A DNA stretch of 42,649 nt from Acidobacteriota bacterium (GTDB taxonomy: Bacteria; Acidobacteriota; Terriglobia; Acidiferrales; UBA7541). Positions within the stretch are counted from its first letter, which is position 1, and each line of letters opens with the position of its first letter. The stretch covers positions 1 to 42,649 of the forward strand of contig JAJXZD010000026.1 in NCBI GenBank assembly GCA_021780215.1. The letters are read 5' to 3'. A model generated the notes under the pieces. The model made no database searches. It was not told where the DNA came from and saw only the letters and a program-made list of their open reading frames with translations. A program made the translations under genes and the position numbers. Below are positions 1-42,649 of the stretch, one piece after another.

Positions 1-47
1 GCGCGAACGACCGGATGACTACCTTCGTCGTGCGCCTGGACGATTAG
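1..47 (+). CDS. C-terminal tail of an upstream gene (partial)
   Basis: An open frame enters from the left edge (codons in phase with position 3) and stops at TAG 45-47, encoding a tail that ends in TTFVVRLDD. It is too short to assign. The ending resembles the last strand of many GHKL-type ATPase domains (G-T-x-F-x-V-x-L), but this is only a resemblance. The next gene starts 20 bp downstream on the same strand, which is compatible with an operon. Confidence 0.3.
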   Translation, partial: ANDRMTTFVVRLDD

Positions 48-66
48 CCATGGACGATTCTCGCCC

Positions 67-1167
67 ATGAGCAGCGCCCCGGTAATCTTCGAGCCCTCGC
101 GACTCCTGCTGCGCGGCAGTCTCACCAGCATTGCGGGATTTCTTGCGTTGCTGGCCTGCGCTTTATTCGTAGCTCCGGAAATGGCTTCACCTGCGCAAGA
201 GCCTTCGGCCCTGGAGCGTGTTCGCAGCGCCACGATTGTCCTCCCGCCGCGGGTCATGGCGGGACATCCAGCCACTCTGGCCGTCTTCGGCGCCGATGGG
301 AAACTCGCACCCGGCGTCACAGTGGCCCTCAATAATGGGCTCACCGTGACAACGGACGCGACCGGTCGCGCGCTCTTCACCACGCCCTCTGCGGGCCCCT
401 ATCTGCTGGCCAAAGCCGCCGGAACGACGGCGACGGCGCTGGTGGATCCGGCCGTAGGATCGAGCGAGCCGGCGGCGCCGACGGTCCCTGCTGTGGCATC
501 GCTCCGGGACCGCTTCTGGTTCTGCGCCGCGGGGCTGCAAGGAAAAGCCGACACGAATGAAGTGCGCATCGGTGGGCAGCCCGCACTGGTCGTTGCCGCC
601 TCGCCGGAATGCCTGGTGGTCCTCGCGGGAGCGAACACGCCGCCGGGACGGGCGGAAATTTCCGCCGAGGCTCCGGGCGTGCGCTGGAGCGCGGCGGCTA
701 CGTTTGTCTCGTTCGAGTTCGACCCGCCCCGCCCGCCGCTCCTGCCGGATAAGAAGGGAAGCCTCGTGGTGCTCGCCCGCGGCTCCGAGGAGAAGCTCGA
801 CATTGTCGTGGAAAACGAGTCGCCCGGCGTGATGCAGTTTGCGCACGGCGATGCCGAAGCGCAGCGCACGAGCGGCGGCCCGCGAAACATTGCGGCCATC
901 CCGGTGAAAGCGGTGCGCTCGGGCGACTTCTCCTTCCGCGTCCGGCTGGTTCCTCCCCCGGACCCGGAATCGGCGCGGCGCTATCTGCTGGCCGCGGAGC
1001 CCCTGTCAGAAACCAGGATGGGGCGTGAGGCAGCGGACATTGCCCACCGGCTCGGGCGCCACCCGCAGGATTACGGCCGAGAGCGAGCCGCCATTGAAAG
1101 ACTCCTCGAGGAAACCGGCGACAGCGATTTTCACTCCCTGCTCGCCGCGGCCCTCGACGCGCTCTAG
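67..1167 (+). CDS. Exported hypothetical protein with IPT/TIG-like region
   Basis: This 366-aa protein is not a family I can name. Residues about 15-40 form a hydrophobic signal or anchor segment, so the rest is probably exported. Residues about 58-125 look like a small beta domain of the carboxypeptidase-regulatory or Ig type (A-G-H-P-A-T-L, D-A-T-G-R-A). Residues about 150-215 resemble an IPT/TIG fold (F-x-x-A-G-L-x-G, then V-x-I-G-G-x-P-A and A-S-P-E-C-L-V-V). The last 60 residues are charged and probably helical. The ATG at 67 gives the signal segment at a normal distance. The gene ends 31 bp before the 3' end of convergent rmuC. A cell-envelope role is inferred only from the export signal and beta-rich composition. 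Confidence 0.6.
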   Translation: MSSAPVIFEPSRLLLRGSLTSIAGFLALLACALFVAPEMASPAQEPSALERVRSATIVLPPRVMAGHPATLAVFGADGKLAPGVTVALNNGLTVTTDATGRALFTTPSAGPYLLAKAAGTTATALVDPAVGSSEPAAPTVPAVASLRDRFWFCAAGLQGKADTNEVRIGGQPALVVAASPECLVVLAGANTPPGRAEISAEAPGVRWSAAATFVSFEFDPPRPPLLPDKKGSLVVLARGSEEKLDIVVENESPGVMQFAHGDAEAQRTSGGPRNIAAIPVKAVRSGDFSFRVRLVPPPDPESARRYLLAAEPLSETRMGREAADIAHRLGRHPQDYGRERAAIERLLEETGDSDFHSLLAAALDAL

Positions 1168-1198
1168 CGTTTCCGGCCGCGCGCTGCGGACGCGGGAT

Positions 1199-2299
1199 TC
1201 ACTCGCCGGGCACCGCTCCGAGCGACTTCGCCTCCGCTTCGGGAAGAGCGCCCTGGGACATCTGCTCGAGCGTTGCGCGAGCGCGATTGAGGGTCTTGTC
1301 GGCTTCCCCGTAGCTTTGCTCCGCATTGTGCAGGTGTTTGCCGAGCCGGTCGAAGACGTCCGAGGTGGACTCGATCTGCCTTTTCAATCCTCCGAGTGCG
1401 GCAAACAGCTGTTTCGCGTTTTCCTCAATCTTCTGCCCCTGGAGGCTGATAGCGATGGCTCCCAGGCAGGCATAGAGCGTGTTGGGGGAAACGGGGAAGA
1501 CGTGCTTCCGGCGGCAGTATTCGTCGAGGCGGCCATACTTCGGATCCTCGGTCATCAGCAGCTCGTAATAGACGCCCTCCGATGGGACAAACATCAGGGC
1601 GTAGTCGAAGGTATGCTCGGCCGGAAGAATGTATTTTTCGGCGATTGAATCCGCATGCTTGCGCACAGCCAAGGAAAAATCGCGTCGCGCGGTTTCCTGC
1701 TCCTCGGCCATGCGCCGGTAGGCATCAAGGGGAAACTTGGAGTCCACCGGCAGAATTCTCTCGCCGCCGCGCACAATGGCGTCCACCACGGCGCCGGTGG
1801 ATGGAAAGCGATACTGCATGGCGTAGGCATCCCGGGGCAGCGCGTCCTCGAGCAGGCGCTCGAGTGCCGCTTCGCCGAGCATGCCGCGCGTCTTGGCTCC
1901 GCCCAGGACGGATTGGAGCGTCTGCGCGGACTGGGAAAGATCCTGGCTCGCGCGCTGCATCGCGCCAATCTGCTGGCTCATCTGCATCAGGGTCTCGGTG
2001 GAGGATTGCAGCCGCTGCGCAACCTCACGCTGGGCATTGCTGGCAAGCTGGCCCGAGGCCGCTACGCCGGTCTGCAGCTCCTGCCGCACCTGCCCGAGTT
2101 GCTGCGTCACCGACTGCCCCAACTGGCCAATCTGATGGCTCACCTGTAAGGTCAACGCCTGGCCCTGGGCGGCGAGCGCGGCTTGCATCTCCTGCCGCGT
2201 CGCGGACAGCTGCGACTCCGAGCGCCGCCCCGCGAACCACACCACGGCCGCCATCACTGCCACAATCAAGAGAGCTGCCAGCCATCCCAGGGAAATCAT
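1199..2299 (-). CDS. rmuC: RmuC-family DNA recombination protein
   Basis: This 366-aa protein matches the RmuC family, which in E. coli limits recombination at inverted repeats and is thought to act as a nuclease-like factor. An N-terminal membrane segment (about residues 5-24) is followed by a long Gln/Ala-rich coiled coil (about 30-115). The conserved RmuC core follows, with G-M-L-G-E near 145, the run R-I-L-P-V-D-S-K-F-P-L-D-A near 190, and F-V-P-S-E-G-V-Y-Y near 245. The length is typical. The start ATG is preceded by a purine-rich GGGAGCGAAG. It is transcribed divergently from the moaDE gene across 160 bp and convergently to the upstream hypothetical gene. Confidence 0.93.
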   Translation of the reverse strand: MISLGWLAALLIVAVMAAVVWFAGRRSESQLSATRQEMQAALAAQGQALTLQVSHQIGQLGQSVTQQLGQVRQELQTGVAASGQLASNAQREVAQRLQSSTETLMQMSQQIGAMQRASQDLSQSAQTLQSVLGGAKTRGMLGEAALERLLEDALPRDAYAMQYRFPSTGAVVDAIVRGGERILPVDSKFPLDAYRRMAEEQETARRDFSLAVRKHADSIAEKYILPAEHTFDYALMFVPSEGVYYELLMTEDPKYGRLDEYCRRKHVFPVSPNTLYACLGAIAISLQGQKIEENAKQLFAALGGLKRQIESTSDVFDRLGKHLHNAEQSYGEADKTLNRARATLEQMSQGALPEAEAKSLGAVPGE

Positions 2300-2423
2300 C
2301 CGCTCTTCGCTCCCGGATTCAGTCCATATCCCCGAATCTCCGTCAAAAGCACTCTAGCGCGAACGCTCCGTCAGGAGAAGCCTTCCGGGGATGTCCTGCT
2401 GGGCGCGAAGCGCCGGACCGCGC

Positions 2424-2452
2424 TTCCCGATCTCCGCGCCGCGCGATAGAAT
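2424..2452 (+). promoter_or_regulatory. Predicted promoter for moaDE, probably leaderless
   Basis: A good -10 hexamer TAGAAT (2447-2452) lies 17 bp after a weak -35 TTCCCG (2424-2429). The moaDE ATG is at 2460, so transcription would start at or within one or two bases of the start codon. No Shine-Dalgarno sequence precedes that ATG, which fits a leaderless message. Confidence 0.45.
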
Positions 2453-2459
2453 ACGCTTT

Positions 2460-3179
2460 ATGCGTGTGCGCGTCCTTTTTTTCGGGCAGCTGAAGGACAT
2501 CACCGGCGTGGCGCAGGAGGAAGCTGAGATCTCCGAAGGCGCTCGCGTCGAGGACCTCTTCGAGCGCTACGGACGACGCTTCCCCAAGCTGGCCGAATTC
2601 CGCCCATCGCTCGCCGCCTCCGTCAACCAGGAGTACGCGCCATGGCGCACCCTGCTGGCCGGTGGTGACGAAGTGGCGTTCCTGCCGCCCGTCAGCGGCG
2701 GCCAGCCGGCAGCTGTGGAGGAGGACATTTTCGAGATCGTCCGCGAGCCGATCCGGGCGCAGGAGATTACTGAAGGGCTGAAAGCACCCGGCGACGGCGC
2801 CTTGGTGATTTTCGATGGCTTCGTGCGCAACTCTTTTAAAGGGCAGCGCACTCTCTATCTCGAATACGAAGCCTACGAGCCGATGGCCCTGGCCAAAATG
2901 CGGGAGATAGGGCTCCGGATGCGAGTGAAGTTCGCCCTGCACCGCCTGGCTATGGTGCATCGCCTGGGGCGCCTCGAAATCGGAGAGACAAGCGTGCTGA
3001 TCGCCGTCAGTGCCCCGCACCGCGCCGCCGCCTTTGACGCCTGCCGCTTTGCCATTGATACGCTCAAAAGCGCCGTGCCCATCTGGAAAAAGGAATATTT
3101 CGCCGGCGGCGCCGTCTGGGCGGAAGGCGAGACACCCTCGCAGCAAGCCCTTACGCCCGGCGAGGAATCTACTCGGTAG
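2460..3179 (+). CDS. moaX: MoaD-MoaE fusion, molybdopterin synthase
   Basis: This 239-aa protein fuses both molybdopterin synthase subunits, which convert cyclic pyranopterin monophosphate into molybdopterin. Residues 1-81 are MoaD, ubiquitin-like, ending in the P-P-V-S-G-G motif whose last Gly is normally thiocarboxylated. Residues about 88-225 are MoaE, with D-G-F-V-R-N near 120, H-R-L-G-x-L-x-I-G-E, and the catalytic lysine motif P-I-W-K-K-E near 205. ATG 2460 is chosen because MoaD begins there; the frame is open 69 bp further upstream but without family similarity. MoaX-type fusions in mycobacteria are reported to be cleaved after the Gly-Gly, and that would be needed here too. The downstream VWFA gene begins on the next base. 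Confidence 0.92.
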   Translation: MRVRVLFFGQLKDITGVAQEEAEISEGARVEDLFERYGRRFPKLAEFRPSLAASVNQEYAPWRTLLAGGDEVAFLPPVSGGQPAAVEEDIFEIVREPIRAQEITEGLKAPGDGALVIFDGFVRNSFKGQRTLYLEYEAYEPMALAKMREIGLRMRVKFALHRLAMVHRLGRLEIGETSVLIAVSAPHRAAAFDACRFAIDTLKSAVPIWKKEYFAGGAVWAEGETPSQQALTPGEESTR

Positions 3180-4115
3180 ATGAAGACTCTCACAGCAGGG
3201 CGCGGCGCGATCCTGGCGGGAACGCTGCTGCTCATCCCCAGGCTTGTGGCCGCTCCGGCCCCCCGCAACCAGCATCACTCCGGCGCACTTCGCGTTGAGA
3301 CCGATCTGGTGAGCATCCTGGCCAGTGTCACGGATGCCAACGGCCGGCCCATTCCCGATCTCACCCGAGATTCGTTCGAACTGTTTGAGGAAGGAGTGCC
3401 GCAGGAAATCGCGCGCTTCGAGCCGGAAACCAATCGTCCGCTGGACCTGGCCCTCATGGTGGATTCGAGCATGAGCGCCTTCAAAGACTTGAAATTTGAG
3501 ACCGAGGCCGCGGCACATTTCATCCGCCAGGTGGTCCGGCCGGGCGACCGGCTCTGCGTCTTTGAATTCTCGGAATCGGTGACGCAACTGGGCGACTTTT
3601 CCGACGACGTGCCGAAACTGCAGGAGTACGCGCGGCGAATCATGCCGGGAGCGGGCACCTCCATCTACGATGCGCTGGTGCTTGGCTCGAAGGCGCTCGA
3701 GCGGCAGCCACCCGAGCGCCGCCGCGCCATCGTTCTGCTGACCGACGCCGGAGAAACCACCAGCTCTTCCTCCTTCGAGGACGCCCGCCGGGCGGCGATT
3801 GCCTCCGGTGCCCTGCTCTATTCCATCGTGGTTCGGCCGGTCAAGAGCGAAAGCGGCCGCAACACTGCTGGCGAGCACGCCCTGATCACCATCACGGACA
3901 GCACCGGCGGCGCGCTCTTTTTCCTCGACGACATGACCCAGCTCGATACGATGTTCGACCGGATCGACCGCGAGCTGCGCACGCAGTATCTGCTCGGCTA
4001 CTACCCCCATCCCGTGCCGCCGCCCGGCAGCGACCGCCACGTGCGCGTCATGGTGAAAGGGAACTACATCGTGCGTTACAAGAAGGAGTATTTCGCGGGC
4101 CAAGCGCCACACTAG
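3180..4115 (+). CDS. VWFA-domain protein, acidobacterial type
   Basis: This 311-aa exported protein belongs to the VWFA-related family that is greatly expanded in Acidobacteriota. A signal peptide covers about residues 1-25. An N-terminal beta region follows (L-V-S-I-L-A-S-V-T-D-A-N-G-R-P-I, then L-T-x-D-S-F-E-L-F-E-E-G). The von Willebrand A domain starts near 95 and has a MIDAS metal site: D-S-S-M-S, the Thr in G-A-G-T-S, and the Asp in L-L-T-D-A-G. The C-terminal Q-Y-L-L-G-Y-Y-P segment is typical of the family. The ligand is unknown; such proteins are presumed to mediate envelope protein interactions. The ATG directly follows the moaDE stop, suggesting translational coupling, although the two functions look unrelated. 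Confidence 0.88.
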   Translation: MKTLTAGRGAILAGTLLLIPRLVAAPAPRNQHHSGALRVETDLVSILASVTDANGRPIPDLTRDSFELFEEGVPQEIARFEPETNRPLDLALMVDSSMSAFKDLKFETEAAAHFIRQVVRPGDRLCVFEFSESVTQLGDFSDDVPKLQEYARRIMPGAGTSIYDALVLGSKALERQPPERRRAIVLLTDAGETTSSSSFEDARRAAIASGALLYSIVVRPVKSESGRNTAGEHALITITDSTGGALFFLDDMTQLDTMFDRIDRELRTQYLLGYYPHPVPPPGSDRHVRVMVKGNYIVRYKKEYFAGQAPH

Positions 4116-4133
4116 TTCCGCGCCCGCCAGCCC

Positions 4134-4928
4134 ATGAACCGCTATCTGGAAGTCGCCATGGACGCCGCCCGCGAGGCGGGAACAATTCTGCGCGCCGATC
4201 ATGCCCGGCCCAAGGAAGTCACCTACAAGGGGGAAGTGGACCTGGTGACGGAAACGGACCGGCGCTCCGAGGCGGTGGTGGTGGCGCGGCTGCGGGAACA
4301 TTTTCCGGATCACGCCATCGTCGCCGAGGAAGGAGGAGGCAACGCCGCCGCGCAGGCAAAATACTGCTGGCACGTGGACCCGCTCGATGGCACCACGAAT
4401 TTCGCTCACGGATATCCCTGCTTCGCGGTTTCCATCGGCCTGGCTGAGGAAGGCGAACCGATTGCCGGCGTGGTGTTCAATCCGGTGGCGGAAGAGATGT
4501 TTGCCGCGGCACGCGGGGAGGGCGCCTACCTGAATGGGCAGCGCATCCATGTCTCGCCCGTGCAATCGCTGGCGCGGAGCTTGGTAGCCACCGGCTTCCC
4601 CACCCACCAGCGCAAGAGCAGCTCCAACATCAACTATTACTGGGAATTTACGCTGCGCACCCATGGCGTGCGGCGCGATGGCTCGGCGGCGCTGGACCTC
4701 TGCGCAGTGGCCTGCGGGCGCTTCGATGGATTCTGGGAGTTCGGGCTGAACTCGTGGGACACGGTCGCCGGCGTGGCGCTGGTACGCGAGGCAGGCGGCA
4801 TGGTCACGGACTTTGCCGGGCAGACCTATCGCCCGGGCGGGCCGATGCTGATTGCCTCGAATGGCCATATCCATGAAGAGATGCGAGCGGTCGCCAACCG
4901 TGTGGCGGCGCAGGCCGCGAAGCCCTGA
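4134..4928 (+). CDS. suhB: Inositol monophosphatase family protein (SuhB-like)
   Basis: This 264-aa protein is a Mg2+-dependent phosphatase of the inositol monophosphatase family, which hydrolyses myo-inositol phosphates or related sugar phosphates in the cytoplasm. The metal-binding motifs are intact: E-E-G near 67, D-P-L-D-G-T-T-N-F near 84-92, and the C-terminal W-D-T-V-A-G motif near 205. Length is normal. In some bacteria SuhB also acts in rRNA antitermination; nothing here tests that. It follows the VWFA gene by 18 bp and its TGA is immediately followed by the queA ATG, so it sits inside an operon. Confidence 0.92.
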   Translation: MNRYLEVAMDAAREAGTILRADHARPKEVTYKGEVDLVTETDRRSEAVVVARLREHFPDHAIVAEEGGGNAAAQAKYCWHVDPLDGTTNFAHGYPCFAVSIGLAEEGEPIAGVVFNPVAEEMFAAARGEGAYLNGQRIHVSPVQSLARSLVATGFPTHQRKSSSNINYYWEFTLRTHGVRRDGSAALDLCAVACGRFDGFWEFGLNSWDTVAGVALVREAGGMVTDFAGQTYRPGGPMLIASNGHIHEEMRAVANRVAAQAAKP

Positions 4929-6020
4929 ATGAACGTCCGCGAACTCGACTACGACTTGCCGCCGGACAGGATTGCGCAGCGGCCACTGGCGGAGCGTGAC
5001 GCCTCCCGCCTGCTGCTCCTCGACCGCGCCACCGGTGCGTGGGAGGATCGCCAATTCCGCGAACTGCCGGAGTTGCTGCACGGCGACGAACTTCTCGTCG
5101 TGAACAATGCGCGGGTGATACCCGCGCGGCTGTCCGGCCACCGCGCCGGCATCCATGCCGATCCCCTAGGACGGCGCAATCCGGCGCGCGCTGAATTTCT
5201 GCGAACGCCCATCGAGGTCCTGCTTGTGCGCCAGGTTTCCGAGGACACCTGGGAAGCCCTGGTGCGGCCCGGGCGGAAAATCCCCACCGGCGAGCGAGTC
5301 TTTTTTGGCGAAGGAGAGCTCGAGGCGCGCGTCGAAGGACGCGGCAGTTATGGCGTCCGCCTGCTGCGGTTTTCCCCCGCGGCCAGCCTTCGCGATGCAC
5401 TCGACCGCCTCGGCCACATCCCACTGCCGCCCTACATCAAGCGCGCCGACGAACCGGCCGACCGGGAGCGTTATCAGACCATCTTCGCACGCCGAGGAAA
5501 CGCCGTGGCCGCGCCCACCGCTGGATTGCACTTCACTCCCGCCATTCTCGAGCGCATCCGCAACCGCGGGATTGAGATCGCGGAGCTGACGCTCGACGTG
5601 GGACTGGGCACGTTCGAGCCGGTTCGCACCGAACAGATCGAGGATCATCCGATACACGCAGAATCGTGCGAGATTCCCGAAGCCACGGCGGCTGCGGTGG
5701 AAAAAGCGTGGCGCGAGGGCCGCCCGGTGCTCGCGGTGGGAACCACGGTCGTGCGGGCGCTCGAGAGCTGCGCCGCCGCGAATGCCGGCCAGGCGGAGCT
5801 CGTCACTCCCGGGAAAATTGAGGCCACAATCCTCCTCTTTCCCGGAAAACCTTTCCGGGTGGTCAGCCAACTGCTGACCAATTTTCACCTGCCGAAGTCC
5901 ACCTTGCTGGCGATGGTGGCGGCCTTCGCGGGCCGGGAGAATATTCTGCGCGCCTACCGGCACGCGGTGGATTCCGGCTATCGTTTCTATAGCTATGGCG
6001 ACGCCATGCTGATCCGCTGA
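4929..6020 (+). CDS. queA: tRNA preQ1(34) S-adenosylmethionine ribosyltransferase-isomerase QueA
   Basis: QueA transfers and isomerises the ribosyl group of SAM onto 7-aminomethyl-7-deazaguanine in tRNA, giving epoxyqueuosine at wobble position 34. The 363-aa length is usual. Family hallmarks are visible: the start Y-D-L-P-P-D-R-I-A-Q-R-P, then R-D-A-S-R-L-L-L, V-V-N-N-A-R-V-I-P-A-R-L, G-H-I-P-L-P-P-Y-I-K-R, A-A-P-T-A-G-L-H-F-T, T-L-D-V-G-L-G-T-F-x-P-V, and the C-terminal N-F-H-L-P-K-S-T-L-L-M-V-like block. The start codon abuts the suhB stop. No other queuosine gene lies in the window. Confidence 0.97.
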   Translation: MNVRELDYDLPPDRIAQRPLAERDASRLLLLDRATGAWEDRQFRELPELLHGDELLVVNNARVIPARLSGHRAGIHADPLGRRNPARAEFLRTPIEVLLVRQVSEDTWEALVRPGRKIPTGERVFFGEGELEARVEGRGSYGVRLLRFSPAASLRDALDRLGHIPLPPYIKRADEPADRERYQTIFARRGNAVAAPTAGLHFTPAILERIRNRGIEIAELTLDVGLGTFEPVRTEQIEDHPIHAESCEIPEATAAAVEKAWREGRPVLAVGTTVVRALESCAAANAGQAELVTPGKIEATILLFPGKPFRVVSQLLTNFHLPKSTLLAMVAAFAGRENILRAYRHAVDSGYRFYSYGDAMLIR

Positions 6021-6051
6021 CGCCGCTCGTGCAAGCTGCCCTGGCTTCGTT

Positions 6052-6057
6052 TATGAT
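6052..6057 (+). promoter_or_regulatory. Possible -10 box upstream of the phosphoesterase gene
   Basis: TATGAT lies about 30 bp upstream of the ATG at 6088, in the short queA-phosphoesterase gap. The corresponding -35 region is poor, so this may only be an internal weak promoter. A GGGAG ribosome site precedes the ATG. Confidence 0.3.
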
Positions 6058-6087
6058 CATGCGCGGACACAGTACGGGAGCGGCTCC

Positions 6088-6831
6088 ATGCGCCATCTGA
6101 TCATCAGCGACATTCACTCGAATCTCACCGCGCTGGATGCTGTTCTCGAAGCGGCCCAGGGACGATGGGTCAAAACCGCCTGCTTGGGGGATCTGGTGGG
6201 CTATGGCCCCGATCCGAACGAGGCGGTGAATCGGGTCCGCGCGCTCGGCGCGCTGGTAATCCGCGGAAATCACGACAAAGCCGTCAGTGGGGTAACCGAT
6301 CCCGAGGATTTCAACCCCGTGGCGCGGGCGACAGTGCTCTGGACCCGGCAACAGCTGCTTCCGGAGAATCTCCAGTATTTGCAAAGTCTTCCCCGCGGCC
6401 CGGTGCCCGCCGGAGAGTTTTTTCTGGTGCACGGCTCAGTACACGACGAGGATGAGTATGTTTACTCGCCGGCGCAGGCACTGGATGGGCTGCTCGATGC
6501 ACCCGCGCCGCTGGTGTTCTTCGGCCACACCCATTTCCAGGGCGGCTTTGCCCTGCGCGAGGGAGAAGTGCAGGTTTTGGGATTCGCGCCTTCCGGCGGC
6601 AAACCTTACTCGACTTTCTCCCTCGAGCCGGATACGGCCTATCTGCTCAATCCTGGATCGGTCGGGCAGCCGCGCGATGGAGACGTTCGCGCCGGCTTCG
6701 CCATCGCCGACCTTGAAAATCGGACGGTCGAGTTTTGGCGTGTCCCATATGATATAGAAATCGTGCAGGCGCGCATGGCGCGCGCCGGACTTCCCGAGCC
6801 ATTGATTCTGCGCCTGTCCTACGGACGCTGA
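6088..6831 (+). CDS. Metallophosphoesterase (YfcE/calcineurin-like)
   Basis: This 247-aa cytoplasmic protein has the full set of metal-binding motifs of the calcineurin-like phosphoesterase fold: D-I-H-S-N near residue 8, G-D-L-V-G-Y-G-P near 36, G-N-H-D near 60, H-G-S near 117, and G-H-T-H near 148. The G-D-L-V-G-Y-G-x-x-P-N signature places it in the compact bacterial subgroup near YfcE. The physiological substrate is unknown. It forms a tight group with the two downstream genes (9-bp and 1-bp gaps). Confidence 0.88.
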   Translation: MRHLIISDIHSNLTALDAVLEAAQGRWVKTACLGDLVGYGPDPNEAVNRVRALGALVIRGNHDKAVSGVTDPEDFNPVARATVLWTRQQLLPENLQYLQSLPRGPVPAGEFFLVHGSVHDEDEYVYSPAQALDGLLDAPAPLVFFGHTHFQGGFALREGEVQVLGFAPSGGKPYSTFSLEPDTAYLLNPGSVGQPRDGDVRAGFAIADLENRTVEFWRVPYDIEIVQARMARAGLPEPLILRLSYGR

Positions 6832-6840
6832 GGAATCGGA

Positions 6841-7332
6841 ATGGAACCCATCGACGGAAGGATGCGCGAGGAAAAGAGCGGCTTCCCAACGGCCTTCGTG
6901 CTCGGCTTGGGCGTGGTGCTGCTGCTGGTGGTCGCCCTGCTGCTTGCCACACATTCGACGCAGCGCACGCCCCCGGGCCGGCACTCGCACTTGCCATTCG
7001 GCCCCGCGGAGCAGGCCTACGCGGAGAATGTCCGTATCGAAAATATCAAACTGTCCGAATCGTCGAATCTGTTGAACCAGAAATTCACATATGTATCCGG
7101 CACCATCGTGAATGCCGGGCCGCGCACACTGGCCGCACTCGAAATCACCGTGGAATTCTTCGACCCGTTCAACCAGTCGATCCTGCGCGACACGCACCGC
7201 GTGATCACCCGGGAAGAACAGCCCCTCGGCCCCGGAGCGCCGCGAACGTTTCAAATCACTTTCGAGCACATTCCGGTGGAGTGGAACCAGCAGAATCCCG
7301 CCATTCGCGTTACCGGGCTGATCCTGCAGTAA
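6841..7332 (+). CDS. Membrane-anchored protein with FxLYD/DUF2393-like domain
   Basis: This 163-aa protein has one strong transmembrane helix at about residues 17-39, followed by a Pro/His linker and a beta-rich extracytoplasmic domain (about 60-163). The domain shows the pattern L-N-Q-K-F-T-Y-V-S-G-T-I-V-N-A-G, then E-I-T-V-E-F-F-D and a hydrophobic end. This resembles the FxLYD or DUF2393 families, which occur in acidobacterial membrane proteins of unknown role. It lies 9 bp after the phosphoesterase and 1 bp before the next gene. Function is not known. Confidence 0.6.
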   Translation: MEPIDGRMREEKSGFPTAFVLGLGVVLLLVVALLLATHSTQRTPPGRHSHLPFGPAEQAYAENVRIENIKLSESSNLLNQKFTYVSGTIVNAGPRTLAALEITVEFFDPFNQSILRDTHRVITREEQPLGPGAPRTFQITFEHIPVEWNQQNPAIRVTGLILQ

Positions 7333-7333
7333 G

Positions 7334-8863
7334 GTGAAGCGCACGCCAGCCAACGCGGACAGGCGCATGGACGACTGGGGCAAAATCGAGCGCGCGCTGC
7401 AAGCTCTGGCAGCATCCGGGAGCGCGGAGGTCCGCGAGGACGGCGAGTGGCTGGGCGAACTGCCCGCCTTGCGCTATGAGATGCGCGCGCACGGGCAGGA
7501 CTCGCTCGTCCATCTCTGGTCGGCCGAGCGCAATGTGACCCGGCGGCTTCTGCGCGTGCGCGAACACACCGAGGATCGCATCGTGCTCGAAGTCCAGCGA
7601 TTCGGCCGGGCCAGGCCGGGACGCCTGGAATTTCGCCGCACGCGCCGGCCGCGCTCGGCCGTGCGCGCTTCCCGCGAGGAATTCCGCGCACATTTCCGTC
7701 GCATCCTCCGCGAGCGATTCCCCGACGCCGAGGTCGATTCACTCACCGCGGCTCCGGATCTCGAACATTCATTCTCCGGAGCGTATCTCCGCGGACGCAT
7801 GAGGGAAGGCGCACGCGCGTGGGCCGTGATGGCCGCCGCGCCGGACGCCACGTCAGCCGCCGCCGACGGGATGCTGGGCATTGGAATTTTGTGGCTCGAT
7901 TGGACGCGGGGACAGACTGGAAAGCAGCCCATCCAGGGGCTGCGGCTGTTTTTTCCCGAAGGCGCCAGCCGCTCTGCACGGGAGCGCGTCGCTGCGCTCT
8001 CCTCCGGCGCGCGCACCGAGCTTTTCGAGTTTCGCGAGCCGGACGGACCGATGCGACGGATGGACCCGGCAGATGCAGGCAATCTGGAAAGCTGGCTTGT
8101 GCCGCGTGGCGCGGCGGAGTCCGCCGTACAGGCAGCGTGTGAGGCTGCTGCGCGTTTTTCCACTCTCGCCGGGGCAATGGCGGAGCCATCCTGCGCTATT
8201 CGCCTGCGGGCTGCGTCCCAGGCCAGCGAGGTGGTGTTTTCCTTCCGCGGGCTCGACTTTGCACGATCCTCGCGCGATGGCATCCGGTTCGGCCTGAGCG
8301 ACGCGCGCGAGAAGCTGACCGCCTCCACGGAACCGGCGCTTGACGCGCTGATCCGGAAGCTGGACCTCTATCGCAGCCCCTCGACCTCCGACACGAAGCA
8401 CCCTCTCTATCGCGCCGCGCCGGAGCGATGGATCGAAGCGCAGGTGCTCGACGACCCTGAACGGCTCGACGCCCATCTTGACCCGCGCCACATCTATCCG
8501 CGGGTTCCCGCGCTTACTCCGGGGGACAGCGGAGTCCCGGATCTGCTCGGGATGACCCGACAGGGGCGGCTGGTGGTCGTCGAGCTGAAAGCTTCGGAGG
8601 ACCTGCAGATGCCGCTGCAGACCATGGATTATTGGCTGCGAGTGCGACGGCATCAGCGCGATGGGGACTTTGAGAGAAACGGATACTTTCCCGGCATCAA
8701 GCTGGATCCCCGGCCACCGCTGGTTTGGCTGGCTGCTCCGGCGCTGCGTTTTCACCCGGCAACCGAAATTCTGCTGAAGTACCTGTCGCCTGAAATCGAG
8801 GTCACGAGAATCGGGCTGAACGAGAATTGGCGGCGGGGACTCAAGATTGTCTTCCGGCAATGA
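7334..8863 (+). CDS. Hypothetical protein with C-terminal PD-(D/E)XK nuclease-like motif
   Basis: I do not recognise this 509-aa protein as a named family. The C-terminal third has a convincing restriction-endonuclease-like core: G-V-P-D-L-L-G (Asp403), then a beta strand L-V-V-V-E-L-K (Glu417, Lys419), preceded by E-R-W-I-E-A-Q-V near residue 365. This spacing matches PD-(D/E)XK nucleases and is reminiscent of NucS-type C-terminal domains. The N-terminal 350 residues are Arg/Ala-rich and unassigned. GTG 7334 is used because it lies one base after the previous stop; ATG 7367 is an alternative. A DNA repair or DNA-processing role is inferred only. Confidence 0.6.
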   Translation: MKRTPANADRRMDDWGKIERALQALAASGSAEVREDGEWLGELPALRYEMRAHGQDSLVHLWSAERNVTRRLLRVREHTEDRIVLEVQRFGRARPGRLEFRRTRRPRSAVRASREEFRAHFRRILRERFPDAEVDSLTAAPDLEHSFSGAYLRGRMREGARAWAVMAAAPDATSAAADGMLGIGILWLDWTRGQTGKQPIQGLRLFFPEGASRSARERVAALSSGARTELFEFREPDGPMRRMDPADAGNLESWLVPRGAAESAVQAACEAAARFSTLAGAMAEPSCAIRLRAASQASEVVFSFRGLDFARSSRDGIRFGLSDAREKLTASTEPALDALIRKLDLYRSPSTSDTKHPLYRAAPERWIEAQVLDDPERLDAHLDPRHIYPRVPALTPGDSGVPDLLGMTRQGRLVVVELKASEDLQMPLQTMDYWLRVRRHQRDGDFERNGYFPGIKLDPRPPLVWLAAPALRFHPATEILLKYLSPEIEVTRIGLNENWRRGLKIVFRQ

Positions 8864-8932
8864 CGGACAACGCCGCAGAGCGCTCCCGAAGACGGCCCTT
8901 AGCGGAAGAAAAAGCAGCCCGAAAATTAGGAA

Positions 8933-8967
8933 GGGAAGCGCGCCGGTTTGAGCCGGACCCGCTTCCC
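8933..8967. terminator. Hairpin between convergent genes
   Basis: An inverted repeat with an 8-bp stem (8933-8940 with 8960-8967, GGGAAGCG/CGCTTCCC) and a possible inner CCGG/CCGG stem lies in the 168-bp gap between the nuclease-like gene and the HNH gene, which converge. There is no T-run on either side, so a terminator role is tentative. The rest of the gap shows no gene. Confidence 0.35.
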
Positions 8968-9031
8968 CGGGGTGTGTCCTAGAAGTGTTTGATTGATTCG
9001 ACGCAGGGATGCTGCCTGGGGTTGCCTGAGC

Positions 9032-9655
9032 CTAATAAAAAAGGTATTTGCGCCACTTTTCGTCCCGGTGGCCCATCAGGCGCATTAACTGCCGTGAAGT
9101 GTGCAGGGTAAAGGGCCGGGGGCGCCGTTGCAGCTTCAACCCAGCCTCCTCGGGTGTACGGTCACCCTTGTGGTTATTGCAGGAATAGCAGCAGGCTACC
9201 AGGTTCTCCCAGGAGGATCGCCCGCCCCGCGAGCGCGGCATCACGTGGTCGAGGGTCAGCTCCGATGCGGGAAACGCTTGGCCACAAAACTGGCAGGTAT
9301 TGCGGTCGCGTAACAGGATGTTCTTGCGCGAAAGTGCCCGGCTCTGCTGCGGGATGTGCCGATAGGCCACCAGCCGGATGACGGAGGGTACCAAGACCGA
9401 CTTCGAGGTGGAGTGAACCTCCGCGTGATGGCTCTCTTCAGCCTGAGCCACTCCCTTCAGCACCAGGACCAAGGCACGGCGCACAGCCGTCACGTTGATC
9501 GGCTCAAACGTGGCGTTCAAGACCAGCACGGGGGCCTGCATGAGGGAGGGACGGCTCTGCGGGGCAGACGGCTTTAGCTGTACAGGATCGCCCACGACCC
9601 TGCCCAGGCCTAGGTTGGGCCGGGGGCGTAAGCCGCTTTTGGTACCATTCTCCAT
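9032..9655 (-). CDS. HNH endonuclease
   Basis: This 207-aa protein carries a Cys4-type HNH domain in its second half: C-Q-F-C-G near residue 137, the core [13 protein letters not shown] with the catalytic His, W[11 protein letters not shown], and N-x-K-G-D-R-T-P-E-E. The segment [13 protein letters not shown] before it is typical of a widespread bacterial HNH subfamily whose role is not established. The frame is open further upstream into comF, but ATG 9655 avoids a 3' overlap; ATG 9541, directly before the conserved block, is an alternative. It lies 41 bp downstream of comF. Confidence 0.82.
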
Positions 9656-9696
9656 AGGAAGCAGTCGCTGAACGAACCTTGCCGTTCCCGTATATC

Positions 9697-10512
9697 TTAT
9701 CGATGCAACTCGTTTCGGCCGGGTTTGCTTGTCAGGGCCTTCGGAGCCTTGGCAACGAGACCCGAATCCCCAGGCCAAAAGCGAACGCGCGCCACGGTGA
9801 GACCTAGCACGGCGGACGCCCCGGCTCTCTTCAGTGCCCGGGAGCAGGCATCCAGCGTCGCTCCGGTCGTCATTACATCATCTACCAGCAGGATGCGCTG
9901 GTTGTCAACTTCCCGCCCTGCCCGCGTAGCGTAGGCGCCACGCACCGACGTCCAGCGCTCGCTCCGGGAAAGCAGCAGCCGGGAGGGGCGCGGTTTCGTG
10001 CGGACGAGCAGGCGAGGCTCGCAGGAAAGGTTCAAAAGCCTGGCCAGCGGGCGAGCAATCGCTTCGGCCTGGTTGAAGCGGCGTTCGCGCTGCCGGGCGG
10101 GGTGGAGGGGGACGGGAACGACGGCGTCAGCGCGCCATTCGCCGGCCTCTCGCTGGACAATTTCCGCCAAGCGAGCGGCAAACCAGTCGCCCAGGCGCGT
10201 CACCTGATCGTATTTCAGCAGGAGAATCGCCTCGGATAGCGTCTCGTTATAGGCCGCGAAGCTGCGGGCGCGCTCGAAGGCATACACGTCCGCCCGGCAC
10301 AGGCGGCAAAGCGGCTGCGTGGAGTGCGCGGCAGCTGGCTCGAATGGCCGACCGCAGCCCTCGCACATCGGCGCGCCAATTCGGTCAAACCCGCCAAGAC
10401 AGGCATCACAAATGGGGAGGCGGCTGGCGCGAAAAAGCACCTCCCCGCAGATGCGGCAAGGAGCCGGAAGGAGCACCGAGACCAGGGCGTCAAGAGCGGA
10501 TCGAATGTTCAC
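9697..10512 (-). CDS. comF: ComF-family phosphoribosyltransferase-like protein
   Basis: This 271-aa protein resembles ComF, a cytoplasmic protein needed for DNA uptake in naturally competent bacteria. An N-terminal zinc-binding region contains C-R-I-C-G, C-x-x-C, C-E-G-C-G and C-R-L-C pairs (residues about 18-73). The phosphoribosyltransferase half has V-V-P-V-P-L-H-P-x-R, R-x-F-N-Q-A near 145, and the PRPP loop [13 protein letters not shown] near 210. It sits between the DksA-like gene and the HNH gene on the same strand. Competence itself cannot be inferred, since ComF homologues are common in non-competent species. Confidence 0.92.
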
Positions 10513-10630
10513 GGACGCGCGGGCAACCGATTGGTCCGGTCAGAAGCTACTCCAAAACCGCCGGCGAAAAAAGAGAAACGCGATGGAGCCCGGCCCCAAG
10601 CGGGTCAAGCCGCGCGGACGGGGACAGAGC

Positions 10631-10984
10631 CTAGAGCTGCCCTCGCTCGTTCTTCTCTTGGCAGCCGATGCAGTAGCGCGTCCAGGGCACGGCCTCGAGG
10701 CGCTTCTGCTGAAGTTCTTCGTGGCAGGAAATGCACTCGCCAAAGGTATTTTCGCGGATGCGCGCGAGCGCGTCGTCCACCAGTTGCAACAGAGCCCGAT
10801 CATTGTGCGTTTGGCCGAACAGGAACTCCTTGGTGTAGGAGTTGGCAGCCTTGTCCGCCAGGTCCACGGTCGGATCTTCGTCGGCTGCACGGCCCTCTTG
10901 CTCGGTCCTAGCGATGCCGCGCAGCAATTCCTCCCGCCGGGCGACCAATTTCTTTTTGTAATACTCGAGCCGCTTCTTATCCAT
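10631..10984 (-). CDS. dksA: DksA/TraR-type C4 zinc-finger regulator
   Basis: This 117-aa protein resembles DksA, which binds the RNA polymerase secondary channel and works with ppGpp. A basic N-terminal helix (D-K-K-R-L-E-Y-Y-K-K-K-L) leads to a coiled-coil tip with D-P-T-V-D-L-A-D-K-A, comparable to the acidic tip of E. coli DksA. The zinc finger follows as C-I-S-C then 17 residues later C-I-G-C. ATG 10984 is chosen because it lies about 40 bp from the predicted transcription start; the longer frame would begin upstream of the promoter -10 box. ComF follows 118 bp downstream. Confidence 0.88.
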   Translation of the reverse strand: MDKKRLEYYKKKLVARREELLRGIARTEQEGRAADEDPTVDLADKAANSYTKEFLFGQTHNDRALLQLVDDALARIRENTFGECISCHEELQQKRLEAVPWTRYCIGCQEKNERGQL

Positions 10985-11030
10985 AAGTTGACATCCCATA
11001 GCGGGGCTCTCACCCCACTCAAATCGGACG

Positions 11031-11059
11031 ATTGTAAAGGGTATGTGCCCCGCTGTCAA
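11031..11059 (-). promoter_or_regulatory. Strong sigma70-type promoter for the dksA-like gene
   Basis: On the minus strand TTGACA (11054-11059) is separated by exactly 17 bp from TACAAT (11031-11036). Transcription would start near 11024, leaving a 5' leader of about 40 nt. This is among the closest matches to consensus in the window. Confidence 0.75.
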
Positions 11060-11187
11060 ACCAACCTCTCTGCTGGAAGAGCCTGCTCACATCGCATCCC
11101 CTGGCGAGGCTGATGTGCCTGTGTCTGGGAATTGAGGAGGGCAGCGGGCTGACAACGACCGGGCAGAGGCACCGCACGAGGCCAAAG

Positions 11188-12933
11188 CTATGTATTCTTG
11201 ACCGCCCCTGAATTAAAGGCCGAAAGAATATCGGTCTTGGTGACAATTCCTTCGAGCCGTCCTTCCTCCGACGCAACAATCAGCATGTGCTGGCCATGCG
11301 GCGCCATCAATAAACGCAAAGCATCTTGCAGTTCGCAATCCGGCGCCACAAGTTCTATCCCGCGATCCATGATCTCGCGCACCGTCACGGCATCCCACTT
11401 TTCCGACAGAACCTTGCTCAGCAGGACCATTGAAATCGTTCCCACGACGCGGGAATTTTCCACCACCGGGTACACGCTGTGCGCCATCCGCGCGCGGACG
11501 TGATCGACGAATTCATTGAGATTCCATTTCGCATCCGCGGAGATCACGTGCCTTTGCATCGCGTCGCGCACGACGAATTTCGAGAGTTCGGCAATTCTCA
11601 CGTCTTCATGCAGGCGCTGGTCGCCCGACATCGAGGCCTCGCCCGATACGGCGTAAGCCACTGCGGCGCCAATCAGCGTGGGAACGATGTACGCATGCCC
11701 CCCGGTCGCTTCCGCTACGAACACGACCGCCGTCAACGGCGCCTTATATCCACCCGCGATGAATGCCGCCATTCCCACCGCGGCGAACAGGTCCACCGAC
11801 GGGCTGTGCGCAACCGACCGCGCGAAAGCCGCGCCGAACGAACTCCCGGCCAAAAACAGAGGCACGAAGGCGGCGCTCACTCCCCCCACGCCAAGGGAAA
11901 ACAGCGTTGCCGCCAGCTTCATTCCGCCAAAGGCGACCAATTCCACCGAGCTGTGCGCCTGCTGCAAAATCAGGGGAACTGCTTCATAATTCGGGCCAAT
12001 CGGAATCAAATTCCCCCGGAACAGGCTCACGAAAAGCAAGCCGCACGCGCCGGTCAAAAATCCTCCTGCCGCCATCTTGACCCAGTGCGGCGCCCTGGCC
12101 TGAATGGAAAACCGCCGCGCGTGCCGGAAGGTAATGTCGAATACCATCGCGACCACCCCGCAAATCGCTCCCAAAAGCGCGGACCACAGCAAATCTTTCC
12201 CGGTGTATTGCGTCCCGCCGTCGAAATCGAAGATAGGCCGCGCCCCCACAAACGCCGCCATCATGGCGAACGAAGTCACGGAAGCAATCAGCGACGGCAG
12301 CAACGCTTCGTGCGCCAAATCATCTTTGTAAGGCATTTCCAGCGCGAACACAATTCCCGTCAGAGGTGCGCGAAACACCGCGGACATCCCGGCCGCCGCT
12401 CCGCTGATCAGCATGATGCGCCGGTCGCGCGGCTCCGCCCCCAATCTCCGCACCTTAGCCCACAGCCACGATCCCACCGCCCCTCCGCCGTAAATGCTGG
12501 GCCCCTCCAGCGCCGCGCTGCCGCCCATTCCGACCGTAGCGATGGCCGCCAGCAGCTTGGGCACAAACGGCCGCATCTCGACCCGGCCTTGATGTTCGTG
12601 ATAGGAGCGGACGATTTCTTCGGTGGAGTGAACGTCCGGATCGGGGGCAAGGTACTGCATCAGCAACCCGGCGGCCACGAAGCCGATGAGCAAGCCGGGA
12701 ACTATGGCCGCCGGGTGCAACAGGTAATACCGCAAAATCGGCGGCCACATCCACTCCAGAATCACTTTCATCAGCACGATGATCAGCAACCCTGTCGCGA
12801 TGCCCATAATCGGCGCGATGATCAGCCATTTGTGCAGGTCGCGCGAATAGGCCTCTCCCAGATCCTCGCGCACAAGCGCCGTGTACCGGCGCAACCTTGG
12901 GAATCTGCCGCTCTCAGTTCTCATCAATCTCAT
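11188..12933 (-). CDS. ClC-type anion channel/antiporter with two CBS domains
   Basis: This 581-aa protein is a ClC-family chloride channel or Cl-/H+ antiporter. The membrane part (about residues 35-435) includes the G-S-A-A-L-E-G-P filter loop with the gating Glu143 and G-V-G-G-V-S-A-A-F-V-P. A tandem CBS regulatory domain occupies about 455-575. Two differences from E. coli ClC stand out: the G-S-G-I-P serine motif is replaced by D-P-D-V-H-S-T-E-E near 100, and the position of the internal proton glutamate appears to be Met200 (F-A-L-E-M-P). It starts 61 bp downstream of the MarR gene and may be co-transcribed with it. Confidence 0.92.
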   Translation of the reverse strand: MRLMRTESGRFPRLRRYTALVREDLGEAYSRDLHKWLIIAPIMGIATGLLIIVLMKVILEWMWPPILRYYLLHPAAIVPGLLIGFVAAGLLMQYLAPDPDVHSTEEIVRSYHEHQGRVEMRPFVPKLLAAIATVGMGGSAALEGPSIYGGGAVGSWLWAKVRRLGAEPRDRRIMLISGAAAGMSAVFRAPLTGIVFALEMPYKDDLAHEALLPSLIASVTSFAMMAAFVGARPIFDFDGGTQYTGKDLLWSALLGAICGVVAMVFDITFRHARRFSIQARAPHWVKMAAGGFLTGACGLLFVSLFRGNLIPIGPNYEAVPLILQQAHSSVELVAFGGMKLAATLFSLGVGGVSAAFVPLFLAGSSFGAAFARSVAHSPSVDLFAAVGMAAFIAGGYKAPLTAVVFVAEATGGHAYIVPTLIGAAVAYAVSGEASMSGDQRLHEDVRIAELSKFVVRDAMQRHVISADAKWNLNEFVDHVRARMAHSVYPVVENSRVVGTISMVLLSKVLSEKWDAVTVREIMDRGIELVAPDCELQDALRLLMAPHGQHMLIVASEEGRLEGIVTKTDILSAFNSGAVKNT

Positions 12934-12994
12934 GAAGTCCTGTCAGCCACGCTCATGCGCATCGTAGCGGCTGCGCTTCGCGCCCGCGGGATTC

Positions 12995-13432
12995 TTAATC
13001 CAGCTGAAGAATCGTCGCCGCCTCGCGCTGGCCCTGAATTCCTTGCAGTTCCTTTCGATGTAGCGTCGACAGCCTCGCCAAAATCGCTCGCCCTCGCGGC
13101 GTCAACTCCACGCACACCACCCGCCGGTCATGGACGCTCGCCTTTTTGCGCACCAGCCCGGCCCGCGACGCCCGGCTGACCAGCTCTACGACGGCGTTAT
13201 GGCGCTCCTGCAGGAATTCGGCCAGTTCGGTGATATTGGCCGAGCCGCGGCCGGTGAATCCCGCCACGCCGAGCATCAGCTGATGCTGCTGGGGAGTGAC
13301 GCCCGCTCCGCGGGCCGCTCTCTCGCTAAAGCACAGGAATTTGCGGAGCTGATATCGAAAGTGCGCCAGCTCCCGGATCACACGGGATCTCCCGGATCGG
13401 CCTTCCCGGCGTTTTTGACGTGTCGTTCTCAT
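12995..13432 (-). CDS. MarR-family transcriptional regulator
   Basis: This 145-aa protein has the winged-helix MarR fold. The recognition region reads A-N-I-T-E-L-A-E-F-L-Q-E-R-H-N-A-V-V-E-L-V-S-R near residues 65-87. The wing is G-L-V-R-K-K-A-S-V-H-D-R-R-V-V-C-V-E-L-T-P-R-G, with the family D-x-R motif. GAAGG lies 6 nt before ATG 13432, a clear ribosome site. The ClC gene follows on the same strand, making it a possible target, and autoregulation is common in the family. The ligand is unknown. Confidence 0.9.
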   Translation of the reverse strand: MRTTRQKRREGRSGRSRVIRELAHFRYQLRKFLCFSERAARGAGVTPQQHQLMLGVAGFTGRGSANITELAEFLQERHNAVVELVSRASRAGLVRKKASVHDRRVVCVELTPRGRAILARLSTLHRKELQGIQGQREAATILQLD

Positions 13433-13557
13433 TGCGTACCTTCATTTATACCACGACACGATATATGTGCGCACGCGGCACAACAGAGAGGCGCGCCCGC
13501 TCGCACGGGCGCCGCAGGACAATCGAAACAGCGGAGAATCGGTGCGGCCCGACCGGT

Positions 13558-14517
13558 TCAGACCGCTTCCCGGCGGCCCGCTCGAAAGAGAAAATGCACG
13601 GCCACGGCGGCAAGTGCGAGGATGACAAAAACCAGCCAGCTGCCTTCCGGGCCCACCGTCCCGCCGGTGAGCCACGCCGGACCATGAAACGCCGAGTGCA
13701 TCAGCTGGCCGCTCGCCGCCATGCCGCTGTCCGGCACCGAGTAGAAAAACGTCTCGCCCCAATCCCAGGCGGCGTGCATGCCGATCGCGAACCAGAGATT
13801 GCCGGTGCGGCGCAGGGTGAAAACCGCAAGCAGGCCGAAGGTGCCCGTCATCAGCGCCCCCAGCTTGGCTTCGCCGGGATTGCCGAGATGCACGCCCCCA
13901 AAAGCGAAGGCCCAGACGATCGCGGACGGCCAGAAGCCGATCCCGGAAGCCAGCGTGGCCTGCAAGTATCCCCGGAAAGAGAACTCCTCGAAAATTCCCA
14001 CCAGGAAGAATCCGAGCAGGTAGAGCAGCCCGTAGCGCGCGATCGCAGCGCCGCCGAGCGCAAGACCGGCGATTGAAAATCCATGCAGCGCGGCGATCCA
14101 TCCCAGCAGCGCGCTGATCATCGCGAATCCAAAAATCCAGCCTTGCCAGAAGCGCTTGCCAAAAGCCAGGGCTGGCGGCATGCCGTATTCGGCGAATGGA
14201 TGCTTGTCAATGCGCGTCATCACCAGCGCCGCGAGCACCACGGCCAACGCTTGAAGGCCCTCCGTGAGGATCAGAATTCCCGGAGTGAGTATTCCTAACT
14301 GCGCCTGATGCAAGGCGCGCGCGGCGGGAGTGAAGCGAAACAACAGCCTGCTCCCGGCGGTGAACAGCATGATTAAAAGAATGCCTAGAAACAACCGCCA
14401 TCCCGCTCGCAGGCCGCCGGAACCGAAGAACACGCGGCTCATTCCATGCGGCCGCCGTGGGCTGCCGGGCTCCTCGCTTGCCGGGCCGGATGGGACAAGA
14501 GTTGGATCGGAGCTCAT
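13558..14517 (-). CDS. CPBP-family intramembrane metalloprotease
   Basis: This 319-aa polytopic protein has the CPBP (CAAX protease and bacteriocin-processing) motifs: E-E-F-S-F-R-G-Y-L near residue 180 (E-E-x-x-x-R), G-G-V-H-L-G-N near 212 with the conserved His, and H-A-A-W-D-W near 255 (H-x-x-x-D/N). There are about eight hydrophobic helices. Family members cleave prenylated proteins or peptides in the membrane, and some confer bacteriocin self-immunity; the substrate here is unknown. It is divergent from lpd across 295 bp. Confidence 0.88.
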   Translation of the reverse strand: MSSDPTLVPSGPASEEPGSPRRPHGMSRVFFGSGGLRAGWRLFLGILLIMLFTAGSRLLFRFTPAARALHQAQLGILTPGILILTEGLQALAVVLAALVMTRIDKHPFAEYGMPPALAFGKRFWQGWIFGFAMISALLGWIAALHGFSIAGLALGGAAIARYGLLYLLGFFLVGIFEEFSFRGYLQATLASGIGFWPSAIVWAFAFGGVHLGNPGEAKLGALMTGTFGLLAVFTLRRTGNLWFAIGMHAAWDWGETFFYSVPDSGMAASGQLMHSAFHGPAWLTGGTVGPEGSWLVFVILALAAVAVHFLFRAGRREAV

Positions 14518-14676
14518 GGCTCACCCCCTGTGCAGCGAATTCGCATTCCCCATGTAACGAACGAGCCCTCAGAAAATACGCCTGGTAGCCCCCACTGGAA
14601 AGCATTTTCTGTATTCCCTGGACGTCGCAGGCGCCTTCCGGTCTCGCGGCGTGCAACCCCAGCCCGGCGCCAGAGG

Positions 14677-14705
14677 TTGCGGCGGCGGATGACGGCTGCT
14701 AAAAT
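14677..14705 (+). promoter_or_regulatory. Extended -10 promoter for the pyruvate dehydrogenase operon
   Basis: TTGCGG (14677-14682) is followed after 17 bp by TAAAAT (14700-14705), with TGC immediately before it, making an extended -10 element. Transcription would start near 14712, leaving a leader of about 100 nt before lpd. The rest of the 295-bp divergent gap (14518-14812) shows no coding sequence. Confidence 0.6.
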
Positions 14706-14812
14706 CCGGTCCTTGCGCACCCGAAGCAGCCACTTTCATCATTACGTCTTTCCATGCATAAACTCGCCCGGCTCGCCGGAACCGGAATCGGATACGGAAA
14801 AGGGGAACAGGC

Positions 14813-16210
14813 GTGGCTAAATACGATCTTGTGATTATCGGAAGCGGGCCGGGAGGATACGTCGCGGCGATCCGCGCCGGGCAGTACGGCCTGAAGACAG
14901 CAGTGGTCGAGAAAGACCCCTATCTCGGCGGCACGTGCCTGCACGTCGGCTGTATCCCCACCAAGGTTTTCCTCCACCATGCCGACCTCTACGACTCCTT
15001 CCTGCACGCCGAGGAGTTCGGCTTCACGGTAAAGGACGTACAAATCAATTGGGCAGCCATGCTGGCGCGCAAGGACAAGATCGTCAAGAAACACGCGATG
15101 GGCATTGCCAGCCTCTTCAAAAAGAACAAAGTCGAAACGGTTCAAGGCTGGGGGCGCATCGCCGGCCCGGGGCGCGTCTCGGTCGAAAAGGACGGCAAGG
15201 TCACCGAGCTCGAAACCAACTACACGCTGCTGGCCACCGGCTCCGAGGCCCGCTCGCTTCCCGGTGTGGCGATCGACGGCCAGACAATCCTCACCAACCG
15301 CGAAATCCTGGCGCTGCCGGCGATTCCCAAGTCGCTGGTCATTGTGGGAGCGGGGGCCGTGGGTGTGGAGTTTGCCTCGATCTACCGGACCTTCGGCGCG
15401 GAGGTGACTCTGCTCGAAGCGCTGCCGCGTATCGTTCCACTCGAGGACGAGGAGATCTCCGCGGAGCTCTTGAAAAGCTTCAAGAAGAAGGATATTCGCG
15501 TTGAACTGGAAGCCGCCGTCGAATCGGTGAAGAAGGACGCGGGCGGTGCGACGGTCGCCTACAAGGACAAGTCCGGCAAATCGCAGTCCGTGACCGCCGA
15601 AAAGGTGCTTATCGCCGTCGGCCGGCGCCCGCTCACCGAGAACACCGGGATCGACAAGACACGCGCGAAAGTCGAGCGCGGCCATGTCCACGCCAACGCA
15701 TTTCTTGAGACAGCCGAGCCGCGCCTCTATGCCATCGGCGATATCGTCGCGGGACTTCCGCAACTGGCGCACGCCGCTTCGATGGAGGGCCTGATCGCCG
15801 TGGGCCGCATGGCCGGCAAGGACGTCCAGCCATTCGACCGCCGGCGATGCCCCGCCGCCACCTACTGCGAGCCGCAGATCGGCTCGATCGGTCTGACCGA
15901 GCAGCAGGCCCGCGACGCCGGCCACGCCGTGAAGACCGGAAAGTTTCCGTTTCTTGCCAACAGCAAGGCGACCATACTCGGCCATCACGACGGCTTCATC
16001 AAGGTCGTTGCGGATTCCAACTACGGCGAGATTCTCGGGGTCCACGCCATCGGGCCGCTGGCAACGGAGATCATCGCCGAGCCGGTCGCTGCGCTGGGCC
16101 TTGAGGCTACCCTCGACGACATGGCCGCCACCATCCACGCGCATCCTACCGTCTGGGAAGCGATGGGCGACGCCTTCAACGCCGTGCGTGGCCTGGCGAT
16201 CAATTACTAA
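14813..16210 (+). CDS. lpdA: Dihydrolipoyl dehydrogenase (E3)
   Basis: E3 reoxidises dihydrolipoamide on E2 and passes electrons through FAD to NAD+. The 465-aa chain has the FAD site G-S-G-P-G-G-Y near residues 10-16, the redox disulfide Cys42/Cys47 in G-T-C-L-H-V-G-C-I-P-T-K, the NAD site V-G-A-G-A-V-G-V-E-F near 180, a second FAD motif Y-A-I-G-D-I near 310, and the catalytic pair His444/Glu449 in H-A-H-P-T-V-W-E. The start is GTG with AGGGGAA upstream. It heads the operon with lipB, E1 and E2 and presumably serves that complex. Confidence 0.97.
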   Translation: MAKYDLVIIGSGPGGYVAAIRAGQYGLKTAVVEKDPYLGGTCLHVGCIPTKVFLHHADLYDSFLHAEEFGFTVKDVQINWAAMLARKDKIVKKHAMGIASLFKKNKVETVQGWGRIAGPGRVSVEKDGKVTELETNYTLLATGSEARSLPGVAIDGQTILTNREILALPAIPKSLVIVGAGAVGVEFASIYRTFGAEVTLLEALPRIVPLEDEEISAELLKSFKKKDIRVELEAAVESVKKDAGGATVAYKDKSGKSQSVTAEKVLIAVGRRPLTENTGIDKTRAKVERGHVHANAFLETAEPRLYAIGDIVAGLPQLAHAASMEGLIAVGRMAGKDVQPFDRRRCPAATYCEPQIGSIGLTEQQARDAGHAVKTGKFPFLANSKATILGHHDGFIKVVADSNYGEILGVHAIGPLATEIIAEPVAALGLEATLDDMAATIHAHPTVWEAMGDAFNAVRGLAINY

Positions 16211-16234
16211 ACTCGCGGCGCGGCGCAACCGCGG

Positions 16235-16993
16235 ATGGACAAACGCGTGAAACGTCCGGAGAAAATCTGCTGGGTTATCAACCTGGGGCTGATCGGCTAC
16301 GAGAGCGCGTGCGCCCTGCAGAAGCGGCTGGTGGAAGCGCGTAAGGACGGCGCGATTCCCGATGTGCTGCTGCTGTGCGAGCATCCTCACGTCGTCACCC
16401 TCGGGCGCAACGGGAAGGCCGAGCATTTGCGCATCAGCAGCGCCGAGTTGGCGCGACAGGGCGCGGAATTCCACGCCACCGACCGCGGCGGCGACATCAC
16501 CTATCACGGGCCGGGGCAGATTGTTGGCTATCCCATCCTCGATCTGGCGGAGCACCGCCGCGACGTCCGCTGGTATGTCGAACAACTCGAAGAAGTGATG
16601 CTGCGCGTCACCGCGGATTTCGGCGTGCACGCCGCACGTGTCGAGGGGCGCCACGGGATCTGGGCCGGAGCACCACCCAAGGAGGAAAAGCTCGGCGCGC
16701 TCGGCATCCACGTCAGCCGCTGGGTGACTTCCCATGGATTCGCCTACAACGTCTCGACGGATCTGCGCTGCTTCGACTGGATCGTTCCCTGCGGCATTGC
16801 CGGAAAGCGCGCCACTTCCCTCGAACGCCTGCTGGGCCGGGCCGTCCCGCTCGAGGAGGTGCACCGCGGCCTCGTGGGACGTTTCGGCGGCGTATTCGGG
16901 CTTAAGATGGAAATCGCTGAAATCACCGAGATCGAGCAGGGGTTGGCGGAAGCGCGGAAGTGCGGGGAAAATCCGGTGGAAGCGGCGCGGTGA
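16235..16993 (+). CDS. lipB: Octanoyl-[acyl-carrier-protein]:protein octanoyltransferase LipB
   Basis: LipB transfers octanoate from acyl carrier protein to lipoyl-domain lysines, the first step of lipoate synthesis. This 252-aa protein has the family motifs H-P-x-V-x-T-L-G-R near 50, R-G-G-D-I-T-Y-H-G-P-G-Q near 87-98, K-L-G-A-L-G-I-H with the catalytic Lys near 153, and P-C-G-I with the catalytic Cys186. Its location between E3 and E1 fits a role in lipoylating the E2 encoded by the same operon. LipA, which would insert the sulfurs, is not in the window. Confidence 0.95.
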   Translation: MDKRVKRPEKICWVINLGLIGYESACALQKRLVEARKDGAIPDVLLLCEHPHVVTLGRNGKAEHLRISSAELARQGAEFHATDRGGDITYHGPGQIVGYPILDLAEHRRDVRWYVEQLEEVMLRVTADFGVHAARVEGRHGIWAGAPPKEEKLGALGIHVSRWVTSHGFAYNVSTDLRCFDWIVPCGIAGKRATSLERLLGRAVPLEEVHRGLVGRFGGVFGLKMEIAEITEIEQGLAEARKCGENPVEAAR

Positions 16994-17059
16994 GCCGGCG
17001 GGATTCCTCTTCGCGGGTGCGGACAATCGAATGCATCACCTCCGTGGAACGAAGGGCAC

Positions 17060-18331
17060 ATGAGCAATGAACTGACGCGCGAGCAGCACATCGAGCTCTA
17101 CTACTACATGCAGCTCAACCGCCGGCTGGAAGAAAGGCTGGGCCGCCTTTTCCGCCAGAACAAGATTGTGGGCGGCGTCTATTCGAGCCTCGGCCAGGAA
17201 GCGATTTCCGTCGGCACCGCCTACGCGCTTGAGCCGCGCGACTGGCTTGCCCCCATGATCCGCAATATCGGCGCGCTGCTGGTGAAAGGATTTCGGCCGC
17301 GCGACATCTTCACCCAGCACATGGCGCGGGCCACCTCTCCGACGCACGGGAAGGATGGCACCAGCCATTTCGGCGACCTCAAGGTTCGCCATGTGGTCTC
17401 GCCCATCTCGATGCTTGGCGACCTGATTCCCGTGATGACCGGCGTGGCCATGGCTGGACGGTATCTCGGGCACAACATCGTCGCCATGACCTGGATTGGC
17501 GACGGGGGAAGCTCAACCGGGGCGTTCCATGAGGGCCTGAATCTCGCAGCCACGCAGCGCGCCCCGCTCGTGCTGGTCCTCGAGAATAATCAGTGGGCCT
17601 ACTCGACCCCGGTGGCGCGGCAGGTTCCGCTCCGCGATCTCGCAGACCGTGCCCGGGCCTACGGCATCTCCTCGCGGATCGTGGACGGCAATGATGTTCT
17701 GTCCGTGCATCAATGTGCGAAGCAAGCCGTGGCGGAATGCCGCGCGGGGCGCGGGCCGGTGCTGATCGAAGTCAAGACGATGCGGATGCAAGGCCATGCA
17801 CAGCACGATCCGGCCGGCTACGTCCCCAAAGAAATGTTCGCCTTCTGGAAAGAGCGCGATCCCCTCGTCCGCTTTGAAACCTATCTCACCGAGCATCATC
17901 TGTGGGACCCGGCGAAAAAGGAGGAGATCGACGCCCGCATCGAAAGCGAACTCGACGCCGATCAGAAATTTGCCGAGGATTCGCCGATGCCGTCTCCGGA
18001 AACCGCCGAGCAGGGGGTCTACTGCGAGGGCTGCCACGCCGTCGAGGCGGAATGGCACCGGCCGAAGCAGGAGGTGATGCCGCCGGCCGCGAGCGCCGAG
18101 GCAGTCTGGAAGGTGAAGGATTTCGGCGCACTCCGCGGAGAGAAGCCGCCCGCCGCTCCTCCGGCGGCCAAGGAGCCCGCGCCGAAGCCCGCCGCTCCGC
18201 AGGCCAAGCCGGAGATCTCCGAGGCGCCTCCGCTGCGCGTGCCCTTCGGGCGCGGCCCCAAGGACCGGGCCTTCCGCGAAAGCCACGAAGAGAAGCATCC
18301 TCGGCACAAGAGCAAGAAGAGGAGACGCTGA
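17060..18331 (+). CDS. pdhA: Pyruvate/2-oxoacid dehydrogenase E1 alpha subunit with long C-terminal tail
   Basis: The alpha subunit of the thiamine-diphosphate-dependent E1 decarboxylates the 2-oxoacid. The TPP motif is G-D-G-G-S-S near 150 followed by L-E-N-N-Q-W-A-Y-S-T near 178, with a Y-Y-M-Q-L-N-R-R-x-E-E-R start and K-T-x-R-x-x-G-H near 240. The catalytic part ends near residue 320. About 100 further residues form a Pro/Ala/Lys-rich, probably disordered tail that starts with Y-C-E-G-C-H and ends K-S-K-K-R-R-R. Whether the substrate is pyruvate or branched-chain oxoacids cannot be fixed from sequence alone; with lpd and lipB, pyruvate is more likely. Confidence 0.9.
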   Translation: MSNELTREQHIELYYYMQLNRRLEERLGRLFRQNKIVGGVYSSLGQEAISVGTAYALEPRDWLAPMIRNIGALLVKGFRPRDIFTQHMARATSPTHGKDGTSHFGDLKVRHVVSPISMLGDLIPVMTGVAMAGRYLGHNIVAMTWIGDGGSSTGAFHEGLNLAATQRAPLVLVLENNQWAYSTPVARQVPLRDLADRARAYGISSRIVDGNDVLSVHQCAKQAVAECRAGRGPVLIEVKTMRMQGHAQHDPAGYVPKEMFAFWKERDPLVRFETYLTEHHLWDPAKKEEIDARIESELDADQKFAEDSPMPSPETAEQGVYCEGCHAVEAEWHRPKQEVMPPAASAEAVWKVKDFGALRGEKPPAAPPAAKEPAPKPAAPQAKPEISEAPPLRVPFGRGPKDRAFRESHEEKHPRHKSKKRRR

Positions 18332-18333
18332 CC

Positions 18334-19308
18334 ATGGCCGAAATCACCATGCTCGAAGCCATCCGCGAGGCGCTCTTCGAGGAGATGGAGCGTGATCCCA
18401 CGGTTGTGGCGCTTGGCGAGGATATCGGAGTGTATGGGGGCGCCTTCAAGGTGACCGAGGGGCTGCTGGCGCGCTTCGGCACCGAGCGCGTGATGGACAC
18501 ACCGATCAGCGAGACAGCCATCGTCGGCGCCGCGTGCGGCATGAGCTATCTGGGGCTGCGACCAGTGGCCGAAATGCAGTTCATTGATTTCATCGCGTGC
18601 TGCTTCAATCAGGTCACCAACTTCGCCGCCAAATCGCACTATCGCTGGGGCGCGCCGGCGCCGCTGGTCCTCCGCGGGCCATCGGGCGGCGGGGTGCACG
18701 GCGGGCCGTTCCATTCGGCGAATCCGGAGATGTATTTCGTGCACACCCCGGGTCTGAAGGTGGTCTATCCTTCGACGCCGGGCGATGCCAAGGGTCTGTT
18801 GAAGTCGGCTATTCGCGATAACAACCCGGTCCTCTTTTTCGAGCACAAATTTCTGTATCGGCGCATCAAAGAGGACGTCCCCGCGGGCGATTTCACCGTG
18901 CCAATCGGGAAGGCCGCGCTGCGGCGGGAGGGAAGCGACCTGACGATCGTGAGCTATGCCGCTGCGGCGCACACCGCTCTCGAAGCTGCGCAGGCCCTGG
19001 CCAAGGAGGGAATCCAAGCGGAGGTGCTGGATCTGCGCACCCTGCTGCCTCTTGACCGCGATGCCATCCTGGCTTCGGTGAAAAAAACGGGCAAGCTGCT
19101 GGTCGTGCACGAGGACACGCGCACCGGCGGCATCGCCGGGGAAATCAGCGCGCTGGTCTGTGAAGGCGCGTTCGAGGACCTCGATGGCCCCGTGGCGCGC
19201 GTCACCGCGCCCGACACTCCGGTGCCCTATGCGCCGCCGCTCGAGGAAGCGTTCCTGCCCAGCGCCGAAAAAGTTGCCGCAGCCGCACGGGAATTGGCAG
19301 AATACTAG
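18334..19308 (+). CDS. pdhB: Pyruvate/2-oxoacid dehydrogenase E1 beta subunit
   Basis: The 324-aa beta subunit pairs with the E1 alpha upstream. Hallmarks are T-M-L-E-A-I-R-E-A, L-G-E-D-I-G-x-Y-G-G near 28, R-V-x-D-T-P-I-S-E near 53, and G-P-S-G-G-G-V-H-G-G-P-F-H-S near 113. The C-terminal transketolase domain includes V-L-D-L-R-T-L-L-P-L-D and T-G-G-I-A-G-E-I. ATG 18334 lies 2 bp after the alpha stop, with AGGAGA upstream; the frame is open far into pdhA but that part is not family-like. Confidence 0.95.
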   Translation: MAEITMLEAIREALFEEMERDPTVVALGEDIGVYGGAFKVTEGLLARFGTERVMDTPISETAIVGAACGMSYLGLRPVAEMQFIDFIACCFNQVTNFAAKSHYRWGAPAPLVLRGPSGGGVHGGPFHSANPEMYFVHTPGLKVVYPSTPGDAKGLLKSAIRDNNPVLFFEHKFLYRRIKEDVPAGDFTVPIGKAALRREGSDLTIVSYAAAAHTALEAAQALAKEGIQAEVLDLRTLLPLDRDAILASVKKTGKLLVVHEDTRTGGIAGEISALVCEGAFEDLDGPVARVTAPDTPVPYAPPLEEAFLPSAEKVAAAARELAEY

Positions 19309-19333
19309 TTCCAAAGAAAGCAGGGGGCGCACC

Positions 19334-19585
19334 GTGGGAAAAACGAAGGGATTGAACAAGGCGGAGTTCGAAGTCGGGTCCGAAGTGCGCATCGCGGACC
19401 GTGCCTTTCTGCAGGAATTTCTCGATGCCGGGCAGTACCACAACGAGCTCGAACCCGAGCAGCTCGAATATGCGGGCCGCGCCGCCCGCGTCCAGACCGT
19501 CACTTTCTTTCACGGCGGAGATGAAATCTATACCCTCGAGGGAATCCCGGGGGTCTGGCACGAGGAGTGCCTCCGCGCGTCCTGA
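19334..19585 (+). CDS. Unrecognised 83-aa protein inside the pyruvate dehydrogenase operon
   Basis: A small frame starting at GTG 19334 (CAGGGGG upstream) lies between E1 beta and E2, 25 bp from each neighbour. It encodes a soluble protein with no signal peptide. Visible features are E-V-G-S-E-V-R-I-A-D near residue 13, a charged middle (F-L-D-A-G-Q-Y-H-N-E-L), and a C-terminal beta pattern G-D-E-I-Y-T-L-E-G-I-P-G-V-W-H-E-E-C-L. The last segment looks like a compact SH3-like barrel end. I cannot assign a family. Position suggests a role in assembly or regulation of the complex, but that is inference. Confidence 0.7.
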   Translation: MGKTKGLNKAEFEVGSEVRIADRAFLQEFLDAGQYHNELEPEQLEYAGRAARVQTVTFFHGGDEIYTLEGIPGVWHEECLRAS

Positions 19586-19609
19586 GTTTCAAAACCTGAG
19601 GAGAACACT

Positions 19610-20956
19610 ATGGCTGTGGACGTCATCATGCCCCAGATGGGCGAAAGCATCTTCGAAGGCACTATCACCAAGTGGCTGAAGAAGCCCGGCGATAAGATCG
19701 AACGCGACGAGCCCTTGTTCGAAATTTCCACGGACAAAGTGGATGCGGAAATTCCCGCGCCCGCCGCCGGCGTCCTGAAGGAGATTAAGGTCAGCGAAGG
19801 CCAGACGGTTCCGGTGCAGACGATCGTGGCCATCATCGAGGGCGCTGCCGCCAAGGAAACCGCCGCGCCGCCCGCACCCGTCGCTGCGGAAGCGTCCAGG
19901 CCAGCCGCCGCCGTCCCCGCGCCTTCCAAACCGGTGCCTGCTCCTGCCGCCGCGGCTCCTACTCCTGTGCCGCCGGCGGCCGTTCCCACCGCTCCCGCGC
20001 CGCCACAAGCGCCGCCAGCCGCCGAGGAAAGGGTCCGCAGCTCTCCTCTGGTCCGCCGCATGGCGCGCGAACACAACATTGACCTGGCCAGCCTTGCCGG
20101 AACCGGCGCCGGAGGCCGCATCAGCAAGCGCGATATCGAAGCTGCCATCGAGCGCGGCCCCGCGGCTCCGGCAGCCCCCGCGCCGGCGCGGCCGGCCGCC
20201 GCGCATCCTCCCGCCGCGGCTGCGGCCCTAGAGACGGGCGTGCCGCGCGAGAAGATCTATTTCGGGCACTACGAAGTGCAGCCGATGTCCGTGATGCGCC
20301 AGCGCATCGCCGAGCACATGGTGCTCTCGAAGCGGACTTCGCCGCACGTCTATTCGATTGAAGAGGCGGACGTCTCCGCGATTGCCACGCTGCGCGAGAA
20401 GAGCAAGGAGAAATTCGAACGCGAGTCCGGCACGAAGCTTACTTACATGCCCTTCTTCATCCGCGCGGCGGTTGAAGCGCTGCGCGCCTTTCCGACCGTG
20501 AACTGCTCCGTGGACGGGACGAACATCGTCTTTCACAAGGAGTGCAACGTCGGCATCGCCGTGGCGCTCGATTGGGGGCTGATCGTCCCGGTGGTGAAGA
20601 ACGCCGAGGAGAAGAATTTTCTCGGATTGCAGCGCACGGTAAATGATCTCGCTGAGCGCGCCCGGTCGAAGAAGCTCAAACCCGAGGAGGTGCTCGAGAG
20701 CACGTTCTCCATCACCAACCCGGGAATCTACGGCGGGCTGCTGGGTTTGCCGGTGATCAACCAGCCGAACGTGGCCATCCTCGGCCTGGGCACAATTCAG
20801 AAGCGCCCGGTGGTGATCAACGACGCGATCGCCATCCGCTCGATGGTCTATCTCGCGCTGACCTACGACCATCGCGTGGTGGACGGCGCCATTGCCCACC
20901 AGTTCATGAGCCACATCCGGCACACGCTCGAGAACTGGACCGAGAGCATTTTCTAA
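19610..20956 (+). CDS. pdhC: Dihydrolipoamide acyltransferase (E2)
   Basis: E2 is the core of the complex, carrying acyl groups on lipoate and transferring them to CoA. The 448-aa chain has one N-terminal lipoyl domain (lipoylated Lys43 in S-T-D-K-V-D), a long Ala/Pro linker (about 85-140), an E3/E1-binding domain with S-P-L-V-R-R-M-A-R-E and G-x-G-x-G-G-R-I-S-K-R-D, a second Ala/Pro linker, and the catalytic domain ending with Y-D-H-R-V-V-D-G near 420 (His and Asp of the active site). A strong AGGAG precedes the ATG. It closes the operon; a weak 8-bp hairpin follows. Confidence 0.95.
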   Translation: MAVDVIMPQMGESIFEGTITKWLKKPGDKIERDEPLFEISTDKVDAEIPAPAAGVLKEIKVSEGQTVPVQTIVAIIEGAAAKETAAPPAPVAAEASRPAAAVPAPSKPVPAPAAAAPTPVPPAAVPTAPAPPQAPPAAEERVRSSPLVRRMAREHNIDLASLAGTGAGGRISKRDIEAAIERGPAAPAAPAPARPAAAHPPAAAAALETGVPREKIYFGHYEVQPMSVMRQRIAEHMVLSKRTSPHVYSIEEADVSAIATLREKSKEKFERESGTKLTYMPFFIRAAVEALRAFPTVNCSVDGTNIVFHKECNVGIAVALDWGLIVPVVKNAEEKNFLGLQRTVNDLAERARSKKLKPEEVLESTFSITNPGIYGGLLGLPVINQPNVAILGLGTIQKRPVVINDAIAIRSMVYLALTYDHRVVDGAIAHQFMSHIRHTLENWTESIF

Positions 20957-20967
20957 TAGATTGGGGC

Positions 20968-21000
20968 GCCGCGCCTCCTCGCAGTCCGCCGGGGCGCGGC
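20968..21000 (+). terminator. Weak hairpin after the pyruvate dehydrogenase operon
   Basis: GCCGCGCC (20968-20975) pairs with GGCGCGGC (20993-21000) just after the E2 stop. It lacks a T-run, so it could be a factor-dependent terminator region or simply GC-rich sequence. Confidence 0.3.
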
Positions 21001-21028
21001 TTCCGGATTTCACATTGCGGCTGCTCTC

Positions 21029-22237
21029 ATGTCTCTTCCTGGAGCCTACAGTTCTTGGGGCGTTCCTCCCTGGCGGGTTGATTTTCGTCCTTTGCCCACG
21101 CCGATTCCGGATTCCGTTGATTTTGCCGTAGTGGGCGGCGGATTCACGGGTCTGGCCGCAGCAGCATGGCTTCGCCTGCTCGCGCCGGAGGCTTCCGTAG
21201 CCGTTTTCGAGGCGGTTCGCATCGGAGCGGGCGCCAGCGGGCGCACTGGAGGAATGGCCCTGGCGGAATCGGCTGCGGGCAATCTTCCCGGTCTTGGCGA
21301 CGTTCTCGCCGGATTGGTCGGAATCCTCGGAAAGCTCCATGTGGAATGCGAGCTGGCCCTTGGCGGTGCCTGGGAGATTGCTCACGAAGCGGCTCCCCCG
21401 GAGTCTTCGGGCGCGCACCCGGCGGTTCGCTCGCCCTTCGAATGGAAAGACGGGGAACCGCTGCGCGTGGTCAACGAGGTTCCGGGGGGCGCGCTCGATC
21501 CGGGAATGCTCGCCGGAGGACTGGCACGCGCGGCACAGCGCCTGGGCGCGAAGATTTTCGAACACCAGCCGGTGCTCGATATTCTCTGGGGCCGCGGCGC
21601 GGAGCTACGCTTGCACGACGGCCTTGTCCGCGCGGGCCGCGTGCTGCTGGCCAACAGCGCCTGGGCGCTCGAACGCCTGCGAGTCGCGGACGCGTACACC
21701 TTTCTGACGCTGGCCGTGGCCACCACGCCTCTGGCAGACAGCCAACTGGCCGCCGCCGGGCTCGCCGAACGAAAACCCTTCTACACCGTGGATTTTCCGT
21801 ATCTCTGGGGACGCGTGCTGGCAAATAACGCCCTGGTGTGCGGCGCGGGGCTGGTGAACGCTCCCGAGGGCGGAACGCTCGCAGAAATTGACGTTGCCGC
21901 GGAAGAGGCCGCGCGGGCGTTTGCGGAATTTCGGAAGCGCCTGCACGGCCTGCACCCGGCCTTTTCCGCGCTCGAGTTCACGCACCGCTGGGGCGGGCCG
22001 ATCGCGTTCCGCAGCGGCTGGCGGCCCGTCTTTTCGCTCCATCCGGAAAGCCCGCAGGGAATCCTTCTGGGCGCGTATGCAGGGCACGGCGTGGCGCTTT
22101 CCGTGTATCTGGGCGCGTGGGCTGCGGAGGCGATGCTTGCCCGCAGGAAACTGCCGGACTGGGGCCGCATTGGCCTGCCCGGAGAATTCCGCTTCGAGCC
22201 GCCAGCGTGGATGACTCGCCGGGCGAAGACGTCTTGA
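21029..22237 (+). CDS. FAD-dependent oxidoreductase (DAO family)
   Basis: This 402-aa protein has the glycine-rich dinucleotide site V-V-G-G-G-F-T-G-L near residues 34-42 and the family pattern G-A-G-A-S-G-R-T-G-G near 68. A C-terminal block with H-R-W-G-G and A-Y-A-G-H-G-V-A-L-S completes the D-amino-acid oxidase fold. The arrangement resembles the OrdL/PuuB-type amine oxidoreductases, so the substrate may be an amino acid or an amine, but it is not defined. It starts 72 bp after E2 and ends just before the convergent tRNA gene. Confidence 0.85.
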   Translation: MSLPGAYSSWGVPPWRVDFRPLPTPIPDSVDFAVVGGGFTGLAAAAWLRLLAPEASVAVFEAVRIGAGASGRTGGMALAESAAGNLPGLGDVLAGLVGILGKLHVECELALGGAWEIAHEAAPPESSGAHPAVRSPFEWKDGEPLRVVNEVPGGALDPGMLAGGLARAAQRLGAKIFEHQPVLDILWGRGAELRLHDGLVRAGRVLLANSAWALERLRVADAYTFLTLAVATTPLADSQLAAAGLAERKPFYTVDFPYLWGRVLANNALVCGAGLVNAPEGGTLAEIDVAAEEAARAFAEFRKRLHGLHPAFSALEFTHRWGGPIAFRSGWRPVFSLHPESPQGILLGAYAGHGVALSVYLGAWAAEAMLARRKLPDWGRIGLPGEFRFEPPAWMTRRAKTS

Positions 22238-22285
22238 GCACAGCGCATTACGGGAAAGGCAACTTGCGGGAGCCGAAATACATCT

Positions 22286-22360
22286 TGGTAGCCCGGACGG
22301 GAATTGAACCCGTGTTTGCGGCTTGAAAGGCCACCGTGCTAACCACTGCACCACCGGGCC
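22286..22360 (-). tRNA. tRNA-Glu (anticodon UUC)
   Basis: On the minus strand the sequence folds as a cloverleaf. The acceptor stem pairs 22354-22360 with 22290-22296, including one G-U pair. The D-stem is GTGC/GCAC. The anticodon stem is GTGGC/GCCGC with the 7-nt loop CTTTCAA (anticodon TTC). The T-stem is ACGGG/CCCGT with loop TTCAATT. Discriminator A and an encoded CCA end (22286-22288) follow. It lies between convergent and divergent protein genes with no other RNA gene nearby. Confidence 0.95.
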
Positions 22361-22519
22361 ACGGCAGGCAGCCGGCAGGAAATGTCCGGCTTGCGTTTTC
22401 CCAGTCTATCACAGTGCCGGGGCGCAATCGGAGCCCGGTGGAAACGACGCTCGCAGGCCGCCGCGGAACGCGGTAGAATCGCGTTTCTGCCGAGACGCAC
22501 TCCTAAAGGAGCCATCCCG

Positions 22520-24382
22520 ATGAGCATGACTTCTCCCGCAGCGCCGGCTGTCGAAGCGGTAAAGGAAAAGGCGCGAAGGCTCAGCATAATGTCCATGATG
22601 GCCACCACGGCCGCCGGCTCAGGGCATCCGACCTCGTGCCTTTCGGCCGCCGAGCTGGTGGCCGGCACATTTTTCCACGCCATGAAATTCGATCCGCGGA
22701 ACCCGACCGCCGGCGATTCCGACCGCTTTGTTCTTTCCAAGGGCCACGCTGCTCCGCTGCTCTATGCGGCCTTGGCCGAGGCTGGCGTGTTTCCCGCCTC
22801 GCGCACGATGACCCTCCGACAATTCTCGAGCGAGCTTGAAGGCCATCCCACGCCGCGCATTCCCGGCGTGGACGCGGCCACCGGTTCGCTCGGGCAGGGG
22901 CTTTCGGTCGGCTTGGGGCTGGCCCTGGGCGCGCGGCTGGATCAAAGCCCGGCGCGCGTCTACGTCCTGCTGGGAGATGGGGAAATGGCCGAGGGGGAAG
23001 TCTGGGAAGCGGCGGCGGTCGCCGGGCACTACCACCTCGAAAACCTGACCGTGCTGGCCGACGTGAACGCCCTCGGGCAAAGCGAATTTACGATGTACCG
23101 GCACGACATGGAAACGTACCGGCGCAAGTTCGATTCCGAAGGCTGGGCCACCGAAGTGATTGACGGCCACGACGTCGCCGCCGTGCTCGCGGCGCTCGAC
23201 CGCGCGCGCGGGACCGAGGGGCGCCCGCAGGCCATCCTCGCCCGGACGGTGAAGGGCCACGGAGTGAGCTTTCTCGCCGGCAAAGAGCACTGGCACGGCA
23301 AGCCGCTCTCGAAGGAGCAGCTCGCCGACGCCCTGAAAGAGATGGGCGGACCGATTACCATCGCCGCGGACCCGGGAAAATCCTACGAGCGAACTGCGCT
23401 CCCGCAGCCCCCGGATTTTCCAGCCCCCCCCGCGCCTGCTTACGACCGCTCGAAACCCGTGGCCACGCGCGAGGCCTACGGCTTCGCGCTGAAGCGCCTT
23501 GGCGCCGTGAATCCGCACATCGTGGCTCTCTCCGGCGATGTGAAGAACTCCACGTTCTCCGAGATTTTCGGCGACGCGTTTCCGGGGCGTTTCCTTCAGG
23601 GATACATTGCGGAGCAGAACCTGGTCAGCACGGGCGTTGGCTTGGCCGCGCGGGGCAAGGTTCCCTTTGTGGATACCTTCGCCTGCTTCCTCACCCGCGC
23701 CTACGACAACGTGCGCATGGCCGCCATCAGCCGGAGCAATCTGAACCTGTGCGGCTCGCATTGCGGCGTCTCGATTGGCGAGGACGGGCCATCACAAATG
23801 GCGCTTGAGGACCTGGCCATGTTTCGCGCCGTGCACGGCTCGGCGGTCTTCTACCCAAGCGATGCCATCTCGACCGAGCGGCTCACCGAAATCATGGCGC
23901 GCCGCCCGGGAATCAATTATCTGCGGACTTCGAGGCCGAAGATGCCCATCCTCTATTCTCCGGAGGAGCCATTCCCGATTCCCGGATTCAAAATTCCGCG
24001 GCAGAGCGCGGCAGATCGAGTCACCGTCATCGGCGCGGGTGTCACCCTGCACGAAGCGCTCAAGGCGGCCGACCAGTTGCAATCTCAAAGCATCTCCATT
24101 CGCGTGCTGGACCTCTACTGCGTGAAGCCGCTCGACGGAAAGGCGCTGGCCGCGCAAATCAGCGCCACCGGCGGCCGTCTGCTGACCGTCGAGGATCACT
24201 GGCCCGAGGGAGGAATCGGCGAAGCCGTGCTCGCGGCGCTGGCCGAAGCGGGCGCCGCCCCTTCCCGCTACCGCATGCTGGCGGTGCGCAGGCTGCCGCA
24301 CTCGGGAAAGCCCGAGGAACTGCTGGAGGCGTTCGGAATTTCGGCGCGGCAGATTGCGGACGCCGTGCGGGAGATTGCCTGA
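22520..24382 (+). CDS. tkt: Transketolase, animal-type
   Basis: This 620-aa thiamine-diphosphate enzyme moves two-carbon units between sugar phosphates in the pentose phosphate pathway. The TPP motif is G-D-G-E-M-A-E-G-E-V-W-E-A near 155. A-A-G-S-G-H-P-T-S-C near 31 and F-V-L-S-K-G-H-A-A-P near 71 are diagnostic. The catalytic E-Q-N motif is I-A-E-Q-N-L-V-S-T-G near 370. Length and motifs fit the shorter animal-like subfamily rather than the 660-aa E. coli TktA type. AAAGGAG lies 8 nt before ATG 22520. The small downstream gene begins 34 bp after the stop. Confidence 0.95.
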   Translation: MSMTSPAAPAVEAVKEKARRLSIMSMMATTAAGSGHPTSCLSAAELVAGTFFHAMKFDPRNPTAGDSDRFVLSKGHAAPLLYAALAEAGVFPASRTMTLRQFSSELEGHPTPRIPGVDAATGSLGQGLSVGLGLALGARLDQSPARVYVLLGDGEMAEGEVWEAAAVAGHYHLENLTVLADVNALGQSEFTMYRHDMETYRRKFDSEGWATEVIDGHDVAAVLAALDRARGTEGRPQAILARTVKGHGVSFLAGKEHWHGKPLSKEQLADALKEMGGPITIAADPGKSYERTALPQPPDFPAPPAPAYDRSKPVATREAYGFALKRLGAVNPHIVALSGDVKNSTFSEIFGDAFPGRFLQGYIAEQNLVSTGVGLAARGKVPFVDTFACFLTRAYDNVRMAAISRSNLNLCGSHCGVSIGEDGPSQMALEDLAMFRAVHGSAVFYPSDAISTERLTEIMARRPGINYLRTSRPKMPILYSPEEPFPIPGFKIPRQSAADRVTVIGAGVTLHEALKAADQLQSQSISIRVLDLYCVKPLDGKALAAQISATGGRLLTVEDHWPEGGIGEAVLAALAEAGAAPSRYRMLAVRRLPHSGKPEELLEAFGISARQIADAVREIA

Positions 24383-24416
24383 GCGCGGGCGGAAGCCGGC
24401 GCAGAAAGGAAGCCGC

Positions 24417-24695
24417 GTGGCGGGTGAAAAGATCGTCCTGGTGGGCGTGCTGCCGGAAGCGGTAGTGATTGATGCCGGGGAACAGGTGGTGTGGTTTTCG
24501 AACGCCGGAAACCTCAAGATCGAGTTCGATCCGCAGCGCTCGCCCTTCGCCTCGAACGTCTTTCAGGCGCCGCCCGGGGTGCGTCTTTCCAGCGGCGCAG
24601 CGCGGCCCGGACTGAATCCGGGGTCCTACCGTTACCGTCTTTTGCTCAACGACGTGGTGATCGGCCACGGCGAAGTCCTGCTTCGCGGCAAATAG
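24417..24695 (+). CDS. Small beta-rich protein, possibly cupredoxin-like
   Basis: GTG 24417, with AAAGGA 7 nt upstream, opens a 92-aa frame that follows transketolase by 34 bp. The product is rich in predicted beta strands (K-I-V-L-V-G-V-L, V-V-I-D-A-G-E-Q-V-V-W-F-S-N, S-Y-R-Y-R-L-L-L). The E-Q-V-V-W-F-S-N-A-G block and the final P-G-S-Y-R-Y segment look like a cupredoxin fold, but the copper-ligand His/Cys set is absent. There is no signal peptide. Function is unknown. Confidence 0.6.
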   Translation: MAGEKIVLVGVLPEAVVIDAGEQVVWFSNAGNLKIEFDPQRSPFASNVFQAPPGVRLSSGAARPGLNPGSYRYRLLLNDVVIGHGEVLLRGK

Positions 24696-24736
24696 GCAGG
24701 CGCTCGCGGGTCTGTGCCCCGCCTGCGCCAGCCCGG

Positions 24737-25381
24737 CTATTTTTTCCCGAAGTGATAGACCATGCCGGCGGAATAGCGCTTCGGGCCTTGCGTGGCGTTG
24801 CCGCCCACGAAGTTGGCCCCGCCGAAATCGAATTCAATCACCCGCACCGCCCAATGCGAGGAGATCGTCCAGTCGAGCCCTCCGCCCCCCTCCCAGGCGC
24901 GTACCGTGTTTGTCGTGGTGGTCTGGCTATAGCCGCCGAATGGGCCCGTGGTGAGCCTCTGCATCCCCATCCCGACGAGGACATGAATAAAAGGGGTAAT
25001 CTTGCGGTGCCCCAGCGGATAGAACCGCGGGCCGGCCATGAATGTGTATACGGCGGCGTTGCCGGTGATAACGCCCTGATTCTTGTAGGTGCCGCTCCCC
25101 TCGCCTTCCACTCCCAGAAAGCGCAAAAAGTTCCGGTCGAACGATCCCACCCAACCGCTGTAATACGGAGCCGTCCCATTGGTCTGATAGTTGGAGCGGT
25201 AGGCAAAGCCGCCAAAGAGTTCGTACCGGGCGATTGCCCGGCGCTCCTTCTTATGCTGTTTGCGAGGGGCGGGAGCCGGCGCGGAGTTGTCCTGCGGAGC
25301 GTCCGCGGCATCCTGCGCCATCGCCGCCGTGCCCAGCAGCAGAAGCAGCCCGCACGCCACCGCCAGCTTTCGCATCTGCAC
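24737..25381 (-). CDS. Outer-membrane beta-barrel protein (paralog 1)
   Basis: A 214-aa protein with a signal peptide (about residues 1-23, ending A-M-A-Q) and alternating aromatic/polar strands typical of OmpA-like or opacity-type 8-stranded barrels. Recognisable pieces are E-L-F-G-G-F-A-Y-R-S near 60, G-P-R-F-Y-P-L-G-H-R-K-I-T-P-F near 125, and a C-terminal M-V-Y-H-F-G-K-K. It shares layout and the G-P-x-x-Y-P-x-G-H and H-F-G-(R/K) motifs with the gene upstream. It converges with the transketolase gene group, 41 bp apart. Confidence 0.75.
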   Translation of the reverse strand: MQMRKLAVACGLLLLLGTAAMAQDAADAPQDNSAPAPAPRKQHKKERRAIARYELFGGFAYRSNYQTNGTAPYYSGWVGSFDRNFLRFLGVEGEGSGTYKNQGVITGNAAVYTFMAGPRFYPLGHRKITPFIHVLVGMGMQRLTTGPFGGYSQTTTTNTVRAWEGGGGLDWTISSHWAVRVIEFDFGGANFVGGNATQGPKRYSAGMVYHFGKK

Positions 25382-25537
25382 GATCCTCCTCTTCTGCTAT
25401 CAGACTGAAGCGCCGCGGCACGGAAGTATGCGGGCGCGAGTCGTGCCGGCCCGCGGTGGAGCTCCGTCCCTGCAATGGCCCCAGAAATTCCGCCGCAAAG
25501 GAATATCGCAGAACCGCGTCTCGGAGGAAAGAAAAAA

Positions 25538-25561
25538 GGCCGGGCGCTGTCGCGCCCGGCC
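25538..25561 (-). terminator. Rho-independent terminator after the second barrel gene
   Basis: A 10-bp GC-rich stem (25538-25547 with 25552-25561) with a 4-nt loop is followed, in the minus direction, by six T residues (the AAAAAA at 25532-25537 on the plus strand). It lies 20 bp past the stop of the barrel gene at 25582-26172 and separates it from paralog 1. Confidence 0.85.
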
Positions 25562-25581
25562 CGTACGGCAGGGGGAAGAAA

Positions 25582-26172
25582 CTATCTCCGGCCAAAGTGA
25601 AAGAGAATCGCGGCCGTATATTTCCAGCTGTTCTGATTTGCAGCCGCGGGTGCGCCCGTGAGGTATTGCAAATCGAATTGCGTCTGTTCGTAATCGAGCT
25701 CGACCGGACGAATTGCGAAGTGCCTCGAAATGTTGATGTCCAGGCCGCCGCCGCCCGCCCAAGCGAAGTTTCCGTCCCGGTTGTTGCAGTATGGCGTGCA
25801 GCTCGAGGACGATGGAAAGCCCAGGTTGAAGGAGCCGATTCCGAATAATGCATGCGCAAAGGGCGTAATGCGGTGATGGCCGATCGGATAGATCTGCGGC
25901 CCGAGCATGACCGTGGTGATGTTCGTTGTCGCACCGCTCTGCGTGTTCCTTGTCCAGCCGGCATCCGCGTCCACGCCAAGGAAGCCGTTCAGATTGAACT
26001 CCGCGCTCACGTCCAGCCCGTTCATATGCAGTGTTGTATTGGGTTGTAGAACCGGAGGCACGTTCCAGGATTGAAAGCTGTAGCCAATGCCCAGTTCTCC
26101 AACGGGAGTCTGCGCCAGGGCCGGAACGCTCGAAGCAAGCAACAGAACCACGAATCCCCAAAACTTCCTCAT
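25582..26172 (-). CDS. Outer-membrane beta-barrel protein (paralog 2)
   Basis: This 196-aa protein has a signal peptide (about residues 1-20, A-L-A-Q) and an outer-membrane barrel pattern. It shares with its neighbour the block G-P-Q-I-Y-P-I-G-H-H-R-I-T-P-F-A-H-A-L near 93, A-G-G-G-L-D-I-N-I-S near 140, and the C-terminal L-F-H-F-G-R-R. GAGGAGG lies upstream of the ATG. It lies immediately downstream of the lasso-peptide operon on the same strand but after a 203-bp gap, so it is probably independent. Confidence 0.78.
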   Translation of the reverse strand: MRKFWGFVVLLLASSVPALAQTPVGELGIGYSFQSWNVPPVLQPNTTLHMNGLDVSAEFNLNGFLGVDADAGWTRNTQSGATTNITTVMLGPQIYPIGHHRITPFAHALFGIGSFNLGFPSSSSCTPYCNNRDGNFAWAGGGGLDINISRHFAIRPVELDYEQTQFDLQYLTGAPAAANQNSWKYTAAILFHFGRR

Positions 26173-26360
26173 TCCAACATCCTCCTCGTTAATTCACAGG
26201 GTTATATGCCCGGTCCTTGCCCCATGGGACCTGGACCATTTTTTCGCCGGGTCAGCTACGACGACTTCCATGTTGGCACACAGGAGGGAAGGAGGAAGGA
26301 TGAGAAGAACCGCACATGTGCCGAGGTGAACATCTTGACGCGAAAAGGCAAGTATGTTGC

Positions 26361-26376
26361 GAGTTGAACTCAACTC
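26361..26376 (-). terminator. 16-bp palindrome at the end of the lasso operon
   Basis: A perfect 7-bp inverted repeat (GAGTTGA/TCAACTC, 2-nt loop) overlaps the last base of the kinase stop codon. No T-run follows, so termination is uncertain. The rest of the 203-bp gap (26173-26375) has no gene that I can support. Confidence 0.35.
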
Positions 26377-27410
26377 TACTTGGTCGCCGAACTTGTGGCG
26401 CGAGCCGGAAGCTCATGAGGAGTAATTGACGGATTCTCCAGCGCTTGCTCGACGAATTCGCATAGACGGTCAATTCGCGCGGGGTCTCGATGGGCGCGCA
26501 GCCGCATCATCGGCACGGCGCCGGCGATTCGCCCCAGCAGAGAGAATTCCCGGGCGCGTCTCTCTTCATTCAGGAGTACGCCGGCATAGGAATTGGTCAC
26601 CAGAGAGATGAGGCTTTCGCGTGGCGCAAGCGGCTCGAGATACGGAGCGGCGCGATCGTCTGTCCGCTCGCCCAGCAGAAAGATGGCAGCGAGAGGCAAA
26701 GGTTCGCCGGCGAATTGCAGCGCCGTGGCGGAGACATCCAGTCTCCGCTTGTCGAACTGTCCCGAAAAACTGGGGAGAGCATCCGCCGCCCCGAAAAGCG
26801 CGGAGACCGAGTCGGCCCACAGGGAGATATACGGATAGGCGGGCAGGACGAGAAAGGTGTTGCCGCAATCCTCCAAGGCCACGATGTCGTCTGATACCAA
26901 CGCATGGCCGCGCTTCGCCAGGGCCGCGGCTGTGGTGGATTTGCCCGCGCCGGGTTCCCCCGCGAAAATCGCTGCGGTCTTGCCAAAGGCGACTGCGCTG
27001 GCGTGCAGGCACGTAATGCCGCGCACGCGCAACAGAAATCCGAAAACGGGGCCAAGCAAATAGGTGGCAGCATCTTCGATGGTCAGCGTCGCCGGCCACT
27101 GTGCCCACACTTCCTTGCCGCTGCCGTCCAGCCAGAACTGCATCCCGTCGGCATAGTCCATTCGCCAAAGCGCTCCCTCCCCGACCCTCCAGATGCGCAG
27201 GGTGGGCTCGCCCGATTCAAGCCGATAGGAGCTGGTGAAATAGAGCGTCTCGGGAGTGGAGTGGTCTCCGCGGGACGGTGCGGGGGCGCTTTTAAAATGG
27301 ATTGCGACGTCAGGCTTTTCGCCGGGCAAGCTGGCAAATTTCAGATTGGGGATGGGCCGGTTGGCGCGGAGAGTGAGTCCGAAGACGCGGCAGGTAAACT
27401 CCGGCTCCAT
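26376..27410 (-). CDS. HprK-like kinase of a lasso-peptide cluster
   Basis: This 344-aa protein resembles the kinase-like proteins related to HPr kinase/phosphorylase that accompany some lasso-peptide clusters, such as the paeninodin kinase, which phosphorylates a C-terminal serine of the precursor. The P-loop is G-E-P-G-A-G-K-S-T at residues 151-159, preceded by L-H-A-S-A-V (His136), with L-V-S-D-D-I-V-A-L at 171-179 matching the HprK acidic motif. The N-terminal 120 residues are a separate beta-rich region. Its ATG directly follows the precursor stop codon (TGAATG), so it is translationally coupled. The target residue is not known; the precursor ends in T-T-L rather than Ser. Confidence 0.85.
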   Translation of the reverse strand: MEPEFTCRVFGLTLRANRPIPNLKFASLPGEKPDVAIHFKSAPAPSRGDHSTPETLYFTSSYRLESGEPTLRIWRVGEGALWRMDYADGMQFWLDGSGKEVWAQWPATLTIEDAATYLLGPVFGFLLRVRGITCLHASAVAFGKTAAIFAGEPGAGKSTTAAALAKRGHALVSDDIVALEDCGNTFLVLPAYPYISLWADSVSALFGAADALPSFSGQFDKRRLDVSATALQFAGEPLPLAAIFLLGERTDDRAAPYLEPLAPRESLISLVTNSYAGVLLNEERRAREFSLLGRIAGAVPMMRLRAHRDPARIDRLCEFVEQALENPSITPHELPARATSSATK

Positions 27411-27560
27411 TCACAATGTGGTCCTGTGCTTAATACCACTCGGCCCATCGGGGCTGTTATGGTGACCTACCGTTTGAGTGAGATCGCGAACAGTCCCATA
27501 GACGGTCAAGACGGGAGGAACGTAGGCCTTCTTTGTCCCTGGCGTTGCGGGTTCACGCAT
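27411..27560 (-). CDS. Lasso-peptide precursor (49 aa)
   Basis: A 49-aa frame lies exactly between the cyclase and kinase genes. It overlaps the cyclase stop by 8 nt and ends one base before the kinase ATG. The leader has the conserved lasso pattern: Tyr13, Pro16, Leu18, Gly22 and Thr28 fit Y-x-x-P-x-L-x-x-x-G-x5-T, seen as A-Y-V-P-P-V-L-T-V-Y-G-T-V-R-D-L-T. The core holds one acidic residue, Asp38, and ends in T-T-L. Cleavage before Gly32 would give the 18-residue GHHNSPDGPSGIKHRTTL and a 7-residue ring. Cleavage after Gln29, as leader spacing suggests, would give a 20-residue core with Thr30 first and a 9-residue ring. The family assignment rests on the leader motif plus neighbours B1, B2 and C. 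Confidence 0.85.
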   Translation of the reverse strand: MREPATPGTKKAYVPPVLTVYGTVRDLTQTVGHHNSPDGPSGIKHRTTL

Positions 27561-29412
27561 TGCGGGCCTCCGTTACCAAGTTATACCGAATCCGCTGCGA
27601 GGACCGCAACCAAAAGTTCAGGCAGAAGGGCCGGACTGAGGCCCTGGCGCGCTCCGATCCCCGCACAGAGCCTGGAGCGCCCAGAGCGGAGCGATCCACG
27701 AAGCGGCTGATCTGCTCGCTCCAGGGGGTCGTCTCCAGCCACTTCGCTTCCAACAGCTCCTGCCAAGTTTCCATCGAGTCGTCCGCCATCGGCGTTTTGG
27801 GTCTGCGGCGGACGCTTTCCGGCAAATCGCCGGCCATGGCTTGGCGCAGAAGCGTCTTTTGAAACGCCCAGGGGAAGGGGGGCAGCGCCAGGAGGTAATT
27901 CACGATGCGCAGGTCGAGGAAGGGAAAGCGCACTTCGACTGGGCAGCGCGTGAAGCCCGGGCTTTGCAGCTCGAAAAACTGAGTCCAATGCGGCAAAGAC
28001 ATCGAGGCGTGCGCCGTTGGCATAACCGGATGAGCAGGGGAAACACGCATGATGCCGCATTCCCTTGCGCGTGCCTCGAGGTCGAGCCGCGCCGCGAAAT
28101 CCGGGGCAATCCATTTCGGGACCGCGCGTCCGTCGCGATCTCCATTCCAGAATGCTGCGGCCCTATAGCGCAAGCCGCGCCACGGGAAGGGCCGCAGCCA
28201 GAGATAGCGCGATATCTCCGCGATCCCTCGGCACCATTCTCCGTGGCGCGCCAGATCGCGCACGTAAGGCCACATCTTGAAATGCATCAGGTTGTCGGCG
28301 CCTTCGCCGTTGAACACCACGCGGCAATCCTCAGCAAGCGCGTGGAATTGCTGGAAAAGCACGGTAATGGAAGGATCCTCAACCGGCTCCGCCAAGCGCC
28401 ACTCCGGGCCGTCCCAATCCTCGAATGGGCGGATGCCTTCCATCCGCAGGACCCGCAGGGGAATGCCGAGAAATTCCGCCATGCTTCGTGCGTACGTCTC
28501 ATCGCTGGCGGGCTGGGGAGCTTCCCGCGCGACCGTGTACGCGCGCAGATGGCCTTTGCCACCTGCCTCGGGTGAAATCTTGCAGGCCATTGCGGCGACG
28601 CTCGAGGAATCCAGGCCGCCGCTCAGCAATATGCCGCAGGGAGACTCCGGAAGGCGGTCCGCCACGGCGGCACGAAACAAGTCGCGAAAATGCGCCGTGT
28701 AGTCGCCCGGATTCGCGTAGCGAATACGTCCGTTTACCGGCGGAGACCAGTAGCGCGCCACGCGGAGCCCCTCGCGAGAAACACGCAGGAAATGGCCGGG
28801 CGGCAGCCGCCGAATATCGCGGAAGGTGGTGGTGGCCACATCGTAGTTGAGGCCGAAAAGCAAGAAATCGCCAACTGCCAGTTCATTCAAATCATCGGCC
28901 ACTTCCGGATTCAGGCGCACACAATCGAGCGCGCTGCTGAAAAGGAAGCTATCGCCCGGGCAGGCATAGAAGAATGGTTTGACGCCGAAATGGTCCCGCG
29001 CGCAGAAGAGCGCCCTCGCACGCGCATCCCACACAGCAAAGGAAAAATCGCCGCGCAGCCGATCGAGGCAGCCCTCGCCCCAGGCGGCGTACGACTGAAG
29101 AATCAGCTCGAAGTCGGGCGCGTTGTGCGCGACCGCGCGGCCTGCCCCGCGAAGATCAGCCCGCAGTTCCTCGCGAGCGTCCAGCCGTGCATCCGCCACA
29201 AGTGTGAAAATCCCCTCGAGGCTCGTGAGCTGTCCCGTCCTGACCAGGATGGGGCCTCCCTGCAGAATGGCGCAGCCGAAAGCAAGCGGCCCGTCACACC
29301 ACTCCTGCCGGCCATCCGGACCGCACGGGGAGAGAAATCGCAGCAAGGCTCGCAGCAGGGCGCGATCGGCGGGAGCGCCGTCGCGGTGAAAAATTCCCGC
29401 AATGGCGCTCAC
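27553..29412 (-). CDS. Lasso-peptide cyclase (asparagine-synthetase-like, C protein)
   Basis: This 619-aa protein resembles asparagine synthase B and the lasso macrolactam synthetases that adenylate the Asp/Glu side chain and join it to the core N-terminus. The N-terminal glutaminase-like domain (about 1-200) begins S-A-I-A-G-I-F: the catalytic Cys2 is replaced by Ser, so glutamine hydrolysis is not expected, as in lasso C proteins. The ATP pyrophosphatase loop is S-G-G-L-D-S-S at 264-270, and the synthetase domain runs to the C-terminus (F-N-G-E-G-A-D-N, then E-V-R-F-P-F-L-D). The start is GTG 29412, overlapping the B2 stop as GTGA. Without its neighbours it would simply be called an asparagine synthetase homologue. 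Confidence 0.88.
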   Translation of the reverse strand: MSAIAGIFHRDGAPADRALLRALLRFLSPCGPDGRQEWCDGPLAFGCAILQGGPILVRTGQLTSLEGIFTLVADARLDAREELRADLRGAGRAVAHNAPDFELILQSYAAWGEGCLDRLRGDFSFAVWDARARALFCARDHFGVKPFFYACPGDSFLFSSALDCVRLNPEVADDLNELAVGDFLLFGLNYDVATTTFRDIRRLPPGHFLRVSREGLRVARYWSPPVNGRIRYANPGDYTAHFRDLFRAAVADRLPESPCGILLSGGLDSSSVAAMACKISPEAGGKGHLRAYTVAREAPQPASDETYARSMAEFLGIPLRVLRMEGIRPFEDWDGPEWRLAEPVEDPSITVLFQQFHALAEDCRVVFNGEGADNLMHFKMWPYVRDLARHGEWCRGIAEISRYLWLRPFPWRGLRYRAAAFWNGDRDGRAVPKWIAPDFAARLDLEARARECGIMRVSPAHPVMPTAHASMSLPHWTQFFELQSPGFTRCPVEVRFPFLDLRIVNYLLALPPFPWAFQKTLLRQAMAGDLPESVRRRPKTPMADDSMETWQELLEAKWLETTPWSEQISRFVDRSALGAPGSVRGSERARASVRPFCLNFWLRSSQRIRYNLVTEARNA

Positions 29413-29873
29413 CGGGCCTGCCCTTCCGCACGGCCGATGGTTCCAGGAAACGGAGAAAACTCCGCGCGCGCGCCACCATCCTCGGTCAAGACAATTTCAT
29501 CCATCGCTACCCAGGCGTGTGCCTCGAAGCGGCCCGCGTGCTTGCGGGCGCCCATGCGCAGCTCGGCGGAAATTCCGCGCCGCCGCAAAAGCACGCACAA
29601 CGCGAGGGAACGCTCGAGACAATTCGAGCGGATGGGAAGATGCCGTGCCGTGGCCGTCGCAATATGGGCGATTGCGCGCGCGAGCGCAATCTCGGCGGCC
29701 CGGCTCGCGGGGAAAGCGTGTGAGCCTCGGGTGAGCCACGCCAGGAAATCTTGCCAGCGGCGAAATCCGGCAAGACGCACGCCGACTCGCGTGGACAGCA
29801 GGGCAACAGCCGCTTCGCGCGCGAGCGCGCGCGAAGGCGCGTTCAAGCGCCGGTAACCCCGCCAGGCATTCAT
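29409..29873 (-). CDS. Lasso-peptide leader peptidase (transglutaminase-like, B2 protein)
   Basis: The 154-aa product belongs to the transglutaminase-like B2 family that removes the lasso leader. The catalytic Cys85 is in S-N-C-L-E-R-S-L-A-L, followed by L-L-R-R-R-G near 95 and the catalytic His119 in A-H-A-W-V; Asp124 or Asp132 would complete the triad. ATG 29873 is chosen because the family-like N-terminus (R-G-Y-R-R-L) begins there; a TTG at 29957 would give a longer protein overlapping the PqqD-like gene. Size matches standalone B2 proteins. It overlaps the cyclase gene by 4 nt. Confidence 0.86.
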   Translation of the reverse strand: MNAWRGYRRLNAPSRALAREAAVALLSTRVGVRLAGFRRWQDFLAWLTRGSHAFPASRAAEIALARAIAHIATATARHLPIRSNCLERSLALCVLLRRRGISAELRMGARKHAGRFEAHAWVAMDEIVLTEDGGARAEFSPFPGTIGRAEGQAR

Positions 29874-29928
29874 CACCCCATTCAACCTGCCACCTCGAGA
29901 AAAGGTGCTCCCCGGACTTGGAAACGGC

Positions 29929-30228
29929 TTAGCTCCCCGCCGCCTCCTGAACGACAATCAGCCCTTCGTCCCTCAACCTTCCAAGAAGGATAAGCAGGTC
30001 TTGCTCGCAGCGCTCTGCCTCGACGTCGTATTCATCGAGCAGGGCGTCGCGAAGCTCGGCCACGGTCCTGGCGGTCTGCAAGAGTTTCCAGACGCTGGCG
30101 CCGACCGGGTTCAGCCCATAGTAGATGCTGTTTCTTAGATTCAGAATGGCGGATTCGTCGCCAAGAGGGCAGGTCACCTGCTCCGAGGTCGCCTTCACAA
30201 TCGAATGGAGATAGAGAGGCACGTCCAT
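29929..30228 (-). CDS. PqqD-like RiPP recognition element (B1 protein)
   Basis: This 99-aa protein is a PqqD-family RiPP recognition element. The winged-helix pattern reads C-P-L-G-D-E-S-A-I-L-N-L-R-N-S-I-Y-Y-G-L-N near 20-40, then G-A-S-V-W-K-L-L near 44 and T-V-A-E-L-R-D-A-L near 55-63, ending with L-R-D-E-G-L-I. In lasso clusters this B1 protein binds the precursor leader and presents it to the B2 peptidase. It is the first gene of the operon, 55 bp before the chosen B2 start, with the promoter about 110 bp upstream. Confidence 0.88.
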   Translation of the reverse strand: MDVPLYLHSIVKATSEQVTCPLGDESAILNLRNSIYYGLNPVGASVWKLLQTARTVAELRDALLDEYDVEAERCEQDLLILLGRLRDEGLIVVQEAAGS

Positions 30229-30270
30229 GTCAGCCAGCTTGACCCTTTCCGGCCGGGTGGGGAAATTCCG

Positions 30271-30299
30271 CGGCGGACACTTCTGCCGCCGGCGGACAC
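30271..30299 (-). repeat. Two direct repeats in the lasso operon leader
   Basis: The 10-mer GTGTCCGCCG (minus strand) occurs at 30271-30280 and 30290-30299, with a 19-bp period, between the predicted transcription start and the PqqD-like gene. The spacing is close to two helical turns, which suits a regulator-binding pair, but could be GC-rich coincidence. Confidence 0.4.
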
Positions 30300-30304
30300 A
30301 CCTC

Positions 30305-30332
30305 GGGGCTTACTGGTCTCCCAAGAAGCCCC
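30305..30332 (-). promoter_or_regulatory. Hairpin in the lasso operon 5' leader
   Basis: On the minus strand a 7-bp stem (GGGGCTT/AAGCCCC), a C-U mismatch, a further 4-bp stem and a GAGA tetraloop fold into a compact hairpin starting about 7 nt after the predicted transcription start. It could stabilise the message or act in attenuation. It is not followed by a T-run. Confidence 0.45.
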
Positions 30333-30345
30333 GCGAAACGCCGCT

Positions 30346-30374
30346 ATTGTACCGGGACTGAACAGCCACGGCAA
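30346..30374 (-). promoter_or_regulatory. Predicted sigma70 promoter of the lasso operon
   Basis: On the minus strand TTGCCG (30369-30374) is spaced 17 bp from TACAAT (30346-30351). A second TTGCCG lies 7 bp further upstream. Transcription would start near 30339, leaving a leader of about 110 nt. The remaining stretch 30375-30545, up to proline dehydrogenase, holds no gene I can support. Confidence 0.6.
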
Positions 30375-30545
30375 CCGGCAATGAGCCTCAGCGTCGAGGC
30401 TTGTGGTAGGCTTCTCCCTCGTGCGTGAAAGCAGGTCCATGCGCGGACGAAGATGGCTTGCGGCGCCAGTATTTTGCCCCGCGGATTTCTCCCTTCGCGC
30501 CTTCCGCACAAGAGTTGATGACGTTGAAGTGTCTATGGGGCTGCC

Positions 30546-31481
30546 ATGAGCTGGATGCGCCGCGCGCTGGTGAGCGCTTCGCAAAGTGCCTGGCTGCGCG
30601 AGCATGCGACCCGGCTGGGCTTTGTCCGCCGCACGGCGGGACGATTCCTTCCGGGCGAGAGACTGGAGGATGCGCTCGCGACGGTCCGGCGCCTCGCGGG
30701 AGGCGGGATGACCGCGCTCGTGACGCATCTGGGAGAAAATGTGCGCGACCGCGCCGAGGCGGAAGCGGTCACCCGGGACTACCTCTCCACGCTGGAAAGC
30801 ATCCGCGCCGCCGCGCTGCCCGCCGAAGTTTCCGTCAAGCTCACGCAGCTTGGCCTGGACCTTGATCGCGAACTTTGCTTCGCCAATGTGTGCACGCTGG
30901 CAGCTGCCGTGGCGCGGGACGCCGCGAAAACACTGTGGATTGACATGGAGCAGAGCCCCTATGTGGACGCCACGCTCGAACTCTGCCGCCGCGCGCGCGC
31001 CGCACATCTCCCGGCCGGCATATGCGTCCAGGCCTACCTCTACCGCACCGAGGAGGATGTGCAAGCACTCGCAGCCGAAGGGGTGCCGGTGCGTCTGGTG
31101 AAGGGCGCATACAGCGAGCCGCCGGAAATCGCGCTTTCCAAGAAAGCCGATGTGGACGGCAATTTTTTCCGCCTGGCACAGTCCCTGCTGGGTCCGGAGG
31201 TGCGCCGCCGGGGCGTGCGTGCGGTGATGGCGACGCACGACCGCCGGCTGATCGCGCGGATTGCGGCATGCGCTGAAACACAAGGCATCCCTCGGAGCGA
31301 GCTTGAATTCGCCATGCTCTATGGCATCCAGCGCGCCGAGCAGGAGCGCCTGGCGCGGGAGGGATATCACAGCTGTGTGCTGGTTTCCTACGGGGCCAGC
31401 TGGTTTGCCTGGTTTATGCGGCGTCTGGCCGAACGCCCCGCAAATCTGTGGTTTCTTCTCCGCAATCTTCTTTCGCGATGA
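30546..31481 (+). CDS. putA: Proline dehydrogenase (monofunctional, PRODH)
   Basis: This 311-aa enzyme oxidises proline to pyrroline-5-carboxylate with FAD, the first step of proline catabolism. It matches monofunctional PRODH TIM-barrel proteins: V-T-H-L-G-E-N-V near 58, E-V-S-V-K-L-T-Q-L-G near 92-101, I-D-M-E-Q-S near 130, Q-A-Y-L-Y-R-T near 159, and R-L-V-K-G-A-Y near 180. The C-terminal F-A-M-L-Y-G block near 256 and S-Y-G-A-S-W-F-A-W-F-M-R-R-L-A-E-R near 280 complete the FAD and substrate site. No P5C dehydrogenase is in view. Its stop overlaps the sirtuin start by 4 nt (ATGA). Confidence 0.94.
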   Translation: MSWMRRALVSASQSAWLREHATRLGFVRRTAGRFLPGERLEDALATVRRLAGGGMTALVTHLGENVRDRAEAEAVTRDYLSTLESIRAAALPAEVSVKLTQLGLDLDRELCFANVCTLAAAVARDAAKTLWIDMEQSPYVDATLELCRRARAAHLPAGICVQAYLYRTEEDVQALAAEGVPVRLVKGAYSEPPEIALSKKADVDGNFFRLAQSLLGPEVRRRGVRAVMATHDRRLIARIAACAETQGIPRSELEFAMLYGIQRAEQERLAREGYHSCVLVSYGASWFAWFMRRLAERPANLWFLLRNLLSR

Positions 31482-32245
31482 ACCGGCTGGGCAGCAAGAG
31501 CGGGCATTTGCAAAGCGTCATTGAAATCGGGGAGACGGATCGTGTTTTCATCCTCACGGGCGCCGGCATCAGCGCCGAAAGCGGCCTGGCGACGTTCCGC
31601 GGAGCCGGAGGATTATGGAGAAACCATCGCATTGAGGAAGTCGCTTCGCCGCAGGCCTGGCGCCGCGATCCGGTCACGGTTTGGGAGTTCTATTCCCAAC
31701 GCCGGCGAGCCGCGCTGGCTGCGCAACCCAATCCAGGGCATCTCGCACTAGCCCGGCTGGAGGACATTCTGGGCGACAGGCTATTTCTCTGCACGCAGAA
31801 CGTGGACGATCTTCACGAGCGCGCAGGCTCGCGGGGCGCCGCGCACATGCACGGAGAGCTGTTCAAGAGCCGCTGCGACACCTGTGACCGCACTCCCTTC
31901 GAGGATAGAAACACCTATGAGCCGCCCGACGGGATTCCCCATTGCGGATGCGGGGGCTGGATTCGTCCCCACATCTGCTGGTTCGGAGAGGTGCCCTTCG
32001 AGATGGACCGCATTGCGCGCGCGCTCGACGAATGCACCCTATTTCTCGCCGTGGGAACTTCAGGCGTGGTCGAGCCGGCGGCGAGTTTCGCCGCCCGGAC
32101 GCGCGCCAACGCGCGGACGGTCTACATCGGCCCGGAGGAGCCGACAAACAGCTACGCTTTCGCTGAGGCCTATTTGGGAAAAGCGGGGGAATTGCTGCCC
32201 GGGCTGTTTCACTGCGCCGGAGCGAGCCGGAGGACTACCGGGTGA
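31478..32245 (+). CDS. cobB: SIR2-family NAD-dependent deacylase (class III type)
   Basis: This 255-aa sirtuin removes acyl groups from lysines using NAD+. NAD motifs are [10 protein letters not shown] near 27-36, T-Q-N-V-D-D-L-H near 106-113, and catalytic His125 in H-M-H-G-E-L. A zinc site is suggested by Cys133, Cys136, Cys156 and Cys158. Tyr72 and Arg75 (F-Y-S-Q-R) match the Y-x-x-R motif of SIRT5-like enzymes that act on succinyl or malonyl lysine. ATG 31478 is chosen over GTG 31448 because of the ATGA overlap with proline dehydrogenase. It converges on the ABC gene with an 11-bp overlap. Confidence 0.93.
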
Positions 32246-32972
32246 CTTCGTCGCGTTCGATTTTGCCGTCTCTCAGGCGGATCACACGATGGGCGTGCGC
32301 GGCGATGTCCTGCTCATGGGTAACGAGGATGATGGTGTTGCCGTTCTGATGCAGCCGGGCGAACAGCGCCATGATCTCCTCGCCGGTGGCCGAGTCGAGG
32401 TTTCCGGTTGGTTCGTCGGCCAGCAGGATCGAGGGCCGGTTCACAAGCGCGCGGGCGATCGCCACACGCTGGCGCTGGCCGCCGGAGAGTTCATTGGGCT
32501 TGTGCATCATCCGCCCGGCGAGGTCCACCTGGGCCAAAGCCATTTGGGCTCGCTCGAGGCGCTCGGTGGCGGGCGTGCCGTTGTAGATCATGGGCAGCTC
32601 GACGTTGTGCAGCGCCGTGGCGCGGGCCAGCAGATTGAACGTCTGGAAGACGAAGCCGATCTCGCGGTTGCGAATGTAGGCGAGTTCGTCGTCATCGAGT
32701 TGGCTGACGAGGCGTCCGGCAAGCCAGTAGGAGCCGCGCGTCGGCGTGTCCAGGCAGCCGATCAGGTTCATCAACGTGGATTTCCCGGAGCCGGAAGGCC
32801 CCATGATGGCGACATATTCGCCTTTGTGAATCTTCATGCTCACACCGCGCAGGGCGTGCAGCTGCTCGGTGCCCATCTCGTAGGTCTTCCACAGGTCCTC
32901 GGTCTGAATGACAATGCCCGCATCCACCAGGTCCTGGCGGAAGTTCTGCGAGACGGCTTCTTCGACTCCCAT
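32235..32972 (-). CDS. ABC transporter ATP-binding protein (MacB/LolD type)
   Basis: This 245-aa ATPase has Walker A G-P-S-G-S-G-K-S near 50, Q-loop F-Q-T-F-N, signature L-S-G-G-Q-R-Q-R-V, Walker [13 protein letters not shown] and the H-loop V-T-H-E. The D-E-P-T-G-N-L-D form and [10 protein letters not shown] are typical of ATPases serving MacB or LolCDE systems. ATG 32972 (GGGAG upstream) begins 31 bp after the adaptor stop; the frame is open upstream into the adaptor gene. No permease gene lies on either side. Confidence 0.92.
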
Positions 32973-33003
32973 GTCTTCTTGGGCTCCCGAGATGCGCCAA
33001 GCG

Positions 33004-34395
33004 CTAGCTTGCGGCTTCGTCGGTCTTTGGCGCGGAATTGTCAATCTTAACCCGCGCGCCGGGCCGCAGAGTGCGCAAAGCCTTGAAACTGCCGGTGACG
33101 ATGATATCCCCTTCCTGCAATCCACTGGTCACTTCGATGTCCGTCACACCGGTGATGCCCGTCTGCACCGGGACAAACTCCGCCTTGCCTCCGCGCACTA
33201 TAAATACTCCCTGGATGTCGTGCCGCTGGCTATCGCCGCTCTCCGATTTGGAGGCCGCCAGCGTTACGGTGGAGCCTCCCCCCTGGCGCGCTTCGTCCAG
33301 CTCTTGCTGGGAACGCCCGGCGAGCGCCTGGATGGGGATGGTGAGCACATCTTTCTTTTGCGCGGTCTGGATCTTGGCCGTGGCTGAAAGGCCCGGACGA
33401 AGCGAAGACGGAGGATTATCGAGGGTCACCACCACCTTGAAATCGCGCGCCTCCTGGGTATTGGCCGTGGCTTCGGTCATCGCTGCCTGGCCGGAGGTGC
33501 GGAGGATGGCGAGCTCGCCGACCTCGGTCACGTAACCTCGAAAGGTCTTGTCGGGAATGGCGTCAATGGAAATCTCAGCTGGCTGGCCATTCTTCACGCT
33601 GGTGATGTCGGTTTCATCCACTTTCACTTCCGCGGTGACCACGCTCATGTCGGAAATGGTCATCAGAAAACTGCCCTCGGCGTTCTGAATCCCCGGGACG
33701 ACATTCTCTCCCACGCGGACGGCAATATAGCTGACGATGCCTTCAATCGGCGCACGGTAGGTAGTCTTCTGCAGGATGTCCTCCTGGTGCGCGAGAACGG
33801 CTTGGGATTGCGCGAGGCTGTAGCGAGCCTGGTCGCGCGAGGCGCGGCTGGCGTCCAATTGTGCTTGCGCCGCCTTGAGTGCGGCCACCGCTCCATCAAA
33901 GGTCGCCTTGCCCGCGTCGTAGTCCTGCTTGGAAATCAGCTGGTTGTTATAGAGCTGCTGGGAGCGCTGCCAATCGAGCTTGGCTTTGTCGAGATCGGCC
34001 TGGCGCTGGGAAACCGTGGCCAGCGCGGAATCGTAATTGGCGGCGGCAACCTTCATGGCGGCCGCGGCTGCGTCAATGCCCGCTTTCTGAGCCTGCACGT
34101 CCGCTCCCGGCTGCACGCTTTCCAGGTGAAGCAGGACGTCGCCTTTCTTGACGTGGTCGCCTTCCTTGACCACGATGTCGGTGATCTTGCCTATACCTTC
34201 GCCGAGCACGTTGGTGTAGTTCTTCGGGCGAATCTCGCCGGAGGCCGTGACGATCGAGGTCAGGTCCTGCCGAACGACCTGCCCCGTCCGCACCGCAATG
34301 ACGCCTTGGTTCGACCGGTGCACGCTATACACAACGATGCCGGCTAAAACCAGAACCCCTGCGGCTCCTATCACCGCTTTTCCCCAAATTTTCAT
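33004..34395 (-). CDS. HlyD/MacA-type periplasmic adaptor protein
   Basis: This protein of about 463 aa (ATG 34395) is a membrane fusion protein that links an inner-membrane ABC transporter to an outer-membrane channel. A membrane anchor is at residues about 5-25. The lipoyl half ([12 protein letters not shown]) precedes a long Ala/Gln-rich coiled-coil hairpin (about 105-205), then the second lipoyl half ([11 protein letters not shown]) and beta-barrel domains. ATG 34395 is chosen because the anchor follows directly; the frame is open to 34509. It is co-oriented with the ATPase. Confidence 0.9.
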
Positions 34396-34820
34396 AACCC
34401 ACACTTTCGCAGCGACAACATCGCCCGCACCCCGTTGATACGCCTCAGGCCGGCCAAATGTTTCTTCCGATGAAAGACCAGATGCCGGGGGCGAGGCATT
34501 TGGCATCACCCTCTTATCGCCAGGCCGGCGCGTGCCCGGGGGAAACTATGGTAGTTCGATTGGCTCCGGGATTAAAGTCCTTTGCATCCGAACCCCGGCA
34601 TCGTCCACCGCCTAAGCCCCCTCTTCATGGAATCGGCGGAAAGCAGCGCCTTGAGACACAAAGAACACGTCGGCAGCTCTCAAGAGGGGCACAAGACTCC
34701 CGGACAACCTGTCATAGGCCCCTCTATTCCAAGAGGATAGCGGGAAAACGGACGATTGAAAGATATGTTGACCTGACCTCCGGGACAGGTTAGCATCACT
34801 ACTCGCAAAGAGGCGCAACT
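34396..34820. other. Intergenic region with a divergent promoter
   Basis: This 425-bp stretch separates the divergent adaptor and GWxTD genes. Apart from the plus-strand promoter near its right end I see no gene. The minus-strand promoter for the adaptor is not clear. Confidence 0.5.
34768..34796 (+). promoter_or_regulatory. Predicted promoter of the GWxTD gene with an inverted repeat in its spacer
   Basis: TTGACC (34768-34773) is spaced 17 bp from TAGCAT (34791-34796), with the ATG at 34821. The ACCTG and CAGGT halves (34771-34775 and 34786-34790) form an inverted repeat lying across the spacer, a place where a repressor could block polymerase. Confidence 0.55.
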
Positions 34821-36530
34821 ATGGGCCGCTGCTTTAAGCCATTCCTTTGGGTGCTTCTCGCGGGAGGGCTGGTCCTTACCACGAGCGCAGCACTCCCTGC
34901 GAGGCAAGATTCCTCCCCGCAGGACCAACAGCAAAAATCCAAAAAGTCCGGGAAGGCGAAGGGCAAGAGCGACCGGGCACTCTACAAAGAACTGAATTCG
35001 CAGTACAAGAAATGGCTGGACGAGGACGTTGTCTATATCATCACACCCGAAGAGCGGCGCGCCTTCCTCCATCTGCAGACCAACGAAGAGCGCGAGCAGT
35101 TCATAGAAGCCTTCTGGCAACGGCGCAATCCCGACCCTGACTCCCCTGAGAATACGTACAAAGAGGAACACTACCGCCGCATCGCCTATGCGAACGAGCA
35201 TTATGCCTCAGGCATTCCGGGCTGGAAGACGGACCGCGGCAAGATTTACATCATGTGGGGACCTCCGGACGAGATTGATTCCCATCCCACCGGCGGCACA
35301 TGGGACCGGCCCATGGACCAGGGGGGCGGTGAGACCACCACGTATCCCTATGAGGATTGGCGCTACCGGTATCTCGAGGGGATGGGCGAAAACGTCGAAC
35401 TCGAATTCGTGGACCCCTCGGGAAGCGGCGAGTATCACCTCACCATGGACCCCAGCGAAAAAGATGCCCTGCTGCACGTGCCCGGCGCCGGCCTGACGCT
35501 GGCAGAATCCATGGGCATGGCCAGCAAGGCCGACCGCTTCAGCAATACCGATGGCACGAACATGGCGGAAAACGAACCCATGTCCACGATGCAGGGCGAA
35601 AACATGGACGAATTCACGCGGCTTGAGAATTACGCCAATATTTTCAAACCGCCCCCGGTAAAGTTCAAGGACCTGGAAGCGGTGGTCACTTCCCGCATGG
35701 TCCGCGACCAGCTCAAATTCCAGTATCACTACGATTTTCTCCGGATCACGTCGGACACCGTGCTGGTGCCGATCACTGTGCAAATTCCCGTGCGACAACT
35801 GAGCTTCCAGGAAAAGGATGGGGTGGATTCCGCCTCGATGCACCTCTTCGCCCGGGTGACGAGCCTGAGTGGTCGCGTGGTGCAGACGTTCGAGGACACT
35901 CTCCGAGCCGATTATCCCGCATCCCAGCTCCAGAAGATGATCGGCACATCGGATATCTATCAGAAAGCGGTGCCGCTGACCCCCGGACTCTACCGCCTGG
36001 ACGTGGTGATTAAGGACGTGAACAGCGGGAACGTCGGCGTGGTGAACACGCGCATCCCTGTTCCCGCGTTCCACGACGATCAGCTCAGCACCAGCTCCCT
36101 CATCCTCGCCGACGACATTCAACCCGTCTCAGCAAAGGATATCGGCCTGGGGCAGTTTGTCTTGGGCGATGTGAAAGTGCGCCCCAAGCTCGACGGAATT
36201 TTCAGTCCCGCCGACGCCATGGGGATCTTCCTCCAAGTGTACAACCTCAAAGTGGACGATAAGACGCACCGCGCGGATACCTCGATCGAATTCCGCGTGC
36301 TCAAGGACAAGGACCCCACGCCGGCGCTGAGATTCGACCTGCCGGCCAACCAGATACCCGATCATGGCGAAGAATTGACGCTTGAAAAGCGCATGACCTT
36401 GGGCTCACTGGCTCCTGGAAAGTACAAGCTGGAAATTGCCGTCACTGACAATCTCACCAAACAAACCGTAACGCCTTCTGCCAACTTTACCGTCAAGGCC
36501 TTGCCTACCAGCACAGCGCAGGGGAGGTAG
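34821..36530 (+). CDS. GWxTD-domain exported protein
   Basis: This 569-aa protein has a signal peptide (about residues 1-27), a Lys/Gln-rich low-complexity stretch (about 30-52), and the GWxTD domain with Gly134-Trp135-Lys136-Thr137-Asp138 followed by R-G-K-I-Y-I-M-W-G-P-P-D-E. The W-L-x-x-D-V-V-Y-I-I-T-P-E-E-R and F-W-x-R-R-N-P-D-P motifs before it are typical of the family. GWxTD proteins are abundant in Acidobacteriota; their role is unknown. The C-terminal half (about 280-569) is beta-rich, Ig-like in look. It precedes the barrel gene by 5 bp. Confidence 0.88.
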   Translation: MGRCFKPFLWVLLAGGLVLTTSAALPARQDSSPQDQQQKSKKSGKAKGKSDRALYKELNSQYKKWLDEDVVYIITPEERRAFLHLQTNEEREQFIEAFWQRRNPDPDSPENTYKEEHYRRIAYANEHYASGIPGWKTDRGKIYIMWGPPDEIDSHPTGGTWDRPMDQGGGETTTYPYEDWRYRYLEGMGENVELEFVDPSGSGEYHLTMDPSEKDALLHVPGAGLTLAESMGMASKADRFSNTDGTNMAENEPMSTMQGENMDEFTRLENYANIFKPPPVKFKDLEAVVTSRMVRDQLKFQYHYDFLRITSDTVLVPITVQIPVRQLSFQEKDGVDSASMHLFARVTSLSGRVVQTFEDTLRADYPASQLQKMIGTSDIYQKAVPLTPGLYRLDVVIKDVNSGNVGVVNTRIPVPAFHDDQLSTSSLILADDIQPVSAKDIGLGQFVLGDVKVRPKLDGIFSPADAMGIFLQVYNLKVDDKTHRADTSIEFRVLKDKDPTPALRFDLPANQIPDHGEELTLEKRMTLGSLAPGKYKLEIAVTDNLTKQTVTPSANFTVKALPTSTAQGR

Positions 36531-36535
36531 AGGGA

Positions 36536-38248
36536 TTGAGCGCGAGGATTCATGCGCTTTCCATTTCGGGCTTCCTTTTGCTGCTCACCCTGGCGGCGCT
36601 GCCCTTGGCGGCGTCCCCTGGGGGAACGGCAATCGCCGGAATCGTGGTGGATCCGGCCGGGACCCCGCAGATGGGCGCAACCATCCAAATTTTCCCCGAG
36701 GGGCTGCTGAACCAGTCTCCCGTGCGCCTGCTCACCGATGAGCACGGCCGCTTTTCCACCGCAGGGCTTCCCGCGGGCTTTTACTCCATCAAGGCAACCC
36801 TGGCGGGATTTTTGCCGGCCATGGAGCAGCACATTCGCGTGGATGGAAAGCAGGCAGCTCTGCTGCAGATCGTGCTCGGCTCGCTCTTCTCCTCCTTTGC
36901 CGAGCTTCGCCAGACAAACCAGAAATCGGCGCCGGACGACTGGACCTGGGTACTGCGAACTTCGGCGGCGACACGCTCCGTGCTGCGCTGGCAGGATGCC
37001 TCGATTCCCCTCGATGAAACAGCGCCCCAATCGGAGGCAGGGTCGTCGGATGCCGACCATGGACGCATGATGGTTACCTCGGGGGCCGATCGTCCGGGCT
37101 CCATTGCCGACATGCCCAATTCACCGGCCACGGCGTTTATCTATGATCTCAGCCTGAAATCCGAAGGGCAGCTGCTCATGGCTGGTCAGTTCAGCTACGA
37201 AGACGCCATGTCCTCCGTGGCAATGGCCAGCGAATGGCTTCCCACAAGCGAGGCAGGGGCCGGACCGTCCACCTCGGTGCTGGTCCGCGAATCGCGTCTC
37301 ACCCCCCAGGGTCCCATCTTCCGCGGCTTGCGCCTCTCGCATGAAGACGGGCTTGCCATCGGCGACCGCGTCAGCGTTCGCTATGGCGCCGAGCTGCTGA
37401 TGGCCGGCTTCAACGGCACAACCACAGCGCTGCGTCCCCATGCAGAGATGGCCGTGCAGATCGCATCGACGTGGCGAACTTCGCTGATCGTGGCCACGCG
37501 TCCCTGGCAGGACGGTGGCGTGCAAAGCGCATGGCAATCCGCCGCCGATATGCTGGACGCATTCCCGACCCTCTTGGTTCGCAATGGCCAGCCGGATTTT
37601 GAAAACGGGCTGCACGAGGAACTTTCCGTGGACCACACGCTCAGCCCGCGCACGGATATCAGCGCTGCGGTCTATCACGATTCGGCCACCCACACTGCCG
37701 TCATTGGGCGCAGCGCCAACGCCATCGGGCCGGATTTCCTGCAGAGCTATCTTTCAGAGGCCTTCGCCTACGATGGAGGGAACCTCGATTCCTCCGGGGC
37801 CAGGCTGGCCTTCCGCCAGAAGTTCAGCGACAACCTGACCGCGGCCGTGGTGTACGCCTATGCCGGAGCCTTGGCCCCCGATGGCAGCACGGTCCCCGGG
37901 GATCTGCGAAGTGAACTGACGATGCGTTATTTTCAGAGCGTGGCGACGCGTGCATCGGCGAAGCTCCCTCGCTTCGGCACCGAGTTCAGCGCCGGATACA
38001 AATGGCTGAATGGGCCGGCGGTCTCACGGCAGGATGCCTATGGCGAGTCGCTCTACAACCTCGACCCCTACCTCAGCATGCAGATTCGCCAGCCTCTTCC
38101 CAGTTCCTTCCCTTGCCACATGGAGCTGCAAGCGGATGTGGGCAATCTGCTGGCGCAGGGCTACGTTTCGATTGCCACCAGCGACGGCGCTGTGGTCCTT
38201 GTGCCGTCGTATCGCTATATCCGGGGCGGCGTAAGCATCCAGTTCTGA
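36536..38248 (+). CDS. Outer-membrane protein with N-terminal carboxypeptidase-regulatory-like domain
   Basis: TTG 36536, with GGGGAGGTAGAGGGA upstream, starts a 570-aa protein. A signal peptide (about 1-27) precedes a carboxypeptidase-regulatory-like Ig domain (I-A-G-I-V-V-D-P-A-G-T-P, then T-D-E-H-G-R-F-S-T-A-G-L-P-A-G-F-Y-S near 70). The remainder, about 170-570, has alternating aromatic and polar strands like a TonB-dependent-receptor barrel but is far shorter than the usual 1000 aa, and a plug domain is not obvious. It forms a pair with the GWxTD gene 5 bp upstream. Function is unknown. Confidence 0.7.
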   Translation: MSARIHALSISGFLLLLTLAALPLAASPGGTAIAGIVVDPAGTPQMGATIQIFPEGLLNQSPVRLLTDEHGRFSTAGLPAGFYSIKATLAGFLPAMEQHIRVDGKQAALLQIVLGSLFSSFAELRQTNQKSAPDDWTWVLRTSAATRSVLRWQDASIPLDETAPQSEAGSSDADHGRMMVTSGADRPGSIADMPNSPATAFIYDLSLKSEGQLLMAGQFSYEDAMSSVAMASEWLPTSEAGAGPSTSVLVRESRLTPQGPIFRGLRLSHEDGLAIGDRVSVRYGAELLMAGFNGTTTALRPHAEMAVQIASTWRTSLIVATRPWQDGGVQSAWQSAADMLDAFPTLLVRNGQPDFENGLHEELSVDHTLSPRTDISAAVYHDSATHTAVIGRSANAIGPDFLQSYLSEAFAYDGGNLDSSGARLAFRQKFSDNLTAAVVYAYAGALAPDGSTVPGDLRSELTMRYFQSVATRASAKLPRFGTEFSAGYKWLNGPAVSRQDAYGESLYNLDPYLSMQIRQPLPSSFPCHMELQADVGNLLAQGYVSIATSDGAVVLVPSYRYIRGGVSIQF

Positions 38249-38302
38249 AAGTTCAGAAGAATGCTGGAATTCGGGATATGCCTCCACAAAATGGAATATC
38301 CC
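38243..38302 (+). terminator. Two inverted repeats after the barrel gene
   Basis: A perfect 7-bp palindrome (TTCTGAA-AG-TTCAGAA, 38243-38258) spans the stop codon. It is followed by a 7-bp stem GGGATAT/ATATCCC (38273-38279 with 38296-38302). Neither is followed by a T-run. The rest of the 179-bp gap before the kinase shows no gene. Confidence 0.35.
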
Positions 38303-38427
38303 CGTATGGAACGCCTTGTCCTCTCTCCAATGCACTCATAACAAGTACCTTAGCTTCCTCTTGTTGATTTTTCGATGGAGACTGACGTGCTGGCTTAGAA
38401 TATAAGCGACTGGGTGGGAACCTTCTG

Positions 38428-41244
38428 GTGAAGGACCGTCTGCTAACTCGGGTTGGGGCAGTGGCTTTGGCGTTGATCACGCTTGCAGCCATGATCTTCG
38501 CCGTACTGAACTTCCAGCAGCGATCGCGGTTTGTTCTTCCCGATGACGGCGTCACCTGGATGGACACGGGCCAGGGCATTGTGGCCTGGCATGTGGCCCC
38601 CGGTTCCCCTGCCGAGCGCGCGGGAATTCGCGCGGGCGACTACCTGGAGTCGGTCCGCGGAACGTCGGTGCAGCGCGCCACGGACGTGACCCGGATTCTG
38701 TGGCGGGCGGGCCCGTGGGCGGAAATCCGCTACGACATTGAGCGGCAGGGCGAACCGCTGGAAATCCGCCTGGTCACGGTACCGCAGGAAAATCCGCGCT
38801 CGATCGAAAATTACCTGCGCGTCACCGGCCTTTTGTATCTCTTCATCGGGCTGTTCATTCTGTGGCGGCGATGGAATGCGCCGCGGGCCATTCACTTCTA
38901 CATCTTTTGCTTGGCCTCATTTATCCTGTACAGCTTCCACTATACGGGCAAGCTCAACTCCTTCGACTGGATCGTCTATTGGAGCAATGTGGTGGCGCTG
39001 TTTTTGCAGCCCGTGTTGCTGGTGCACTTTTCGCTGGTTTTTCCGGAGCGCCGAGGCCCGCTGTGGCCCCGGCTGGCCACTGCCTATAGCATCCCCGCCG
39101 CGCTGCTGGCGCTGCACGTGTTTGTGGCTACGGCAGCGCTCGATTTCGTGCCCACAATTTCCTCGCGAATCCTTCTCGATAAGATTGAAACCACCTATCT
39201 CGGCGCCTACTTTCTGCTCGCGGCGCTGCTCTTCTATTCCAGCTATCGCCGGGCGCCGAGCGGCATGCTACGCCAGCAGCTCAAATGGGTGGCCGGGGGG
39301 ACGCTGGCGGGAATTCTGCCATTCCTCGCGCTGTATGTGGTTCCGGGGCTCTTCACCGATACCCCGCCGCGCTGGATGGAAATGTCCGTATTCTCCCTTG
39401 TCCTCATCCCGCTTGGCTTCGGCTATGCCATCATTCGCTACCGGCTGATGGACGTGGACATCATCTTCAAGCGCGGCCTGGCGTACACCTTTGCCACCGC
39501 CGGGGTTGTGGTTATCTATTTCGCGGCCATCGGCCTGGCCGGAGAGCTTTTTCACACGGCCTGGCCCGCGGGGCCGGCGGCCGGCGTAATCGCCATTATC
39601 GCAGCTGCGTTTCTCTTCCAGCCGCTGCGCGACTGGGGACAGGCGCGCCTGGACCATCTCTTCTATCGTGATCGGCTCGACTATCGCCGCACCCTCATCG
39701 AATTTGGCCGCACGCTCACAAACGAAGTGCGCATCGAGCCTCTGCTCGGCTCCGTGCTCGCCCGCATCTCGCAGACCCTCCTCGTGGACCGCCTCGCCAT
39801 TTTCACAGAGGATGATGCGCTGCCCGGTCGTTTCTCGCTCGCCCGTTCCATGGGCATTCCTGCCGAGGGGCCGTTCGACCTGAGCTTTCTCGACGCGGAA
39901 CATCCCGCTCTCCAGCGCGGCTGCCTATTTTTCGAGTCGGCGCAGACCGCGGCGGTCGGGAGCAAAGAAGCCCGGCGCACGATCGCACAGCTTGGCCTGA
40001 ACTACTACATCCCTTGCCGCTTCCGCGGGCGCACCGTGGCCGTCCTCGGTCTCGGCAAAACCGTGGATGGCGATTACCTTACCAGCGAAGATATGGAGCT
40101 CCTGGCCACGATTGCGGGCTACGTGGCCGTGGCTCTCGAGAATGCGCGGTTGTACGAATCCCTCGAGCAGAAGGCGCGCCAAATCGAGCGGCTCAAGGAT
40201 TTCAGCGAAAATATCGTCGAATCATTGCGGATCGGCGTGCTCACCGCGGACCTCGATGACCGGGTCGAATCCTGGAATCCCCAACTGGAGGAGCTGCTGC
40301 AGGTGCCCAGAGCCGAGGCGCTCGGCCGCAAAATCGCGGAGGTGCTCCCGGGCGATCTGGCTGGAGAGATTGTCGCGCGCGCGGCGGGCGACCACGTGAC
40401 CGGCATCTACAAATACCACACCGATGCCCGCTCCGGCCGCCACCTGGTAATCAACACCTCGATAGCCCCGCTGGTGGGAAAGAACGGCGAGCGCCTGGGC
40501 CGGCTCATCCTGCTCGACGACATCACCCAGCGCGTGCGCATGGAAGACCAGCTGATTCAGACCGAGAAGCTGACGTCGCTCGGTCTATTGGCCGCCGGCG
40601 TGGCCCACGAAGTGAATACGCCGCTGGCCGTCATCTCGAATTACATCCAGATGCTGGCCCGGCAAATTCCCGAGGACGACCCCCGGCAGAAAACGATCGA
40701 GCGGATCGTGAAGCAAACGTTCCGCGCCAGCGAGATTGTCAACAACCTGCTCAATTTTTCGCGCACCAGCCGGGCGGACACAGCAGAAGTGGATTTGCAC
40801 ATCGTGCTGGAGGAGACGCTGACCCTCGTGCAGCATCCCTTCAAAACAGCCCGCGTCGCTATCGCCCGGAACTACGGCGCAGGAGCACCGCGCATTCTCG
40901 GCTCGGCCACCCGGCTTCAGCAGGTGTTTCTGAATCTGTTCATGAACGCGCGCGACGCTATGCCCGGCGGCGGCATGATCGAGGTTCGCACGGCGGTCCA
41001 TAACGGCACCGTCGAGGTCGAGATCACCGATACCGGCGCAGGTATCCCACCGGAGAATCTGCACCGCATCTTCGATCCCTTCTTCACTACCAAGGCCGCC
41101 GGGCGGGGAACCGGACTGGGCCTTTCGGTGAGTTACGGCATCATCAAGGAGCATGCCGGGAAGGTGGACGTCCGCTCGATGCCTGGCAAAGGCACCTCGT
41201 TCCGCCTCGAGTTTCCCGCGGCCCGGAAGGCCGTCCATGCCTAA
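38428..41244 (+). CDS. Membrane sensor histidine kinase with PDZ, GAF and PAS domains
   Basis: This 938-aa kinase starts at GTG 38428. A first membrane helix (about 8-28) leads to a PDZ-like domain (about 45-125; [15 protein letters not shown] near 57-71). Next come about eight helices (about 130-410), a GAF domain (about 430-580), and a PAS domain (about 590-700). The HisKA dimerisation domain has the phospho-accepting His727 ([10 protein letters not shown]). The HATPase has N-A-R-D-A-M, D-T-G-A-G-I-P, F-F-T-T-K and G-T-G-L-G-L-S-V. The response regulator ATG overlaps its stop by 8 nt, so it is the likely partner. The stimulus is unknown; the PDZ domain suggests sensing of envelope proteins or peptides. 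Confidence 0.92.
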
Positions 41245-42649
41245 AGGGTCCATCCTCGTCATAGATGACGAGGCCGAAATCCGCGCCGGCCTCGAAGCCT
41301 TGCTCGATTCCGAGGGTTTCTCCGTCACGCTCGCGGAATCGGCTGCTGCGGGCCTCCAGAAACTCGAGGAACGGCCGTTCGATCTCCTGCTTCTCGACGT
41401 GAGCCTGCCGGATCGCAACGGCATCGAACTTCTCCGGGAGATTCGCCAGCGTGACCCGAATCTCTCCATCATCCTGATCACCGCGTTCGGTTCGATTGAC
41501 ATGGCCCGCGCCGCGTTCAAAAGCGGCGCCCAGGATTACATCACCAAGCCGTGGTCCAACGACGAGCTGATCACCCAGATTTCCCTGGCCATCGAAGGCC
41601 GCCGGCTGCGCGAGGAAAACGTCCAGCTCAAGCGCGCCCTCAAGCAGCGCTACAACTTTCCCAACATCGTCGGCAAGAGCGAGAAAATGCTGGCGGTGTT
41701 CGACCTAGTGACGCAGGTGGCTCCTTCGCGCTCCACCGTGCTCATCTCCGGCGAGAGCGGCACGGGGAAGGAGCTGATCGCCAAGGCCATTCATTCCGCG
41801 TCGCCGCGCGCAGACAAGGCCTTTATCCCGATCAATACCGGCTCGATTCCCGCCGATCTGCTCGAATCGCAGCTCTTCGGGCACGTCAAGGGAGCATTCA
41901 CCAGCGCCATCGCGTCGAAGAAGGGGCTTTTCGAAGTGGCCGATCAGGGCACCATCTTCTTTGACGAGATCTCCACCGTCAGCCCGGAAACGCAGGCCAA
42001 GCTCCTGCGCGTGATTCAGGAGCGCGAGTTCATGCGCCTGGGCGGCACGGAGACAATCAAGGTGGATGTCCGCATCCTTGCCGCCTCGAACGAGGACCTG
42101 CGCAAGCTGCTTCGCGAGGGCCGCTTCCGCGAGGATCTGTACCACCGCCTCAATGTCATCTCCATTCAGCTCCCTCCTCTGCGCGAGCGCAAGGAGGATA
42201 TTCCCTTGCTGATCGAGCGCTTCACCGCTCAGTTCTGCCGGGAAAACGGCAAACCATTGCGCGGCTTCACCCACGCCGCAATGAAAATGCTGATGGATTA
42301 CGACTGGCCGGGAAACGTTCGCGAGCTAGAAAATGCCGTCGAGCGCGCCGTCGTGCTGTCCACGGGGGAATCCCTGGACGCCGACCTGTTGCCCGAATCC
42401 GTGCGCACGCGAGAAGTGACTCGGGGTGTGCGTCTGCAGCTTGCCGAATTCATGCCGCCCATGCCAGGCGAGGAAGGGGCGCACCATGCCCCTCCGGCGC
42501 GTTCGCTCTTTGAAATCATCGAGGAAGTGGAGCGGAGAATCATCGAGGACATGCTCGAGCGCACCAAATGGAACCAGATCGAGGCCGCCGAGCTATTTCA
42601 GATTCCCCGCTCGACCTTCAATCAGAAAATTAAACGGCTGGGAATCAAA
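41237..42649 (+). CDS. Sigma-54-dependent response regulator (NtrC family), 3' end outside window
   Basis: A frame from ATG 41237 stays open to the last base of the window (471 codons, no stop). The receiver domain has D10-D11, phospho-acceptor Asp54, and Lys104 in I-T-K-P-W. The AAA+ domain follows with Walker A G-E-S-G-T-G-K-E near 172, the sigma-54 contact loop G-A-F-T-S-A near 219 (usually G-A-F-T-G-A), Walker B T-I-F-F-D-E-I, and the R-F-R-E-D-L-Y-H-R-L-N-V arginine finger. A Fis-type helix-turn-helix lies at the end (Q-I-E-A-A-E-L-F-Q-I-P-R-S-T-F). It overlaps the kinase stop by 8 nt and should activate sigma-54 promoters. Only a few C-terminal residues are likely missing. Confidence 0.93.
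   Translation, partial: MPKGSILVIDDEAEIRAGLEALLDSEGFSVTLAESAAAGLQKLEERPFDLLLLDVSLPDRNGIELLREIRQRDPNLSIILITAFGSIDMARAAFKSGAQDYITKPWSNDELITQISLAIEGRRLREENVQLKRALKQRYNFPNIVGKSEKMLAVFDLVTQVAPSRSTVLISGESGTGKELIAKAIHSASPRADKAFIPINTGSIPADLLESQLFGHVKGAFTSAIASKKGLFEVADQGTIFFDEISTVSPETQAKLLRVIQEREFMRLGGTETIKVDVRILAASNEDLRKLLREGRFREDLYHRLNVISIQLPPLRERKEDIPLLIERFTAQFCRENGKPLRGFTHAAMKMLMDYDWPGNVRELENAVERAVVLSTGESLDADLLPESVRTREVTRGVRLQLAEFMPPMPGEEGAHHAPPARSLFEIIEEVERRIIEDMLERTKWNQIEAAELFQIPRSTFNQKIKRLGIK

Follow-up and report, generated by a model that had tools for sequence, protein, structure and literature searches.

Lasso-peptide gene clusters that combine a split B protein with a kinase are already known in silico, acidobacterial ones included (PMC10368454). 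In a characterized example, the kinase BsfK of Bradymonas sediminis phosphorylates core Ser3, and the B1 protein assists both the kinase and the peptidase (PMC10368454). Kinases of the paeninodin/ThcoK type target a C-terminal Ser and act on the tail of the precursor before maturation (PMC9266682). The clone of BGC 44.1, an acidobacterial lasso cluster from Schoenbuch soil, included the transporter and no kinase gene, and its product went undetected in both E. coli and Burkholderia (PMC9064862). Residue 1 of the lasso peptides observed to date is exemplified by Gly, Cys, Ser, and Ala, with Asn reported as new in 2025 (PMC12670498). Our literature search found no lasso product from the soil acidobacterial group considered here.

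We analyzed a 42,649-nucleotide stretch of DNA from an Acidobacteriota bacterium (referred to as the window), which contains five adjacent minus-strand genes (Table 1). A sequence-only reading had described these genes as a PqqD-like recognition element (B1), a transglutaminase-like leader peptidase (B2), a cyclase (C), a precursor (A), and an HprK-like kinase (K), and had matched the set to split-B lasso clusters with a kinase. All five frames were confirmed, and so was the match: B2 and the leader scored above curated cutoffs, and the gene order is recurrent. On this sequence evidence, the genes almost certainly form a lasso-peptide biosynthetic operon. They are tightly packed, with the B2 stop overlapping the C start, an 8-nt overlap between C and A, and the K ATG directly abutting the A stop. 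The cluster is restricted to the five-gene core, with no transporter gene within it, and promoter and terminator scans yielded only chance-level signals.

Table 1. Features of the window, with predicted roles
Feature	Coordinates	Strand	Details
Putative lasso operon, B1-B2-C-A-K	26376-30228	-	five adjacent frames, compact
B1, PqqD-like RiPP recognition element	29929..30228	-	99 aa; PF05402, 70.6 bits
B2, transglutaminase-like leader peptidase	29409..29957	-	open from TTG 29957; probable start ATG 29873, 154 aa
C, lasso cyclase (ATP-dependent macrolactam synthetase)	27553..29412	-	GTG start; NF033535, 322 bits
A, precursor	27411..27560	-	49 aa; MREPATPGTKKAYVPPVLTVYGTVRDLTQ / TVGHHNSPDGPSGIKHRTTL (slash, predicted B2 cut after Thr-2, Gln-1)
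Leader of A	27474..27560	-	codons 1-29; invariant Y-17, P-14, G-8, T-2
Core of A	27414..27473	-	20 residues; predicted ring Thr1-Asp9, tail GPSGIKHRTTL
K, HPr-kinase-like precursor kinase	26376..27410	-	344 aa; H136, G151, G156, K157, S158, D174, D175
Beta-barrel (outer-membrane) genes	24737-26172		flank of operon
Proline-dehydrogenase-like gene	30546-31481		other flank of operon
MacAB-like genes (ABC transporter ATPase and membrane-fusion-like protein)	32235-34509	-	

B1 exceeded the Pfam cutoff for PqqD-family RiPP recognition elements. Its best NCBIfam match was the lasso PqqD model NF033536 (62.5 bits, below the cutoff of 80); it matched two solved lasso B1 proteins in the PDB (9x90_B and TbiB1 5v1u), and its Tyr36 is kept in 35/35 relatives. 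B2 passed the cutoff of 33 for NF033537 with 94.7 bits and scored 82 bits against PF13471. Its predicted catalytic residues, Cys85 and His119, fall exactly where the sequence-only reading had placed them when numbered from ATG 29873, and both are invariant in 37/37 relatives. Loci of genus g212 (L150-L155, L159, L160, L165, and others) carry C-A-K without an adjacent B2, most of them also without B1. At least one B2 gene was present in each of the 16 genomes searched, mostly elsewhere in the genome, and the sequences suggest that the leader peptidase of the g212 cassettes may be supplied in trans.

The best match of the cyclase was the lasso cyclase model NF033535 (322 bits, versus 208 bits for asparagine synthase), a score that remains below the model cutoff of 525. 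The models whose strict NCBIfam cutoffs were missed by the cyclase and B1 were built on other phyla. As had been described from the sequence, the protein has an ATP-pyrophosphatase loop (SGGLDSS at residue 264) and no glutaminase Cys: its N terminus, MSAIAGIF, has Ser2 in place of Cys2, as do 52/52 relatives. Shared fold families, together with the missed cutoffs for C and B1, would also accommodate a pair of primary-metabolism genes, i.e., an asparagine synthetase and an HPr kinase with unrelated roles. However, such an explanation is extremely unlikely and was rejected in view of the glutaminase Cys missing throughout the family, a lasso B2 and a lasso leader above cutoff, the overlap of A with C and its abutment on K, and a gene order kept across genera. 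The suggestion that the cluster is easy to miss was overstated, since B2 and the leader pass standard curated cutoffs.

The cyclase has strong relatives in 57 of the 95 genomes searched from its order. A plasmid search with the cyclase returned, among the matches listed, only cyclases of <31% identity. The order B1-B2-C-A-K recurs in many relatives. Upstream, many of their loci also carry a divergently oriented ABC-2 transporter pair; downstream, a PRMT-like methyltransferase and an NTP_transf_5 nucleotidyltransferase follow in some. The B1-B2-C-A-K architecture is known and common in the order, and the window operon is ordinary for its lineage. In L172, L179, L181, L183, L184, L187, L190, L191, L197, and L202, the gene after the kinase encodes the PRMT-like methyltransferase (PrmA/PRMT_C domains), and the core tail there mostly contains Lys-Thr or Arg-Thr; further tailoring of the core by this enzyme is possible. 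The NTP_transf_5 domain (PF14907) is encoded near the kinase in L165 (7453-8712) and in about 15 other loci, and it recalls the N gene of the bsf cluster. At L161 (genome G477), an intact cyclase gene lies beside the beta-barrel gene, and A, K, and detectable B1 and B2 are gone; this locus is either a cluster in decay or an artifact of assembly.

The genes on either side of the operon were considered as cluster parts and rejected: in G463, a genome of the same genus, homologs of both flanking genes sit side by side (C335, 1718-2671 and 3183-4466), and the cyclase search of this genome gave nothing above its limit. Because the flank homologs adjoin in a genome where no cyclase passed this limit, the lasso cluster would appear, from this sequence comparison, to be a dispensable module that occupies a fixed site. 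The MacB-like genes were likewise rejected as a lasso transporter, being separated from the operon by two opposite-strand genes and unlike the ABC-2 pair of the relatives. These MacAB-like genes are apparently unrelated to the lasso operon.

The A leader contains the proposed Y-x2-P-x-L-x3-G-x5-T motif exactly (Y13, P16, L18, G22, and T28). It scored 24.4 bits against NF033521 (cutoff, 19), which bears out the earlier expectation of a lasso leader in the 49-aa frame, and A scored 29.9 bits against NF033528 (below the cutoff of 33). With the cyclase closer to the lasso model than to asparagine synthase, both checks that the sequence-only reading had set for itself came out in its favor. We aligned 54 distinct precursors (that of the window and 53 relatives) on their leaders; these share ancestry, and all conservation counts given for them represent nonindependent events. 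Tyr-17, Pro-14, Gly-8, and Thr-2 are invariant (54/54). Because Thr-2 is invariant at the exact G-x5-T spacing, the cut is predicted to fall before Thr1, and the window core should be TVGHHNSPDGPSGIKHRTTL (TVGHHNSPD-GPSGIKHRTTL). Alternatively, B2 might cut two residues later, after Val31, which would yield a core from Gly32 with a 7-residue Gly1-Asp7 ring (GHHNSPD), a ring size known from xanthomonins. Gly is the most frequent residue 1 of lasso peptides and occupies this place in 30/54 precursors, and the NF033521 alignment carries a two-residue insertion that would suit the Val31 cut. However, this start is disfavored because ten relatives that share the leader and ring length lack this Gly; Leu, Gln, Ser, Thr, Asn, His, or Ala stands in its place. 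Additionally, the Gly-to-Asp distance varies when Asp is at position 8 or 10, and the would-be -2 residue is variable, whereas the canonical Thr-2 is universal. We consider the later cut quite improbable. The two cores can be told apart by their calculated cyclized masses, 2092.056 Da for the Thr1 core and 1891.940 Da for the Gly1 core, with phosphorylation adding 79.966 Da.

With the core beginning at Thr1, Asp9 lies within the range (core positions 7 to 9) expected of the acidic residue in a lasso precursor. A single acidic residue is present in 53/54 cores; its position is 9 in 37 cores, 8 in eight, 10 in eight, and 11 in one. A Thr1-Asp9 macrolactam ring is likely for the window product because the lone acidic residue fits the pattern expected of a macrolactam acceptor. 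Residue 1 of the 54 cores is Thr in 18, Ser in 11, Ala in 10, Lys in 7, Arg in 4, Gln in 2, and Asn in 2, and it is never Gly. Fuscanodin has Trp1. Precursors from L159, L179, L180, L184, L187, L190, L197, and L203 have leaders that are otherwise canonical, and their sole acidic core residue is at position 10 (position 11 in one L190 precursor). By their sequences, these precursors imply predicted macrolactam rings larger than the 7 to 9 residues of known lasso rings, and closely related cyclases differ in the implied ring length, 9 versus 10 residues (L179 versus L181). No 10-residue lasso rings were found in a literature search. The precursor of a Desulfobacterales locus (L034, 7914-8096) has a tail closed by an eight-Met run and then Pro (GATGPMMDGMAPGGKPMMMMMMMMP).

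Threading of the tail is not assured, because most tails lack an aromatic plug: F, W, or Y occurs in the tail of 19/54 cores and is absent from 35/54, including that of the window. These tails leave room for an unthreaded branched cyclic peptide or for threading that relies on a phospho-Thr stopper. We judge either outcome unlikely, however, as B1, B2, and C belong to lasso peptide families and the plug role can also be filled by Arg, His, Ile, or Leu.

The sequence similarity of K to HPr kinase is weak. A family HMM built here aligned it with BsfK (E value, 3e-40) with every catalytic residue matched, i.e., the His, the P-loop Lys-Ser, and the Asp-Asp pair, which supports its designation as an HprK-like kinase. 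H136, G151, G156, K157, S158, and D175 are present in 52/52 relatives, and D174 is present in the window protein. An AlphaFold model of K (pLDDT, 83) had PEP carboxykinase and HPr kinase as its nearest folds. Neither acceptor site of the described kinases is conserved in the family. A C-terminal Ser occurs in 0/54 cores, and the window core ends in Leu; Ser or Thr occupies core position 3 in 13/54, and the window core has Gly3. A paeninodin-like C-terminal Ser site and a BsfK-like Ser3 site were thus both rejected for the window kinase. Thr is found somewhere in the last six core residues of 53/54 precursors, and [RKH]T occurs inside these six residues in 46/54, versus a mean of 9.2 and a maximum of 20 in 2,000 tail shuffles. 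Because the C-terminal Ser and Ser3 sites are not conserved, whereas the tail basic-Thr motif is, the kinase target in the window core is predicted to be Thr18 of the Arg-Thr motif (HRTTL).

Phosphorylation of a tail Thr of the precursor by K is, in our estimation, moderately probable. The window core offers five hydroxyl residues, and BsfK modifies a ring Ser, so that the site differs among lasso kinases (PMC10368454). K could accordingly act on Ser7, Ser12, Thr1, or Thr19, or the phosphate could be a mere intermediate. Such outcomes have a real but clearly smaller chance: the remaining hydroxyl positions are unconserved across kinase-bearing relatives, whereas the tail Thr is conserved, and the operon has no lyase gene. 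Outside this family, a phylum-wide raw count that ignores phylogeny found a hydroxyl residue (Ser/Thr) among the final three positions in 16/21 kinase-bearing versus 3/19 kinase-free precursors. A subgroup of loci (L186, L188, L194, and L195) has D8 rings, Cys-containing tails, and no basic-Thr motif despite the presence of a kinase.

From the gene identities, catalytic residues, leader, lone acidic position, and conserved tail Thr visible in the sequence, we infer the cut site, threading, phosphorylation, and phosphorylation site as follows. B1 would bind the YxxPxL leader and deliver the precursor to K and B2. K, aided by B1, would phosphorylate the linear precursor, most likely at Thr18. 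B2 would then cleave after Gln-1, two residues beyond Thr-2 when that residue is included in the count, and C would activate Asp9 with ATP and couple it to the amine of Thr1, enclosing the threaded tail. We assign a probability of roughly 70% to this reading as a whole, i.e., a lasso-peptide operon with a tailoring kinase acting in the proposed sequence of events. That the product is secreted or signals to soil neighbors would be only a guess. A broader picture is tentative and, on balance, doubtful: a lineage that never uses Gly1 (but Thr, Ser, Ala, Lys, Arg, Gln, or Asn instead), whose kinase puts a phosphate, maybe as a stopper, on a basic-adjacent tail Thr, and whose close relatives form rings of 10 or 11 residues.

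The analysis yields precise predictions (a core sequence, a pair of alternative masses, and a single kinase site) for a lasso family that is widespread in this soil group. If residue 1 may be Thr, Lys, or Arg, the genome-mining rules for lasso cores are too narrow.

Compared with known systems, BGC 44.1 resembles the window family in its order B1-B2-C-A and its gene sizes (303, 471, 1,863, and 150 bp), the comparison being one of order and sizes only. Its divergent ABC pair (822 and 810 bp) fits relatives such as L163. It differs from the window operon in being kinase free as cloned and in including a transporter; the absence of a kinase could, we suggest, have contributed to its yielding no product. 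The bsf cluster shares with the window a split B, an HPr-like kinase with the same catalytic set, and a YxxPxL leader, but it has Ile-2, a Gly1-Asp8 ring, and a Ser3 target, whereas the window precursor has Thr-2 and Gly at position 3. The paeninodin type shares action on the precursor tail with the proposal made here and differs in its C-terminal Ser, where the window has Leu. Metanodin, like the window core, is soil derived, starts with a residue outside the Gly/Ala/Ser/Cys set, and was placed by the Thr-2 rule; unlike the window, it has Asn1 and a proteobacterial ABC architecture (PMC12670498). Chemically, the window operon is a variant through its predicted residue 1 and tail phospho-Thr. 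The class itself is known, but neither this starting residue nor the phosphate site predicted here is among those demonstrated experimentally so far.
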